Both the position numbers and the translations under genes were made by a program. 64,000 nucleotides of DNA from Aminobacter sp. HY435 (GTDB taxonomy: Bacteria; Pseudomonadota; Alphaproteobacteria; Rhizobiales; Rhizobiaceae): positions 186,001-250,000 of the forward strand of contig NZ_JANKZL010000011.1 in NCBI RefSeq assembly GCF_027568395.1, written 5' to 3'. How positions within the stretch are numbered: position 1 is the first letter of the stretch; every line of letters starts with the position of its first letter. Shown here in pieces: positions 1-64,000 of the stretch. Under the pieces are notes generated by a model, which did no database searches, was not told the DNA's origin, and saw nothing but the letters and a program-made list of their open reading frames with translations.

Positions 1-2412
1 GTGTGCGAGCAGATCGAGGACCCGGCCGAGGCCAAGAAGCGCGGCTCGAAGTCGGTGGTCAAGCGCGACGTCGTGCGGCTGGTGACGCCGGGCACGATCA
101 CCGAGGACAAGCTGCTCGCGCCGCAGGAATCGAGCTTCCTGATGGCGTTGGGGCGGGTCAAGGGTTCGGGCGAAGCTTCCCTCGCGCTGGCCTGGATCGA
201 TATCTCGACGGGTGTGTTCCGCGTCGCCGAGACGACGCCGGACAAGCTCGCCGCCGACATCTTCCGCATCGACCCGCGCGAGCTGATCGTCGCGGAACCG
301 GCGTTTCATGACGAGGACCTCAAGCCGACGTTCGACCTGATCGGGCGCATCGTCAATCCGCAGCCGCCGTCCCTGTTCGACTCGAGCTCGGCGCCGGGGC
401 GCATCGCGCGTTTCTACGAGGTGGCGACGCCGGACAGTTTTGGCGCGTTCTCGCGTGCCGAGCTGTCGGCGATCTCCGGTATCATCGCCTATGTCGAAAA
501 GACCCAGAAGGCCGAGCGGCCGCCTTTGTCGCATCCCGAGCGCGAGCAGGAAGGCTCGACGCTGTTCATCGATCCGGCGACGCGCGCCAATCTCGAACTG
601 TTGCGTACGCTGTCGGGCGGCCGCGACGGCTCGCTGTTCCGCGCCATCGACCGCACGGTGACGGGCGGCGGCGCGCGCCTGCTCGCCGACCGGCTGATGT
701 CGCCGCTGACCGATCCCGAGGCCATCGGCGCACGGCTCGACGCGGTGTCGTTCTTCATGGGCGAGACAAGGCTTGCCGACGCGCTCAGGCTCAGCCTCAA
801 GGGCGTCGCCGACATGCCGCGCGCGCTGTCGCGGCTGACGCTCAACCGTGGCGGGCCGCGCGACCTCGGCGCGCTGCGCTCGGGCTTTTCGGCGGCGCAA
901 ACGATTGCCGGGCTGTTTGCCGAAATGGCGGTGCCGCGTGAGCTCGGGGCCGCGCTGGAGGCGATATCAGCCCTGCCCACCGCGTTTGCCGAACATCTCG
1001 ACGCCGCACTGGGCGAGGAACTGCCGCTGCTCAAGCGCGACGGCGGCTTTGTCCGCGCCAACTATCATGCCGAGCTCGACGAGATGCGTGCGCTGCGCGA
1101 CCAGTCGCGGCGGGTGATCGCCGGCATGGAGCGCGACCTGATCGAGGAAACGGGCATCCGCTCGCTCAAGATCCGCCACAACAACGTGCTCGGCTACTAC
1201 ATCGAGGTGACGGCCAACAACCAGGCGGCGCTGAACGGCAGCGACGAGGCCAAGGCGCGCTTCATCCACCGCCAGACCATGGCGAGCGCGATGCGCTTCA
1301 CCACGACAGAGCTTGCCGGGCTCGAGACCAGGATTGCCAACGCCGCCGACCGGGCGCTGACCATCGAACTGTCAGCCTTCGACGCGCTCGTCGAGGAGGC
1401 GGTCACGCATGCCGACACGATCCGCGCCGGCGCCAACGCGCTGTCGGTGCTCGACGTGTCGGCATCGCTCGCCGTGCTGGCCGCTGGCGAAGCCTGGTGC
1501 CGGCCGCAGGTCGACCAGAGCCTGGCCTTCGACGTCAGGGGCGGCCGCCATCCCGTCGTCGAGCAGTCGCTCAGGCGGACAGCTTCGGCGCCCTTCGTTG
1601 CCAATGACTGTGACCTGTCGCCCGCCGCAAACGGACGCAACGGCGCCATCTGGTTGCTCACCGGCCCGAACATGGGCGGTAAGTCGACCTTCCTGCGCCA
1701 GAACGCGCTGATCGCCATCCTCGCCCAGATGGGTTCTTTTGTCCCTGCCGAGAGTGCGCATGTCGGCGTCGTCGATCGGCTGTTCTCCCGTGTCGGCGCC
1801 TCCGACGACCTGGCGCGCGGGCGCTCGACCTTCATGGTCGAGATGGTCGAGACCGCCGCCATCCTGAACCAGGCGAGCGAACGGTCGCTGGTCATCCTCG
1901 ACGAGATCGGACGCGGCACCGCCACTTTCGACGGCCTGTCGATCGCCTGGGCGGCGGTCGAATATCTGCACGAAAAGAACCGCTGCCGCGCCGTCTTCGC
2001 CACCCATTTCCACGAGCTGACGGCCCTTTCGGGCAAGCTCGAACGCCTGCACAACGTGACGATGCGGGTGAAGGAGTGGGAAGGCGAAGTGGTGTTCCTG
2101 CACGAGGTCGGCAAGGGTGCCGCCGACCGCTCCTACGGCGTGCAGGTGGCCCGCCTCGCCGGCCTGCCCGATGCTGTCGTGGCGCGCGCCAAGGAGGTGC
2201 TGCACCAGCTCGAGGAAGGCGAGACGTCAGGCAAGGCCAACCGGCTGGTCGACGACCTGCCGCTGTTTTCGGTCGCGGTGAAACGCGAGGCGGCGAAACC
2301 CGCGGCCTTCGACGCGCTGAGCGAGGCGCTCAAGGGCCTGAGCCCCGACGAAATGACCCCGCGCGAGGCGCTGGATGCGCTGTACCGGCTGAAGGGGCTG
2401 GCCGGGAGCTGA
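1..2412 (+). CDS. mutS: DNA mismatch repair protein MutS (5' truncated by window edge)
   Basis: MutS recognises mismatches and small loops in newly replicated DNA and recruits MutL. The reading frame is open at base 1 and begins inside the N-terminal mismatch-binding domain, so about 100 residues are missing; the apparent GTG at base 1 is not a real start. Visible parts are the connector and lever domains, the clamp, and the C-terminal ABC ATPase. The Walker A motif [10 protein letters not shown] is near residue 555 of the visible part and the Walker B LDEIGRGT is near residue 634. The tail is ordinary and ends at a TGA. No partner gene is adjacent. About 250 bases without a recognisable gene follow before the autotransporter. 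Identification is secure. Confidence 0.97.
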
Positions 2413-2666
2413 GCACAACGGCCAGTCCTGCCCGGTTGTTCTTGCTCAGGAAGCGCAACTCAAAGTTACTCATTCGAGCCGAATGACACGCAAATCAAGT
2501 AATTCAGCTCGCATCCTTGCGCCAGCCTTGTGCCAGCGCGGGCGGCTCGACTGGACTGTGCTTTGCGACGACTTGCAGTTCGTAGAATAACGCGTAGACA
2601 ATACCTCTGATTCATTTTCGGCATGCAGCAGGGACTATCGTTCCCCATGATGCTCAGGGGGGAACG

Positions 2667-5600
2667 ATGTATTCCATTCAAGCCGGACTTTGGCTCGCAT
2701 TGCGTGGCGCGGGCATGGCCGCCGCCAGGTTGCGCGCCTGCCGCGGGGCGGCACTTCTTGCCTTGTTCGCGATCGTTGCTCTGGGATTGCTTTGGCAAGC
2801 CCAGCCGGCCCGGGCGCAACCTGTCGTCTTTCTGGTCCCTCCGGACAACCAGGCTAGTCACGTCGGCGGCACCGTCAACTTCCAGGCGGTGGCCTTGAAC
2901 GCCATCGGCTACCAGTGGCAGGTGAGCACGAACGGCGGCATCGGCTTCACCGACATCAGCGACGGCGCCCCCTATTCCGGCGCGACAACCGCAGTCCTGA
3001 ACATCGCCGGCGCGACCGCCGACATGAACGGCTATCAGTACCGCATCATCGCAACCGGCGCTGCTGAACCTGCCGCGGTCTCGGGCTCGGCGACGCTGAC
3101 GGTCATCAGTCCGCCCGCCATCACCGCGCAGCCGTCCGCCTCGGCCATTGCCGTCGGCGGGAGCGCGACGTTCAGCGTGACGGCCACAAACGCCACCGGC
3201 TACCAGTGGCAGGTGAGCACGGACGGCGGCTCCAATTTCTACAACATCTCCAACAGCGCCTCCTATTCCGGCGCGACCACGGCGGCCCTGACCCTCACCG
3301 GCGCGACCGCCGGCATGAGCGGAAATCGGTACCGCGTCGTTGCAACCGGCCTGGCTTCGCCCGCCGCCACCTCCAGTGAGGCCATGCTGATAGTCAACAG
3401 CCCGCCCGCCATCACCGATCAGCCGTCCGCCTCGACCATTGCCGCCGGCGCGGACACGACGTTCAGCGTGACGGCCTCCAACGCCACCGACTACCAGTGG
3501 CAGGTCGACCAAGGCGCCGGCTTCGCCAACATCAGCAATGGCGCGCCCTATTCCGGCGCGACCACCGCGACCCTGACCATCACCGGCGCCACCGCCGGCT
3601 TGAGCGGCTATCTCTACCGCGTCGTCGTGACCGGCCTGGCGACGCCCGCCGCCACGTCGAACAATGCGGCGCTGACCGTCCGCAGCCCCCCCGCCATCAC
3701 CGCGCAGCCTTCGAACTCCACGATCGCGGTGGGTGCGAACACCGCCTTCAGCGTCACCGCTTGGGACGCCACCGGCTACCAGTGGCAGGTCAATAAAGGC
3801 GCCGGCTTCGCCTACGTCAGCAACGGCGGCGTCTATTCCGGCGCGACAACCGCGACCCTGACCATCGCCGGCGCGACCGCCGACATGAACGGCTATCAGT
3901 ACCGCGTCGTTGCAACCGGCCTGGCTTCGCCCGACGCCACCTCCAGTGCGGCCTTGCTAACGGTCATGGGCCCGCCCGCCATCACCCAGGATCCTTTCGC
4001 CTCCACCATCGCGGCCGGGGATGCCATACTCTTCTATGTGGCGGCCACGAATGCCACCGCCTACCAGTGGCAGGTCAACACCGGCGCCGGCTTCACCAAC
4101 ATCAGCAATGGCGGTCCCTATTCCGGCGCGACAACCGCAGTCCTGCACATCGTGGGCGCGACCGCCGACATGAACGGCTATCTGTACCGCATCGTCGTAA
4201 CCGGCGCTGCTGAACCCGCCGCCACCTCCAGTGCGGCCTTGCTAACGGTCATCCCCCCGCCCGCCATAACCGCACAACCGTCCAACTCGACAATTGGTGC
4301 CGGCGCCAACACCAGCTTCAGCGCGACGGCCTCGGATGTCACCGGCTATCAGTGGCAGGTGGACACCGGTTCCGGCTTCACCGACATCAGCGACAGCGCT
4401 CCCTATTCCGGCGCGACGTCGGCAACCCTGACCATCACCGGCGCGACCGCCGGCATGAACGGATATCAGTACCGCGTCGTCGCATCCGGCGCTGTTGAAC
4501 CTGCCGCGACCTCGGCCACGGCGACGCTGACGGTCAACACACCGCCCGCGATCACCGCACAGCCATCCGCCTCGACCATTGCCGCAGGCGCGGACACGAC
4601 GTTCAGCGTGACGGCCTCCAACGCCACCGGCTACCAGTGGCAGGTGGACACCGGTTCCGGCTTCACCGACATCAGCAATGGCGCTCCCTATTCCGGCGCG
4701 ACCACGGCAACCCTGACCATCACCGGCGCCACCGCCGGCTTGAACGGCTATGTCTATCGCGTCGTCGTGACCGCTGCCGGGGGGGACGCCACCTCGAGCC
4801 CAGCAACGCTGACCGTCGACAGTCCGCCTGACATCACCGCACAGCCATCCGCCTCGACCGTTGCCGCCGGCGGCAACACCAGCTTCAGCGTGACGGCCAC
4901 GAACGTCACCGGCTACCAGTGGCAGGTCGACCAAGGCGCCGGCTTCACCAACATCAGCGACGTCGCTCCCTATTCCGGCGCGACCAGCCCGACGCTGAGC
5001 ATCACGGGTGCGACCGCCGGCATGAACGGCTACCTGTATCGTGTCGTCGTGTATCGTGTCGGAACCGGCTTGCCTACGTCCAGCGCCGGCTCGAACACGG
5101 CCGCGCTGACGGTCAACAGCCCGCCCGCCATCACCGGCCATCCGTCGAACTCCGCCATCGTCGCCGGAGCGAACACGACGTTCAGCGTGACGGCCTCGAA
5201 CGCCACCGGCTACCAGTGGCAGGTGAATACCGGCTCCGGCTTCACCGACATCAGCAACGGCGCGCGCTATTCCGGTGCGACCACCGCCATCCTGACCATC
5301 ACCGGCGCCACCATCGCAATGAATGGCGATCAGTACCGCGTCGTCGCGACCGGCCAGGCGACGCCCGCCGCCACGTCGAATTCAGCCACGCTGACGGTCA
5401 GCCTGCCAGCGCTGACGCTGTCGCCGACGGATGGTGCCTTGGCCGGCGGCACGACGGGTGTCGTCTATCCCGGCGTGACGATCTCCACCTCCGGCGGCAC
5501 CGCGCCCTACAGCTACGCCGTGACTTCAAGCGCCTTGCCGGACGGCCTGGCCCTGAATGCCACGACTGGCGACATCTCAGGCACACCGACGACGGTCGAG

Positions 5601-6977
5601 ACTGCAAGCTTCACCGTCACGGCCACCGATGACAACGGCGCAACGGCGGCTGCCGCCTACTCGCTGGCGGTGACCGCCGGGCAACCCGTGGTACCGGACC
5701 AGACGGTCGTGGTCGCGGGTGGAACGACGCCTCCGGATGTCCGGCTCGACGCCGGCGCCACCGGCGGGCCGTTCGAGAGTGCCGAACTGGTTTCGGTGGA
5801 GCCGGCCAATGCCGGCCGGGCCGAGATCACCTGGGGCGACTACGCCGCCTCCGGACCGGTCGCACCGGTCGGCTGGTATCTGAAGTTCACGCCCAACCCG
5901 GCCTATTCCGGGCAGGCGCGCGTCCGTTTCCGCCTGTTTAATGCAGTCGGCGGCTCCAACATCGGAACCGTGACCTATGCACTCGGCTATGACGCCGCCG
6001 AGGTGGCGCAGGAAGTCGACACTCTGGTGCATGGCTTCGTCCAGACGCGCCAGAACATGATCGCCTCGACCATCGCGCTGCACGGCCTGCAGGAGCGCCG
6101 CCGCATGGCGACGTCCGCTGCGCCCGCCAGCGCCCGGCTCACGCCGTCGGCCGACGGCCTGACCCTTGGCTATGCCACCAGCCTGGCGCAGATGCAGGCG
6201 GCACAAGGCAAGACGGACGGCGGCGACGTGGCCGCGCCGCCGTTCAACATCTGGGTCGACGGCGCGTTTCTGGCGCATCGCCGCGAGGACAACGACGGAA
6301 AGTGGGGCAGCTTCGGCATGGTCTCGCTTGGCGCCGACTATCTGGTCTCCGAAAAGGCGCTGGTCGGCCTGTCCTTCCACTATGATCGCATGACCGATCC
6401 GACCGACGAAGACGCGGAGCTGTCCGGCAATGGCTGGCTGGTCGGCCCCTACGCCTCCTTCGAGCTCGGCAAGGACGTGTTCTGGGACACCAGCCTGCTT
6501 TTTGGCGGCTCGGCCAACGACATCGGCACGCCGTTCTGGGACGGCAGCTTCGACACGACCCGCTGGCTCTTCGACACCGCGATCTCCGGGCAATGGCAGC
6601 TCGACGACGTTACCGTGCTGACGCCAAGGCTGCGGGCGGTCTACTTCTCCGAGAAGGTCGAGGACTATGCGGTCGAGAACGGCGCCGGCGACCGGATCGA
6701 ACTCGACGGCTTCGCCCAGGAGCAATTGCGCGTCAGCCTCGGAGCCGAGATCGCCCGCTCGTTCACGCTGGAAAACGGCTCGACACTCACGCCGAAGCTC
6801 GCCGCGACGGCCGGCTTCTCCGGCCTCGACGGCTCGGGCCTGTTCGGATCGGCCTCGACCAGCCTGTCGCTGCAAACCGTCAATGGCTGGGCGATCGACG
6901 CGGCGCTGCTCTTCAACCTCGAGGGCGGGGGCGGCAAGTCGGTCGGGGCGAAGCTGGGCGCAAGCCAGCGTTTCTGA
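2667..6977 (+). CDS. Autotransporter with nine Ig-like repeats and C-terminal beta-barrel
   Basis: Predicted type V secreted surface protein of 1436 residues. A long signal peptide ends in ARA at about residue 50. Nine tandem repeats of about 95 residues follow (bases 2817 to about 5402), each with the pattern PPAIT.QPS, GYQWQV, YSGATT.TLTI.GAT and YRVV.TG, typical of bacterial Ig-like folds. Next is a putative-Ig (He_PIG-type) module with LPDGLALNATTGDISGTPT, then a linker with VHGFVQTRQNMI. The autotransporter barrel spans about residues 1190-1436 and ends in the aromatic RF. The ATG at 2667 is preceded by an AGGGGGGAA ribosome binding site. The repeats are very alike at DNA level, so copy number could change by recombination. 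The role is probably adhesion or surface display; the ligand is unknown. It stands alone, with no secretion partner, as expected for a classical autotransporter. Confidence 0.88.
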   Translation: MYSIQAGLWLALRGAGMAAARLRACRGAALLALFAIVALGLLWQAQPARAQPVVFLVPPDNQASHVGGTVNFQAVALNAIGYQWQVSTNGGIGFTDISDGAPYSGATTAVLNIAGATADMNGYQYRIIATGAAEPAAVSGSATLTVISPPAITAQPSASAIAVGGSATFSVTATNATGYQWQVSTDGGSNFYNISNSASYSGATTAALTLTGATAGMSGNRYRVVATGLASPAATSSEAMLIVNSPPAITDQPSASTIAAGADTTFSVTASNATDYQWQVDQGAGFANISNGAPYSGATTATLTITGATAGLSGYLYRVVVTGLATPAATSNNAALTVRSPPAITAQPSNSTIAVGANTAFSVTAWDATGYQWQVNKGAGFAYVSNGGVYSGATTATLTIAGATADMNGYQYRVVATGLASPDATSSAALLTVMGPPAITQDPFASTIAAGDAILFYVAATNATAYQWQVNTGAGFTNISNGGPYSGATTAVLHIVGATADMNGYLYRIVVTGAAEPAATSSAALLTVIPPPAITAQPSNSTIGAGANTSFSATASDVTGYQWQVDTGSGFTDISDSAPYSGATSATLTITGATAGMNGYQYRVVASGAVEPAATSATATLTVNTPPAITAQPSASTIAAGADTTFSVTASNATGYQWQVDTGSGFTDISNGAPYSGATTATLTITGATAGLNGYVYRVVVTAAGGDATSSPATLTVDSPPDITAQPSASTVAAGGNTSFSVTATNVTGYQWQVDQGAGFTNISDVAPYSGATSPTLSITGATAGMNGYLYRVVVYRVGTGLPTSSAGSNTAALTVNSPPAITGHPSNSAIVAGANTTFSVTASNATGYQWQVNTGSGFTDISNGARYSGATTAILTITGATIAMNGDQYRVVATGQATPAATSNSATLTVSLPALTLSPTDGALAGGTTGVVYPGVTISTSGGTAPYSYAVTSSALPDGLALNATTGDISGTPTTVETASFTVTATDDNGATAAAAYSLAVTAGQPVVPDQTVVVAGGTTPPDVRLDAGATGGPFESAELVSVEPANAGRAEITWGDYAASGPVAPVGWYLKFTPNPAYSGQARVRFRLFNAVGGSNIGTVTYALGYDAAEVAQEVDTLVHGFVQTRQNMIASTIALHGLQERRRMATSAAPASARLTPSADGLTLGYATSLAQMQAAQGKTDGGDVAAPPFNIWVDGAFLAHRREDNDGKWGSFGMVSLGADYLVSEKALVGLSFHYDRMTDPTDEDAELSGNGWLVGPYASFELGKDVFWDTSLLFGGSANDIGTPFWDGSFDTTRWLFDTAISGQWQLDDVTVLTPRLRAVYFSEKVEDYAVENGAGDRIELDGFAQEQLRVSLGAEIARSFTLENGSTLTPKLAATAGFSGLDGSGLFGSASTSLSLQTVNGWAIDAALLFNLEGGGGKSVGAKLGASQRF
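2817..5402 (+). repeat. Nine tandem ~285-bp coding repeats (Ig-like modules)
   Basis: The central part of the autotransporter gene is made of nine direct repeats of about 285 bases. The repeated phrase encoding GYQWQV, with small variants, recurs once per unit (for example near 2908, 3199, 3490, 3775, 4060, 4345, 4630, 4912 and 5206). Units 3, 7 and 8 share long near-identical stretches. Unit 8 is lengthened by a few residues (YRVGTGLPTSSAGS). Confidence 0.9.
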
Positions 6978-7020
6978 GGCAGCAACGCTGCGGCGACCGC
7001 AAAGCCGGGCGCCGCAGCGC

Positions 7021-7140
7021 TCAGACCATCTCCAGCGTGCGCCCGCGCGGCGCAAGCAGAGCGCAATGTCACGCGCGGCGGCGTTCTGGCGGACATGGTC
7101 GATCCTGACAGCCTTGGGGATGGCGATGAAAATCCAGGAT
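7021..7140 (-). pseudogene. Aldo/keto reductase C-terminal fragment
   Basis: On the minus strand this piece encodes [23 protein letters not shown] and, after a frame change, GRTLEMV and a stop. The intact reductase at 9754-10590 has [21 protein letters not shown] and ends PLEMI. The middle of that tail is missing and the reading frame is shifted, and nothing upstream of the IAIPK motif is present. It is therefore a decayed tail of a related, not identical, aldo/keto reductase gene. It lies directly beside two other gene fragments. Confidence 0.7.
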
Positions 7141-7152
7141 TGCGGTTGCCGC

Positions 7153-7287
7153 CGGGGCGGACCTGTTGCGCGAACATCGGCTGACCGCAAGCTCGCCGAC
7201 GCGGCGCGTGCTGGCCACCTGCTGCAATGCGCCGATGTTTCTCGAATTCAAGAACGGCCACTGGCTGTCCGTCTACCGAAGGCGGTT
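7153..7287 (+). repeat. 135-bp perfect direct repeat, copy 1 (fragment of GFA-family gene)
   Basis: Bases 7153-7287 are identical to 8379-8513, which lie inside the intact GFA-family gene. The match breaks at both ends (C/G before, A/C after). Copy 1 is detached from any start codon and fused to an epoxide-hydrolase tail, so it is a non-functional duplicate. Identity over the full 135 bases implies a recent event, or an assembly artefact. Confidence 0.93.
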
Positions 7288-7415
7288 ATGGCGAGGAAGG
7301 CAACACCATCGTGCGCTGGACGGAGCTGACCTGTGGCGGCCACTTCGCCGCGATGGAAGTGCCGGTGGTGTGGGCGGAAGAGGTCGCGGCGTTCTTTGCG
7401 AGCTTGCGGAGCTAG
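7281..7415 (+). pseudogene. Epoxide hydrolase (alpha/beta hydrolase) C-terminal fragment
   Basis: Reading from 7281, the frame encodes NTIVRWTELTCGGHFAAMEV followed by PVVWAEEVAAFFASLR and a TAG at 7413-7415. The GGHFAAME motif with a following AEE.AAFF tail is characteristic of the C-terminus of epoxide-hydrolase-type alpha/beta hydrolases, where the His is the catalytic base. Everything before it is missing; it is joined abruptly to the 135-bp GFA fragment. Its stop codon overlaps the stop codon of the convergent tetR gene. Confidence 0.65.
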
Positions 7416-8038
7416 CGCGTGCCGTATGCCGCCAGGAAGATCCGCACGCTTTCCTCCGCATGGCTGCGGACTTGGCTGGCGGGCAGGATGGCGTCGTCGC
7501 CGAGGAGCATGGCGTCGTTGACCGGGGCGCCCATCACCAGCCAGTTGAAGAACGACGCCGCGGCCGGAATGTCGCCGGCCACAAGCTGCCCGGCTTCGCG
7601 ATAGCGGACGAAGGCGCGCGACAGGCGCTCGATCGACCGCCCCGGCCCGAGCGCGTGCAGCGCCCTGCCCAATTCGGGAAAGCGCTCGGCCTCGCCGATG
7701 ACCAGGCGGCGGAGCTGCATCAGCCGCGGCGTCATGACGATGGTCAGCTGGAGTTCGGCGAATTCGAGCAGGTAGTCGCCGATCGGGCGCTCGGGCTCGG
7801 GGTCGGCGACCTGCTCCTGATGCCTGTCGCCGGCGACGCCGGTCAGCCCCCTGACGACGTCGAGGAACAGCCCCTCCTTGCTGTGGAAATGGGCGTAGAC
7901 CGTTTGCTTCGAGACATCGGCGGCCGCCGCGATCTCGTCCATGTTGGCGCCGAGGAAGCCATTCCTGAGAAACAGCCCGGCAGCAGCCGAGACGATGGTG
8001 TCGCGCGTGCGCTGCTGGCGTGTCCTGGCACCGCTCAT
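7412..8038 (-). CDS. TetR/AcrR family transcriptional regulator
   Basis: A 208-residue one-component repressor. The N-terminal helix-turn-helix has the TetR signature: RDTIVSAAAGLFLRNGF, then MDEIAAAADVSKQTVYAHF and KEGLF. The C-terminal ligand-binding half has no diagnostic motif. The start is set at 8038 because the upstream minus-strand sequence AAGGAGGA sits at ideal spacing; a longer frame reaches 8104 but would run into the operator. It is divergent from the GFA-family gene at 8158, and a perfect inverted repeat lies between them (8110-8124), so it probably represses itself and that gene. The ligand is unknown. Confidence 0.9.
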   Translation of the reverse strand: MSGARTRQQRTRDTIVSAAAGLFLRNGFLGANMDEIAAAADVSKQTVYAHFHSKEGLFLDVVRGLTGVAGDRHQEQVADPEPERPIGDYLLEFAELQLTIVMTPRLMQLRRLVIGEAERFPELGRALHALGPGRSIERLSRAFVRYREAGQLVAGDIPAAASFFNWLVMGAPVNDAMLLGDDAILPASQVRSHAEESVRIFLAAYGTR

Positions 8039-8109
8039 TGTGGGCTTTCCTCCTTGGGCTCGGGCCGAAACCCGAAAAAGACGATAGGCCGAAGCGTTTG
8101 ACAAATCAA

Positions 8110-8124
8110 ACTGGACGGTCCAGT
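8110..8124. promoter_or_regulatory. Likely TetR operator (inverted repeat)
   Basis: ACTGGAC-G-GTCCAGT is a perfect 7-bp inverted repeat around one base. It lies in the 119-base gap between the start codons of the divergent tetR (8038) and GFA-family (8158) genes. Position and symmetry fit a TetR dimer site controlling both; this is inferred from sequence only. Confidence 0.65.
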
Positions 8125-8157
8125 CTAATTTCTCGAACCGAAGTCAGAGGTGCAGAC

Positions 8158-8721
8158 ATGTCTGGTTCCGAGACTGCAATACGGCGCGCAACCTGCCAAT
8201 GCGGACAGGTGGAGTTCGAAGCAAGCGGCGATCCGATCATCGGCGCGATATGCCACTGTTCGAGCTGCCAGAAGGCAGGCAAGCTGTTCGAGGACATGGC
8301 CGACGGCCTTGATGTGCTCGAAGGCGACGGGGGCACAGATTTCGCGCTCTATCGCAAGGACCGGGTGCGCTGCGCGCGCGGGGCGGACCTGTTGCGCGAA
8401 CATCGGCTGACCGCAAGCTCGCCGACGCGGCGCGTGCTGGCCACCTGCTGCAATGCGCCGATGTTTCTCGAATTCAAGAACGGCCACTGGCTGTCCGTCT
8501 ACCGAAGGCGGTTCCGGCCGCAAGACCGGCCGCCGGTCGAGATGCGGGTGATGACGGCGGACCGCCGGGCAGGCGTCGAGTTCTCCGACGGGCTGCCGAG
8601 CTATGCAAGGCATTCCGGCCTGTTCATGTGGCGGTTGTTGTCGGCCTGGGCCATGATGGGCTTTCGCAGCCCCCGGATCGACTATGTGCAGGGAGGGACC
8701 GATGTCCAAGGCAGGCGATAA
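8158..8721 (+). CDS. GFA-family (glutathione-dependent formaldehyde-activating enzyme-like) protein
   Basis: A 187-residue protein with the zinc-site pattern of the GFA/CENP-V fold: CQCGQVEFEASG near the start, then CHCSSCQKAGK, and a later CCNAPMFLEF. Family members bind Zn, and some were proposed to add glutathione to formaldehyde, but most have no proven reaction. The start at 8158 follows an AGAGG ribosome binding site; a longer frame from 8020 would overlap tetR and the operator. The reading frame overlaps the next gene by 20 bases, so the two are probably cotranscribed. Bases 8379-8513 are the source (or sibling) of the perfect repeat at 7153. Confidence 0.8.
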   Translation: MSGSETAIRRATCQCGQVEFEASGDPIIGAICHCSSCQKAGKLFEDMADGLDVLEGDGGTDFALYRKDRVRCARGADLLREHRLTASSPTRRVLATCCNAPMFLEFKNGHWLSVYRRRFRPQDRPPVEMRVMTADRRAGVEFSDGLPSYARHSGLFMWRLLSAWAMMGFRSPRIDYVQGGTDVQGRR

Positions 8722-9001
8722 GATCGAGATCAGGAACGTCATTTCGCCGGGCCATGTCGTGCGCGTCGACAAGGCCAAGTACACCGCCATGCGCGATGCG
8801 CTGCTTGCGGTGCTGCCAGCCAAGGCGCCCGGACTGACGGTGGCGGACGCCAAGGCGAGCGTGCTGCCGCTGTTGCCGGAGGCGCTGTTTCCCGGCGGCG
8901 AAAAGGCCGGCTGGTGGCTGAAGGCAGCGCAACTCGATCTTGAGGCGCAAGGCATCGTCCGGCGCGAGCCGACCAAGCCGCTCAGGCTCCACCGGGCCTG
9001 A
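8702..9001 (+). CDS. Small conserved hypothetical protein
   Basis: A 99-residue protein beginning MSKAGDKIEIRNVISPGHV and containing LFPGGEKAGWWLKAAQLDLEA. I recall similar small proteins of about 100 residues (possibly DUF6958) but know no function. There is no signal peptide or membrane segment. The start at 8702 has AGGGAGGGACC just upstream and overlaps the end of the GFA-family gene by 20 bases, which implies translational coupling. The same TetR is likely to control it. Confidence 0.7.
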   Translation: MSKAGDKIEIRNVISPGHVVRVDKAKYTAMRDALLAVLPAKAPGLTVADAKASVLPLLPEALFPGGEKAGWWLKAAQLDLEAQGIVRREPTKPLRLHRA

Positions 9002-9011
9002 ACAGCGCGGC

Positions 9012-9611
9012 CTATTTTTCGCGCTGCGGATAGATCGTTTCGCCGCGCCTGAGCATCTCGACGAAGGTTTCGATCTTCTTCCTGCGGCCGGCCTCGGTCC
9101 TCATATTGTGGGTGCGGAAGGCCAGCGCGAAACGGTTCTGCTCGCTCAGCTTCGCCAGCATTGCCCTGGCCTCCGGCTCGGCGTCGATGGCGGCCTGCAG
9201 ATCGTCGGGTATCTTCATGTCCTTGCCGGACTTGTAGGCGCGGTCCCAGCGCCCGTCGGCCTTGGCGGCGTCCACCTGGCGGAGCCCGTGTTCAGTCATG
9301 CGGCCTTCGGCGATCAGGCGCGCGACATTGTCGACATTGATCTGGCTCCAGGTTCCCTTCTTGCCGCGCGGCGAATAGCGCTGCAGGAAGCTCCTGGCAT
9401 CCAGGCCCTTGCGCACGCCGTCGATCCAGCCCCAGCACAGCACGACATCGATCGCCTGCTTGGGCGTGATCGAGGGCAGGCCCGAGCCAAGCTTGTGGAT
9501 CTTGATCCAGACCTCGTCAGCCTTGTCGTGGTGGCCGGCCAGCCAGTCGTAGAACCGCGCGGCGTCCTCGAATTCGCGCACCTTGCCGGGGTCGACAAAC
9601 ACCGGGGCCAT
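9012..9611 (-). CDS. YdeI/OmpD-associated family protein
   Basis: A 199-residue cytoplasmic protein of the YdeI-like family. Typical motifs are VREFEDAARFYDWLAGHH near the start, EVWIKIHKLGSGLPSITPKQAIDVVLCWGWIDG, and RYSPRGKKGTWSQIN, with the C-terminal LSEQNRFALAFRTHNMRTEAGRRKKIETFVEMLRRGE pattern broken here only by description. The family is widespread in soil bacteria and has no established biochemical role. It converges on the preceding small protein with ten bases between the stop codons. Confidence 0.82.
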   Translation of the reverse strand: MAPVFVDPGKVREFEDAARFYDWLAGHHDKADEVWIKIHKLGSGLPSITPKQAIDVVLCWGWIDGVRKGLDARSFLQRYSPRGKKGTWSQINVDNVARLIAEGRMTEHGLRQVDAAKADGRWDRAYKSGKDMKIPDDLQAAIDAEPEARAMLAKLSEQNRFALAFRTHNMRTEAGRRKKIETFVEMLRRGETIYPQREK

Positions 9612-9753
9612 CAGCTTTCGCCGCCATGGCTGATCCCACCGGGGTTCTGGCCAATCTGCATCTTCGTGTCCCTGTTTTCGATTCTGTCGTCGATAGCAGC
9701 GGACGCCGGTCCATTTTTCAAGTCCAGCCTGCAGCTTTGGCGCCTTTTGGCGA

Positions 9754-10590
9754 TCAGATCATTTCCAGCGGACGCCTGTCCGACGGTGCCGGGAAAAGCC
9801 GGTCGAGCTCGGCCAGGTCTTGTGGGGCCAGCCTGATTTCACGCGCAGCGGCGTTCTGCCTGACATGCTCCAGCCGTGTTGCCTTGGGAATGGCGATGAC
9901 GCCGGGCTGGGATAGGACCCAGGCAAGGGCTACCTGTGCCGCGGTGGCGTCGTGGCGGGCTGCGATGCCGCGAAGTCCTGCGTTGTCGGCCAATGCGCCC
10001 TGCTCGACCGGGGAATAGGCCATGATCGGGATGCCCGCGTTGCGGCACATCGGCGCGAGGTCGAACTCGATACCGCGCCGGGTCAGGTTGTAGAGCACCT
10101 GATTGGCCTGGGCGTTGCTGCCCCTGGACAGGCGGCCCATTTCCTCCATATCGTCGGCGTCGAAATTGCTGACGCCCCAGTGCCGGATCTTGCCGGACTG
10201 GCGCAACTCCTCGAACACCGCGATGGTCTCGGACAACGGCACACCGCCGCGCCAGTGCAAGAGATAAAGATCGATGCGGTCTGTGTGCATGCGCTTCAGG
10301 CTTGCCTCGCAAGCCCGGATGACGCCATTGCGCGAGGCATTGGACGGCAGAACCTTCGAGACCAGGAACACCTCGTCGCGGCGCCCCGCGATGGCTTCTC
10401 CGACGACCTTCTCGGCGCCGCCGTTGCCATACATCTCGGCGGTGTCGATCAGCGTGACGCCAAGATCGAGCCCCAGCCTGAGGGCTGCCACCTCATCGGC
10501 TGCCCGACTGCGGTCCTCGCCCATCATCCAGGTGCCCTGGCCGAGAACCGGCACAGGCTCGCCCGAAGGCAGGGTTGTGGTTGCATGCAT
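9754..10590 (-). CDS. Aldo/keto reductase
   Basis: A 278-residue NADPH-dependent oxidoreductase with a TIM-barrel fold. The catalytic tetrad can be followed: Asp and Tyr in DTAEMYGNG, Lys in VSKVLPSNA, and His in LYLLHWRGG. The coenzyme-binding tail [18 protein letters not shown] is present. The substrate cannot be told from sequence. About 140 bases without a gene separate it from the YdeI-like gene. A decayed tail of a related gene lies at 7021-7140 in the same orientation, which suggests that a second copy once existed nearby. Confidence 0.9.
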
Positions 10591-10663
10591 GGCGGCCTCC
10601 CGATGATTGCCGCCAGCTTACAGTGCCGGGTGCGGTTTGCCACCGCCCCGACGCAGCGACACG

Positions 10664-11047
10664 TTACTTGGCCGGATGCGCGGCCAGCCAGGCTTCCATC
10701 CGCTTGATTTCAGCCTCCTGCGCGGAGATGACTTCCACGGCGAGCTTGCGCAGTTCCTGATCCTTGCCCTGCTCGAGCAGGACCTTGGCCATGTCGATGG
10801 CAGCCCGATGATGCGGGATCATGCCGCGTACAAAGTCGATGTCGGCATCGCCGCTATGTTCGACCGCCATCATGTCCGCGTGCATCTTGTCCATCGCAGC
10901 CTTGTAGGCCTCGGTGGCGGCGCTGTTTGCCACCGCCGGCGCCATATGGGCGCTATGGTCGGTCTGGGCGGGCGCGGTCTCGAGCAGCACTGCAACCAGC
11001 ATGCCCGCCGCCATCAAGGCGAGCACAAACTTCTTGGTCAGGTTCAT
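10664..11047 (-). CDS. DUF305 periplasmic metal-associated protein
   Basis: A 127-residue exported protein with an N-terminal signal sequence ([20 protein letters not shown]). The DUF305 core has the Met/His-rich pattern [21 protein letters not shown] then [17 protein letters not shown]305 proteins are often found with copper-resistance genes, and the cyanobacterial CopM, which binds copper, belongs to this group. It starts 28 bases after the end of the Cu/Ag ATPase gene on the same strand, so it is almost certainly the second gene of that operon and probably binds metal in the periplasm. Confidence 0.85.
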
Positions 11048-11075
11048 CGATTAGCTCCTTGTTGGGGGCGCGCGC

Positions 11076-13568
11076 TCACAGCTTGATCGCCCTGAGACGC
11101 AGCGCATTGGCAATGACCGACACCGACGACAGGCTCATCGCGGCGGCGGCAATCATCGGCGACAAAAGCGTGCCGAGGACCGGATATAGAACGCCTGCGG
11201 CGACCGGGACACCCAGAACGTTGTAGACGAAGGCGAAAAACAGGTTCTGCTTGATGTTGCCAATGGTCGCCTGGGCGAGCTTGCGGGCACGCACGATGCC
11301 CGTCAGGTCACCCTTGAGCAGCGTGATGCCGGCACTTTCCATGGCGACGTCGGCGCCGGTGCCCATGGCGATGCCGACATCGGCGGCTGCAAGGGCGGGC
11401 GCATCGTTGACGCCGTCGCCGGCCATGGCGACGCCCTGGCCCCTGGCGCAAAGCTCGTCGACCAGCGCCTTCTTGCTTTCCGGCAGCATGTCGGCGCGAA
11501 CCTCGTCGATGCCGAGCTTCTGGGCCACGGCCCTGGCGGTGCGCTCGTTGTCGCCGGTCGCCATGATGATCTTGAGGCCAAGATCGTGCAGCGCCCGGAT
11601 GGCTTCGGCGGCAGTCGCCTTGATCGGATCGGCGACGGCGACAATGCCGGCGGGCTTGCCGTCGACGGCGACGAACATTGCGGTCTTGCCGTCGCTGCGC
11701 AGCGCGTCGGCGCCGGCTGCGAGATCGCCCAGCTCCATGCCGAGATCGGTCATCATCGCGGCGTTGCCGAGCGCCACCTTGCGGCCAGAGACTGTGCCGG
11801 AGACGCCCTTGCCGGTGACCGACTCGAAGTGCTGGACCTCGGGCACCGCGATGCCGCGCTTGCCGGCGCCTTCGACGATCGCGTCGGCGAGCGGATGCTC
11901 GGAACCCTTTTCCAGACCGGCCGCGAGGGCCAGCAACTCGTCATCGGAGATGCCCGCTGTGGTGACAACATCGGTCAACTGCGGCCGGCCTTCGGTCAGG
12001 GTGCCGGTCTTGTCGACGATGAGGGTGCGAACACGCGCGAAACGTTCGAGCGCTTCGGCATCCTTGATCAGCACGCCTGCCTGGGCGCCGCGGCCGGTCG
12101 CCGTCATGACCGACATCGGCGTGGCGAGGCCCAGCGCGCAGGGACAGGCGATGATCAGCACCGAGACGGCCGAGACGATGGCATAGACCATGCTCGGCTC
12201 GGGACCGAAGATCGCCCAGGCGATGAATGCGGCGATGGCGATCAGCACCACCGTCGGCACGAAATAGAACGAGACGCGGTCGGCCAGCCCCTGGATGGGC
12301 GCGCGGCTGCGCTGGGCCTTGGCAACCATGTCGACGATCTGCGACAGCACCGTGTCGGCGCCGACCTTGTCTGCGCGCATGATCAGCGCGCCATTCTTGT
12401 TGAGCGTGCCGCCGGTCAGCTTGTCGCCCTCGGTCTTTTCGACCGGCAGCGGCTCGCCCGTGATCATCGATTCGTCGACCGAGGATCGGCCTTCGAGCAC
12501 GACGCCGTCGACCGGCACCGCATCGCCGGGTCGAATGCGCAAACGCTCGCCACTGGCCACCTGTTCGAGCGGGACATCGCTCTCGGATCCGTCCTGGGCA
12601 ATGCGCCGAGCCGTCTTGGGCGCGAGATCGAGAAGCGCGCGAATGGCCGACCCGGTACGCTCGCGGGCTCTCAGTTCCAGCACCTGGCCGAGGAAGACCA
12701 GCGCCACGATGACCGCAGCGGCCTCGAAATAGACCGGCACCGAGCCGCCATGGCCGCGGAACTCGTGCGGGAACAGGTCCGGCAGCAGGACCGCTACGAC
12801 GCTGTAGAGATAGGCCGCGCCGACGCCGAGCGAGATCAGCGTCCACATGTTTGGGCTGCGGTTGAGGATCGAATCCCAGCCACGCCGGAAGAAAGGCAAG
12901 GCCGCCCACAGGACGACGGGCGTTGCCAACAGAAATTCGAGCCACACGGCTGTCGTCTCGCCGATCCAGTCGCGTACGGGCAGGCCGACCATGGGCCCCA
13001 TGGTGATGACGAGCAGCGGAATGGAGAGGGCCGCGCTTACCCAGAAGCGATGCGTGAAGTCGACCAGTTCGGGGTTCGGGCCGTCATCGGCGCTCGGCAT
13101 AAGCGGCTCGAGCGCCATGCCGCAGATCGGGCAGGAGCCGGGCTTGTCCCTGATGATCTCGGGGTGCATCGGACAGGTGTATTGCGTGCCCTTCGGCATG
13201 GCCTGCACCGCAGGCTTGCCGGACAGGTACTTTGCCGGCTCGGCGGTGAACTTGCCCTCGCAGGTCGACGAGCAGAAGTAGTGGCCGGTGCCTTCATACT
13301 TGAGGAAATGCCGAGCCGTGTCGCGCGCAACGTCCATGCCGCAAACGGGATCCTTGGCGCTGACATATCTGTCGGGCGCAGCCTGGAACTTGTCACGGCA
13401 CGAAGCGCTGCAGAAGTGATAGAGGTGGCCGCCATGCTGGAGCGTCGGCTTGCCGGCCCGGGGATCGACCAGCATGCCGCAGACGGGATCGCGGACCACC
13501 GCTTCGGCGGCCGGCTTGGCGTGGGCATGCCCGGCATGGTGGTCGGTGTGGTCGTCACTGTGCTTCAT
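11076..13568 (-). CDS. copA: Copper/silver-type heavy-metal P1B ATPase
   Basis: An 830-residue inner-membrane metal pump. The N-terminus lacks a classical CXXC HMA domain. Instead it has a His-rich stretch (residues 4-16), two YHS domains (DPVCGM at about 27 and 73), and a heavy-metal-binding YTCPMHPEI...[12 protein letters not shown] module at about 130-155. The core shows the TGEP actuator loop, the transmembrane CPC metal site at about 475-477 ([10 protein letters not shown]), phosphorylated Asp519 in [16 protein letters not shown], and [13 protein letters not shown] with YN in the next helix fits Cu(I)/Ag(I). It is followed by the DUF305 gene and preceded by a MerR-type promoter with a 19-bp spacer. 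The symbol is assigned by family, not orthology. Confidence 0.92.
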
Positions 13569-13600
13569 TTGACAGAATCCCGTCCATGCGAAAAAAGAGG

Positions 13601-13631
13601 AGCGTACAGATTGCCCCTACTGGAAGGTCAA
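13601..13631 (-). promoter_or_regulatory. MerR/CueR-type promoter for the copper ATPase operon
   Basis: On the minus strand TTGACC (13631-13626) is followed after exactly 19 bases by TACGCT (13606-13601). A 19-bp spacer is the hallmark of promoters activated by MerR-family metal sensors. The left half-site ACCTTCC matches CueR/HmrR sites, while the right half is degenerate. The ATG of the ATPase is 33 bases downstream of the -10. No merR-like gene is in the window, so the regulator must be elsewhere. Confidence 0.5.
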
Positions 13632-13723
13632 GCCCTAACCGGCCTGAGTTTCTTCATCTCAATGCAGCTCTTCAACATTCTGCGGCTTGCGATGTTCCAC
13701 GCCGCCGCCTTCGGTAACAGTGG

Positions 13724-14797
13724 ATGATGACGACCAGAAACAGTGCTGATCTCGAGACGTCCAACGCCAGGCTGGCGATCAAGGTGCATTGCTGCCACTT
13801 CTGGGAAGGAATGACCGCCGACGTCATCATGGAACGATGGATCGCGCCTTGGGCGAACGTATTCGGGTCGAGCGTGACGATCTGCGACAAGCTGGCAGAT
13901 GCCGACCTGGTGCTCATCGGCCCGTTTGCACCGAAGCACGAAAATGTTCCGGGAACGCGCATGCCAATGGTGCCGGCTGGCGGCTACGAACGTGTGTTCA
14001 TCACCGGTGAAAACGCAACGCCGGTGATGGATGTCTGCGAATGGGCGCTCGCCTTCGATTTTGAGCCGGACATCGGCAACGACCACTATATGCGCTACCC
14101 CATCTACGCCTGGAGTTGGGGCGGCCATGGCGATTCAATCCTGCATGCGCTCGTTGCGAAGGCTCCCGAGACGCCGGCCGAACGGGCTGCGCGCCGACAT
14201 TTCTGCGCCTTCATCTACAGCAACAAGCGCGCCAAGCTGCGCCGCTGGCTGTTCAGGACTCTGTCGCTCTATCGCCGTGTCGATGCGCCGGGACGCGTGC
14301 AGAACAACTGCCTGCCGATTGGTCCGACGGGGAAGGCCAAGATCGACTTCCTAAAGGAACGCAGGTTCACCATCGCCTTCGAAAACAGTTCGGCCCCCGG
14401 ATACACCACCGAAAAGATCGTCGATGCGATGCAGGCCGGAAGCGTTCCGATCTATTGGGGCGATCCCAGGGTTGCAGAGCAGTTTGACGAGCGCTGCTAC
14501 ATCAACTGGCACGCCCACGAAGCCCGTATCTGCCGGGTACTTGCGCTTGGCAACGACAAGCTGGCGCGGTCGCGCATTGTCCGCAAGCTGGCGACGCCCT
14601 TGACGCTGCTCTCCGTTGTCCGGCGTACAATCAAGGCCGACCGCGATCCTGCAATCTACGAGGCGTTCTTCGCGCAGAGCCCACTGACCGAGCACACGCG
14701 TTCCTACCTCGATGAACGCCGCATCGCCGATTTCTGGCACCAGGTCCTCAAATCGTCGGAAACGCGGGCAAGGGCGAAAACAGCGGCCGGACGATGA
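13724..14797 (+). CDS. Glycosyltransferase family 10 (alpha-1,3-fucosyltransferase-like)
   Basis: A 357-residue protein with the GT10 donor-binding motif FTIAFENSSAPGYTTEKI followed by VDAMQAGSVPIYWGD (about residues 217-250). Family members transfer fucose from GDP-fucose to GlcNAc or glucose in O-antigens, exopolysaccharide or glycans. There is no transmembrane anchor, so it is probably cytoplasmic. The start could be 13724 or the ATG at 13727. It stands alone: no GDP-fucose synthesis gene is adjacent, and the copper pump diverges upstream. The acceptor cannot be predicted. Sugar-modifying genes appear 7 kb downstream. Confidence 0.82.
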   Translation: MMTTRNSADLETSNARLAIKVHCCHFWEGMTADVIMERWIAPWANVFGSSVTICDKLADADLVLIGPFAPKHENVPGTRMPMVPAGGYERVFITGENATPVMDVCEWALAFDFEPDIGNDHYMRYPIYAWSWGGHGDSILHALVAKAPETPAERAARRHFCAFIYSNKRAKLRRWLFRTLSLYRRVDAPGRVQNNCLPIGPTGKAKIDFLKERRFTIAFENSSAPGYTTEKIVDAMQAGSVPIYWGDPRVAEQFDERCYINWHAHEARICRVLALGNDKLARSRIVRKLATPLTLLSVVRRTIKADRDPAIYEAFFAQSPLTEHTRSYLDERRIADFWHQVLKSSETRARAKTAAGR

Positions 14798-14868
14798 TTT
14801 CGCCGCGAAGACAGGCCGGAGTTTTCGCGCTATAGACGCGGCCTCAAGGGCGAGGCCAACAGGGGCAG

Positions 14869-17667
14869 ATGACGAATATTGCGCTCAACCTGAATCTTCT
14901 GATCGACGCGGACGCGCTGCGGCGCGACCTCAGCGCGCTGACAGGCGACACCGGCAACGGCGCCGATCCGGACATCCGGGCGACTGCGCTGGCCTTTTTC
15001 AAGGAGCGGATCGCCACCGGCAAGAAGATCGCCGAGGGCATGCTGATGGAAGACGAGGGCGGGACGGCCTGCGCGACCCGTATCTCGCATCTGATGGACG
15101 AGGTGATCCGCGTCCTCTACGACTTCGCCGCCACCCACGTCTATCGCGCCAAGAACCCCTCGCGGGCCGAGCGCATGGCGATCGTCGCCGTCGGTGGCTA
15201 TGGCCGCGGCACGCTGGCGCCGGGCTCGGACATCGACCTGTTGTTCCTGCTGCCCTACAAGCAGACGCCGTGGGGCGAACAGATCGTCGAATACATGCTC
15301 TACATGCTGTGGGACATGGGCCTGAAGGTCGGTCATGCCACCCGCAACATCGACGAGTGCCTCAGACTGTCGCGCAGCGACATCACCATCCGAACCGCCA
15401 TTCTCGAAGCGCGCTTCATCTGGGGCGAGAAGCCGCTCTGCGACGAGCTGATCGAGCGCTTCGATCGGGAACTGATCAAGGACACCGGCCCCGAATACGT
15501 GCAGGCCAAGCTTGCCGAACGTGACGCCCGCCATGCCAAATCGGGCGAAAGCCGCTACCTCGTCGAGCCGAACGTCAAGGACGGCAAAGGCGGCCTGCGC
15601 GACCTGCATACGCTGTTTTGGATCGGCAAATATTACTACCGCGTGCGGACCGGTGCCGAGCTTATCGACAAGGGCGTCTTCACCCAAGGCGAGTACGGAC
15701 AGTTCGTCGAGGCCGAGGATTTCCTCTGGGCGGTGCGTTGCCACATGCACTTCCTGACCGGCAAGCCGGAGGAAAGGCTGCATTTCGACATCCAGCGCGA
15801 GATCGCCGAGCGGCTTGGCTACACGACGCAGCCGGGGCTTTCGGCTGTCGAGCGCTTCATGAAGGACTACTTCCTCGTGGCCAAGGAAGTGGGCGACCTG
15901 ACGCGCATCTTCTGCGCCGCCCTCGAAGAGGAGCAGGCCAAGGACGCGCCAGGCTTCCACGGACTGCTGCAGGGTTTTTCGCGCCGCCGCCGCAAGCTCG
16001 CCGGCACCAGCGACTTCATCATCGACAACCAGCGCATCAATGTCGCCGACGTCAAGGTGTACGAGCGCGACCCCGTCAACATGCTGCGGCTGTTCTGGTT
16101 TGCGGACCGGCACGGGCTCGAGCTGCACCCGAACGCGCTGAAGCTTCTGACACGTTCGCTGGGGCTGGTGGATCGCACCCTGCGCCGGAACGAGGAGGCC
16201 AATCGCTACTTCCTCGACATACTGACATCGGACCGCAGTCCCGAGCTCAATCTCCGGCGGATGAACGAGGCGGGCCTGCTCGGACGCCTGATCCCAGACT
16301 TCGGCAAGATCGTCGCGATGATGCAGTTTTCGATGTACCACCACTACACGGTGGACGAGCATCTGCTGCGCTGCGTCGGGGTGCTGTCGGAGATCGAGCA
16401 TGGCGACGGCGAGAAAATCCACCCGCTCAGCCATTCGCTGATCGGCAGCCTGAAGAAGCAGCGCGAGGTGCTCTACGTCGCGGTGCTGCTGCACGACATC
16501 GCCAAGGGCCGCCCGGAAGACCATTCGGAGGCCGGCGGCAAGATCGCCCGCCGCATCTGCCCGCATATGGGCCTGTCGCCGGCCGACACCGAGACGGTGG
16601 CCTGGCTGGTGGAGAACCACCTGGTCATGTCGATGACGGCGCAGACGCGCGACCTCAACGACCGCAAGACCATCGATGATTTCGCCGATGTGGTGCAGTC
16701 GGTGGAGCGGCTGAAGCTCTTGCTGATCCTGACCGTCTGCGACATCCGAGGCGTCGGGCCAGGCGTCTGGAACGGCTGGAAAGGCCAGTTGCTGCGCACC
16801 CTGTATTACGAAACGGAATTGCTGCTGACCGGCGGCTTCTCCGAAGTCTCGCGGGCCGAGCGGACGGCTGCGGCGCGCGAGGTCCTGAGCGAGGCCCTCG
16901 CCGACTGGCCGGAGCGGACGCGCAAGAAGTACGTCAAGCTGCACTACGACAACTACCTGCTGACGGTCGATCTTGACGACCAGAAACGCCACGCCGAGTT
17001 CATCCGCGCCGCCGACGAGGCGGGCAAGCACCTGTCGACGATGGTCAGGACCCGCGAGTTCGAGGCGGTGACCGAAATCACCGTTCTGGCGCAGGACCAT
17101 CCGCGGCTCTTGTCGGTGATTGCGGGGGCCTGTGCGGCTGCCGGCGGCAACATCGTCGATGCCCAGATCTTCACGACGGCCGACGGGCGCGCGCTGGACA
17201 TCATCCTGATTTCCCGCGAGTTCGACCGCGACGAGGACGAACGCCGGCGCGCCGAGCGTGTCGGCCAGCTGATCGAGGACGTGCTTTCGGGCAAGAGCTG
17301 GCTGCCGGAGATGATCGCCAAGCGCGCCAAGCCCAAACGCGGCCAGAAGACCTTCCGCATCCAGCCGCGCGCCGAAATCCGCAACGCCTTGTCCAACCGG
17401 TTCTCGGTGGTCGAGGTCGAGGGCCTCGACCGGCCCGGCTTCCTTTCGGAAATCACGGGTGCGTTGTCCGACCTGTCGCTCGACATCGCCTCGGCGCATA
17501 TCACGACCTTTGGCGAAAAGGTCATCGACACATTCTACGTCACCGACCTGACCGGCCAGAAGATCGACAACCCGACCCGGCTCGACAACATCCGCAATCG
17601 CCTGATCGCCACCCTCGAGGGTCCGGCCGCCGAACGCGCCAGAACAAAGGCGGCGGCAGCCGAATGA
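14869..17667 (+). CDS. glnD: [Protein-PII] uridylyltransferase / uridylyl-removing enzyme
   Basis: A bifunctional nitrogen sensor of 932 residues that adds UMP to PII proteins at low glutamine and removes it at high glutamine. Domains in order: a nucleotidyltransferase with [18 protein letters not shown] near residue 109; a GlnD linker region; an HD hydrolase domain with [18 protein letters not shown] near 540; and two ACT glutamine-sensing domains beginning near 738 ([20 protein letters not shown]) and 846 ([20 protein letters not shown]). Length and order match rhizobial GlnD. murJ follows after 46 bases in the same direction, as in many Hyphomicrobiales. Confidence 0.97.
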
Positions 17668-17713
17668 CCGCAGCCATTATCCCGCCCAAATCCGCAAGGC
17701 ATCGTCGCGCCCC

Positions 17714-19312
17714 ATGTCACTGGTAAAGAAATTCGCGACGGTCGCGTCGGGCACGCTGATGAGCCGCATTCTCGGTTTCGCGCGCGAGATGCTGATGGCG
17801 GCAGCGCTCGGCACCGGGCCGGTGGCGGACGCCTTCTATGCCGCCTTCCAGTTCCCCAACACGTTCCGGCGGCTGTTCGCCGAGGGTGCGTTCAACGCGG
17901 CCTTCGTGCCGCTGTTTGCCAAGGAGATCGAGGCCAACGGCGTCGAGGGCGCCAAGCGGTTTTCCGAAGAGGTGTTCGGTGTCCTGTTCACGGCGCTGCT
18001 GGCGCTGACCATCGTGATGGAACTGGCGATGCCGCTGATCGTGCGGTTCGTCGTGGCGCCGGGCTTCACCGCCGACCCCGAGAAATATGACCTGACGGTG
18101 GCACTTGCCACGATCATGTTCCCCTACCTGATCTGCATGTCGCTGGCGGCGATGATGAGCGGCATGCTGAATTCGCTGCGCCGCTATTTCGCCGCCGCGG
18201 TCGCGCCGGTTTTCCTCAACATCATCCTGGTCGGCGTGCTCGCCAACGCCTGGTATCGCGGCCATGACGGCCTGACCGTCGGCTATGCGCTGGCCTGGGG
18301 CGTTCTGGCGGCGGGCATCGTGCAACTCGGCATCGTCTGGATCGCGGTGCGCCACGCCGGCATCTCGATCGGCTTTCGCCGCCCGAAACTGACGCCCAAC
18401 GTCAAGCGCCTGCTGTGGCTCGCCCTGCCCGCCGCGATCACCGGCGGCATCACCCAGATCAACACGCTGATCGGCACCGCGATCGCCTCGGGTCAGGAGA
18501 GCGCGGTTTCGTCGCTCAACCTCGCCGACCGCGTCTACCAGCTGCCGCTTGGGGTAGTCGGCGTGGCCGTCGCCATCGTGCTGTTGCCGGAGCTGTCGCG
18601 GGCGCTGAAGTCGGGCAACATGATCGAGGCGGCCAATCTGCAGAACCGGTCGGTGGAATTCACGCTGTTCCTGACGTTGCCTGCAGCAGTGGCCCTGCTC
18701 GTCATCTCCGAACCGATCGTGCGCGTGCTCTACGAGCGCGGCGCCTTCGCGGCGTCGAACAGCACGCCCGTGGTGGCCTCGATCCTCGCCATCTTCGGAC
18801 TGGGTCTGCCGGCGTTCGTGCTGATCAAGGCGTTCACGCCCGGTTTTTTCGCCCGCGAGGACACCCGCACGCCGATGTATTTCGCGGCGATCTCCGTCGC
18901 CATCAACATCACGGTGGCGCTGACGCTGTTTCCGTCGATGGGCGCGCCAGGCATCGCGGCTGCGGCGGCAGCCGCCGGCTGGGCCAACGCCGCGATGCTG
19001 CTCGGCATGCTGGTCTGGCGCGGCCACTGGAACCGCGACGCCGCCCTGTTGAGACGGATTCCCCGACTGCTGGTGGCTACGGCCGTCATGGCGGGCGCGC
19101 TGTGGTACGCCACCGGCCGTGCCGACCAATGGCTCGGCTCCGCCGCCCCGTTCTACACGCAGGCGGCAGCGCTCGCGGTTATTGTCTTCGGCGCGATGGT
19201 CATCTATTTCGGTGTCGCCTTCGGCATCGGTGGCGCCGATTTCGGCATGGTCCGGCGCAACGTCCGGCGCGGCGGAGCCAAGCCGGCACCGGGCACGGTA
19301 GAGCCCGACTGA
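17714..19312 (+). CDS. murJ: Lipid II flippase MurJ
   Basis: A 532-residue polytopic inner-membrane protein of the MOP/MviN superfamily that flips the peptidoglycan precursor lipid II. The N-terminal signature SRILGFAREMLMAAALGTGPVADAF and FRRLFAEGAFNAAFVPLF are diagnostic. The central QINTLIGTAIASGQESAVSSLNLADRVYQLPLG is also typical. About fourteen hydrophobic segments are visible. It lies 46 bases downstream of glnD and is probably cotranscribed with it. Essential in most bacteria. Confidence 0.96.
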   Translation: MSLVKKFATVASGTLMSRILGFAREMLMAAALGTGPVADAFYAAFQFPNTFRRLFAEGAFNAAFVPLFAKEIEANGVEGAKRFSEEVFGVLFTALLALTIVMELAMPLIVRFVVAPGFTADPEKYDLTVALATIMFPYLICMSLAAMMSGMLNSLRRYFAAAVAPVFLNIILVGVLANAWYRGHDGLTVGYALAWGVLAAGIVQLGIVWIAVRHAGISIGFRRPKLTPNVKRLLWLALPAAITGGITQINTLIGTAIASGQESAVSSLNLADRVYQLPLGVVGVAVAIVLLPELSRALKSGNMIEAANLQNRSVEFTLFLTLPAAVALLVISEPIVRVLYERGAFAASNSTPVVASILAIFGLGLPAFVLIKAFTPGFFAREDTRTPMYFAAISVAINITVALTLFPSMGAPGIAAAAAAAGWANAAMLLGMLVWRGHWNRDAALLRRIPRLLVATAVMAGALWYATGRADQWLGSAAPFYTQAAALAVIVFGAMVIYFGVAFGIGGADFGMVRRNVRRGGAKPAPGTVEPD

Positions 19313-19426
19313 CGCACGATGTTTCGAAATCTTAAGAATTGCCGGCCATAAAGCTCCGCGTGTTCAATATTGGGCCGTAGCAAGTCTTGTTCTGCGCGGT
19401 TCGCGGTGACAGGGGCTCCAAGCCCG

Positions 19427-20623
19427 ATGCAGCCAAACGTACGGCTATACTACATCGACTGGCTGCGGGTCAGCGCGTTTGCCTTGCTCATCGTCTATCA
19501 TTCCTCGGTCGCCTTCTTCCCTGATCTGGACTGGTTGATCAGCAGCGCCGAGCGTAGCGAAATGCTGTCCCTCGTCATGATGTCGCCGCGCAGCTGGCGA
19601 CTGGCGCTGCTGTTTTTCGTTTCCGGCATGGGCACCTGGTTTGCATTCCGGTCCGAGAGTGGCATCGCGTTCCTGCGCGGACGGTTCATCCGGCTCTTCC
19701 TGCCGCTGATCTTCGCGATGTGCGTCATCATCGTGCCGCAGGTCTGGTACGAGCGCATGCACGATGGCCGTTTTTCGGGATCGCTGTTCGAGTTCTGGGT
19801 GTTCAACTATTTCACAGAGGGGCGCTATCCGACCGGCAATTTCTCGTGGGCGCACATGTGGTTCGTCGCCTACCTGCTGGTCATGACGGTCATCTGCACC
19901 CCCGTTTTCCTGCTGGTGACCGCCCCCCGAATGCAGCCGGCCATGAACCGGTTCGAGCTTGTCGCGCGCTCGCCAGCGGTCTATCTGCTGATGCTGTTAC
20001 CCCTGGTGCTGAACCTGTTGCTGTCGCCGTTCTTCCCGCGCGCGACCAACGTGCTCTACAATGACGGCGCCTGGTTTGCCGCGTGGGCCAGTTGGTTCGG
20101 CCTCGGCTTCCTCATCGCCAAGCACCATCAGGCGGTGATCGGCGGCATCGTCGCCCGGCGCTGGTGGAGCCTGGCACTGGCGCTGGCGCTCAACGTCGCG
20201 CTTTACCGCTTTGCCTGGATGGACGAGGTGGCCGGCGTCGGCGGCGAGCACGGCGGCATGCCGATGCTGCTCTACAAGCTGCTGACCTTTTCGCTCGCCT
20301 GGAGCGTGATCCTGACCTGTGTGGGTTTCGGGGCGCTGTACGCCAATCGCCCGAGCAGGACGCTTGCCTGGCTGAATGCCAAGATCTTTCCGCTTTACAT
20401 CGTCCACCAGACCTTTGTGCTGATGGCACTGTTTTACGTACTTCCGTTCAACCAGCCCCTCTGGATCAAACTGATCCTGGTGGTTACGATCACCACCTTC
20501 TGGTCACTCGCCTTCGCGATCGTTGCGGACCGGCTGCCCGCGCCCTACCGGACGCTGGTCGGCCTGCCGGCCAGGAAGGCCGCGCGCGCCGCCGGCAGCC
20601 GGCCTGTGACCGCCGAAACCTGA
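19427..20623 (+). CDS. Acyltransferase 3 family membrane protein
   Basis: A roughly 398-residue integral membrane protein. It opens with RLYYIDWLRVSAFALLIVYHSSVAFF, the Acyl_transf_3 signature in which a membrane His is proposed to be catalytic. The next loops carry RFIRLFLPLIFAMCVIIVPQ and FSWAHMWFVAYLLV, followed by about ten membrane spans. Family members O-acetylate or succinylate cell-surface sugars and lipids. I chose the ATG at 19427 (MQPNVRLYYIDW) with AGGGG upstream; a TTG at 19370 would add 19 unlikely residues. The downstream sugar genes may share its substrate, but a 118-base gap separates them. Confidence 0.82.
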   Translation: MQPNVRLYYIDWLRVSAFALLIVYHSSVAFFPDLDWLISSAERSEMLSLVMMSPRSWRLALLFFVSGMGTWFAFRSESGIAFLRGRFIRLFLPLIFAMCVIIVPQVWYERMHDGRFSGSLFEFWVFNYFTEGRYPTGNFSWAHMWFVAYLLVMTVICTPVFLLVTAPRMQPAMNRFELVARSPAVYLLMLLPLVLNLLLSPFFPRATNVLYNDGAWFAAWASWFGLGFLIAKHHQAVIGGIVARRWWSLALALALNVALYRFAWMDEVAGVGGEHGGMPMLLYKLLTFSLAWSVILTCVGFGALYANRPSRTLAWLNAKIFPLYIVHQTFVLMALFYVLPFNQPLWIKLILVVTITTFWSLAFAIVADRLPAPYRTLVGLPARKAARAAGSRPVTAET

Positions 20624-20741
20624 GGACCCAACGGTGTCTTTTTGGCGTTGCTTTGACATCGCCTGCACAGATACAGGGACTTATGCCGCGAAGCGGACGC
20701 ACCGGGAATGTGCCCAAGTGCAATAGGGGGAAGTATCCACG

Positions 20742-21284
20742 ATGAGACTGCCGATAGGATGCGATGTTCGCGACCTGACGACCCACAACGACGATCGCGG
20801 AAACCTGACCGAAATCTTCCGCCAGGAATGGAAATCCGGCATCGAGCCCGTGCAGTGGAACTTCGTGCGCAGCCAGCCGAACGTGCTGCGCGGCGTGCAC
20901 GTCCACGTGATTCACTCAGACTATCTCGTTTGCCTCGAAGGCACGCTCGTCCTTGCGCTTTCGGACGTTCGCCCGGAATCGCCGACGCATGGCCTTGCGA
21001 CGACGGTGACCCTCAAGGGATCGAAGATGCAGGCTGCACTGATCCCGCCCGGTGTCGCGCATGGCTTCCATTTCCCCGAAGCTTCCAGCCTTTGCTATTC
21101 GGTATCGCACTACTGGAACACGGTGGACGAGATCGGCTGCCGCTGGGACGATCCCGACCTCGGCCTCGACTGGCAGGTTCGCGATCCCGCGCTTTCGCCG
21201 CGCGACACGACCGCCGGCAGCGCCGCCGAAATGACGCGGCAGTACCTTACCGTGCGCGAGCAACTGAGGGCCAGCCGTGACTGA
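20742..21284 (+). CDS. dTDP-4-dehydrorhamnose 3,5-epimerase family (RmlC-like cupin) protein
   Basis: A 180-residue cupin of the RmlC family. Recognisable parts are DDRGNLTEIFRQEW at about residue 17, QPNVLRGVHVHVIHSDYLVCLEGTLVLAL (the His of RGVH and the barrel), and LIPPGVAHGFHFPE. RmlC enzymes epimerise C3 and C5 of dTDP-4-keto-6-deoxyglucose. RmlA, B and D are absent here, so the true substrate may be another keto sugar. It is the first gene of a tight three-gene operon: its stop codon overlaps the GTG of the oxidoreductase by eight bases. Confidence 0.78.
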   Translation: MRLPIGCDVRDLTTHNDDRGNLTEIFRQEWKSGIEPVQWNFVRSQPNVLRGVHVHVIHSDYLVCLEGTLVLALSDVRPESPTHGLATTVTLKGSKMQAALIPPGVAHGFHFPEASSLCYSVSHYWNTVDEIGCRWDDPDLGLDWQVRDPALSPRDTTAGSAAEMTRQYLTVREQLRASRD

Positions 21285-22200
21285 CAAGCCGCATGTCGGG
21301 CTGATCGGCTGCGGCGGCTGGGGCAAGCTGATCCTGCGCGACCTGAAAACGCTCGGCGCCCGGGTCACGTGCGTGGCCCCAAGCGAGAGGTCCCGCGCCA
21401 ACGCCATGGCCAATGGCGCCGACCACATTGTCTCGACGATGGCCGAGCTTCCCGCGGTAGAGGGGGCCGTCGTGGCCACCCCAAGCGACAACCATGGCGC
21501 GGTTCTGCTCGGCCTGTTGCCGCGCAACATTCCGCTGTTTGTCGAAAAGCCGCTGACATCCGATCTCGCGACGGCGCAGCTGCTCGCCAGAACCGCACCG
21601 GATCGCATCTTCGTCATGGACAAGTGGCGTTACCACTCCGGCATCGAACGCATTGCCCAATATGCAAGAAGCGGCGAGATCGGCGACGTCCTGGGACTCA
21701 GGCTGTACCGGCTCGGCTGGTCGATGACCCACAACGAGGTCGACCCGATCTGGAACCTGTTGCCGCATGACCTGTCGATCTGCCTGCACGTTCTGGGCAA
21801 CATTCCGCCCGTCGATGTCGCGTTCGCCGACGGACTGGGTCCCGCATCCAGCGGTCTCGTCGCCCTGCTCGGTCGCACCGCCGGGCCACGCGTGGTCATC
21901 GAGACATCGGCTCACCATCCGGTCAACCGGCGATCGGTGATCCTGGCATGCACCAGCGGCACGGTCACGCTGAATGGCAGTCTCGACGATCATCTGATCC
22001 TGCGCCAGGGAACGCCGGACAAGCTGGACGCGCCGGAGATCAAGGTGCCGTTTCAAAACGACATGCCGCTCAAGGCAGAACTCGCAGTCTTCCTGCGCCA
22101 TTTGCGCGGCGGGCCGCCGCCGATGAGTTCGGTTGCTGAAGGCGCCTTGATTGTCGAGCGCGTTTGCGAGATCAGGCGCAAGGCAGGGCTGCCCGAGTGA
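21277..22200 (+). CDS. Gfo/Idh/MocA family NAD(P)-dependent sugar oxidoreductase
   Basis: A 307-residue dehydrogenase. The Rossmann motif VGLIGCGGWGKLILRDL begins at residue 7. The conserved EKP motif is present in LFVEKPLTSDLA, and the substrate-side loop is VDPIWNLLPHDLSICLHVLG. Related proteins act on nucleotide-linked or free sugars. The start is a GTG at 21277 overlapping the epimerase stop, and the end overlaps the next start (GTGA at 22197-22200). The tight coupling on both sides implies a joint role in making or attaching a modified sugar. Confidence 0.85.
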   Translation: MTDKPHVGLIGCGGWGKLILRDLKTLGARVTCVAPSERSRANAMANGADHIVSTMAELPAVEGAVVATPSDNHGAVLLGLLPRNIPLFVEKPLTSDLATAQLLARTAPDRIFVMDKWRYHSGIERIAQYARSGEIGDVLGLRLYRLGWSMTHNEVDPIWNLLPHDLSICLHVLGNIPPVDVAFADGLGPASSGLVALLGRTAGPRVVIETSAHHPVNRRSVILACTSGTVTLNGSLDDHLILRQGTPDKLDAPEIKVPFQNDMPLKAELAVFLRHLRGGPPPMSSVAEGALIVERVCEIRRKAGLPE

Positions 22201-23054
22201 GCCACAAACCCTTCGCCACCGTGCTGATGCCGACGCACAATCATGCGCACCTGATCGGCTATTCGATCCGGAGCATCCAGGAACAGACCTTTTCCGATTT
22301 CGAGCTGTTCGTGGTCGGCGACGGCGCATCGGCCGAGACGCGCGACGTCGTCGAGGACCTTGCCCGCAACGATCCGCGTATCCGCTATTTCGATTTCCCG
22401 AAAGGACAACGCCACGGCGAAGCCCACAGGCACGTCGTCCTGCAGCAAGCGCGCGGCGAGATCGTTGCATATTGCGGCGACGACGACCTTTGGTTGCGCG
22501 GACATCTTGCAAGCCTGGCCAAACTGCTGAAGCGATACGACTTCGGCCACATGGTGCAGATCAACGTGCATGGCCGAAACGAGTTCGTGGTTTACGGCGG
22601 TAGCTTCGCCGAGCCCGACTGCTGGCAAAAGGTGCGCGACGGCCAGAAAACCTTCTTCGGCCTGACGGTTGGTGGTCACCGCATGAGCGCTTATCGCGCA
22701 CTGCCGGTCGGCTGGAGCCCGGCACCTGCCGATGTCTTCACTGACCAGTTCATGTGGCGAAAGTTCATGCGCCAACCAGGCTTGCGCTTCGGCTCGGGAC
22801 TGGAAGCCACTTCCATCCATATCGCCTCGCCGTTGCGCACCGATTGGACGGCACAGGAGCGCATCACCGAACTGAACGACCTTTTCGAGCGCCGCAATAG
22901 CGTCGCACTGCGGCTCGCTCTGGAAGAGGCGATCCGCAAGGCGCACAAGGGATGGACAGCGCCCACCGACCCGGTGCTCGTTCGCCTTGTCAGCCATGGG
23001 AAGCGGCTTGGCGTGCGCATCGAGAACCTGCTTCGCAGCTGGCGCACCACTTGA
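22197..23054 (+). CDS. Glycosyltransferase family 2
   Basis: A 285-residue GT-A type glycosyltransferase. The N-terminus reads FATVLMPTHNHAHLIGYSIRSIQEQ, and the metal-binding DxD-like motif is in VAYCGDDDLWLRGH. These are the nucleotide-sugar binding elements of GT2 enzymes. The start is the GTG at 22197, which overlaps the preceding stop codon in a GTGA. A longer frame from 22164 would lie entirely in the upstream gene. There is no membrane segment. As the last gene of the epimerase-oxidoreductase-transferase operon, it probably transfers the sugar produced by the first two. Confidence 0.85.
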   Translation: MSHKPFATVLMPTHNHAHLIGYSIRSIQEQTFSDFELFVVGDGASAETRDVVEDLARNDPRIRYFDFPKGQRHGEAHRHVVLQQARGEIVAYCGDDDLWLRGHLASLAKLLKRYDFGHMVQINVHGRNEFVVYGGSFAEPDCWQKVRDGQKTFFGLTVGGHRMSAYRALPVGWSPAPADVFTDQFMWRKFMRQPGLRFGSGLEATSIHIASPLRTDWTAQERITELNDLFERRNSVALRLALEEAIRKAHKGWTAPTDPVLVRLVSHGKRLGVRIENLLRSWRTT

Positions 23055-23135
23055 TCGACCAGGCGCCATCGTTCATAAGCGCCTCTCGCATTTCGCCGCG
23101 CGCGAAACGGCCCTCCACAAGCCACGGGATCAATC

Positions 23136-24203
23136 ATGACCGCCTTCAAACCCCTCGTCTTCTCCGGCGTCCAGCCGACCGGAAATCTCCATCTCGGCAA
23201 CTATCTCGGCGCCATCCGCAAGTTTGTCGCGCTGCAGGACACCAACGACTGCATCTACTGCGTCGTCGACCTGCACTCGCTGACCGCCCAGCTCGTCCAT
23301 GACGACCTGGCCAGCCAGACGCGCTCGATCACCGCGGCGTTCCTGGCCGCCGGCATCGATCCCAAGAAGCACATCGTGTTCAACCAGGCGCGGGTGCTGC
23401 AGCACGCCGAGCTGGCATGGATCTTCAATTGCGTGGCGCGCATCGGCTGGATGAACCGGATGACGCAGTTCAAGGACAAGGCCGGCAAGGACCGCGAGAA
23501 CGCCTCGCTGGGACTGCTTGCCTATCCGAGCCTGATGGCGGCTGACATCCTGCTCTACCGCGCCACCCATGTGCCTGTCGGCGACGACCAGAAGCAGCAT
23601 CTGGAGCTGACGCGCGACATCGCCCAGAAATTCAACAACGACTTTTCCGCCCGTATCGCCGATCTCGGCATCGGCGTGGAGATGCAGGTGGGCGAAGAGA
23701 CGGTCAACGGCTACTTCCCGATCACCGAGCCGCTGATCGGCGGGCCGGCGGCGCGCATCATGTCGCTGCGCGATGGCTCGAAGAAGATGTCGAAGTCGGA
23801 TCCCTCCGACCTGTCGCGCATCAACCTGACCGACGACGCCGACACGATCTCGAAGAAGATCCGCAAGGCCAAGACCGACCCGGCACCGCTGCCGAGCGAG
23901 CTCGAAGGCCTCAAGGAACGCCCTGAGGCGGAAAACCTCGTCGGCATCTATGCCGGCCTCGCCGACATGACCAAGGAAGAGGTGCTGCGCCAGTTTGCCG
24001 GCCAGCAGTTCTCGGTGTTCAAGCCAGCACTTGCCGACCTCGCGGTCGAGAAGCTGGCGCCGATCGCCGGCGAGATGCGCCGGCTGATCGCCGACCCGGC
24101 CTATATCGACGAGGTCCTGCGCGACGGTGGCGACCGCGCCCGCGTCATCGCCGAAACGACGATGAAGGACGTGCGCGACATCATCGGCCTGCTCGGCGAC
24201 TAA
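23136..24203 (+). CDS. trpS: Tryptophanyl-tRNA synthetase
   Basis: Class I aminoacyl-tRNA synthetase of 355 residues that charges tRNA-Trp. The HIGH-type motif is [13 protein letters not shown] near residue 14, and KMSKSDPSD near residue 217 is the KMSKS loop. Other family marks are [18 protein letters not shown], and [15 protein letters not shown]. Length is typical for alphaproteobacteria. The universal stress protein gene follows after 74 bases in the same direction. Confidence 0.97.
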
Positions 24204-24277
24204 ACCGTCTCGGCGTCGGCTGCTTGCGGGCGGCCGGCGCTGGTGGCAGATTGTGACCAACTCAACACAGGTAGCCC

Positions 24278-24769
24278 ATGGTCTCCAAACGCCTCAGCAA
24301 GGAAGCCGGACACCGGCGCAAGTTTCTGGCGATCATCGACGATACGCCGGAGTGCGAGCGCGCCGTCGCCTACGCCTCCAAGCGGGCGCGAAGCACGAAC
24401 GGCGTGCTTGTGCTGCTCTATGTCATCGAGCCGGACGACTTCCAGCACTGGCTGGGCGTCGAAAAGATCATGCGCGAGGAAGCAACCGCCGCGGCCAATG
24501 CCGCGCTCGACAACCAGGCCGCGAAGGTGCGCGAGACGCTGGGCATCGAGCCTGAACTGGTGGTGCGCGAAGGCCGCCCCGCCGATGAGATCCACAAGCT
24601 GATCGAGGAAGACCAGGACATCGCCATCCTCGTGCTGGCGGCGGGCGCCGCCAAGGAAGGTCCGGGGCCGCTTGTCGCCTCGATTGCCGGCAAGGGCGCG
24701 GCCTTCCCGATTCCCGTTACCGTCGTGCCGCAGAACCTGTCCGACGAGGACATCGACAGCCTGGCCTGA
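24278..24769 (+). CDS. Universal stress protein (UspA family)
   Basis: A 163-residue soluble protein of the Usp fold. It has the N-terminal FLAIIDDTPECERAVAYASKRA and LVLLYVIEPDDF, and a C-terminal ILVLAAGAAKEGPGPLVASIAG that corresponds to the glycine-rich ATP-binding loop, although the usual G-2X-G-9X-G(S/T) is modified. The ORF can be extended to 24253 only in another frame, so 24278 is used. The pair trpS-usp is common in rhizobia. The function of this Usp is unknown. Confidence 0.85.
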   Translation: MVSKRLSKEAGHRRKFLAIIDDTPECERAVAYASKRARSTNGVLVLLYVIEPDDFQHWLGVEKIMREEATAAANAALDNQAAKVRETLGIEPELVVREGRPADEIHKLIEEDQDIAILVLAAGAAKEGPGPLVASIAGKGAAFPIPVTVVPQNLSDEDIDSLA

Positions 24770-24903
24770 CGGACCCTGGCCCAATAGACTGGGCGCAACA
24801 TATTGGCGCGGAGGCGCGCCGGCGGCTTGAATGTCGGCCGTCATGAGCCTAATTAGAACTATTCCAAACTAACGACCCGCCCGCGCGGGCATGGAGATGC
24901 GCC

Positions 24904-25479
24904 ATGTTCATCCAGACCGAAGCGACCCCAAATCCGGCGACGCTGAAGTTCCTGCCGGGCAAGGAAGTGCTGCTCGAGGGCACGGCCGATTTCCGCGACG
25001 CGGAATCGGCACGCTCGGCCTCGCCGCTGGCCGGCCGGCTGTTCGACATTCCGGGCGTGACCGGCGTGTTCTTCGGCTATGATTTCATCACCGTGAGCAA
25101 GGACGGTCCCGACTGGCAGCATCTGAAGCCGGCGATTCTCGGCTCGATCATGGAGCATTTCATGTCGGGCGCACCGGTCATGGCTGGCCAGGAAGTCGGC
25201 GGTGGTGGGCACCACGACGACGAGAACGAATTCTTCGACAAGGCCGACGCCGAGATCGTGGTGACGATCAAGGAATTGCTCGACACGCGCGTGCGGCCGG
25301 CAGTTGCCCAGGACGGCGGCGACATCACCTTCCGCGGCTACGAAAACGGCACCGTGTTCCTGCACATGAAGGGCGCCTGCGCCGGTTGCCCGTCGTCGAC
25401 GGCGACGCTGAAGCACGGCATCCAGAACCTGCTTCGTCACTTCGTGCCCGAGGTGCAGCAGGTCGAACAGGTTTCCTGA
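24904..25479 (+). CDS. NifU/Nfu-type Fe-S cluster scaffold protein
   Basis: A 191-residue iron-sulfur carrier. An N-terminal Nfu_N domain (MFIQTEATPNPATLKFLPGK) covers about residues 1-90, and a C-terminal NifU-like domain carries CAGCPSSTATLKHGIQNLLR, whose CxxC pair binds a bridging cluster between two subunits. It delivers 4Fe-4S clusters to client enzymes. The architecture matches mitochondrial NFU1 and alphaproteobacterial Nfu proteins. A strong intrinsic terminator follows 25 bases after the stop. Confidence 0.93.
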   Translation: MFIQTEATPNPATLKFLPGKEVLLEGTADFRDAESARSASPLAGRLFDIPGVTGVFFGYDFITVSKDGPDWQHLKPAILGSIMEHFMSGAPVMAGQEVGGGGHHDDENEFFDKADAEIVVTIKELLDTRVRPAVAQDGGDITFRGYENGTVFLHMKGACAGCPSSTATLKHGIQNLLRHFVPEVQQVEQVS

Positions 25480-25504
25480 CCTCTTCAAAGCACTGAGCAA
25501 AAAC

Positions 25505-25536
25505 AAAAAACCGGGCCAAAGCGCCCGGTTTTTCGT
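25505..25536 (+). terminator. Intrinsic terminator after nfu
   Basis: AACCGGGC (about 25509-25516) pairs with GCCCGGTT (25523-25530), loop of six bases, then TTTCGTTT. An A-tract precedes the stem, so it may work in both directions between the convergent nfu and L,D-transpeptidase genes. Confidence 0.85.
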
Positions 25537-25571
25537 TTGGGTCGTCCGTGTTGCCTGGACGGTCCGCAGTG

Positions 25572-26192
25572 CTATTTCACAATGACCTTGGCGCCGACAT
25601 CGACGCGGTTGTGGAGATCGATGATGTCCTGGTTCATCAGGCGGATGCAGCCTGACGACATGGCCTTGCCGATCGAGTTCCATTCCGGCGTGCCGTGCAG
25701 GCGATAGCCGGTGTCGCCGCCCTTGTTGTAGAGGTACAGGGCACGGGCGCCGAGGGCGTTCTTGGGGCCGCCGGGCATGCCGCCCGACCACTTGGCGAGT
25801 TCCGGCTGGCGCTTGACCATCGCCGGCGGCGGGGTCCACACCGGCCATTCGCGCTTCATGGCGATGCGGGCCGTTCCCTGCCACTCGAAACCCTCGCGGC
25901 CAACGCCGATACCGTAGCGGATCGCCTTGCCGTCGGGCTGGACCAGGTACAGGAATTTCTGCCCGGTATCGACAACCACGGTGCCGGGCTGCTCGTTGGT
26001 CTCGTAGCGCACGACCTGGCGCTGATACTGGCGCGGCACCTTGCTGATCGGAATGGCCGGCAGCTGATAGCCTGCATCGACGCGCGCGCCATAGTCGTTG
26101 GAGAACATGCGCGACACACCATCGGTCGAGCAGCCCGCCAGTGCGGTGGAAAGCGCCAGGGCAGCGGCGATGGCAAAGGACTTCAATTGCAT
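25572..26192 (-). CDS. L,D-transpeptidase (YkuD domain) lipoprotein
   Basis: A 206-residue cell-wall cross-linking enzyme that makes 3-3 bonds in peptidoglycan or attaches proteins. It has a lipoprotein signal ending in the lipobox LAGC (MQLKSFAIAAALALSTALAGCSTDG). The YkuD catalytic motif is HGTPEWNSIGKAMSSGCIRL followed by MNQD, with Cys as nucleophile. I chose the internal ATG at 26192 because it puts the signal peptide at the start; an ATG at 26216 adds eight residues. It converges with nfu. About 500 bases upstream are free of recognised genes apart from the islet signals. Confidence 0.92.
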   Translation of the reverse strand: MQLKSFAIAAALALSTALAGCSTDGVSRMFSNDYGARVDAGYQLPAIPISKVPRQYQRQVVRYETNEQPGTVVVDTGQKFLYLVQPDGKAIRYGIGVGREGFEWQGTARIAMKREWPVWTPPPAMVKRQPELAKWSGGMPGGPKNALGARALYLYNKGGDTGYRLHGTPEWNSIGKAMSSGCIRLMNQDIIDLHNRVDVGAKVIVK

Positions 26193-26462
26193 GCTGTGTT
26201 CCCAAACAAGAGCCATGACCGGACCGATTCGGCCTCATTTTCGCCACCATTCTTACCGGGCAGGGGTTTTGCTTGCCAAGCCTCGCGTGTCCGTTAAGCC
26301 GCGTCCGGGTTAATGTAAGGGACGGGTTATGGCATTTCGGCAACACGCATGGCGGGAAAAATCAATGGATTCAACGGTAGGCGGCAAGAGCGGATTTTGG
26401 CCGCGCGCGGGAACTACTGCTGACGGGAACGTGTCTGGAATAGTCCAGCGGTCGACTTCGGG

Positions 26463-26497
26463 TTGACAAAATCAACGAACATAGGACTACAGTCCTA
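26463..26497 (+). promoter_or_regulatory. Orphan promoter-like signal with TAGGACT-AC-AGTCCTA palindrome
   Basis: TTGACA at 26463 is followed by the palindrome TAGGACTACAGTCCTA at 26482-26497. The core GACT-NN-AGTC resembles the C-box bound by controller proteins of restriction-modification systems, but no such gene is present. No open frame of its own lies between it and the antitoxin gene 190 bases downstream, so it may be a distal promoter of that operon or a relic. Confidence 0.35.
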
Positions 26498-26615
26498 GAA
26501 CCGGTTTGTTTGCCGTCCGCGGACGGTGAACCTCACCACATTCGGAAAAGCTACCCGTAAGTCGTCAAATGGCCGCACTTCGGGTTGAAACGCTAGTCGT
26601 AGAACATTTTTCTAA

Positions 26616-26659
26616 TTGACAAGCCGGTAAAGATAGTAGCTACGCTTAGCGTAGCTACT
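26616..26659 (+). promoter_or_regulatory. Promoter and 11-3-11 palindromic operator of the toxin-antitoxin operon
   Basis: A TTGACA -35 box lies at 26616-26621. It is followed by a perfect inverted repeat: AGTAGCTACGC (26635-26645), loop TTA, GCGTAGCTACT (26649-26659). The palindrome occupies the expected -10/start region, 30 bases before the start codon, so a protein bound there would block transcription. This is the usual layout of autoregulated type II toxin-antitoxin operons. It could also fold as an RNA hairpin in the leader. Confidence 0.6.
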
Positions 26660-26688
26660 GCAAAAAAGGTGACTGATTGGAGAATTTT

Positions 26689-27252
26689 ATGCTACTCGCT
26701 GGTTTTGATGTAAGCAAGGCTGCGGAAGCCGTCGCGTATTTGGCATTGAAGTCCGGCGGCAGCATCAACGTCCTTAAGCTCTCAAAACTTGTGTACCTTG
26801 CGGAACGTGAATTTATGGCTCGCTACGACGAGCCGATGTTTTATGACACGCTCGTATCGATGCCGGACGGCCCCGTTGCGTCGATCACGCTCAATCTGAT
26901 CAACGGGAACCTAGAGGATGAACGTTGGTCGAAGTTCGTGGCCAAGCGAGATAGCTTTGACATTAAGGTAGTTGCGGGCACGAAGCCTGAAGGCTTGAAG
27001 CATCTCAGTAAAGCAGACGTCAAAGTGCTGGAGGCTCTTTGGGAAAAGTTCGGCAAACTCGACAAGTACGCCTTGCGAGATTGGACCCACAAAAAAGAGA
27101 ACCTTCCGGAGTGGCAAGATCCGAATGGGTCGTCACGCCCCATTCATCACGAGGACGTTTTTCGGTATCTGAAAAAGGACGACAGCTTGTCGCTGTCTGA
27201 GGAAGTCCACGAATACCGTCGCCTTCACCAATACCTCAACGCCGCCAAATGA
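26689..27252 (+). CDS. Panacea-domain (SocA-like, DUF4065) putative antitoxin
   Basis: A 187-residue protein with the Panacea/DUF4065 pattern. KAAEAVAYLALKSGGSINVLKLSKLVYLAE is described here as the N-terminal helix and KLSKLVYLAEREFMARY core; DEPMFYDTLVSMPDGPVAS follows. Panacea domains are a promiscuous antitoxin family that neutralises many unrelated toxins; SocA of Caulobacter belongs to it. The start is ATG 26689, because GGAG at 26679-26682 is correctly spaced; a TTG at 26677 would lie on that site. It overlaps the next gene by four bases (ATGA), has low GC for this window, and sits behind a palindromic operator. The antitoxin role is inferred from family and context. Confidence 0.78.
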   Translation: MLLAGFDVSKAAEAVAYLALKSGGSINVLKLSKLVYLAEREFMARYDEPMFYDTLVSMPDGPVASITLNLINGNLEDERWSKFVAKRDSFDIKVVAGTKPEGLKHLSKADVKVLEALWEKFGKLDKYALRDWTHKKENLPEWQDPNGSSRPIHHEDVFRYLKKDDSLSLSEEVHEYRRLHQYLNAAK

Positions 27253-27638
27253 GTTACATCCCCCACAAAGGGGGAACTTTGCTCGTTCCGTCCGGACCGG
27301 TCGGGATGCACCTGTTTGTGATCGTTACTAACCAATGCCAAAATGGGTTTCACCTGTTGGTATCACTTACATCCATCAAACCCGGCAAAGCGCATGATCC
27401 AACGTGCACGTTCAACGGTGGTGAGCATCCTTTCATCGACAAGCCGACTTACGTATATTATAGGCTTGCCGAACAACGAAGCAGCGCTTCGATTGTAAAA
27501 GCTGTAGACGCAGGGCTTTTCGTCCCTAGAGTAGACATGCTGGAGGGGCATTTAGCAGCGATCTGCTCTGGTATCGAACAGTCCGAATTCATTGGAAGTT
27601 GGGCGATCGAATACTATCAGGAAAACCGTAACAATTAG
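27249..27638 (+). CDS. Putative toxin of the Panacea pair (MazF/PemK-like fold suspected)
   Basis: A 129-residue protein with no signal peptide or membrane segment. Visible patterns are GGTLLVPSGPVGMHLFVIVTN, LLVSLTSIKPGKAHDPTC, and GEHPFIDKPTYVYYRLAE. The opening beta strands (GTLLVPSG then LFVIVTN) and small size recall SH3-like PemK/MazF toxins. I recall uncharacterised proteins with the same C...GEHPFI...YVYY motif, but no experiment. It starts within the antitoxin stop codon (ATGA), so the two are translationally coupled. Antitoxin-first order is usual for type II modules. Function is inference; an alternative is an accessory protein of unknown role. Confidence 0.6.
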   Translation: MSYIPHKGGTLLVPSGPVGMHLFVIVTNQCQNGFHLLVSLTSIKPGKAHDPTCTFNGGEHPFIDKPTYVYYRLAEQRSSASIVKAVDAGLFVPRVDMLEGHLAAICSGIEQSEFIGSWAIEYYQENRNN

Positions 27639-27746
27639 CGTTGTTCCCTTCGCTGCAACGGTTCTTTGCCTGCTTGCTGGGACAGTCTCGAACGCAGGCC
27701 CAACAAGCGGGTTCAAAACGTGAACAAACCATGCGATGATCGCCAG

Positions 27747-28247
27747 ATGCCGATCATTTCGCCGCTTGCCCAGAACCCTCTCATTGACGGTCGCCAATCC
27801 GAACGCGCCATGCTGGTGCGGCGTGGCGTGCAGCGTCTGCTGATGCAGATGGGAGCGCATGTGCTGCCGGAGATTTCGCTGGCGACGGGCCGCCGCGCCG
27901 ACCTTGTGGCGATGACACGCCAGGGCGACATCTGGATCATCGAGATCAAGTCCTCGATCGAGGACTTCCGCGTCGACCGAAAATGGCCCGACTACCGGCT
28001 GCATTCGGACCGTTTCTTCTTCGCCACGCACCCTGAAGTGCCGGCCGAGATCTTCCCTGAGGAGTGCGGCTTCATTCTCTCCGATGGTTATGGCGCCGAG
28101 ATCATGCGCGAGGCCCCTGAGCACCGCATGGCGGCAGCCACCCGCAAGGCACTGATGCTGCGCATCGCGCGCGCCGGAGCGGCACGCCTTCTGGCGGCCG
28201 AACTCGCGGGCGTTTCGGTGCCGGCGCTGGAAGGGGAAAGCGAATAG
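27747..28247 (+). CDS. mmcB: MmcB family DNA repair protein
   Basis: A 166-residue protein of the MmcB family, a predicted nuclease of the PD-(D/E)XK type. The core reads ATGRRADLVAMTRQGDIWIIEIKSS, with the Asp and EIK forming the nuclease-like motif, followed by DFRVDRKWPDYRLHSDRFFF. In Caulobacter, MmcB takes part in DNA damage repair with ImuB-dependent mutagenesis-related functions. The start is placed at ATG 27747 (MPIISPLAQNP); a GTG at 27720 is possible. It belongs to the GC-rich backbone and ends at a terminator shared with the convergent actR. Confidence 0.83.
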   Translation: MPIISPLAQNPLIDGRQSERAMLVRRGVQRLLMQMGAHVLPEISLATGRRADLVAMTRQGDIWIIEIKSSIEDFRVDRKWPDYRLHSDRFFFATHPEVPAEIFPEECGFILSDGYGAEIMREAPEHRMAAATRKALMLRIARAGAARLLAAELAGVSVPALEGESE

Positions 28248-28259
28248 GAATGGCAGAAC

Positions 28260-28290
28260 GAAAAACGGCGCCTGAAGATCAGGCGCCGTC
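28260..28290 (-). terminator. Intrinsic terminator between mmcB and actR
   Basis: ACGGCGCCTGA (28265-28275) pairs perfectly with TCAGGCGCCGT (28279-28289) around a three-base loop. On the minus strand it is followed by TTTT (complement of 28261-28264), so it terminates actR; it may also slow the convergent mmcB transcript. Confidence 0.85.
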
Positions 28291-28314
28291 CATTGTTCGC
28301 CACTCGTTATTCGA

Positions 28315-28875
28315 TTATCGCGGCGCCCGCTTGGCGAGGATTCGCTGCAACGTGCGGCGATGCATGTTGAGGCGGCGCGCCGTCTCGGAAACGTTGCGTT
28401 CGCACATCTCGTAGACGCGCTGGATATGCTCCCAGCGGACACGGTCGGCCGACATCGGATTTTCCGGCGGCGCGGCGCGCTCGCCCGTCGAATTGGTCAG
28501 CGCGGCGTAGACGTCGTCGGCATCGGCCGGCTTGGACAGGTAGTCGATGGCGCCGAGCTTCACTGCGGTGACGGCGGTTGCGATGTTGCCATAGCCGGTC
28601 AGGATGACGGTGCGGGTGTCTTCGCGGCGCTCGCGGATGGCCAATACGACATCAAGGCCGTTGCCGTCGCCCAGGCGCATGTCGACCACTGCAAAGGCCG
28701 GTGGATTGGCACGCACCTTGGATACGGCTTCCTCGACGCTCTCGGCGGTATCGACGGCAAAGCCGCGGCTTTCCATGGCGCGCGCCAGACGTGTCAGAAA
28801 AGGCTTGTCGTCGTCGACGAGCAACAGTGAATGGTCTTCGCCCGGCAGCCCGCCTGCAATGTCCTGGGTGGTCAT
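28315..28875 (-). CDS. actR: Redox response regulator ActR/RegA/PrrA family
   Basis: A 186-residue response regulator. The receiver domain has the acidic pair in LLLVDDDKPFL, the phosphorylated Asp65 in VVDMRLGDG, and the Lys of LSKPADADD. The C-terminal Fis-type helix-turn-helix is CERNVSETARRLNMHRRTLQ (about 158-177), which is nearly invariant in ActR/RegA/PrrA. The family controls respiration, nitrogen and carbon fixation in response to redox state. I chose ATG 28875 with AAGGA upstream; a longer frame exists. The cognate kinase actS lies 150 bases upstream on the same strand. Confidence 0.95.
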   Translation of the reverse strand: MTTQDIAGGLPGEDHSLLLVDDDKPFLTRLARAMESRGFAVDTAESVEEAVSKVRANPPAFAVVDMRLGDGNGLDVVLAIRERREDTRTVILTGYGNIATAVTAVKLGAIDYLSKPADADDVYAALTNSTGERAAPPENPMSADRVRWEHIQRVYEMCERNVSETARRLNMHRRTLQRILAKRAPR

Positions 28876-29025
28876 CGCGTGATCCTTTGTTATCGTTGAT
28901 CCCAGTCGTTCTTGTCGTTTTTCCAAGCAGATATAGGTGCTAGGCCCGGATGTCCAATGGCCGGCGTCAAACGCACTGTTCGACAAGGCGCTTCGCACAT
29001 GCGCCAGCGCCCCAAACCGTGCCGA

Positions 29026-30351
29026 TCACGCCATGTCGAACATCGTGGAACCGGCAGGCACCGGATTGAGGAATATCGACCGCGGCCACGACACTTCGAC
29101 GACCGCGCCTTCGCCCGGTCCGCTCGAATTGCTGAAGCTGATCGCAGCACCTGAACGCTCCAGCAGGGTTTTGGCGATGAACAGGCCAAGACCGAGGCCG
29201 CCGCCCGGCTCGGCGCCCTGGCGCGTCGACATATAGGGCTCGCCGATGCGGTCGATGATCTCGGCGGGAAAGCCCGGACCGTCGTCGAGAATGGTGAAGG
29301 TGACGTCGTCGTCGTTCCAGCTCCAGTGGATGGTGACGCGCGTGCGGGCGAAATCGACGGCGTTCTCGATCAGGTTTCCGAGGCCGTAGATGACGCCCGG
29401 ATTGCGGTGACCGACCGGCTCCGGCCCAATGCGCTCGCCGGGTTCGAGCTTGATCGAGATGCCGAAATCCCGATGCGGGGCGATGACCTCCTCGACGAGA
29501 GAGGTCAGCGGCAGCCGCGCAAGGTGCTGTTCGCCCTCCGACGACAGGCTGGTCAGCCGCTTGAGAATCTCGCGGCAGCGTTCGCTCTGGCTGCGCAGCA
29601 AGGTGACGTCTTCGCCATATTTGGGATCGTTGCCGAGCGCGCGCTCCATCTCCTTGGCGACAAGGGCGATGGTGGCGAGCGGCGTGCCGAGTTCATGCGC
29701 GGCGGCAGCGGCAAGACCGTCAAGCGCCGACAGATGCTGCTCGCGCTGCAGCACCAGCTCGGTGGCGGCGAGCGCGTTGGCAAGCAGGCGCGCCTCGTCG
29801 GCGACGCGGAAGGCATACATGGCGGTAAATGCGATCGAGCAGCAGACCGCAATCCAGATACCCGACGTGTAGATGAACGGCATGGCAAGCTCGACGCCGT
29901 CGTACCATGGCAGCGGCAAATGGAAGAAGGCGAGAATCGAGACCATCAGAATGACGAACACCGCCAGGATCGCGGTCAGGCGCAGCGGCAGCGACGTGGC
30001 CGAAATGACGACGGGGACAGTCATCAGAAGCGAAAACGGGTTGGTCAGCCCGCCGGTCATGAACAGCAGCCCGGCGAGTTGCAGGCTGTCGAAGGTGAGA
30101 ATGCCGAAGGCGGCGAACGGATTGAGCCGCTGCGTCGCCGGGTAGCGGAAGGCGAGGAAGAGGTTGAGCCAGGCGGAGCTGGCGATCAGCGCGAAACACA
30201 GGCTGACCGGCAGCGGGAACTGCAGCCAGTAGGCGACGATGACGACGGTGAAGCTCTGGCCGACGATCGCCAGCCAGCGCAGGCGGATCAGCGTGTTGAG
30301 GCGCAGCCTGTGGCTGTGCTGTAGGTCGGGCGTGCGGGTCAGCGAGTTCAT
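29026..30351 (-). CDS. actS: Redox sensor histidine kinase ActS/RegB/PrrB family
   Basis: A 441-residue inner-membrane kinase with about six N-terminal transmembrane helices. The quinone-linked heptapeptide GGLTNPF is at residues 100-106. The H-box AAAHELGTPLATI has the phosphorylated His219. The redox-active cysteine position of RegB corresponds to Cys259 in SQSERCREIL. The C-terminal ATPase has N-, G1- and G2-box motifs (NLIENAVDFAR, DDGPGF, GGGLGLGLFI). It phosphorylates ActR when the quinone pool or cysteine is reduced. It lies between actR and hrpB, the usual rhizobial order. Confidence 0.95.
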   Translation of the reverse strand: MNSLTRTPDLQHSHRLRLNTLIRLRWLAIVGQSFTVVIVAYWLQFPLPVSLCFALIASSAWLNLFLAFRYPATQRLNPFAAFGILTFDSLQLAGLLFMTGGLTNPFSLLMTVPVVISATSLPLRLTAILAVFVILMVSILAFFHLPLPWYDGVELAMPFIYTSGIWIAVCCSIAFTAMYAFRVADEARLLANALAATELVLQREQHLSALDGLAAAAAHELGTPLATIALVAKEMERALGNDPKYGEDVTLLRSQSERCREILKRLTSLSSEGEQHLARLPLTSLVEEVIAPHRDFGISIKLEPGERIGPEPVGHRNPGVIYGLGNLIENAVDFARTRVTIHWSWNDDDVTFTILDDGPGFPAEIIDRIGEPYMSTRQGAEPGGGLGLGLFIAKTLLERSGAAISFSNSSGPGEGAVVEVSWPRSIFLNPVPAGSTMFDMA

Positions 30352-30390
30352 CTGCGCTATATGCGCCGGACGCAGGTCGCCGCCAAGGGG

Positions 30391-32940
30391 TTAAGTACCC
30401 CTGGGCTTGGCGCGGGCGGTGGCCTGAGCCCCCAGCGGGTTGTCGGGCCAGACATGCCTGGGGTAACGGCCGCGCATGTCGGAGCGCACATCGGCCCATG
30501 AGCCGCGCCAGAAGCCGGGCAGGTCGCGCGTCGTCTGGATCGGCCGATGCGCCGGCGACAGCAGTTCAAGCGTGAGCGGCACCGTGCCGCCGGCGATCGA
30601 AGGATGCTTGTCCATGCCGAACAGCTCCTGCACGCGCACCGCCAGCACCGGCCACTCGCCATCGTAGCGAATCGGCACATGGCTGCCCGAAGGTGCTGAG
30701 AAGTGGGTCGGCGCAAGCGAACCGATCTTGCGCTGCAGGTCGTGCGGGACGAGCGACATCAGGCCACCGTGAAGTGCACTATTGCCGATGCGAGCGAAGG
30801 ACGCCTCGCCGCGCAGGAAGGGCAACAACCAGTCCTCGAGGCGGTCGAGCAGCGCCTCGTCGGACATGTCGGGCCAGGGTTCGCCCAAGCCGCGATGCAG
30901 CCAGGTCAGGCGCTGGCGCAGCGTCTCGGCCTCCTTGCCCCAGTCGAGCAGGCCGAGCCCGTGGGCGCGCAGCGCCTCAAGGATGGCGCGATCGGCTTCC
31001 TCGCCCTTCGGCGCCGGCAACATGCGCTCGGAGAGGGTGACGGCGCCGATGCGGACGGTTTCGCGGACGCGGACGGAGCGCTTGTCCTTGTCGAAACTGG
31101 CTTCGGTCTTGCGCTCCAGATGGCTGGCAAGAATGTCCCGGATGTCGGCCTCGCTCACCGCTGCGGCCGACGAGATGCGGGCGTTCTGGGCCTTGCCCTG
31201 CAGGTCGGCGACAACGAGAAAGGGTTCGCCGGCGAGCGGATCGGCGGCGTCGACCGACGCGCCGCTGCCATTGGCCAGCACGAAACGGCCGCGCTCGCCG
31301 CGCGCCTTGGCGACGCGGTCGGGCCAGGCGAGGATGAGAAGGGCGCCGACGCTCTCACCCTCCCCCTTGTGGGGAGGGTCGGACCGCAGGTCCGGGGTGG
31401 GGGTAGACTTTCCGCCCTCACCCCCACCCCGCCCCGCTTCGCGGGTCGACCCTCCCCACAAGGGGGAGGGTAAAGCCTGCCGCGCCAGCCGCTCCGCCAG
31501 CTGTTTTGCGGCATTGGCGCGCGGCGAGCGCTCGTTGCGGAAGCGCTGCAGGCGACGTTCAAGATCGGCGCTGTCGCCGCCAAGACCGCGTTCGGTCATC
31601 AGCACGGCGAGCTGTGCCGCCTCAAGCGCTGCACCCTGATGCGCCGCTTCGGCGACCATGTGGGCGAGGCGCACAGGCAGCGCCAGTTTTCTCATCGCCT
31701 GGCCTGACGCGGTCAGGCGGCCATCGGCGTCGATGGCGTCGAGCTCGACAAGAAGTGCCTTCGCCTCGGCCAAGGCCGGTGCTGGCGGCGGATCGAGGAA
31801 GGCCAGCGTGATCGGGTCGGCGACACCGAAGGCGGCACAGTCGAGCAGGAAGCCGGACAAGTCGGCCTCAAGGATCTCGGGCGGCGAAAAGGCGGGCAGT
31901 GCCGCGGTCTGCTCGGCGCGCCACAGGCGTACGGCAACGCCGGGGCTGGTGCGGCCGGCGCGGCCGGCGCGCTGGTCGGCGGCGGCACGCGAGGCACGTA
32001 CCGTCTCCAGCCGGGTCAGTCCGCTCGCCGGCTCGTATCTGGGCTGCCGCGACAGGCCGGAATCGATGACGACGCGGACGCCGTCGATGGTGATCGAAGT
32101 CTCGGCGATTGACGTCGCCAGCACCACCTTGCGGCGACCCGATGGCGCCGGCTTGATCGCCGCGTCCTGCGCCTTGCCGTCGAGCATGCCATAGAGCGGC
32201 ACGATGTCAGTGTCGGCGCCGACGCGGCCGTCGAGGCGTTCGGCGGTGCGCTCGATCTCGCGCTGGCCAGGCAGGAAGGCGAGCACGCTACCGGGCTCAT
32301 CGGCAAGGGCCGAGCGGATCGCCTTGGCCATGGCGTCCTCGATGGCCGTGCCGGCCGGGCGTTCGTCATAGCGGATGTCGACGGGGAAGCTGCGACCTTG
32401 ACTTTCAATGAACGCAGCACCGTCGAGCAGCTTGGACACGCGGGCGCCGTCGAGCGTCGCAGACATGACGATCAGCCTGAGGTCGGGGCGAAGGGCGCCC
32501 TGCACGTCGAGCGCCAGCGCGAGGCCGAAATCGCCGTCGAGCGAACGCTCGTGGAACTCGTCGAACAGCACGGCTGACACGCCGGGCAGTTCGGGATCGT
32601 CGAGGATCATGCGGGCCAGCACGCCCTCGGTGACGACGAGGATCCTTGTCTTCGCGCTGACCTTGTTTTCCATGCGCATGGCGTAGCCGACCGTTGCACC
32701 CGGCTCCTCGCCGAGCAACGAGGCCATGCGCCGCGCGGCGGCCCGGGCGGCAAGCCGGCGCGGTTCGAGCAGGATGATCTTGCCATCGCCGCGCCAGGGC
32801 GCGTCGAGCAGCGCCAGCGGCACAAGCGTGGTCTTGCCGGCGCCGGGCGGAGCGACCAGCACGGCGCTGTTTCCGGACGTGAGCGCCTCGGCAAGTTGCG
32901 GCAGCACCGCCGTCACCGGCAGGTCGGGGAGCTTGGTCAT
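30391..32940 (-). CDS. hrpB: ATP-dependent helicase HrpB
   Basis: An 849-residue DEAH/RHA-type helicase. Walker A is in APPGAGKTTLVPLAL near residue 31; the Walker B box reads DEFHERSLDG rather than DEAH, which is normal for HrpB. Other motifs are SATLDG, TSIAETSITIDGV and QRAGRAGRTSPG. The C-terminal HrpB domain contains LPVRYDGEWPVLAVRVQ-like sequence ending near PRHVWPDNP. Residues of about 490-528 are foreign: they are encoded by the palindromic repeat at 31357-31471, giving GGGEGGKSTPTPD. The frame stays open through it and length without it would be about 810. The cellular role of HrpB is unclear. It is divergent from the membrane protein at 33166. Confidence 0.93.
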   Translation of the reverse strand: MTKLPDLPVTAVLPQLAEALTSGNSAVLVAPPGAGKTTLVPLALLDAPWRGDGKIILLEPRRLAARAAARRMASLLGEEPGATVGYAMRMENKVSAKTRILVVTEGVLARMILDDPELPGVSAVLFDEFHERSLDGDFGLALALDVQGALRPDLRLIVMSATLDGARVSKLLDGAAFIESQGRSFPVDIRYDERPAGTAIEDAMAKAIRSALADEPGSVLAFLPGQREIERTAERLDGRVGADTDIVPLYGMLDGKAQDAAIKPAPSGRRKVVLATSIAETSITIDGVRVVIDSGLSRQPRYEPASGLTRLETVRASRAAADQRAGRAGRTSPGVAVRLWRAEQTAALPAFSPPEILEADLSGFLLDCAAFGVADPITLAFLDPPPAPALAEAKALLVELDAIDADGRLTASGQAMRKLALPVRLAHMVAEAAHQGAALEAAQLAVLMTERGLGGDSADLERRLQRFRNERSPRANAAKQLAERLARQALPSPLWGGSTREAGRGGGEGGKSTPTPDLRSDPPHKGEGESVGALLILAWPDRVAKARGERGRFVLANGSGASVDAADPLAGEPFLVVADLQGKAQNARISSAAAVSEADIRDILASHLERKTEASFDKDKRSVRVRETVRIGAVTLSERMLPAPKGEEADRAILEALRAHGLGLLDWGKEAETLRQRLTWLHRGLGEPWPDMSDEALLDRLEDWLLPFLRGEASFARIGNSALHGGLMSLVPHDLQRKIGSLAPTHFSAPSGSHVPIRYDGEWPVLAVRVQELFGMDKHPSIAGGTVPLTLELLSPAHRPIQTTRDLPGFWRGSWADVRSDMRGRYPRHVWPDNPLGAQATARAKPRGT
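31357..31471. repeat. 115-bp palindromic repeat element inserted in frame in hrpB
   Basis: Two 24-base arms (31357-31380 and 31448-31471) are perfect inverted repeats built around ACCCTCCCCC and GGGGGAGGGT. Between them are smaller hairpins: GGACC..GGTCC, GGGGTGGGGGT pairing with ACCCCCACCCC, and CCGC..GCGG. On the hrpB strand it is translated as roughly PSPLWGGSTREAGRGGGEGG onward without a stop. It resembles the intergenic element at 42124-42239 in size and in C/G-rich hairpin content. Confidence 0.88.
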
Positions 32941-33165
32941 CAGTTACGTTCCGGCCTTTTGCGCCGCATGGGCGGCAGGCCGGCAATATCAGCTACCGGA
33001 CGGACGACGCAACATCGCTGCCCCGGCGACGGGCGCAGGAGGGACAAGCCGCATGCGCAAGCATCCGTCACAGACGGTCGCCAAGAGTGATCGGCCTTGC
33101 CCTTGCTTCGCCGGAATGAAGCTTACCGTGACGCTTGCGTGACGGTCTTGCGACAGGAGGGGTCC

Positions 33166-33888
33166 GTGGCAGAATTTGCATATCCGATATTTGCCGGCGC
33201 AGCACCGGACCTGCGCCGGAGCAGCCAGCTCCGCTTCCTCGTCATGGCGCTGGCGCTTGTCGGCGTCGTGACCGTGGCCGCAGCCCTTGCAGCGATCCTC
33301 GCGCCCGGCATCCGCCACCTGCTGCTGCGGGAAGACGGCATCGTCGAAATGGGGACCGTGATGTTCCTGGCTGCCGTCGTGCTTGGCGCCGGGGCATCGG
33401 TGCTCCTGCGCGGACCAAGCATCCCGGTGATACTGGCCGGCCTGCTCGGACTTGCCGAACTGCTTGACGAGACCAGCTTCGGCGCGCGCCTGTTCGGCTT
33501 CCAGCCACTGCCGCTTCATGGCGGCGGGCAGCTCGACGGCTTCCATGACCTTTTGATCCTCGCCTACCGCCTGCTGGGTGACGTCAGCCACGGACTTGCC
33601 TTGCTGCTGGTCGCACTGCTGCTGTTGCTATCTGGCGGGGCTGTACTGCTTGCCTTGCGCCATATGGCGCGCAACATGACCGGAGCCACGACATGGCTCT
33701 CCGGCCACGTGCTGCTGTTGCTGCATGTCGGCTTTATCGGGCTGGCGCAGATCATCGACATCGCGACGTCGTCGCGCGCGCTTTCCGCCGTCGAGGAGGT
33801 GCTCGAGCTCAACGCCGCGATATTGCTGGCGTTTTATGTGGTGCAGATGGGGTGGATGGAAGCCGCTCGGCGACGTGGTGCACGCTGA
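33166..33888 (+). CDS. Hypothetical multi-pass membrane protein
   Basis: A 240-residue integral membrane protein with about six hydrophobic segments, for example FLVMALALVGVVTVAAALAA, MGTVMFLAAVVLGAGASVLL, and LALLLVALLLLLSGGAVLL. A conserved-looking loop carries GLAELLDETSFGARLFGFQP and GFHDLL. I do not recognise the family. The GTG at 33166 is chosen because AGGAGGGG is directly upstream; an ATG at 33097 would include unlikely residues. The gene is convergent with the sugar oxidoreductase, and a hairpin-rich repeat separates them. Function unknown. Confidence 0.72.
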   Translation: MAEFAYPIFAGAAPDLRRSSQLRFLVMALALVGVVTVAAALAAILAPGIRHLLLREDGIVEMGTVMFLAAVVLGAGASVLLRGPSIPVILAGLLGLAELLDETSFGARLFGFQPLPLHGGGQLDGFHDLLILAYRLLGDVSHGLALLLVALLLLLSGGAVLLALRHMARNMTGATTWLSGHVLLLLHVGFIGLAQIIDIATSSRALSAVEEVLELNAAILLAFYVVQMGWMEAARRRGAR

Positions 33889-33901
33889 AACGCCCCTCTC
33901 C

Positions 33902-33943
33902 GTCACGGCTTTGCCGTGACACCTCTCCCCCACTGCGTGGGGG
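33902..33943. repeat. Double-hairpin intergenic repeat
   Basis: GTCACGGC-TTT-GCCGTGAC (33902-33920) is followed by CCCCCAC-TGC-GTGGGGG (33927-33943). The pair lies between two convergent genes and could act as a terminator for both. Its style (CTCTCC, CCCCCAC) matches the palindromic elements at 31357 and 42124, so it may be a relative. Confidence 0.7.
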
Positions 33944-33971
33944 CGAGGAACCCAAGCTGGAGAGCCTGCCC

Positions 33972-35081
33972 CTACCTCACCTTCACCCACTTCTGCTCCG
34001 CAAACGACTGCGCCATGGCGTGCACCGTGCGCTCGATCTCCAGGCCCTCGTCGAAGTCGATGACGCGGGCGCGCGCGCCGGCGATGCGGGCAAGCAGTTC
34101 GCGGCACTCGATGGTCTTGAGGTCGTTGAAGCCCAGCCCATGGCCGGGTGCGGGGATGAACTTTTCGTAGGGCGCATGCACGGGGGCGGCGAGGATGGTG
34201 CGAAAGCCCTGCTCGGTCGGCCGGTCGGAGGTGACATAAAGCTGGATCTCGTTGAAGCGCTCCTGGTCGAAGACCATCGAGCCCCTGGAGCCGAAGATCT
34301 GCACCTGGATGCGACCCTTGCGGCCCCAGGCCGAACGATTGACCAGAAGCGTGCCGGAGACGCCGTTTTCGAGATGGATCAGGCTGGAGGCGATGTCGTA
34401 GGTCTCGACAGCGCGACGACCGCCGCCCGAGACCTGGCGGTTGGGATAGGGTTTTGCCATGTCGCACATGACGCTGCCGACCCGGCCGAACAGCGCTGAA
34501 ATCAGCGACAGCGGGTGAACGGCGAAATCGTCGAGGGCGCCGTAGCCCGAAGTCGCCTCGTGCTTCCAGAAGAACGGCGCGTCGGGATCGGCCATGAAGT
34601 CCTCGTCCATCTCGACGCGGAGATGGTTGACCTCGCCGATGAGCTTTTCGTCGAGCATTTGGCGGATGTGGCGGATTGCCGGGCTCTGGATATAGTTGTA
34701 GCCGAGCACGGCCACCTTGCCCGACTTGCGCGCGGCGGCGGCCATGGCCTCGGCCTCGGCCAGCGTCGGCGCCATCGGCTTTTCGCACCACAGGTGCTTG
34801 CCGGCATCGAGGATGGCAATGGCCATCTCCGGGTGGAACTGGTTGGGTGTGGTCAGCGAGATGACATCGACCTCGGGGTCGGCGACAACAGTGCGCCAGT
34901 CGCCCGAGGATTTCTCGAAACCGAGCTCGGAAGCGCGCTGGGCGGCGAGGTCGGCGTTGGCCTCGCCGAGATGGACGAGCCTGACCTTGTCGACGTCGCC
35001 GAACACCGTGCGCACCGAATTCCACGCCAGCGCATGGCACTTGCCCATGAAGCCGGTTCCGATAAGTCCTACACCTGTCAC
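33972..35081 (-). CDS. Gfo/Idh/MocA family oxidoreductase (inositol/sugar dehydrogenase-like)
   Basis: A 369-residue NAD(P)-dependent dehydrogenase. The Rossmann motif VGLIGTGFMGKCHALAW is at the start, EKPMAPTLAEAEAMAAAARK contains the catalytic Lys of EKP, and DDFAVHPLSLISALFG holds the substrate-binding His region. Family members oxidise inositols or other polyols and sugars. The start is the GTG at 35081 with GGGAG upstream; the frame itself runs back to 35393 without a good start. It is divergent from an RpiR-type regulator, the usual local controller of such genes. Confidence 0.88.
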   Translation of the reverse strand: MTGVGLIGTGFMGKCHALAWNSVRTVFGDVDKVRLVHLGEANADLAAQRASELGFEKSSGDWRTVVADPEVDVISLTTPNQFHPEMAIAILDAGKHLWCEKPMAPTLAEAEAMAAAARKSGKVAVLGYNYIQSPAIRHIRQMLDEKLIGEVNHLRVEMDEDFMADPDAPFFWKHEATSGYGALDDFAVHPLSLISALFGRVGSVMCDMAKPYPNRQVSGGGRRAVETYDIASSLIHLENGVSGTLLVNRSAWGRKGRIQVQIFGSRGSMVFDQERFNEIQLYVTSDRPTEQGFRTILAAPVHAPYEKFIPAPGHGLGFNDLKTIECRELLARIAGARARVIDFDEGLEIERTVHAMAQSFAEQKWVKVR

Positions 35082-35221
35082 TTCACGCTCTCCCGGTTTA
35101 TAGAATAGGGCATTGCGACCTATGGACTGAATAGTCGAATTCTGGCAAAAATGGAACATACAGTTCATTTTATTTGGACAGCCGGTCGCCCCGGCGCTAT
35201 GGTGGAATAGGCGGAGGCGGA

Positions 35222-36100
35222 ATGGACGACATGGCGGACACTGTTTCGGAGGCACTGCCGCGCGACTTCGAGGCGCTGAGGGGGCTGATCCTCGACCGGA
35301 GGGATAGCCTGCCCAAGCGCATCGCCCAGGTTGCGGCCTATTCGCTCGACAATCCCGACGAGATCGCCTTCGGCACCGCCGCCAGCATCGCAAGCTCCGC
35401 CGGGGTGCAGCCGTCGACGCTGATCCGCTTTGCCCAGCATCTCGGCTATGACGGCTTCACCAGCCTGCAGCAGGTTTTCCGCGAACGGCTGCGCGAGCGC
35501 ACGACCTCCTATGAGGAGCGGCTGACCGTGGTGCGCGGCGACGCCGACGACGGCACCTCCAACCGCCGCATCGTCGACGGGTTCCTCGCTGCCGCCAGCA
35601 AGTCGCTCGACGTGATGTCGCGCAATCTCGACGACGAGACGCTGGACCGTGCCGTCGATCTGCTCAACGGCGCCGAGACGATCTACATCCTGGCGCGCCG
35701 GCGCTCCTATCCCGTCGCCAGCTACATCGCCTATGCGCTGGGCAAGCTCGGCGTGCGCAGCCAGCTGATCGAATCCGCCTCCGGGCTCAGCCCGGAGATC
35801 ATCTCGTTTGCCTCGTCGAAGGACGCGGTGATCGCCATCAGCTTCTCGCCCTATGCCTCGGCAACCGTCGAGGAAGCGCGAATCCTGTCGGCCAACAACG
35901 TGCCCGTCATCGCCATCACCGACAGCGCGTTCTCGCCCCTGGCGCAGTTCGCCAAAGTGTGGTTCGAGGTGGCCGAAGCCGATTTCGGCGGCTTCCGCTC
36001 GCTCGCCGCCACCATGGCGCTGGCAATGGGCCTGACGGTGGGCGTGGCCGAACTGAGGCGCGGCCGCAAGGGCCGGAAATTGGCCAATTCCAAGGGTTGA
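35222..36100 (+). CDS. MurR/RpiR family transcriptional regulator
   Basis: A 292-residue sugar-phosphate-sensing regulator. The N-terminal HTH_6 domain has LPKRIAQVAAYSLDNPDEIAF and AGVQPSTLIRFAQHLGYDGF. The C-terminal SIS domain (about residues 125-260) has IYILARRRSYPVASYIAYAL and AISFSPYASATVEEA. Such proteins bind phosphosugars and repress or activate neighbouring catabolic genes. ATG 35222 is preceded by GGAGGCGG. The divergent dehydrogenase (33972-35081) is the probable target; weak inverted repeats (GACT-GAAT-AGTC at 35125 and GAAC-N5-GTTC at 35154) lie between them. Confidence 0.9.
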   Translation: MDDMADTVSEALPRDFEALRGLILDRRDSLPKRIAQVAAYSLDNPDEIAFGTAASIASSAGVQPSTLIRFAQHLGYDGFTSLQQVFRERLRERTTSYEERLTVVRGDADDGTSNRRIVDGFLAAASKSLDVMSRNLDDETLDRAVDLLNGAETIYILARRRSYPVASYIAYALGKLGVRSQLIESASGLSPEIISFASSKDAVIAISFSPYASATVEEARILSANNVPVIAITDSAFSPLAQFAKVWFEVAEADFGGFRSLAATMALAMGLTVGVAELRRGRKGRKLANSKG

Positions 36101-36241
36101 AATCGCGTCTGGGCTGCACGAAATGCATGGCAGCTGCCCGCTGTCGTCATGCCAGGCGCCCAGTCAGGCGAAAAATGGTTGACGCAGGGGCGATAGTGGC
36201 TCAATCCCACTGTTAGCCATCTATTGTATGAGAGAGCCCCC

Positions 36242-38083
36242 ATGCCTGCTTATCGTTCGCGCACCACCACCCACGGCCGCAACATGGCGGGCGCGCGTGG
36301 CCTTTGGCGCGCCACCGGCATGAAAGACACCGATTTCGGCAAGCCGATCATTGCCGTGGTAAACTCCTTCACCCAGTTCGTGCCGGGTCATGTGCACCTC
36401 AAGGACCTCGGTCAGCTGGTCGCCCGCGAGATCGAGGCGGCCGGCGGCGTGGCCAAGGAATTCAACACCATTGCCGTCGACGACGGCATCGCCATGGGCC
36501 ATGACGGCATGCTCTATTCGCTGCCGAGCCGCGAGATCATCGCCGACAGCGTCGAATACATGGTCAACGCGCACTGCGCCGACGCCATGGTCTGCATCTC
36601 CAACTGCGACAAGATCACGCCCGGCATGCTGATAGCCGCGATGCGCCTCAACATCCCGGCGGTGTTCGTCTCCGGCGGCCCGATGGAAGCCGGCAAGGTG
36701 GTGCTCGGCGGCAAGAACGTCGCGCTCGACCTGGTGGACGCGATGGTCGCTGCCGCCGACGACAAGGTTTCGGACGAAGACGTCAAGATCATCGAGCGTT
36801 CGGCCTGCCCGACCTGCGGCTCGTGCTCGGGCATGTTCACTGCCAATTCGATGAACTGCCTGACCGAGGCGCTCGGCCTGTCGCTGCCAGGCAACGGCTC
36901 GACGCTGGCAACCCATGCCGACCGCAAGCGCCTGTTCGTCGAGGCGGGACACCTGATCGTCGACCTCGCCCAGCGCTACTACGAGCAGGACGACGAGAGC
37001 GTGCTGCCGCGCTCGATCGCCTCGAAGGGCGCATTCGAAAACGCCATGGCTCTCGACATCGCCATGGGTGGGTCGACCAACACCGTGCTGCACATCCTGG
37101 CAACGGCCCATGAAGGCGAGATCGACTTCGACCAGGACGACATCGACGCGCTGTCGCGCAAGGTGCCGGTGCTGTGCAAGGTCGCGCCCGCCAAGGCCGA
37201 CGTGCACATGGAAGACGTGCACCGCGCCGGCGGCATTTTTGCCATCCTCGGCCAGCTCGACAAAGCCGGCCTGCTCAACCGCGACCTGCCGACGGTGCAC
37301 ACGGCGACGATCGGCGAAGCCATCGATCATTGGGACACCTCGCGGACCAAGAGCCAGGCGGTGCGCGACTTCTACCTCGCGGCTCCCGGCGGCGTGCCGA
37401 CCCAGACAGCTTTTAGCCAGGACCGGCGCTGGGACGATCTCGACCTCGACCGCGAAAACGGCGTCATCCGCTCGGCCGAACATGCCTTCTCCAAGGATGG
37501 CGGCCTGGCCATACTCAAGGGCAACATCGCGCGCGACGGCTGCGTGGTGAAGACCGCCGGCGTCGACGAGTCGATCCTGAAATTCTCCGGCCCGGCCCGC
37601 GTGTTCGAAAGCCAGGACGCCTCGGTCAAGGCGATCCTCGCCAACGAGGTCAAGGCCGGCGACGTGGTGGTCATCCGCTACGAGGGCCCGAAGGGCGGCC
37701 CCGGCATGCAGGAAATGCTCTACCCGACCAGCTACCTCAAGTCGAAGGGCCTGGGCAAAGCCTGCGCGCTGTTGACCGACGGCCGCTTCTCGGGCGGCAC
37801 TTCGGGCCTGTCGATCGGCCACGTTTCGCCTGAAGCGGCAAACGGCGGCACGATCGGGCTGGTGCGCGAAGGCGACCTCATCGACATCGACATCCCCAAC
37901 CGCACGATCAGCCTGCGCGTCGACGAGGCCGAGCTGGCCGCCCGCCGCACCGAGCAGGACGCCAAGGGCTGGAAGCCGGTCGAAGTGCGCAAGCGCAAGG
38001 TGACCAAGGCGCTGAAGGCTTACGCGGCCTTCGCCACCTCGGCCGACCGGGGTGCTGTGCGCGACCTTGGCGACTTCGAGTAA
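36242..38083 (+). CDS. ilvD: Dihydroxy-acid dehydratase
   Basis: The enzyme dehydrates 2,3-dihydroxy-3-methyl(iso)valerate to the 2-keto acids for valine and isoleucine. The 613-residue protein has the Fe-S/Mg motifs [31 protein letters not shown] and [17 protein letters not shown]. The start is ATG 36242 ([20 protein letters not shown]); upstream in-frame ATG 36224 is less likely. It ends at a terminator. The last 123 bases occur again, diverged, at 39112-39234, on the far side of an islet, so the present 3' end may have been brought in by the islet. Confidence 0.97.
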
Positions 38084-38099
38084 GCTGCCACGAATGGAC
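38073..38099. repeat. 27-bp direct repeat, left copy (candidate attachment site)
   Basis: Bases 38073-38099 span the ilvD stop codon and are identical to 39224-39250. The two copies bracket the islet. Identity here contrasts with scattered differences further upstream in the duplicated ilvD tail, as expected for the core of a recombination site, but it may just be the most conserved part of a longer homologous stretch. Confidence 0.6.
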
Positions 38100-38108
38100 G
38101 ACCAAAAC

Positions 38109-38136
38109 AAAGGGCCCGCATCGCGGGCCCTTTTCA
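38109..38136 (+). terminator. Intrinsic terminator after ilvD
   Basis: AAAGGGCCCGC (38109-38119), loop ATC, GCGGGCCCTTT (38123-38133), then TTCATTT. A similar but shorter terminator follows the second ilvD tail at 39260-39278. Confidence 0.88.
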
Positions 38137-38422
38137 TTTGGGAGAAGGCTACACGAACCGTCACAGGATTTTGGAAAACCGCTGCGAGACAGACCCATTG
38201 CAGTGGGGGATCTGGCTGCACATCATGGTATTCAAGGAGAACAGCTGGCTCTTGTGGCCGCGCCAGAAGTGCAGTGACGCGCTGAGGACGGCGATCAAGC
38301 GTATGTCGTCAAAGCCGCTTAGCGGCTAAAGGAGAAGCAAAACTCCCATAGAGATACTCATCTCGCGCTCGCGAGCTCAGTTCTCAGGATATACCAGTTC
38401 ATCTTGTAGTTACATTTCGCCG
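38137..38422. other. Islet spacer with no recognised gene
   Basis: About 285 bases without a convincing gene. A 63-codon frame at 38138-38329 has no ribosome binding site and no recognisable motif. A hairpin AGCCGCT-T-AGCGGCT lies at 38313-38327. Composition is mixed and unlike ilvD. No integrase or transposase remnant could be recognised. Confidence 0.5.
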
Positions 38423-39085
38423 ATGGCACAGTCGGGCAAGACACCTGAGGGGGACGTCTTGTCTATCTACATTCCAATCTTGAACCTTATTCCGCTCTAC
38501 AACTCAGCAAAACGGGCCCGCAACCGTTCCGTATACCTCGCGGAATACGTTCAAAGGCCGGAAGCAGAACGTCTGTCAGAGGATCAATATTACGAGGGCA
38601 AGACCGTTGCGGATGTCGTCACCGAGCTAGATCTGAAGCTGGGCGAGCGGGTCGAAGAATACGAGCGGCGCGCGGAGCAATTCCTGACACTTTCTTCAAG
38701 TGGCGCCCTCGCAATCATTGCCACCCTTTTTGCGAATTCGACCGAGAAGATCAGTCTTCTGGTGATCATTTCAGCCGTACTCCTGACGCTCAGCTTCTTG
38801 CTTGTTGCCGTCCTCAAGATAATGCAGACGGACACCGCCTATTTTCGGCAAGGCGAGTGGCAGAAAAACCATCGGGACTTCTTGCACAAAAAGATTACCT
38901 TGGGTGAACTTTCCTGGCGAACCATCCGAAGCCACAAGGCGCCGAAGGTCTTTGCGCATACCGCACTAACCTCATTGGCCTTGATGGTAGTCGGCGTGAT
39001 CTTCCTTATCGCGTCGATCTGGCCGACGACTGCCTCGCCCATGCCATTCCACGCCGAGCCTCAGACCAGTAGCCACGCATTGTAG
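38423..39085 (+). CDS. Hypothetical membrane protein of the ilvD islet
   Basis: A 220-residue protein. The N-terminal half is charged and helical ([30 protein letters not shown]), then there are two adjacent transmembrane helices ([19 protein letters not shown] and [20 protein letters not shown]) and a third near the C-terminus ([19 protein letters not shown]). A soluble segment with [21 protein letters not shown] separates them. I do not recognise the family; the layout recalls SLATT-type membrane effectors of defence systems, which is only a suggestion. The ATG at 38423 has no clear ribosome binding site; a TTG at 38459 behind AGGGGGAC is an alternative start. GC is lower than in ilvD, and the gene is flanked by duplicated ilvD ends. 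Confidence 0.55.
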
Positions 39086-39234
39086 GTCGCGCTCGCCGCG
39101 CCAAGCAGGATGCCAAGGGCTGGAAGCCTATGGAAGTGCGCAAGCGCAAGGTGACCAAGGCGCTGAAGGCGTACGCCGCCTTCGCCACCTCGGCCGATCG
39201 CGGTGCCGTGCGCGACCTCGGCAACTTCGAGTAA
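39086..39234 (+). pseudogene. Second, diverged copy of the ilvD 3' end
   Basis: The sequence encodes [20 protein letters not shown], then the same tail as IlvD ending NFE and TAA. Over the 123 bases 39112-39234 I count ten differences from 37961-38083, most at third codon positions, so it looks like the ilvD end of a related strain rather than a fresh copy. Upstream similarity fades by about 39090 (GTCGCGCTCGCCGCG versus the ilvD sequence). It has no start and is not a gene by itself. Confidence 0.85.
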
Positions 39235-39250
39235 GCTGCCACGAATGGAC
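39224..39250. repeat. 27-bp direct repeat, right copy (candidate attachment site)
   Basis: Identical to 38073-38099; it spans the stop codon of the displaced ilvD tail. Together the copies delimit a segment of about 1.15 kb. Confidence 0.6.
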
Positions 39251-39257
39251 AACAAAA

Positions 39258-39283
39258 GACCCGCACTGCGGGCCTTTTTCTTT
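39258..39283 (+). terminator. Intrinsic terminator after displaced ilvD tail
   Basis: CCCGC (39260-39264), loop ACT, GCGGG (39268-39272), then CCTTTTTCTTTT. It probably is the original ilvD terminator of the host or donor. The following 260 bases up to the next gene hold nothing I recognise. Confidence 0.75.
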
Positions 39284-39548
39284 TGCCGCGCAAGCTGCCG
39301 GCAAGACCCGGCCGGGCGTCGCCCATCGATCCAGCGCAATCAGGAGAATTGCGTCGAAAACGCTTTGCCATCGAAAGGGAACTTCGCCACCCCTTAGGAA
39401 TTTCCTTCTCAGGCACAGACCGGAAACGAAATCGCTTGCCTTTGTTCGCCTGGGTCCCCGCCGGTAAATGCGGCCAGTGAGGACCGGCGGATGAACCGAC
39501 CGGCCAGATGCGATATGTTCCGGCAACCTGCACGAGGGAGACGCCGCC

Positions 39549-40937
39549 ATGAGCCGCCTGCATCCGCCTTTCAGGTCTGTGCTCGATTTGATCGGCAACA
39601 CGCCGGTCGTCGAGCTCAAGCGTTTCGACACCGGCCCGTGCCGGCTGTTCATCAAGCTGGAGAGCCAGAACCCCGGCGGCTCGATCAAGGACCGCATCGC
39701 GCTGTCGATGATCGCGGCGGCCGAGCGCGACGGCAGGCTCAGGCGCGGCGGCACCATCGTCGAGGCGACCGCCGGGAATACGGGTCTCGGCCTGGCGCAG
39801 GTCGGCATCCCCAAGGGTTATCGCATCATCCTTGTCGTGCCCGACAAGATGAGCCGCGAGAAGATCCAGCACCTGCGCGCGCTCGGCGCCGAGGTCCGGC
39901 TGACGCGCTCGGATGTCGGCAAGGGCCACGCCGAATATTACCAGGACATGGCCGAGAAGATCGCCGCCGAGATCCCCGGCTCGTTCTACGTCAACCAGTT
40001 CGCCAATCCGGCCAACCCGGAAGCGCACGAGGCCACCACCGGCCCCGAGATCTGGGATCAGCTAAAAGGCGATGTCGAAGCGGTGGTGGTCGGCGTCGGC
40101 TCCGGCGGCACGCTGACCGGGCTTGGGCGGTTCTTCGCCAAGGTATCGCCGAAGACAGAAATGGTTCTGGCCGACCCTGTCGGCTCGGTGTTGGCGCCGC
40201 TGGTCAAGACCGGCAAGATGGAGGAGGCCGGCAGTTGGACGGTCGAAGGCATCGGCGAGGATTTCGTGCCGCCGAACTGCGACCTGTCGCTGGTCAAGAA
40301 GGCCTATTCGGTCAACGACAAGGCGAGCATGCTGGCGGTGCGCGACCTGCTCGCCAAGGAAGGCATCCTCGCCGGCTCGTCGTCGGGCACGCTGCTTTCG
40401 GCCGCCCTGCGCTACTGCCGCGAGCAAAAGACGCCGAAACGGGTGGTGACCTTCGTCTGCGACAGCGGCAACAAGTACCTGTCCAAGGTGTTCGACGACT
40501 TCTGGCTGGCCGAACAGGGCCTCGACGAGCGCGAGCAGCACGGCGACCTCAGCGACCTGGTGGCCCGCTCGCACCGCGAGGGCGGCACGGTGTTCGTCGG
40601 TCCCGGCGACAATTTGCTGACAGCCTATGGGCGGATGCGGCGCGGGGACGTGTCGCAACTGCCCGTCCTCGAGGAGGGCAAGCTTGTCGGCATCATCGAC
40701 GAGGGCGACATCCTGTCCAAGGTGGAAGGCCTTTATGACGGCCGCTGGAACCGCTTCAACGCACCCGTTTCCACTGCCATGACCAAGGACCTGCACACGC
40801 TGCAGGCCAACCAGACGCTCGACGCCCTGCTGCCGATCTTCGACCGGAACGAAGTGGCCATCGTGTTCGACGGTGACGAATTCGTCGGGCTGATCACCCG
40901 GGTCGACCTCATCAACCATCTCAGGCGGACAAAATGA
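39549..40937 (+). CDS. Cystathionine beta-synthase (PLP domain plus CBS pair)
   Basis: A 462-residue PLP enzyme that condenses homocysteine and serine to cystathionine, the first step of reverse transsulfuration. The PLP Lys is in NPGGSIKDRIALSMI near residue 47; the phosphate-binding loop is EATAGNTGLGLA, with GSGGTLTGLG later. Two C-terminal CBS motifs (about residues 340-460) include LPVLEEGKLVGIIDEGDIL and IVFDGDEFVGLITRVDLI; these often bind adenosyl ligands and regulate activity. It overlaps the lyase gene by four bases (ATGA). Confidence 0.9.
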   Translation: MSRLHPPFRSVLDLIGNTPVVELKRFDTGPCRLFIKLESQNPGGSIKDRIALSMIAAAERDGRLRRGGTIVEATAGNTGLGLAQVGIPKGYRIILVVPDKMSREKIQHLRALGAEVRLTRSDVGKGHAEYYQDMAEKIAAEIPGSFYVNQFANPANPEAHEATTGPEIWDQLKGDVEAVVVGVGSGGTLTGLGRFFAKVSPKTEMVLADPVGSVLAPLVKTGKMEEAGSWTVEGIGEDFVPPNCDLSLVKKAYSVNDKASMLAVRDLLAKEGILAGSSSGTLLSAALRYCREQKTPKRVVTFVCDSGNKYLSKVFDDFWLAEQGLDEREQHGDLSDLVARSHREGGTVFVGPGDNLLTAYGRMRRGDVSQLPVLEEGKLVGIIDEGDILSKVEGLYDGRWNRFNAPVSTAMTKDLHTLQANQTLDALLPIFDRNEVAIVFDGDEFVGLITRVDLINHLRRTK

Positions 40938-42100
40938 CGACGCAAAAGAACCGGCTGGCATTTTCGACGCGCACCATCCATGGCGGCCAGAGCCATGATC
41001 CGACGACCGGCGCGGTCATGGTGCCGATCTACGCCACCTCGACCTATGGCCAGCAGAGCCCGGGCGTGCACAAGGGCTTTGAGTACGCCCGCAGCCAGAA
41101 CCCGACGCGCTTCGCCTTCGAGCGCGCCATCGCCGACCTTGAAAGCGGTTCAGCCGGCTTCGCCTTCGCTTCCGGGCTGGCGGCGATCGGCACGGTGTTC
41201 GAGCTGCTCGACAGCGGCGCGCATATCGTCGCCACCGACGACATCTATGGCGGCACGTTCCGGCTGCTCGAGCGGGTGCGCAAGCGTTCGGCGGGGCTAC
41301 AGGTGACGTTCGTCGACCTCACCGACCTCGCCGCCGTCGAGGCGGCAATCCGGCCGGAGACGAAGATGCTGTGGGTCGAGACGCCGACCAACCCGCTGCT
41401 GCGCGTCGTCGACCTCGAAGGCGTGGCGGCACTGGCCAGGCGCAAGGGCGTGCTTTCGGTCGCCGACAACACCTTCTGCAGCCCCTATCTGCAGCGGCCG
41501 CTGGAGCTCGGCATCGACATCGTGGTGCACTCGACGACGAAGTATCTCAACGGCCACTCCGACATGGTCGGCGGCTGCGTGGTGGTGGGCGACAACAAGG
41601 AACTGAGCGACCAGCTGAAGTTCCTGCAGAACGCCATCGGCGCGATATCAGGACCGTTCGACAGTTTTCTGGCGTTGCGCGGGATCAAGACTTTGGCGCT
41701 GAGGATGGAGCGGCATTCGCAGAACGGGGCCAAGATCGCGCGCTGGCTGGAAAGGCGCAAGGAGGTGCGCCGGGTGATCTATCCCGGCCTCGAAAGCCAT
41801 CCGCAGCACGCCGTCGCCAGGGCGCAGATGTATCATTTCGGCGGCATGATATCGGTCGAGCTCGACCGTGATCTGGCCGCGACCAAACGTTTCCTCGAAC
41901 GGACGCAGTTGTTCACGCTCGCCGAAAGCCTCGGCGGCGTCGAAAGCCTGATCGAGCATCCGGCGCTGATGACGCATGGCTCGATCCCGGCGGAAAAGCG
42001 CGCCGAGATCGGCATTTCGGACTCGCTGGTGCGGCTGTCGACCGGCATCGAGGATGGGGATGACTTGATATCAGACCTGGAGCAGGCGCTGGCGGGTTAG
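40934..42100 (+). CDS. Cystathionine gamma-lyase type PLP enzyme
   Basis: A 388-residue enzyme of the Cys/Met metabolism PLP family. It begins with FSTRTIHGGQSHDPTTGAV and contains YARSQNPTRFAFE, ASGLAAIGTVFELLDSGAH, and the PLP Lys in VVHSTTKYLNGHSDMVGG. The C-terminal region has LGGVESLIEHPALMTHGSIP. With the upstream synthase (four-base overlap) it converts homocysteine to cysteine; it could also act as a cystathionine beta-lyase or methionine gamma-lyase, but context favours the gamma-lyase role. Confidence 0.87.
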   Translation: MTTQKNRLAFSTRTIHGGQSHDPTTGAVMVPIYATSTYGQQSPGVHKGFEYARSQNPTRFAFERAIADLESGSAGFAFASGLAAIGTVFELLDSGAHIVATDDIYGGTFRLLERVRKRSAGLQVTFVDLTDLAAVEAAIRPETKMLWVETPTNPLLRVVDLEGVAALARRKGVLSVADNTFCSPYLQRPLELGIDIVVHSTTKYLNGHSDMVGGCVVVGDNKELSDQLKFLQNAIGAISGPFDSFLALRGIKTLALRMERHSQNGAKIARWLERRKEVRRVIYPGLESHPQHAVARAQMYHFGGMISVELDRDLAATKRFLERTQLFTLAESLGGVESLIEHPALMTHGSIPAEKRAEIGISDSLVRLSTGIEDGDDLISDLEQALAG

Positions 42101-42123
42101 TTTTTCTTCGCATCTGGAAAGAT

Positions 42124-42239
42124 GCCCCTCACCCTTACCCTCTCCCCGTGAAGAACGGGGAGAGGGGGACGCCGGCGTCGCGGCTAGCCTCCTTCTCCCC
42201 GTCCTACGGGGAGAAGGTCCCGGCAGGGGGATGAGGGGC
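42124..42239. repeat. 116-bp palindromic intergenic element
   Basis: Outer arms GCCCCTCA (42124-42131) and TGAGGGGC (42232-42239) enclose two strong hairpins. One is CCCTCTCCCCGT-GAAGA-ACGGGGAGAGGG (42138-42166) and the other CCTTCTCCCCGT with ACGGGGAGAAGG (42191-42217, loop CCT). It lies between convergent genes and could end both transcripts. It matches the hrpB element (115 bp) in size and composition. Confidence 0.85.
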
Positions 42240-42271
42240 GGCGCGACGGTTCGTGATCGCGCGCATCCGCC

Positions 42272-42760
42272 TCAAGCGCTCTCGAACCCCACCAAAAACT
42301 TGCTCAGCAGCGCGTTGAGCGCCGCCCTCTCCTGCCTGGTCAGCACTTCCACGATGCGGGTTTGCGTGGCGACATGGTCGGTGACGGCGGCATCTATGGT
42401 GGCAAAACCCTTTTCGGTCAGCGAGACGATGAAGCTGCGGCGGTCGTCGGGATTGAGCCGACGCTCGACGAGGCCTGCCTTTTCCAACTGGTCGACACGG
42501 TTGGTCATAGTGCCGGAGGTGATCATCATCGTCGCCGAGAGATCGCCGGGCGACAGCGCATAGGGCGGCCCGGAGCGTCGCAGCGTCGCCAGCACGTCGA
42601 AGCTCGCATAGTTCAGCCCGTGGGCGGCGAAGGTCTTTTCCATCTCGCGGGCGAGGTGCTGCGACACCCGGTTGAGGCGGCCGATCAGCCCCATCGGCGC
42701 GACGTCGAGGTCGGGCCGTTCGCGGTTCCACTGGGCAAGAATGTCGTCAACGCGATCCAT
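42272..42760 (-). CDS. MarR family transcriptional regulator
   Basis: A 162-residue winged-helix regulator. It contains LNYASFDVLATLRRSGPPYALSPGDLSA and the DNA-recognition wing MITSGTMTNRVDQLEKAGLVERR followed by NPDDRRSFIVSLTEKG, all typical of MarR. The start is ATG 42760 (MDRVDDILAQW); an upstream in-frame ATG adds two residues. It is divergent from an EamA exporter, with two palindromes sharing CTTGA/TCAAG in the 86-base gap, so it probably represses both. The ligand is unknown. Confidence 0.92.
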   Translation of the reverse strand: MDRVDDILAQWNRERPDLDVAPMGLIGRLNRVSQHLAREMEKTFAAHGLNYASFDVLATLRRSGPPYALSPGDLSATMMITSGTMTNRVDQLEKAGLVERRLNPDDRRSFIVSLTEKGFATIDAAVTDHVATQTRIVEVLTRQERAALNALLSKFLVGFESA

Positions 42761-42780
42761 GGCCAAGCTTTCGGGAAAAA

Positions 42781-42800
42781 TTCTCTTGACGTCAAGAGAA
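42781..42800. promoter_or_regulatory. MarR operator 1: perfect 20-bp palindrome
   Basis: TTCTCTTGACGTCAAGAGAA is fully self-complementary. It lies 20 bases upstream of the marR start on the minus strand, where it would block marR transcription. Its half-site TCTTGA recurs in operator 2. Confidence 0.75.
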
Positions 42801-42808
42801 TGCGATAT

Positions 42809-42824
42809 ATCTTGAGGTCAAGAT
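42809..42824. promoter_or_regulatory. MarR operator 2: 7-2-7 palindrome
   Basis: ATCTTGA-GG-TCAAGAT, a second copy of the TCTTGA/TCAAGA dyad, 23 bases before the EamA start codon. Dyad centres are 26 bases apart, about two and a half helical turns. Confidence 0.75.
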
Positions 42825-42846
42825 TTTTGATGTGGAGATAATTCCC

Positions 42847-43725
42847 ATGTCCCGCAACACCGACCTGCTGCTGACGGCCATCGCCCCCGCGATCTGGGGC
42901 AGCACCTACATCGTGACAACCGAATTCCTGCCCGCAGGCTATCCGCTGACGGTGGCGATGCTGCGAGCGCTTCCCGCGGGCCTGTTGTTGCTGCTGCTGG
43001 TGCGCCAGCTGCCACAGGGCATCTGGTGGGCGCGCGTGCTGGTGCTCGGCGCGCTCAACTTCTCGATCTTCTGGTGGCTGCTGTTCGTCGCGGCCTACAG
43101 GCTGCCCGGCGGCGTGGCGGCGACCGTCGGCGCCATCCAGCCACTGATCGTCATCCTGCTTGCCCGCGCCCTGCTCGGCTCGCCGATCCGCCCGCTGTCG
43201 ATCGTAGCTGCCATTGCCGGCATGGCCGGCGTGGCGCTGCTGATCCTGACGCCGCATGCAGCACTCGACCCGATCGGCATCGCCGCTGGTCTTGCCGGCG
43301 CTGTCTCGATGGCTGCGGGCACAGTGCTCAGCCGCCGCTGGCAGCCGCCGGTATCGCCGCTGACCTTCACCGCCTGGCAGCTGACATCAGGCGGCCTGCT
43401 GCTGCTGCCGGTGGCGCTACTACAGGAGCCGTCGCTGCCTTCGCTAACGATGCCCAACCTGCTCGGCCTCGCCTGGCTCGGCCTGATCGGTGCGGCACTG
43501 ACATACATCCTGTGGTTCCGTGGCATCGCCAGGCTGGAACCGTCTGTCGTTTCGCCGCTCGGCTTCCTCAGCCCGATGACCGCCGTGATCCTTGGCTGGT
43601 CAGTGCTCGGTCAGTCGCTCAGCGCAGCGCAGATCTTCGGCATGGTCGTGGTGCTCGGCAGCGTCTGGCTCAACCAGCGTGCCCAGCAGGCCAAGCCGAT
43701 CCCGGCCAAGCTCGCGACGGCCTGA
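42847..43725 (+). CDS. EamA/DMT family transporter
   Basis: A 292-residue inner-membrane carrier with about ten transmembrane helices in two EamA repeats. The N-terminus has LLTAIAPAIWGSTYIVTTEFLP, and the second half VSPLTFTAWQLTSGG and TYILWFRGIARLEPSVVSPLGFLSPM. The family exports amino acids, purines or other metabolites, and many members are uncharacterised. Start ATG 42847 has GGAG nine bases upstream. Control by the divergent MarR is likely, so the substrate may be a toxic or aromatic compound. Confidence 0.9.
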   Translation: MSRNTDLLLTAIAPAIWGSTYIVTTEFLPAGYPLTVAMLRALPAGLLLLLLVRQLPQGIWWARVLVLGALNFSIFWWLLFVAAYRLPGGVAATVGAIQPLIVILLARALLGSPIRPLSIVAAIAGMAGVALLILTPHAALDPIGIAAGLAGAVSMAAGTVLSRRWQPPVSPLTFTAWQLTSGGLLLLPVALLQEPSLPSLTMPNLLGLAWLGLIGAALTYILWFRGIARLEPSVVSPLGFLSPMTAVILGWSVLGQSLSAAQIFGMVVVLGSVWLNQRAQQAKPIPAKLATA

Positions 43726-43741
43726 CGTCGCCTCGTGGCGG

Positions 43742-43931
43742 CCGGCCCAAGGAACCAGCTTGCGTTCCAAATGGCACAGGCCAAAGCGCGAAGGCGACCG
43801 CGGCGATAAATCAGGAATGCCCAGGACGACGTCGGTGACGAGGAACTGCGCCGCCGACTGGATCATGAAGCCAAGGCCGTGCGTCGCCGCCACCAGCTCG
43901 GCTGCGACCAACGGCCGCGTCCTTGCGGCAG
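43742..43931 (-). pseudogene. ABC transporter permease (TauC/SsuC-like) C-terminal remnant
   Basis: On the minus strand the frame encodes VAAELVAATHGLGFMIQSAA and QFLVTDVVLGI, then shifts to IAAVAFAL in another frame, and returns to LERKLVPWAGR. Together these reproduce the C-terminus of taurine/sulfonate/nitrate-type ABC permeases. At least two frameshifts or small deletions break it, and the upstream part is missing. It is wedged between the EamA gene and the DUF982 gene. Confidence 0.72.
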
Positions 43932-44180
43932 TCAGGACACAAGCACGCCGATCTCTTCCGCGGCGGCAACGAATGCCCGGCGAGCCGCCTCACGCGTGCG
44001 GGTTCCGGCAAGGGCGGCGGACACTATCTCGACGGCTTCACGGTAGAGCGGGCCGCTGCGCTTGGCATGCGGCCAGTCGACCAGCGCCTCGTAGGCGCCC
44101 TTGACCGTGGTGACTTCGCGCTGGGTGCTTTCCGACCCGATGCGGACGGAGACAGGATTATCGAAAAGCATGCGGTCCAT
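43932..44180 (-). CDS. DUF982 domain protein
   Basis: An 82-residue protein starting MDRMLFDNPVSVRIGSESTQ with the later HAKRSGPLYREAVEIV and EAARRAFVAAAEEIGV. DUF982 is a small family found mainly in rhizobia, often in many copies; its function is unknown. The start at 44180 is set by GGAGGT four bases upstream, much better than the longer frame to 44375. It lies downstream of the livF-type gene on the same strand. Confidence 0.82.
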   Translation of the reverse strand: MDRMLFDNPVSVRIGSESTQREVTTVKGAYEALVDWPHAKRSGPLYREAVEIVSAALAGTRTREAARRAFVAAAEEIGVLVS

Positions 44181-44256
44181 TGCGACCTCCAGAAATTGAC
44201 GGTCAGCAACAACGTTCTGGAGGCGAGCGGGTTCCCAAAGCAGAAGCCTGACGCGG

Positions 44257-44973
44257 CTAGTGCAATCCGCCGACGCCAAGCAGCCTTTCAACGACATCGG
44301 GCTGGGCCGAAAGCTCTTGCGGCGTACCCGACCAGGCGACACGACCGCGCTCGAGGATGATGGCGCGGTCGGCAAAATCGAGCGCGCTCTGGATGCGCTG
44401 CTCTACCAGGACGACGGTCATGTCGCCGCCCGAAGCGAGCCTGGAGAACACCTCCATCAACTCTTCGCAGATGACAGGGGCGAGACCTTCCAGCGGTTCG
44501 TCGAGCAGAAGAACAGTTGGCTTGCCGAGAATGGTGCGGGCCGTCGACAGCATCTGCTGTTCGCCGCCCGAAAGCTGAGAGCCCAGGTTCTTGCGCCTTT
44601 CCTTGAGGCGCGGGAACATCTGGTAGGCTTCCTCGATCGCCGAACGGTCGCGGCCCTTGAGCCCGACAAAGAGGTTCTCCTCAACCGTCAGCGACGGAAA
44701 GATGCAGCGCGCCTGCGGCACGTAGCCAAGGCCGCCGCGGGCGCGCGCCGAACTTTCCTGGCTGGACATGTCGGTGTTGCCGAGGCGGATCGAGCCGCCA
44801 TAACGTTTGGTCTGCCCGGCGATGGTGGCGAGCAGCGTCGTCTTGCCCATGCCGTTGCGGCCAAGGATGGCGAGGCGCGAACCGGCCGGCACAGAGAACG
44901 AAACATTCTCCAGCACCCTTGTCGGACCATAGCCGGCGCTCAGGCCGGAGATTTCAAGCGGCGCTGCGGTCAT
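44257..44973 (-). CDS. ABC transporter ATP-binding protein, LivF type (aromatic acid uptake)
   Basis: A 238-residue ATPase of the branched-chain amino acid type (HAAT). Walker A is in LAILGRNGMGKTTLL near residue 36, the signature is QLSGGEQQMLSTAR, and Walker B is VLLLDEPLEGLAP. It is the last gene of a five-gene importer operon and overlaps livG by 20 bases. Its start is 44973. Because the operon follows pobA and pca genes, the substrate is probably protocatechuate or 4-hydroxybenzoate, as for the PcaQ-regulated pcaMNVWX transporter of Sinorhizobium meliloti. Confidence 0.9.
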   Translation of the reverse strand: MTAAPLEISGLSAGYGPTRVLENVSFSVPAGSRLAILGRNGMGKTTLLATIAGQTKRYGGSIRLGNTDMSSQESSARARGGLGYVPQARCIFPSLTVEENLFVGLKGRDRSAIEEAYQMFPRLKERRKNLGSQLSGGEQQMLSTARTILGKPTVLLLDEPLEGLAPVICEELMEVFSRLASGGDMTVVLVEQRIQSALDFADRAIILERGRVAWSGTPQELSAQPDVVERLLGVGGLH

Positions 44974-45718
44974 TGGCGTAGCTTCCGAGATAGGCTTCGC
45001 GCACACGCGCATCCTTGGTGACGTCCTGAGGCGAACCATCGAAGATGATGACCCCGGCAGCGAGGACGATGACGCGTTTGGCAAAGCGGAAAACGAGGTC
45101 CATGTCGTGCTCGATCATCAGCACGGCGAGGTCGGATGGCAGGCCGGCAAGGGCCGCCTCGATGCGCGGCGTATCACTCTGGGGAACGCCCGCCGCCGGT
45201 TCGTCGAGCAACAGCACCTTGGGCTTGAGAGCCAGCGCCAGCGCGATTTCGAGCAGGCGCTGCTGGCCGTAGGCGATCTCGGCCACCTTGCGGGTGGCGA
45301 TATGGTCGAGGCCCAGCGTGCGCAGGAGTTCCGCCACTTCGGCGAGCACGTCAGGCATCGACTGATAGTGCCCGAAGATGCGACCGGTGCGGCCGGTGCG
45401 CTGCATGACGGCCAGCGCCAGGTGCTCTTCCGGGGTCATGTCGGGAAACAGGCGCGTGACCTGGAACGAACGGACCAGCCCCTGGCGGACGCGCGGCGTC
45501 GGCCCAAGTGCGGTGACATCGTTGCCGGCGAGCATGACCTTGCCGGAATCGGGTTCAAGATGACCGGTGACCAGATTGACGAAGGTGGTCTTGCCGGCGC
45601 CGTTGGGGCCGATCAGCGCGACCCGGTCGCCAGGACTCATGGTGATCGAGACGTCCTGCGTGACGGCGAGGCCACCGAAGGACTTGTTGAGGTTCTGGAC
45701 CTGGAACACCGGGCTCAT
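44954..45718 (-). CDS. ABC transporter ATP-binding protein, LivG type
   Basis: A 254-residue ATPase. Walker A is in VALIGPNGAGKTTFVNLVTG, followed by the LivG-type RVRQGLVRSFQVTRLFPDMT, and Walker B VLLLDEPAAGV. The usual LSYG signature is replaced by IAYGQQRLLEIALALALKP, a common LivG variant. It overlaps livM by four bases and livF by 20, so the cassette is translationally coupled. Confidence 0.9.
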   Translation of the reverse strand: MSPVFQVQNLNKSFGGLAVTQDVSITMSPGDRVALIGPNGAGKTTFVNLVTGHLEPDSGKVMLAGNDVTALGPTPRVRQGLVRSFQVTRLFPDMTPEEHLALAVMQRTGRTGRIFGHYQSMPDVLAEVAELLRTLGLDHIATRKVAEIAYGQQRLLEIALALALKPKVLLLDEPAAGVPQSDTPRIEAALAGLPSDLAVLMIEHDMDLVFRFAKRVIVLAAGVIIFDGSPQDVTKDARVREAYLGSYANDRSAA

Positions 45719-46722
45719 TTGCCTTGCCTCTTAAGACGGTCGAGCAACATCAAGGCGGTGCCGTAAAGGCCGCGCGGCGCAAACAGCACGACCGCGATCA
45801 GCAACGCGCCGACGATGGTGAGCCAGTGGAACGGATTGGCCGCCGAGACGAAATCCTCGAACCACATGAAGCTGACTGTGCCGATGAGCGCGCCATAGAG
45901 CGAGCCGGTGCCGCCGAGCACCAGCATGACCAGCGCCTCCGCCGACAGCGTGAAGCTGAGCGAGTCGAGACCGACGACCTGGGTGGAAATGGCGTTGAGC
46001 GCGCCGCCGACACCAGCGACCGCACCCGAGATGACATACATCCTGAGCAGCGTGCCCTGCACCGAAGCGCCCATGGCGCGGATCCGGATCGGATCTTCCT
46101 TGATGCCGCGGCACAGCATGCCGAAGGGCGAACGGGTGATCAGGCGCAGCACGACGAAGGCGACGACCACCAGCGCCACGGCAAAGCCGTAGGCGGTGCG
46201 GCCCCACAGGTCGAAGGCGAAGATGCCGAAGATCGGATCGGGCGAGATGCCCGACAGGCCGTCACTGCCGCCGGTGTAAACGGAAGCCTTGTTGGCGGCT
46301 TCGTGAAACAGGTGGACGACGGCGATGGACAACACGAGTTGCGCCAGGCCATGGCCGCGCAAGATCACTGCACCCGAAACGATGCCGGCGACAGCGCCGC
46401 CGATGGCGCCGACAACGACCATCAACAGCGGATCAGTGATGCCGAAATGGACCGCCGCAATGCCCGAGGCATAGGCGCCTGCACCAAACAGCGCTGCGTG
46501 GCCAAGGGTGGCAACGCCGCAGAAGCCGGTGACAAGGTCGATCGACAGCACCAGAAGCGCAACGCCGAGAATGCGCGTCAGCAGCGCCAGGTTGTTGGGG
46601 AACAGGAAGTAGCCGATGGCGGCGACCGCGAGGATGACGGCAAGGCCGATGAGGTCGCGCATGATCCAGTTCGGGCGCGTCGAGGCGGTCTTGGCTGGCG
46701 AGGTGTTTTCAATGGCAGCCAT
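45715..46722 (-). CDS. ABC transporter permease, LivM type
   Basis: A 335-residue inner-membrane permease. The LivM motif GHAALFGAGAYASGIAAVHFG and GLARS-type sequence region GMLCRGIKEDPIRIRAMGASVQGTLLR are seen (in two parts), with about nine transmembrane helices. Its start codon abuts the stop of livH with no gap, and it overlaps livG by four bases. Confidence 0.9.
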   Translation of the reverse strand: MAAIENTSPAKTASTRPNWIMRDLIGLAVILAVAAIGYFLFPNNLALLTRILGVALLVLSIDLVTGFCGVATLGHAALFGAGAYASGIAAVHFGITDPLLMVVVGAIGGAVAGIVSGAVILRGHGLAQLVLSIAVVHLFHEAANKASVYTGGSDGLSGISPDPIFGIFAFDLWGRTAYGFAVALVVVAFVVLRLITRSPFGMLCRGIKEDPIRIRAMGASVQGTLLRMYVISGAVAGVGGALNAISTQVVGLDSLSFTLSAEALVMLVLGGTGSLYGALIGTVSFMWFEDFVSAANPFHWLTIVGALLIAVVLFAPRGLYGTALMLLDRLKRQGK

Positions 46723-47586
46723 CTACTTGCTCCTGCCCAAGAGACCACGCGGGAAGACGCAGACGATGGCGATGACGGCTAGATAGAAGAAGAACTCGCC
46801 ATATTCCGGCAGCAGGTAGCGGCCGGTGGTGTCGATGGCGCCGAGCAGCAGGCAAGCAAGCAGCGCGCCGGGAATGGAGCCGGCGCCGCCAACGGAAACG
46901 ACGACGAGGAAGGTGACCATGTAGCGCAGCGCGTAGTAGGGCTCGATCGGCAGCAGTTCAGCGCCGACGATGCCGCCAAAGGCGGCGAGGCCAACGGCGA
47001 CCGCGAAGGAGACCGCGTAGACGATCTTCGTGCGCACGCCGAGCGAGGCGGCCATGGCGGCGTTGTCGACCGAGGCCCGCAGCTTGACGCCGAAGGATGT
47101 CTTTTCGATCAGGAACCACAGACCGCCGGCAACGACCACGCCGCAGGCGATGGCGAACAGCTTCTGCGCCGAGATCGAGCGGAAGCCGAGGTCGACCGGG
47201 CCGCGCAGCAGCTCTGGCAGCGGGATGGTCTTCAGCGTCGGGCCAAAGACATAGTTGGCGATGCCGATGACGCAGAAGGTTATGCCGATTGTCATCAGCA
47301 CCTGGGTCAGTTCCGGCGCGCCATAGATACGGCGGTAGAGGAACCGCTCGACCGGGATGGCGATCAGGATGGTGCCGACGACCGCGGCAAGGATCGCCAC
47401 GCCGTAGCCGAAGCCGAGTGTCTGGGTGGCATAGGAGGCGATGTAGCCGCCGATCATGGCGAAGGCGCCATGGGCGAGATTGACCACGCGCATCAAGCCC
47501 ATGGTCACCGAAAGTCCAATCGAGATGACGAACAGCACCATGCCATAGGCAAGGGCGTCGATCCCAACGCTGAGAACGGTTTGCAT
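46723..47586 (-). CDS. ABC transporter permease, LivH type
   Basis: A 287-residue inner-membrane permease beginning MQTVLSVGIDALAYGMVLF. The LivH signature VNLAHGAFAMIGGYIA is present, and the later VDNAAMAASLGVRTKIVYAV loop contacts the ATPase. About eight transmembrane helices are visible. It is separated from the binding-protein gene by 67 bases. Confidence 0.9.
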   Translation of the reverse strand: MQTVLSVGIDALAYGMVLFVISIGLSVTMGLMRVVNLAHGAFAMIGGYIASYATQTLGFGYGVAILAAVVGTILIAIPVERFLYRRIYGAPELTQVLMTIGITFCVIGIANYVFGPTLKTIPLPELLRGPVDLGFRSISAQKLFAIACGVVVAGGLWFLIEKTSFGVKLRASVDNAAMAASLGVRTKIVYAVSFAVAVGLAAFGGIVGAELLPIEPYYALRYMVTFLVVVSVGGAGSIPGALLACLLLGAIDTTGRYLLPEYGEFFFYLAVIAIVCVFPRGLLGRSK

Positions 47587-47653
47587 CGATCAATCCAGCA
47601 GCGGCCCGGAAACCGCCTCGCGGCATCCGGGCCCTGTCGTTGGCGTAACGCTG

Positions 47654-48826
47654 TTACTTCGCGGCGGCAAGGCCGGGGTCGCCCTGCTTGTCGAAGGTTG
47701 CGATTTCCTTGTTGTAGTAGGTGCCGTCGTCGGCCTTGGCGACTTCGCGCAGATAAATGTTCTGCGTCATGTGACGGCTCTCGGGATCGATCGAGACAGG
47801 ACCGCGCGGGCTTTCCCAGGCGAGACCCTTGACCGCGTCGACGGCCTTCTGGGCATCCTGCTCGCCGCCGGTCGCCTCGATCATCTTGTAGATGACGTGC
47901 ATGCCGTCGTAAGCGCCGACCGAGGGGAAGGACAACTCGGCAGGGTTGCCGATGGCCTTCTGTGCGGCTTCGACGAACTTCTTGTTTTCTGCCGAGTCAT
48001 GCGAGACGGCATAATGAAAGGTCGTCAGCAGGCCTTCCGCAGCCTGGCCGAGCGCCGGCAGGTCGGATTCCTGGGTCAGGTCGCCGGGAGCGAGGAACTT
48101 GACGCCGGCCTTGGCCAGGCCGTTCTCGTTGTAGGCCTTGACGAAGCCGAGCGTCGTCGGGCCCGAAGGCAGGAAAGCGAAGACCGCGTCCGCACCGGAA
48201 TCCTTGACGCGCTGCATGATCGGGCTGAAGTCATTGGTCGACAGCGGCAGGCGGATGGAATCGACGACCTCGCCGCCTTCGGCGGTGAAGGTGGTCTTGA
48301 AGGCGTTTTCGGAATCGACGCCCGGACCGTAGTCGGAAACCACCGTGATGACCTTCTTGACGCCACGCTCCTTGGCGACCTTGGCCATCGGCGCCGAGGT
48401 CTGCCAGGTGGTGAAGGAGGTGCGCACGATGAGCGGGCTCTTGGTGACGATCGCCGACGTGGCGGCGTTCATGACGACCAGCGGCACGTTGGCCTGCTCG
48501 AGCAGCGGGGTCACAGCCATCGCGTCCGGGGTGAAGTAGAAGCCTGCCAGATATTGAACGCCTTCCTTGACGACCAGTTCCTGGGCCAATGCCTTGGACT
48601 GGGCCGGATCGGCGGCCGGCAGGTCGCGGTAGACGATCTCGATCTCGTCGTCGCCGACCTTGTTGCCATTGAGCGCCATGTAGGCGTCGATGCCGGCCTT
48701 GAAGTTCTTGCCCTGGATGGCGAACGGGCCGGAGAACGGACCGACGACGCCAACCTTGATGGTGTCAGCGAAAGCGGTGCTGGAAAGCGCCAAAACCGCG
48801 AGCGCGGCCAAAACAGACTTCTTCAA
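47654..48826 (-). CDS. ABC transporter periplasmic binding protein (aromatic acid uptake)
   Basis: A 390-residue periplasmic solute-binding protein of the LivK/HAAT family. The start is an unusual TTG at 48826, supported by GGAGG five bases upstream; it yields a clean signal peptide KKSVLAALAVLALSSTAFA. The longer frame to 48901 would destroy the signal. The mature part opens with TIKVGVVGPFSGPFAIQGKN and has AAATSAIVTKSPLIVRT-like and DYGPGVDSENAF segments. It is the first gene of the importer operon and is preceded by a PcaQ-like box. Confidence 0.88.
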   Translation of the reverse strand: MKKSVLAALAVLALSSTAFADTIKVGVVGPFSGPFAIQGKNFKAGIDAYMALNGNKVGDDEIEIVYRDLPAADPAQSKALAQELVVKEGVQYLAGFYFTPDAMAVTPLLEQANVPLVVMNAATSAIVTKSPLIVRTSFTTWQTSAPMAKVAKERGVKKVITVVSDYGPGVDSENAFKTTFTAEGGEVVDSIRLPLSTNDFSPIMQRVKDSGADAVFAFLPSGPTTLGFVKAYNENGLAKAGVKFLAPGDLTQESDLPALGQAAEGLLTTFHYAVSHDSAENKKFVEAAQKAIGNPAELSFPSVGAYDGMHVIYKMIEATGGEQDAQKAVDAVKGLAWESPRGPVSIDPESRHMTQNIYLREVAKADDGTYYNKEIATFDKQGDPGLAAAK

Positions 48827-48942
48827 TTTTTCCTCCGTGTGAACGAGCCGGCACTGTCGCGCGCGCCGGTCCCGGTTTCTCCGTATCGTGCCAAGTGTCA
48901 TGCTCGAAACGGTAATGTAAAATGAAAAGAATCGCGCAACCC

Positions 48943-48958
48943 ATAACCTCCAAGGTAT
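48943..48958 (-). promoter_or_regulatory. PcaQ-like box upstream of the ABC importer
   Basis: On the minus strand ATACCT-TGGA-GGTTAT; the right half matches the PcaQ consensus (ATAACC-N4-GGTTAA/T) and the left half is imperfect. It lies 117 bases upstream of the binding-protein TTG. PcaQ controls an analogous importer in S. meliloti. Confidence 0.5.
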
Positions 48959-48983
48959 GCGATCTCTTCAATTGCTCCCAAAA

Positions 48984-50243
<1,260 letters not shown>

Positions 50244-51308
50244 TTAGCTGCCCGACTGAGCGCCCATGCTTTCAATCTGTTCGGCGAGCGCATGCGCCTG
50301 CCTGAGGGCCGATGCCGTGGCCACCGCCATCTGCGGCAACAGCAGCCATTCCAGTGTCCAGGCAGCGCCCGAGCGTTCCTGTTCATGCACCAGCGCCTGA
50401 TGCATGCCCGCGAGAAGCGTGGCGTTGAAGCGCGCCAGCGTGACCAGCGTTTCTGCCGCCACCGGGTTCTGCTTGTGCGGCATCGCCGACGACCCGCCGC
50501 CGCCGCTGAGCGAAATCTCGTCGCCTGCCTGCGCCATCAGCGCGACGTCCTGGCCGAACTTGCCGAGGCTGCCGGTGATGAGTGAAAGCAGGCTCGCAAG
50601 ATCGGCTAGCCGATCGCGCTGGCTGTGCCATTGCGGCGCATCGCCAAGGCCGAGCCCATCGGCCAGCGCCTTGCGCACGGACTCGCCCTTGCCGCCGAGC
50701 TTGTCCAGCGTGCCGGCGGCGCCGCCGAACTGGACGACCAGCAGATCGGGTTTCATCGCGGCGAGGCGAACGCGATGGCGTTCGAGCGGCTCGCGCCATG
50801 CACGAACACGGTCGGCGACGGTGATCTCGATGGCCGCCTGCATGCGCGTGCGGCCCATCAGTGGCCGGGAACCGAAACGCGCTTCGAGCGACGCCAGCCC
50901 TGTCGCCAGTTCAGCGAGTTGCGCATCGAGGCGCTCGACGACACGCTTCAGCCGCAGCACCAGCGCGGTATCGATGACATCCTGGCTGGTGGCGCCGAAA
51001 TGCACCTTGTCGCCATGGGCGTCGTTGGTCGCGTCGCGCAGCTGGCGCACCAGCTCGGGCACGACCACGCCATCGCGCGCCGTGGCAGCGCGTAGCGCGG
51101 CGATGTCGGGCAGGAAGGTGGCGACCGCCGCAACGATCGCCTCGGCGGCTTCCGCCGGAATGACCCCTTCCGCCGCCTCGGCCTCGGCCAGCGCCTGCTC
51201 GAAGGCAAACATAGCGTCGATCTCCGCCTCGACGGAGAACAGGCGCGACATCTGCTCGTCGCCGAGCAGGCCGGACAGGAAGGGATGATCGAAGGGCGAT
51301 ACGGTCAT
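50244..51308 (-). CDS. pcaB: 3-Carboxy-cis,cis-muconate cycloisomerase
   Basis: A 354-residue fumarase/aspartase-superfamily enzyme that lactonises beta-carboxymuconate. The superfamily signature SSAMPHKQNPV lies near residue 277, with GATSQDVIDTALVLRLK near 105. It is shorter than some pcaB proteins (about 450) but typical of alphaproteobacteria. It begins 13 bases after pcaG. Confidence 0.92.
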   Translation of the reverse strand: MTVSPFDHPFLSGLLGDEQMSRLFSVEAEIDAMFAFEQALAEAEAAEGVIPAEAAEAIVAAVATFLPDIAALRAATARDGVVVPELVRQLRDATNDAHGDKVHFGATSQDVIDTALVLRLKRVVERLDAQLAELATGLASLEARFGSRPLMGRTRMQAAIEITVADRVRAWREPLERHRVRLAAMKPDLLVVQFGGAAGTLDKLGGKGESVRKALADGLGLGDAPQWHSQRDRLADLASLLSLITGSLGKFGQDVALMAQAGDEISLSGGGGSSAMPHKQNPVAAETLVTLARFNATLLAGMHQALVHEQERSGAAWTLEWLLLPQMAVATASALRQAHALAEQIESMGAQSGS

Positions 51309-51320
51309 GGTGCGGCCGGT

Positions 51321-51934
51321 TCAGATGTCAAAGAACACGGTTTCCCGGTCGCCCTGCAGGTGGATGTCGAAGACATAGACATCGCCATGGCGCTCGGCGA
51401 TGAGGGTCGGGACGCGGACGCGATGCTCAATGCGGGCGAGAACAGGATCTTCCGCATTGGCTAGTTCTTCGTCGGCAAAATACATACGGGTCTGCAGGCC
51501 GAGATTGATGCCGCGCGCGACGATCCAGAAAGTGACGTGCGGCGCCATCAGCACGCCCGGCTTATAGGGCACGCGCCCCGGCTTGATGGTCTCGAAGACG
51601 CATTCGCCCGACACCATGTCGGTGGGCATGCGGCCCCATCCGGTGAAATTGGGGTCGGCCGCGCCGCGGATCTCGGTCGGCGAATTGTAGAGGCCGGCGC
51701 TATCTGCCTGCCAGATCTCGATCAGTGCGTCCTTGAGCGGCGTGCCGGTGCCATCGAGCACGCGGGCGCGGATGGTGATGCGCTCGCCCTTGGTCTTGGC
51801 GTTGACCATTTCGGTGCCGAGGTCTTTTTCGAAGACACCGGGTATGCCGCAGAAGTTCGGCGTCAGGCCGATGTGGACGTAAGGGCCGGCGGTCTGCGAG
51901 GGGCTTTCCTTGAGCCGGTTCAGCGACTGGACCA

Positions 51935-51935
<1 letters not shown>
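51321..51935 (-). CDS. pcaG: Protocatechuate 3,4-dioxygenase alpha subunit
   Basis: A 204-residue non-catalytic subunit of the ring-cleaving dioxygenase. The dioxygenase fold is seen in TIRARVLDGTGTPLKDALIE and IWQADSAGLYNSP. It lacks the iron ligands, which are in PcaH. The stop-start junction with pcaH overlaps by one base, which fits equal synthesis of both subunits. Confidence 0.93.
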
Positions 51936-53090
<1,155 letters not shown>

Positions 53091-53097
53091 GGTCAAT

Positions 53098-53895
53098 TCA
53101 CTCCAGGGGAAGGCGGGCGATGAAACGCCGCATGAGGTCCGTCAGCGCAGTTGGCTGTTCGACGCAGGGAATGTGGCCCGCGCCGTCGATGATCTTGAAA
53201 CGGGAGCCGGGGATGAGATCGGCCATGGAACGTACAAGCGCCGGCGGCGTGGAGCCGTCATGGTCGCCAACGACCACGAGCGTCGGCACCACTATCGCCT
53301 TGGCGGCTTCGGTGTAGTCGGCGTCGCGCAATGCCGCGCAGGTGCCGGCATAGCCTTCCAGCGGCTGGCGCGTCAGCATGTTGCGATAGCCGACCAGGTC
53401 GGCCTGGCGCTTGTCGTGGAACTCCGGCGTGAACCACAGCTTGAGCACGCCATCGGCGATCGACCCGATGCCATTCGCCTCGACCGCGGCGATGCGGGTG
53501 TTCCAGCTGTCCTCGGTGCCGATCTTGTGGGCGGTGTCGCAGAGGATCAGCCCATCGACCAGATCGGGACGCCTTGCATACAGGCCCTGGGCGATCAGGC
53601 CGCCTGCCGACAGGCCGCAGATGATGGCCTTCTTGACCTTGAGATGATCGAGCAGCCCGGCAAGGTCATCGACATGATCGTCCATCGAATAGGGCGCTTG
53701 GCCAATGTCAGACAGGCCATGGCCGCGCTTGTCGTAGGTGACGATGGGAAAATCGCCGGCAAGACCGACGATGACGTCACGCCAGATGCGGAAATCGGTG
53801 CCAAGAGAGTTGGCGAAGACAATCACCGGCTTGTCGGCTGGTCCACCGATCAACTGGTAGTGCAGCGTCACGCCGCCGATGTCGATGAATTGCAC
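53098..53895 (-). CDS. pcaD: 3-Oxoadipate enol-lactonase
   Basis: A 265-residue alpha/beta hydrolase that opens the enol-lactone to beta-ketoadipate. The nucleophile Ser is in CGLSAGGLIAQGL, the acid Asp in VVVGDHDGSTPP, and the His in DGAGHIPCVEQP. It is the first gene of the operon and is divergent from pcaQ, with a PcaQ box between them. Confidence 0.94.
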   Translation of the reverse strand: MQFIDIGGVTLHYQLIGGPADKPVIVFANSLGTDFRIWRDVIVGLAGDFPIVTYDKRGHGLSDIGQAPYSMDDHVDDLAGLLDHLKVKKAIICGLSAGGLIAQGLYARRPDLVDGLILCDTAHKIGTEDSWNTRIAAVEANGIGSIADGVLKLWFTPEFHDKRQADLVGYRNMLTRQPLEGYAGTCAALRDADYTEAAKAIVVPTLVVVGDHDGSTPPALVRSMADLIPGSRFKIIDGAGHIPCVEQPTALTDLMRRFIARLPLE

Positions 53896-53964
53896 TCGAT
53901 TTCTCCTCGTCGTGACAGTGGAGTAGTTGTTTGGTTTGGTAAAATGATATTTTGTGGCCTTCTA

Positions 53965-53980
53965 TTAACCCGTGGGTTAT
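53965..53980 (-). promoter_or_regulatory. PcaQ operator between pcaD and pcaQ
   Basis: On the minus strand ATAACC-CACG-GGTTAA, an exact match to the PcaQ box described in S. meliloti and Agrobacterium (ATAACC-N4-GGTTAA). It lies 70 bases upstream of the pcaD start and eight bases before the pcaQ ATG, so it can activate pcaD and autoregulate pcaQ. Confidence 0.88.
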
Positions 53981-53988
53981 GAGAAAGC

Positions 53989-54906
53989 ATGATTGAAAGT
54001 CGCGTCCGGTTCCGCCATCTCCAGACCTTCCTAGAAGTCGCGCGCCAGAAAAGCGTGGTCAAGGCGGCCGGGCTGCTGAATGTCAGCCAGCCGGCGGTGA
54101 CCAAGACGATCCGCGAACTGGAAGAGGCGCTGGGCGTTGCGGTTTTCGAGCGCGACGGGCGCGGCATCAAGATCACGCGTTCGGGCGAAATCTTCATGCA
54201 GCATGCCGGCATGGCAATCACCGCACTCAGGCAGGGCATCGACTCGGTGGCCAACGCGCGCGCCGAAGGCGGGCCACCAATCCGCATCGGCGCGCTGCCG
54301 ACAGTTTCGGCGCATATCATGCCGCGGGCGATGAGCCTTTTTCTGAGCGAGGACACCGGCGCCACGATCAAGATCGTCACCGGTGAAAACGCGGTGCTGC
54401 TCGAGCAGTTGCGCCTTGGCGAACTGGACCTTGTCGTCGGCCGCCTCGCTGCGCCCGAGAAGATGACGGGTTTTTTCTTCGAGCATCTGTATTCCGAACA
54501 GGTCGTCTTCATCGTGCGCGACGGCCACCCGTTGCTGAAGCGCGGCGAGGACGTGTTCGAGCATCTCGCCAACTACCCTGTGCTGATGCCGACGCGCGCC
54601 TCGATCATCCGGCCGTTCGTCGAGCGTTTCTTCATCACCAATGGCGTCGCTTCGATCCCAACCGAGATCGAAACGGTGTCGGATGCCTTTGGCCGCGCCT
54701 TCGTGCGCCAGAGCGATGCGGTGTGGATCATTTCGCACGGTGTTGTCAGCGACGACATCAAGGAGGGCGCACTGAAGATCTTGCCTATCGACACTTCGGA
54801 CACGCGCGGCCCGGTCGGGCTGACGATGCGCACCGACACCCAGCCCTCGGCGGCGTTCTCGATCCTGCTCAAGACCATTCGCGAAGCGGCGGCCGAGCGC
54901 GGCTGA
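53989..54906 (+). CDS. pcaQ: LysR-type regulator PcaQ
   Basis: A 305-residue activator of the pca operon. The LysR helix-turn-helix is FRHLQTFLEVARQKSVVKAA and GLLNVSQPAVTKTIRELEEAL. The C-terminal part binds the co-inducer (beta-carboxymuconate/beta-carboxymuconolactone in Agrobacterium). Divergence from pcaD and an exact PcaQ box support the name. SDR gene follows after 80 bases. Confidence 0.93.
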   Translation: MIESRVRFRHLQTFLEVARQKSVVKAAGLLNVSQPAVTKTIRELEEALGVAVFERDGRGIKITRSGEIFMQHAGMAITALRQGIDSVANARAEGGPPIRIGALPTVSAHIMPRAMSLFLSEDTGATIKIVTGENAVLLEQLRLGELDLVVGRLAAPEKMTGFFFEHLYSEQVVFIVRDGHPLLKRGEDVFEHLANYPVLMPTRASIIRPFVERFFITNGVASIPTEIETVSDAFGRAFVRQSDAVWIISHGVVSDDIKEGALKILPIDTSDTRGPVGLTMRTDTQPSAAFSILLKTIREAAAERG

Positions 54907-54986
54907 GGCCGCCGCCATTCGCCGCGCCCCCTCGCAATCGCACATAGCATCCGCTACATACCCCCTAAGCTTGAAATGAGGATGCG

Positions 54987-55739
54987 ATGGCCGAGAAGAC
55001 CGAAGGGCGAAAGACGATCGTGTTGACCGGAGCCAGCCGCGGCATCGGCCACGCGACGGTGAAGCGCTTTTCGCGCGAAGGCTGGCGCGTCATCACCTGC
55101 TCGCGCCAGGCCTTTTCCGACGACTGCCCGTGGCCAGCAGGTCCCGATGACCACATCAAGGTCGACCTCGCCGACCAGGGCGACGTCGGCAGCGCCGTCT
55201 CGGAAATCCGGCAGCGGCTGGAAAAAGAAGGCGGGCAACTGCACGCGCTGGTCAACAATGCCGGCATTTCGCCCAAGTTGCAGGGCGGCGGCCGGATGAA
55301 TTCCATCGACACGCCGATGCATGTCTGGCGCGACGTGTTCCAGGTCAATTTCCTGGCGCCGATCATGCTGGCGCGCGGCCTGTTCAAGGAACTGGCGGCG
55401 GCCAAGGGCTCGGTGGTCAACGTGACCTCGATTGCCGGCACCCGCGTCCACCCTTTCGCCGGCACGGCTTATGCGACGTCAAAGGCAGCACTTGGCGCGC
55501 TGACGCGCGAGATGGCTGCCGACTTCGGCCCGCATGGCATCCGCGTCAACGCAATCGCACCGGGCGAGATCGACACCGCGATCCTGTCGCCGGGTACCGA
55601 CAAGATCGTCGAGACCATTCCGATGCGCCGGCTCGGCCTGACATCGGAGGTCGCCGACATCATCTACTTCCTGTGCTCGGGCCAGGCGTCCTATGTCACC
55701 GGCTCGGAAATCCACATCAACGGCGGCCAGCACGTGTAA
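54987..55739 (+). CDS. SDR family oxidoreductase
   Basis: A 250-residue short-chain dehydrogenase/reductase. The NAD(P) motif TGASRGIG begins near residue 14, NNAG follows at about 89, and the catalytic Ser-Tyr-Lys are in VNVTSIAG and YATSK. The tail ends with SYVTGSEIHINGGQHV. The unusual insert CSRQAFSDDCPWPAGPDDH after beta-strand 2 is a recognisable feature but the substrate is unknown. It is in the same direction as pcaQ, probably independent. Confidence 0.9.
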   Translation: MAEKTEGRKTIVLTGASRGIGHATVKRFSREGWRVITCSRQAFSDDCPWPAGPDDHIKVDLADQGDVGSAVSEIRQRLEKEGGQLHALVNNAGISPKLQGGGRMNSIDTPMHVWRDVFQVNFLAPIMLARGLFKELAAAKGSVVNVTSIAGTRVHPFAGTAYATSKAALGALTREMAADFGPHGIRVNAIAPGEIDTAILSPGTDKIVETIPMRRLGLTSEVADIIYFLCSGQASYVTGSEIHINGGQHV

Positions 55740-55755
55740 CCGGTCTGGCCTCCTT

Positions 55756-55783
55756 GCCTTCTCCCAGAGAAGAGGGAGAAGGC
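55756..55783. repeat. Hairpin related to palindromic elements
   Basis: GCCTTCTCCC (55756-55765) and GGGAGAAGGC (55774-55783) form a stem. Sequence style matches one hairpin of the 42124 element, so it may be a reduced copy. Confidence 0.6.
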
Positions 55784-55806
55784 GACGTCATCATCCCCGT
55801 CCCCTA

Positions 55807-55840
55807 AACGAAAAGCCCGCTGGACGGCGGGCTTTTCGTT
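55807..55840. terminator. Bidirectional intrinsic terminator
   Basis: AACGAAAAGCCCGC (55807-55820) pairs with GCGGGCTTTTCGTT (55827-55840), loop of six. T-runs are present on both strands; it separates the convergent SDR and aminotransferase genes. Confidence 0.9.
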
Positions 55841-55858
55841 GTTGGATGCCGCTGTCGC

Positions 55859-57229
55859 TCAGGCCTTGACCTGTCTGGCAGCCTCATCGAGCGACTTCTC
55901 GACGGCGTCGAAGATGTCGTCGACCTGCTTGTCGTTGATGATCAGCGGCGGGCAGAAGGCCAACGCGTCACCCATGTTGCGGGAGATCACGCCGTTCTGC
56001 TGCAGCAGGCCGTTGACCAGGCCGCCGAGCGCGCCGGCTGCACCCCAAGGCGCCTTGGTCGTCTTGTCGGCAACGAGTTCCATGGCGCCGATGAGGGCGA
56101 TGCCGCGGACTTCGCCAACGAGGTCGTGCGAGGCGATGCGGGCCAGGCGCTTTTGCATGTGGGCGCCGACCTCGCGGGCGTTGTCGACGAGGTTGCGCTC
56201 CTCGATGATGGCGATGTTTTCAAGCGCCACGGCTGCCGCGACCGGATGGCCGCCCGCAGTGAAGCCATGGCCGAAGGTGCCGATGCGGTTGCTCTCGTCG
56301 GCGATCGGCTCGTACACCTTGTCGTTGATCAGCATCGCCGAGATCGGCAGGTAGGACGACGAGATCTGCTTCGACATCACCATGATGTCGGGCCTCATCG
56401 CATAGGTCTCGGTGCCGAACATGTTGCCGGTGCGGCCGAAACCGCAGATGACTTCGTCGGCGACGAGCAGGATGTCGTACTTCTGCAAAACGGCCTGGAT
56501 CTTTTCCCAGTAGCCGGCCGGCGGCACGACGACGCCGCCCGCGCCCATCACCGGCTCGCCGAAGAACGCGGCGATGGTCTCGGGACCCTCGGCCAGGATC
56601 AGCTTTTCCAGATCATCGGCAAGGCGGGTCGAGAACTGCTGCTCGGTCTCGCCGGGCAGCGCCTCGCGCCAATGGTGCGGCGACGAGGTGTGCAGCACAT
56701 TGGCGATCGGCAGGTCGAAGGACAAGTGGTTGTTGGGCAGGCCGGTGAGGCTGGCCGAGGCGATGGTGACGCCGTGATAGGCGCGCTTGCGCGAAATGAT
56801 CTTCTTGCGCTGCGGCTGGCCGAGCGCATTGGAGCGATACCAGATCATCTTCATGGCCGTGTCGTTGGCCTCGGATCCGGAGTTGGTGAAGAACGCCTTG
56901 CTCATCGGCACCGGCGCCATCGTCACCAGCTTCTCGGCCAGGTCGACCAGCGGCGAGTGACCCTTGTGGGTGAAGTTGTGGTAGAAGGGCAGCTTGGCCA
57001 TCTGCCTGGTCGCGGCATCAACCAGGCGCTTCTCCGAGAAGCCGACGCCGACGCTCCACAGCCCCGACATCGCCTCGATGTAGCGCTTGCCGGAGATATC
57101 CTCGACATAGATGCCGTCACCCTTTTCGATGATCAGCGGCCCGACTTCCTCGTGGCGGCGCGCATTGGTGTAGGCATGCATGTGGTATTTCTTGTCGCGC
57201 GCTTCGGGCGAATTGGGCTGGCTGTCCAT
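55859..57229 (-). CDS. Class III (omega-amino acid:pyruvate/GABA-type) aminotransferase
   Basis: A 456-residue PLP enzyme of aminotransferase class III. Diagnostic segments are GLWSVGVGFSEKRLVDAATR, FTNSGSEANDTAMKMIWYR, LLVADEVICGFGRTGNMFG (PLP Asp), and the PLP Lys in VMSKQISSSYLPISA. The N-terminal HMHAYTNARRHEEVGPLIIE recalls plant GABA:pyruvate transaminase. Likely donor substrates are GABA, beta-alanine or diamines. A GntR regulator is divergent, and succinate-semialdehyde dehydrogenase lies downstream of it, which supports a GABA-like route. Confidence 0.88.
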   Translation of the reverse strand: MDSQPNSPEARDKKYHMHAYTNARRHEEVGPLIIEKGDGIYVEDISGKRYIEAMSGLWSVGVGFSEKRLVDAATRQMAKLPFYHNFTHKGHSPLVDLAEKLVTMAPVPMSKAFFTNSGSEANDTAMKMIWYRSNALGQPQRKKIISRKRAYHGVTIASASLTGLPNNHLSFDLPIANVLHTSSPHHWREALPGETEQQFSTRLADDLEKLILAEGPETIAAFFGEPVMGAGGVVVPPAGYWEKIQAVLQKYDILLVADEVICGFGRTGNMFGTETYAMRPDIMVMSKQISSSYLPISAMLINDKVYEPIADESNRIGTFGHGFTAGGHPVAAAVALENIAIIEERNLVDNAREVGAHMQKRLARIASHDLVGEVRGIALIGAMELVADKTTKAPWGAAGALGGLVNGLLQQNGVISRNMGDALAFCPPLIINDKQVDDIFDAVEKSLDEAARQVKA

Positions 57230-57332
57230 GGCTGTTTCCTTCGTTCCAGAGAGGCCGCGGTGGCAGCGGCGACGTTGTCATTTTTGCGATTGCCCGGCCG
57301 GCTACCGCTTGCAAAAGCCGCAAATTGTTGTT

Positions 57333-57342
57333 TGATGCATCA
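57333..57342. promoter_or_regulatory. Candidate GntR operator
   Basis: TGATGCATCA, a perfect 10-bp palindrome, lies between the divergent aminotransferase (start 57229) and GntR (start 57418) genes. Short TG..CA dyads are usual for FadR-subfamily regulators. Confidence 0.45.
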
Positions 57343-57417
57343 TGTTTTTCGGGGACAGAAGTGTCAAGGGCCAGCGAAGCATCGCCGACTGTCCAGCAGC
57401 GCCGGCAGGAACGGGAC

Positions 57418-58104
57418 ATGAACCAGAATTTTGGCTTCAGGGCCGTCGAACATGACAATCTTGGCGAGGTCGTCTACGGCCAGCTTTCCGACGCGCTGAT
57501 CAAGGGACGCTTCGCGCCCGGCGCGCGGCTGACCATCCGTGACCTGGCGCAGTCGCTCGGCACATCGGTGACGCCGGTGCGCGACGCGATCCTGCGGCTG
57601 ATCCAGGACGAGGCGCTGGTGCAGAAATCGGCGCGCGAGGTGCGCGTGCCCGTCATGACGCTGGAGCGCTATCTCGAAATCCGTCAGATCCGGATGAAGC
57701 TCGAGGGCCTTGCAGCACGAGAAGCGGCACTGAAGGCGGAGGCCACTGACATGGCGCGGCTCAGCGAACTGATCGACCGCAACGAGCGCGCTATCTCCGA
57801 CCGGGACTGGAGCGCGGCGCTGGAGCTCAACCAGACTTTTCACTTCGCCTTGGCCGAGATCGCCAACATGAACGTGCTGCGCGGCATCCTCGGCCGGCTG
57901 TGGCTGCAGATGGGGCCGATGATCGCCGCATCCTATCAGCATGGCGGGCGGGCGATGATCGACCACCACCACGTCATCTTGCAGGCGATAGGCGCGCGCG
58001 ATGCCGACAAGGCCGAGCGCGCCATCGTCGACGACATCAGGGGGGCAAGCTCGGCAATCATCGAACAGCTGGCGGCGCTCAAGCCGGCCGGGGACAATGG
58101 CTGA
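57418..58104 (+). CDS. GntR family transcriptional regulator (FCD domain)
   Basis: A 228-residue regulator of the FadR subfamily. The winged helix is VVYGQLSDALIKGRFAPGARLTIRDLAQSLG and TSVTPVRDAILRL (described in two parts). The FCD ligand domain shows the metal-binding pattern with NQTFHFALAEIANM and DHHHVILQAIGARDADKAE. Start is ATG 57418, since the longer frame crosses the candidate operator. It overlaps the next gene by eight bases and is divergent from the aminotransferase, so it probably controls the whole block. Confidence 0.9.
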   Translation: MNQNFGFRAVEHDNLGEVVYGQLSDALIKGRFAPGARLTIRDLAQSLGTSVTPVRDAILRLIQDEALVQKSAREVRVPVMTLERYLEIRQIRMKLEGLAAREAALKAEATDMARLSELIDRNERAISDRDWSAALELNQTFHFALAEIANMNVLRGILGRLWLQMGPMIAASYQHGGRAMIDHHHVILQAIGARDADKAERAIVDDIRGASSAIIEQLAALKPAGDNG

Positions 58105-59227
58105 GATGGACAGTGTCGACTGCGTCGTTGCCGGTGCCGGCGTCATCGGCCTTGCGGTTGCCCGGGAACTGGCCCGCCAGGGCATGGACACCGTCATTGT
58201 CGAGATTGCGGACGCGATCGGCACCGAGACCAGTTCACGCAATTCCGAAGTCATTCACGCCGGCATCTATTATCCCACCGGCAGCCTGAAGGCGAAGCTG
58301 TGCGTCGAAGGTCGGGCCAAGCTCTATGCCTATGCCGAACAGCACAACATTGGGCACAAGCGCTGCGGCAAGCTGATCGTGGCGACGCTGCCCGAGCAGG
58401 TCGCCACCCTGGAGGGCATCGCCGCCAAGGCAAAGGCCTGCGGGGTTGACGACCTTGTCATGCTGAGCGGGGCGCAGGCACGTGCGATGGAGCCCTCGCT
58501 GTCATGCGTGGCGGCCGTCTTGTCGCCGTCCACCGGCATCATCGACAGCCATGGGCTGATGCTCGCCCTGCTCGGCGAAGCCGAAGACGGCGGCGGCTTC
58601 CTCAGCCTCAACACCGAAATCGTCTCCGGACGGATCGAAGGCGGCCGCTTCATGCTCCGGACGCGCGATCGCATCAGCGGCAACGATTATGAAATCGCCG
58701 CCCGCCACTTCGTCAACGCTGCGGGTCTGGGCGCCAACGCCATCGCCAGCAAGCTGGACGGCCTCGACCCGTCATGCGTGCCGAAGCTGCAGCTGGCACG
58801 TGGCAATTACTTCTCGGTCACCGGCAAGCCGGCCTTTTCCAGGCTGATCTACCCGGTGCCGGAACCGGGAGGGCTCGGCGTTCATCTGACGCTCGACCTC
58901 AATGGCGGCATGCGTTTTGGTCCCGATGTCGAATGGATCGAAACGAAAGACTACTGCGTCGATCCGCGCCGTGCCGACCACTTCCATGGTGAGATCCGCA
59001 AATACTGGCCCGGCATCGCCGATGCCAGCCTGAGCCCGGCCTATTGCGGCATCCGCCCCAAGCTGTCTGGCCCGGCAGAACCGGCCGGCGACTTCGTCAT
59101 CCAGGGAGCCGAAACCCATGGCATCGACAATCTCGTCAATCTGTTCGGCATCGAAAGCCCGGGGCTCACCTCGTCGCTGGCGATCGCCGAGCTGGTGGCG
59201 CAACGGCTTCGCCGAACCTATGTCTAG
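58097..59227 (+). CDS. FAD-dependent oxidoreductase, L-2-hydroxyglutarate oxidase-like
   Basis: A 376-residue DAO-family flavoenzyme. The FAD motif CVVAGAGVIGLAVARELARQ is at the start, and NSEVIHAGIYYPTGSLKAKL matches the characteristic loop of L-2-hydroxyglutarate dehydrogenases (LhgO). The C-terminal GIDNLVNLFGIESPGLTSSL is also typical. ATG 58097 overlaps the GntR stop; ATG 58106 is an alternative. Together with aminotransferase and semialdehyde dehydrogenase this recalls lysine/5-aminovalerate breakdown through glutarate and L-2-hydroxyglutarate, but the glutarate hydroxylase gene csiD is absent. Confidence 0.82.
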   Translation: MAEMDSVDCVVAGAGVIGLAVARELARQGMDTVIVEIADAIGTETSSRNSEVIHAGIYYPTGSLKAKLCVEGRAKLYAYAEQHNIGHKRCGKLIVATLPEQVATLEGIAAKAKACGVDDLVMLSGAQARAMEPSLSCVAAVLSPSTGIIDSHGLMLALLGEAEDGGGFLSLNTEIVSGRIEGGRFMLRTRDRISGNDYEIAARHFVNAAGLGANAIASKLDGLDPSCVPKLQLARGNYFSVTGKPAFSRLIYPVPEPGGLGVHLTLDLNGGMRFGPDVEWIETKDYCVDPRRADHFHGEIRKYWPGIADASLSPAYCGIRPKLSGPAEPAGDFVIQGAETHGIDNLVNLFGIESPGLTSSLAIAELVAQRLRRTYV

Positions 59228-59310
59228 CGCGACCGCTCCGGCGCGCCCTTCTTCAGCGACAACACTGACCCACGCCTCACCCGATACGACCGACCCAGCA
59301 AGGACACAGC

Positions 59311-60744
59311 ATGTACCCTGACGTAAAACTGTTCATCGACGGCAAGTGGACGGCTGCCGAAGGCGGCAAGACCATCGACGTCTACAATCCCGCCACCAAC
59401 GAAAAGATCGGCACCGTGGCATCGGCGAGCAAGGCCGATCTCGACCGCGCGCTCGCAGCCGCCGACCGCGGCTTCAGGGTCTGGCGCAAGGTGTCGCCCT
59501 ATGACCGCTCCAAGGTGCTGCGCCGCGCCGCCGACCTGATGCGCGAGCGCGCCGACGCGATCGCCGAAGTGCTGTCTGTCGAGCAGGGCAAGCCGGTCGG
59601 CGAGGCCAAGGCCGAATTGCTCGGCTCGGCCGACCTGTTCGACTGGTTCGCCGAAGAAGGCCGCCGCACCTATGGCCGTATCATTCCTGCCCGGGCGGCC
59701 GGCATCACCCAACTCGTGGTCAAGGAGCCGGTCGGCCCCGTGGCGGCATTCACGCCGTGGAATTTCCCCGTGTCGCAGGCGGTGCGCAAGATAGGTGCCG
59801 CCCTTGCCACCGGCTGCTCGATCATCGTCAAGCCGCCGGAAGAAACCCCTGGCTCGCCCGCCTTCCTCGGCGACATCTTCAAGGACGCCGGCCTGCCCGA
59901 CGGCGTGCTGAACCTGGTCTATGGCAACCCGCCCGAAATCTCCGGCTACCTGGTGCCGCATCCAGTCATCCGCAAGGTGTCGTTCACCGGCTCGGTGCCG
60001 GTCGGCAAGCACCTCGCGGCCCTGGCCGGCCAGCATATGAAGCGCGCCACGATGGAACTCGGCGGTCATGCGCCGGCAATGGTCTTCGACGATGCCGACA
60101 TCGACCACGCGGCAGCAACACTTGCCGGCTCGAAATTCCGCAATGCCGGCCAGGTCTGCGTGTCGCCGACGCGCTTCCTGATCCAGGAGAGCGTGCACGA
60201 TCGCTTCCTCGGCAAGTTCGTCGAACATGCCAGGGCAGTGAAGGTCGGCGACGGCCTGGTCGAGGGCACGCGCATGGGCCCGCTGGTCAACGAGCGGCGC
60301 CTCGAGGCGGTGGAGAAGCTGATCACCGAGGCGGTCAGCGACGGCGCGAAGATCGAGACCGGCGGCAAGCGCATCGGCAACAAGGGCTCGTATTTCGAGC
60401 CGACGGTGCTGTCGGGCGTGCGCCCCGACATGCGCATCATGAACGAGGAGCCGTTCGGCCCGGTCGCCCTGGTGATGCCGTTCAAGAGCTTCGAAGACGT
60501 CGTGGCCGAGGCCAACCGCCTGCCCTACGGCCTTGCCGCCTACGCCTTCACCAAGTCGCACAAGACGGTGACCGACCTCGGCGCCGAGATCGAGACCGGC
60601 ATGCTGACGATCAACCACCTCGGCCTGGCGCTTCCCGAAACGCCGTTCGGCGGCATCAAGGACAGCGGCTATGGTTCGGAAGGCGGCTCGGAAGCGCTCG
60701 AAGCCTACCTGGTCACCAAGTTCGTGACCCAGGCCAACGGCTGA
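59311..60744 (+). CDS. NAD(P)-dependent succinate-semialdehyde dehydrogenase-type aldehyde dehydrogenase
   Basis: A 477-residue aldehyde dehydrogenase. [20 protein letters not shown] is the coenzyme-binding N-motif, the general-base Glu is in [20 protein letters not shown], and the nucleophilic Cys is in [13 protein letters not shown]. The C-terminal [19 protein letters not shown] is the usual ALDH end. Best matches by eye are SSADH/GabD and related semialdehyde dehydrogenases. It lies 83 bases after the LhgO-like gene and likely completes conversion of GABA-derived semialdehyde to succinate. Confidence 0.87.
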
Positions 60745-60789
60745 TCCCAATGTGGTCGCGACCGGTGCAGGAACCCTGCGCCGGTCGGC

Positions 60790-61254
60790 CTATGCGGTTT
60801 TCGGCCGCTTCGACTGCAGCACATTGCGGATCGAAAAACTCGAATGGATACGGGCCAGCCCCGGCAGCGCCGACAGGATCTCCTTGTGCACGCGCTCGAA
60901 ATCGGCGGCGCTTGCCACCTCGACGCGCAGGAAATAATCGGAGTCGCCGGTCATCAGGTAGCACTCCTTGATCTCCGGATGCCGCCGCACCGCCAGCTCG
61001 AAGCGGTTGAAGTAGTCCTCGGTCTGGCGCTCCAGCGTGATCTGGACAATGACGGCAATACCCTCGTCGGCTGCGGCATTGCCGACGATCGCGGTGTAGC
61101 CCCTGATAACGCCTTCCTGTTCCAGAATCTGCACCCGCCTCAGGCACGCCGATGGCGACAGGCCGACCTCCGCGGCCAGGCTGGCGTTGCTGACGCGCGC
61201 ATTGGCCCGCAGCGAACGGATGATGGCACGGTCTACCGCATCGAGTGAGGACAT
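60790..61254 (-). CDS. Lrp/AsnC family regulator (probable regulator of alr-dadA)
   Basis: A 154-residue regulator. The N-terminal helix-turn-helix reads LDAVDRAIIRSLRANARVSN and LAAEVGLSPSACLRRVQILE. The C-terminal RAM domain has IKECYLMTGDSDYFLRVEVA. Start ATG 61254 has GGAAG upstream; ATG 61269 (MEENAM) is an alternative. It is divergent from the alanine racemase-DadA operon, the standard place of DadR/Lrp activators responding to alanine. Confidence 0.88.
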   Translation of the reverse strand: MSSLDAVDRAIIRSLRANARVSNASLAAEVGLSPSACLRRVQILEQEGVIRGYTAIVGNAAADEGIAVIVQITLERQTEDYFNRFELAVRRHPEIKECYLMTGDSDYFLRVEVASAADFERVHKEILSALPGLARIHSSFSIRNVLQSKRPKTA

Positions 61255-61386
61255 CGCATTTTCTTCCATTCCACTGTGAAAAATTGCACAGATTACATCC
61301 AATTCGCACAAGCTTCATCACATTGGCAAGATTTTCGCCGATCGTTGCGATATTCTTGCGGGATTGGGCGAGGACAGTTCCCGGAT

Positions 61387-62520
61387 ATGACCATGAGCGT
61401 GCGAAGCGACATCGAAAGCCGTGCTGCGTGTGGCGTGTTGACGATCGATTTGGCCGCCATCGTCGCCAATTACCAGCTTCTTTGCCGGCAAACGGCCCCC
61501 TCCAAAGCAGCAGGGGTCGTCAAGGCGGATGCCTACGGGCTTGGCGTCGCCCATGTCGCACCGGCGCTCTACGACGCCGGCTGCCGCGATTTCTTCGTCG
61601 CGCATTTCGTCGAGGCCGTCAGGCTGAAACCTTATCTCCCAAGCGACGCGCGCATCCTGGTCCTGAACGGCCTGTTGCCGGGCAGCGAGACCGACTGCGC
61701 CGATCTCGGCGTCGTGCCGGTGCTGAACTCGCTGGAGCAAGTGACCAACTGGTCGGCGACGGCCAAGGCGCTCGGCAAGACGCTGCCGGCAGCCATACAG
61801 GTCGACACCGGCATGTCGCGCCTCGGCCTCGAACCCCAGGACGTCGACACGCTGCTGGCCGAGCCCGAACGCCTTGCCAGCGTCCACGTCGAGATCGTCA
61901 TGAGCCACCTCGCCTGCGGCGACGAGGTCGAGCACGACGCCAACCCGCGCCAGCTGGCGCGGATGAGGGCCGTGCGCGCGCGCTTCCCCGACGCAAAACT
62001 GTCCTTTGCCAATTCGGCCGGCATCTTCCTCGGCGACGACTTTCACGGCGACCTGGCGCGCCCGGGCATCGCGCTCTATGGCGGCGCGCCACTTGCCGGC
62101 GGCGACAATCCAATGCGCCCGGTCGTCCGCCTCGAAGTTGGCATCGTCCAGACCCGCACCGTGCATGCCGGCGCCGAGATCGGCTATGGCGCAAGCTTCG
62201 TCGCCCCCGCGAAGATGCGGCTTGCCACCATCGCCGCCGGTTATGCCGACGGCCTGCCGCGCCATTTGAGCAATTCCGGTGCCGCCTTTTTCGGCGGCGT
62301 GCGCCTGCCCATCGTCGGCCGCGTCTCGATGGACAGCATCATCCTCGACGTCACCGACTTGCCGGCCGGAACACTGAAGCTCGGCGACATGGTCGAACTG
62401 ATCGGCCCGCACCAGACGCTCGAAATGATTGCGTCGGATGCCGGGACTATCTCCTATGAAATCCTGACCAGCCTGGGCCGGCGCTACAGGCGCCGCTACC
62501 TCAGCCCGGCAGCGCGCTAA
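61387..62520 (+). CDS. alr: Alanine racemase (catabolic, DadX type)
   Basis: A 377-residue PLP enzyme that interconverts L- and D-alanine. The PLP Lys is in AGVVKADAYGLGVAHVAPAL, and the second catalytic Tyr in GAEIGYGASFVAP. Other marks are QVDTGMSRLGLEP and GRVSMDSIILDVTDLP. The first ATG of MTMSVRSDIESRA at 61387 is chosen (61393 is an alternative); the longer frame has no clear start. dadA follows after 15 bases, so this copy is probably for D-alanine catabolism. Confidence 0.9.
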   Translation: MTMSVRSDIESRAACGVLTIDLAAIVANYQLLCRQTAPSKAAGVVKADAYGLGVAHVAPALYDAGCRDFFVAHFVEAVRLKPYLPSDARILVLNGLLPGSETDCADLGVVPVLNSLEQVTNWSATAKALGKTLPAAIQVDTGMSRLGLEPQDVDTLLAEPERLASVHVEIVMSHLACGDEVEHDANPRQLARMRAVRARFPDAKLSFANSAGIFLGDDFHGDLARPGIALYGGAPLAGGDNPMRPVVRLEVGIVQTRTVHAGAEIGYGASFVAPAKMRLATIAAGYADGLPRHLSNSGAAFFGGVRLPIVGRVSMDSIILDVTDLPAGTLKLGDMVELIGPHQTLEMIASDAGTISYEILTSLGRRYRRRYLSPAAR

Positions 62521-62535
62521 ACCACAGGGGCAATC

Positions 62536-63789
62536 ATGCGTGTAGTCATCCTCGGCGCCGGCGTCATCGGCGTGACCTCGGCCTACTACCTGGCCAAGGC
62601 AGGCCACAAGGTCACCGTGCTCGACCGCCAGTCGGGACCGGCGCTGGAGACGAGCTTTGCCAATGCCGGCGAAATCTCGCCCGGCTATGCCTCGCCCTGG
62701 GCTGCGCCAGGGATTCCGCAAAAGGCGATGAAGTGGCTGTTCATGAAGCACGCGCCGCTGATCATCCAGCCAATGCTCGACATCAAGACCTGGCGCTGGG
62801 TGACGGCGATGCTGCGCAACTGCACCTCGGCCCGCTACGCTCTCAACAAGAGCCGCATGGTGCGGCTTGCCGAATACAGCCGCGACCAGCTGATTTCGCT
62901 GCGCGACGACACCGGCATCGAATACGACCACCGCACACAGGGCACGCTGCAGCTGTTCCGCTACCAGAAGCAGCTCGATGGCATGGCCAAGGACATCGAG
63001 GTGCTCAAGAGCGACGGCGTGCCTTATGAAGTCCTTGACGCCTCGGGCTGCATCGCCGCCGAACCGGGCCTGGCACCGGTGCGCGAGAAGATTGCCGGCG
63101 GCCTGCGCCTGCCCAATGACGAGACCGGCGACTGCTTCAAGTTCACCAACGAACTGGCGAAGCTCGCCGAAGGCCTCGGCGTCGAGTTCCGCTACGATGT
63201 GAAGCTCGAGAGCTTGCGCCTGGAGGGCGTTCGCATCGTTGCCGTGCGCACCTCGGAGGGCGAGATCGAGGCCGACATCTTCGTCGGCGCGCTCGGCAGC
63301 TTCACGCCGGCCTTCGTCAAGCCGCTCGGCCTCACTGTGCCGGTCTATCCGGTCAAGGGCTATTCGATCACCGTGCCGATCGTCGACGAGGCCAGGGCGC
63401 CGGTGTCGACCATCATGGACGACACCTACAAGATCGCCATCACCCGCCTCGGCGACCGCATCCGCGTCGGCGGCATGGCCGAGATCGCCGGCTTCAACAC
63501 CGACCTGTCGGCTTCGCGCAAGGCAACACTGCAGTTTTCGGTCGAGGATCTGTTCGGCGGTGCCGGCGACCAGAGCCGCGCCACCTTCTGGAGCGGCCTG
63601 CGTCCGATGACGCCAGACGGTACGCCGGTGATCGGGCGCACCAGGTTCGACAATTTCTACCTCAACACCGGCCACGGCACGCTGGGCTGGACGATGGCCT
63701 GTGGCTCGGGCCGGGTTCTGGCGGACATGATCGGCGGGGTGCGTCCTGAGATCGACGTTTCGGATCTGGCGCTGTCGCGCTACGCCTAA
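62536..63789 (+). CDS. dadA: D-amino acid dehydrogenase
   Basis: A 417-residue FAD-dependent membrane-associated dehydrogenase that oxidises D-alanine to pyruvate and passes electrons to quinone. The FAD motif [20 protein letters not shown] is at the N-terminus, and [20 protein letters not shown] is diagnostic of DadA. The C-terminal [18 protein letters not shown] is also typical. It is the second gene of the alr-dadA operon. Confidence 0.95.
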
Positions 63790-63840
63790 TAGCCGGCAAA
63801 CTTTCGCCTCGCGGCGGCTTCAGGCAAGCTGGTTTGAAGC

Positions 63841-63875
63841 AAAAACAGCCCGTCGGATTGTCCGAACGTGCTGTT
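63841..63875 (-). terminator. Imperfect intrinsic terminator for the minus-strand gene at the right edge
   Basis: AACAGC (63844-63849) pairs with GCTGTT (63870-63875); the inner stem CGT.GGA/TCCGAACG has one mismatch and one bulge. On the minus strand it is followed by TTTTT, so it would end the gene entering from the right edge. Confidence 0.6.
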
Positions 63876-63914
63876 GTTGGATGCGGCATGCGCTACAGGC
63901 AGAACATCGAGAGG

Positions 63915-64000
63915 TCATGCCGCCAGCGACATGAGTTCCCGGGCCTTGCGTCTCCGCCGGTTGCTCAGGCCGCGGCCAGCAGCGTAACAAAAGACGTCGA
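63915..64000 (-). CDS. C-terminal end of a hypothetical protein (cut by window edge)
   Basis: On the minus strand the last residues read YAAGRGLSNRRRRKARELMS and LAA, then a TGA at 63915-63917. A terminator follows 40 bases later on the same strand, which supports a real gene entering from the right. Only 28 codons are visible and I cannot identify the family. The 125 bases between dadA and this stop hold no other gene. Confidence 0.4.
   Translation of the reverse strand, partial: DVFCYAAGRGLSNRRRRKARELMSLAA

Follow-up and report, generated by a model that had tools for sequence, protein, structure and literature searches.

The two overlapping genes panA and panT in the window (the whole stretch of 64,000 nucleotides from Aminobacter sp. 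HY435 that was analyzed) are a genuine module of the PanAT type, the partner having a predicted MazF fold, and this module most likely works like the PanAT pairs of type II. We are fairly confident of a reading in which PanA blocks a MazF-fold toxin, most likely an RNA-cutting one with a His-based active site. According to this proposal, PanA would bind and block PanT, and free PanT would most likely cleave RNA and so halt translation; its active site would comprise an invariant His, where MazF has an Arg, and a Ser/Thr. The pair travels together on phages, on plasmids, and in small insertions; in this chromosome it was inserted between two backbone genes. Toxicity, RNase activity, and direct neutralization are putative properties of the pair, as would be any role in phage defense or addiction. 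A preliminary description of the locus had proposed a toxin-antitoxin pair, and this proposal is supported by the linkage of the second gene's family to Panacea (66/69 members) and by the MazF-type predicted fold of its product.

Both genes are on the forward strand. As read from the open reading frames, panA (187 amino acids [aa]) extends from the ATG at 26689 to a TGA ending at 27252, and panT (129 aa) from the ATG at 27249 to a TAG ending at 27638, the two being joined by an ATGA overlap. PanA matched PF13274 (SocA_Panacea, DUF4065) over residues 31 to 137 with an E value of 7.9e-18 and a score of 65.9 bits, against a cut-off of 25.7 bits; this was its sole Pfam family, which makes it a stand-alone Panacea protein. 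It also matched phrog_1281 (E value of 8.5e-24) and contained the Panacea core KLSKLVYLAEREFM. The core and the PF13274 score confirm the first protein as the Panacea/DUF4065 antitoxin it had been taken for. Its AlphaFold2 model, made with 34 sequences, reached a pLDDT of 96.4 and had a C-terminal helix at residues 166 to 186. All 11 antitoxins of the first set, the window's own included, carried the Panacea domain. PDB sequence searches gave nothing at E values up to 1 with a Panacea profile of 11 rows; with a profile of 34 rows, a DnaB-like helicase appeared at an E value of 0.069, which was not counted as meaningful. The PDB sequence searches gave no Panacea structure, and with this module a testable partner becomes available for studying how unrelated toxins are recognized by a single antitoxin domain.

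PanA likely neutralizes PanT by direct binding because stand-alone Panacea proteins are published as direct neutralizers (PMC10440598). PanA might instead neutralize PanT in the manner of SocA (type VI system SocAB), not by binding and blocking it but by handing it over to ClpXP as an adaptor. The antitoxin domain is indeed common to SocA and PanA, and the host, like Caulobacter, in which SocAB was discovered, is an alphaproteobacterium. However, PanA scored only 15.9 bits against the SocA equivalog model, whose cut-off is 190 bits, and the PanAs tested in Escherichia coli need neither ClpXP nor Lon (PMC8832971). An adaptor role of PanA is therefore very unlikely.

Direct neutralization of a cognate toxin is the reading that we follow for the second gene. 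The searches for its family used the partner alone, so that linkage to Panacea was not built in. Clustering of loci L001 to L142 at 90% identity gave 69 nonredundant members, none of which was dropped for the linkage count. A Panacea gene was located directly upstream on the same strand in 66 of the 69, the window included, and in all four of the later viral loci (L143 to L146). The family is thus tightly linked to Panacea. The gap between panA and panT was -4 bases in 23 of the 66 and ranged from -59 to +71 bases, with extremes that are rough since the starts were profile based. Three members were exceptions: L048 and L140 were near contig ends, the contig of L048 starting about 218 bases ahead of the gene and L140 lying at a contig end with upstream DNA that was not recognized as panA; in L059, from a Calothrix contig (1642 to 2644), the Panacea gene was next to the partner gene but on the other strand, a layout that sets this locus apart from the rest of the linked ones. 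Many redundant viral loci start at the first base of the partner, and their neighbor is invisible. In the reverse direction, all three Panacea genes found with PanA of the Pseudomonas phage Sirocco in one genus carried a PanT-family partner. The Panacea gene of Escherichia phage PhiR5_2 (L211, 2531 to 3055) had no PanT-family partner within the 5.5 kb examined; because partners are known to be swapped within clades of Panacea, such genes without a PanT partner are expected (PMC8832971). At L044 (3561 to 3920), panA was only a shortened frame next to a full-length partner frame. Homologs that commonly occur without Panacea had been named in the preliminary description as an observation that would count against it; in the survey, members of the family were seldom without it.

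PanT belongs to the family of phrog_19071 (function unknown; E value of 6.4e-15) and had no match among the Pfam and NCBIfam models, and PADLOC reported nothing at the locus. By tblastn, relatives were found in eight phage records and five plasmid records; three near-duplicates among these 13 matches (H3, H4, and H11) were left out of the inspection. With the window's own genome counted each time, the family was present in 4/199 genomes of the same family (one of these, L014, being unconfirmed), in 5/385 genomes of the class sample, and in 12/398 genomes of the phylum sample. L014 was a first-look match of 33 residues that the profile did not confirm and was left out; L015 was the window again. 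A pattern search based on a four-row alignment yielded 32 genome loci, including some from Chlorobiaceae, Chroococcus, Calothrix, Acidobacteriaceae, and Synergistaceae, and 88 viral loci, 80 of which were kept. Pattern scans with the window PanT alone found no relative in genome contigs or viral contigs, those with the two proteins of phage Sirocco found none in viral contigs, and the L141 protein matched itself only. No plasmid or phage carrier beyond the known ones was found by tblastn with divergent members. The partner gene was broken in L013 (internal stop) and in L060 (split frame), each beside a panA frame, and it had no annotation in the feature tables of phage Sirocco (L006, 1486 to 1881) and of a Phaeobacter plasmid (L009, 2462 to 2869; a table known to be incomplete). 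A match of one of 11 members to LL-diaminopimelate aminotransferase (E value of 0.0021) was the sole NCBIfam match in this set and was taken as chance. phrog_1925 was matched by 8 of 39 members but by none of 299 genomes and none of 14 controls, and is therefore uninformative.

Many of the carriers are phages or prophages in which the pair lies as cargo, and Kurata et al. saw no toxicity in E. coli for 8 of their 25 PanTs (PMC8832971). Both observations would suit a pair that is not a toxin-antitoxin system but serves its phage or plasmid in another way, for example in regulation or counter-defense, with a MazF fold that merely binds RNA or protein. Such a role is quite improbable, though, considering that the gene order, the overlap, the toxin fold, and the near-exclusive pairing with Panacea are those of validated PanAT modules.

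For PanT, AlphaFold2 gave a model with a pLDDT of 96.0, whose best solved structures in Foldseek and VIA-align were MazF, Kid, and CcdB toxins. The predicted model has the SH3-like fold of MazF/PemK. This is the fold that had been suspected from short motifs, and a clear nontoxin fold, which the preliminary description would have counted against itself, was not what the prediction gave. The Foldseek E values were modest, three matches having one of 0.001 or better, and all 50 of the matches listed were MazF type by title; YdcE, MoxT, and the Mu50 toxin were among them, which we take to be of the MazF type. CcdB structures tied with MazF in Z in VIA-align. The profile of the MazF/PemK/Kid family (PF02452) gave no match to the window PanT; in a scan of 39 members it matched one, with an E value of 0.0086, which is no better than the chance-type matches to ICMT in 5 of the 39. 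A profile-profile comparison of the PanT family with PemK gave E values of 0.02 (local) and 0.006 (global), as calculated for a single comparison. The PemK alignment used for this was made from 30 fetched loci, 25 of which were considered and 21 used, and the CcdB alignment from 20 fetched loci, 18 of which were used; loci with shortened flanks were skipped in both. CcdB (PF01845) had no Pfam match to PanT, and its profile did not align in hhalign (E value of 0.4). PDB sequence searches with the toxin profile found nothing at E values up to 10 with 11 rows, and two dehydrogenases, discarded as unrelated, at an E value of 1.6 with 39 rows. The window's genome had one CcdB-family match (G000 C25, 323649 to 323909) and no PemK-family match.

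The global alignment with PemK, which is weak, placed His21 of PanT (codon at 27309 to 27311, forward strand) in the column of the catalytic Arg (R in 19 and H in 2 of 21 sequences), Leu22 in a Pro column (20/21), and Thr41 (codon at 27369 to 27371, forward strand) in the column of the catalytic Thr (18/21). The strand order of the AlphaFold2 model agrees with the alignment of His21 on the Arg. Residue conservation was counted in 67 of the 69 members, the window included, after the fragments L013 and L060 had been dropped. The catalytic Arg that MazF/PemK toxins have at the start of strand 2 was absent: His occupied the place in 67/67 members, and none of the 67 had an Arg at positions 21 to 24. 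Thr41 aligned with the catalytic Thr at which strand 3 ends, in a column with S in 37, T in 22, C in 4, and A in 2 of the 67. Besides His21 (67), the conserved positions were Leu22 (65), Asp50 (65), Cys53 (63), His60 (65), Ser/Thr67 (67), and Tyr71 (66), together with Gly108 (65/66) and Ser112 (65/65), and the family motif reads D-x2-C ... G-D/E-H-x-F ... S-Y-V-x-Y. In Klebsiella pneumoniae MazF, Arg28 and Thr51 are needed (PMC8086154); going by the RP and ITS motifs, we read them as the columns of His21 and Thr41. Therefore, provided that the weak alignment is correct, PanT apparently lacks the catalytic Arg and has an invariant His there instead. PanT was not filed in PF02452 because neither a profile match nor the catalytic Arg was found. 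Our searches of the open-licence PMC literature, which were not aimed directly at this change, found no description of it.

Because an invariant His aligns, weakly, with the catalytic Arg, the chemistry or the target of PanT may differ from that of MazF. One possibility is a PanAT pair whose MazF-fold toxin is no RNase but attacks something else, such as DNA gyrase, the target of CcdB, or puts the conserved Asp50, Cys53, His60, and Tyr71 to another chemical use. The replacement of the Arg, the conserved motif, and the failure of PF02452 to recognize the family are compatible with this possibility, and so is CcdB, which is no RNase and yet shares the fold at a Z tied with that of MazF. We consider it unlikely, since the 50 Foldseek matches listed are all MazF type, the CcdB profile fails to align, a His in the Arg column is also found in 2 of the 21 PemK members, and the toxin of Pseudomonas moraviensis, a probable relative, is a specific blocker of protein synthesis (PMC8832971). 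This P. moraviensis toxin probably belongs to the PanT family because the N terminus of its antitoxin (MIFSEQKVAQ, the ten residues by which Kurata et al. extended that protein) matches that of phage Sirocco PanA (VIFSEQKVAQ) at 9 of 10 residues, and the Sirocco partner is a PanT homolog, with 40.5% identity over residues 1 to 74 of the window protein; the assignment is drawn from the ten printed antitoxin residues only and is subject to partner swapping within the clade. An RNA-cutting toxin with a His-based active site thus stays our preferred reading. More tentatively, PanT may represent a MazF-fold family devoted to Panacea in which the Arg center has been rebuilt around the invariant His together with Asp50, His60, Ser/Thr67, and Tyr71, which would make it a His-based RNase that cleaves with a new specificity, or else a toxin aimed at a different target. 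A functional His-for-Arg change would mean that the MazF scaffold supports more than one catalytic solution, and a family of 67 usable members is large enough to predict the residues that replace the MazF active site.

The module is located in a segment of about 1.25 kb (26450 to 27704, with borders accurate to a few bases) that was missing from all nine other genomes of the same genus. When positions 25572 to 28300 were compared by blastn with the mmcB loci of these genomes, homology stopped between 26349 and 26451 and restarted at 27700 to 27709, and at most some tens of bases separated the flanks at the empty site. In the closest flank alignments, the left flank ended at about CCAGC (26445 to 26449) and the right flank started at about 27700. 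The segment was recognized as an insertion because the homology of the nine other genomes breaks off and resumes around it. panA and panT were the only genes recognized inside, and neither clear terminal repeats nor a clear target duplication were seen at the borders in the flank comparison. The G+C content was 51% for the segment, 52% for panA, and 49% for panT, against 65% for the whole window; the two genes are thus AT-richer than their surroundings, as had been noted before. The neighbors are backbone genes, again as described: mmcB (PF06319, E value of 3.8e-72) was present in all ten genomes of the genus, the window's own counted, and the DNA of the gene at 25572 to 26216 (reverse strand) was conserved beside it in the nine others. 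The module was therefore acquired horizontally, by insertion after this genome had split from its sampled relatives. Panacea was found in 2 of the 10 genomes, a single time in each: at this locus and, at another site, in genome G937, where no PanT-family partner was detected by profile in the 3.3 kb examined. At 27666 to 27749 of the window, the frame of mmcB opens at a TTG (27666) that is within the inserted DNA; relatives align only from residues 12 to 15 onward and carry a stop inside the matched stretch, and a start at the ATG at 27747 is more likely. With nine empty sites to compare, this is a clean and compact case of a Panacea module moving as one unit.

Upstream of panA, a GGAG at 26679 to 26682 (forward strand), 6 bases ahead of the ATG, is the likely ribosome-binding site. 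A possible -35 box, TTGACA, is located at 26616 to 26621 (forward strand); it, the two genes, and their ATGA overlap were all placed correctly by the preliminary description. The consensus scan gave no matching -10 box and found no full sigma-70 promoter between 26300 and 27800, where 1.2 were expected by chance. A perfect palindrome (26635 to 26659), AGTAGCTACGCT-T-AGCGTAGCTACT, with arms that are 100% complementary, covers the spot where the -10 box would fall behind the TTGACA. It had been reported as perfect and directly upstream, which holds, and as having an 11-3-11 layout, although the same element is better written as 12-1-12. When the upstream region was shuffled 60 times, arms of this length never arose, and the 23-base core, searched with its three central bases left free and up to 3 mismatches allowed, was a single site in the 4.6-Mb genome. 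The palindrome is a candidate operator at which the module may be repressed. Ernits et al. hold it probable that Panacea itself does not autoregulate its own operon (PMC10440598), and the AlphaFold2 model of PanA is without an N-terminal extension; autoregulation through the palindrome is therefore a tentative idea. A family-wide palindrome was rejected: of 82 upstream regions, 8 contained an inverted repeat that was equaled or surpassed in no more than 3 of 60 shuffles, against about 4 expected.

The preliminary description had raised the possibility of an undescribed toxin type, but Panacea antitoxins with MazF/PemK-like toxins have already been published (PMC8832971; PMC7556043). Among the partners of Panacea, Kurata et al. 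distinguished 88 toxin clusters, and they validated two toxins of the PemK/MazF-like kind, from P. moraviensis and B. ruminantium (PMC8832971). The P. moraviensis toxin was neutralized by its PanA and copurified with it, and it blocked protein synthesis; it also caused a weak membrane depolarization, which the authors deemed indirect (PMC8832971). As in the window, these modules combine a Panacea antitoxin with a MazF-fold partner without a domain-database match, and the consulted parts of that paper do not mention an active-site substitution. A second precedent is the DUF4065/MazF-like pair p23/p24 of the Serratia phage vB_SspS_OS31 (MT843276), proposed in 2020 from sequence, in which, as here, the DUF4065 gene overlaps a gene put to MazF by HHpred (98.94%, the authors' figure; PMC7556043). 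With 164 aa, p24 differs from the window PanT and is a distant member of its family: it matched the PanT-family profile weakly (20.2 bits; E value of 2.5e-5 for a database size of 1000), and the stretch DHxFxxHDSYV is preserved in it. MazF/PemK is among the common folds of the toxin-antitoxin network of Ernits et al., and their toxin TD3 from Acinetobacter guerrae, here likened by its description, likewise has an mRNA-interferase fold that sequence searches did not place, but it pairs with an AAA ATPase antitoxin, unlike PanT (PMC10440598). CcdB (PF01845) has no profile similarity to PanT and a different antitoxin. Compared with MazF/PemK/Kid (PF02452), PanT is alike in the predicted fold over about 100 residues and in the aligned active-site Thr, and differs in having no profile match, an invariant His for the catalytic Arg, and a Panacea partner. 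The kind of module found here has thus been described before, and its new part is the altered putative active site.
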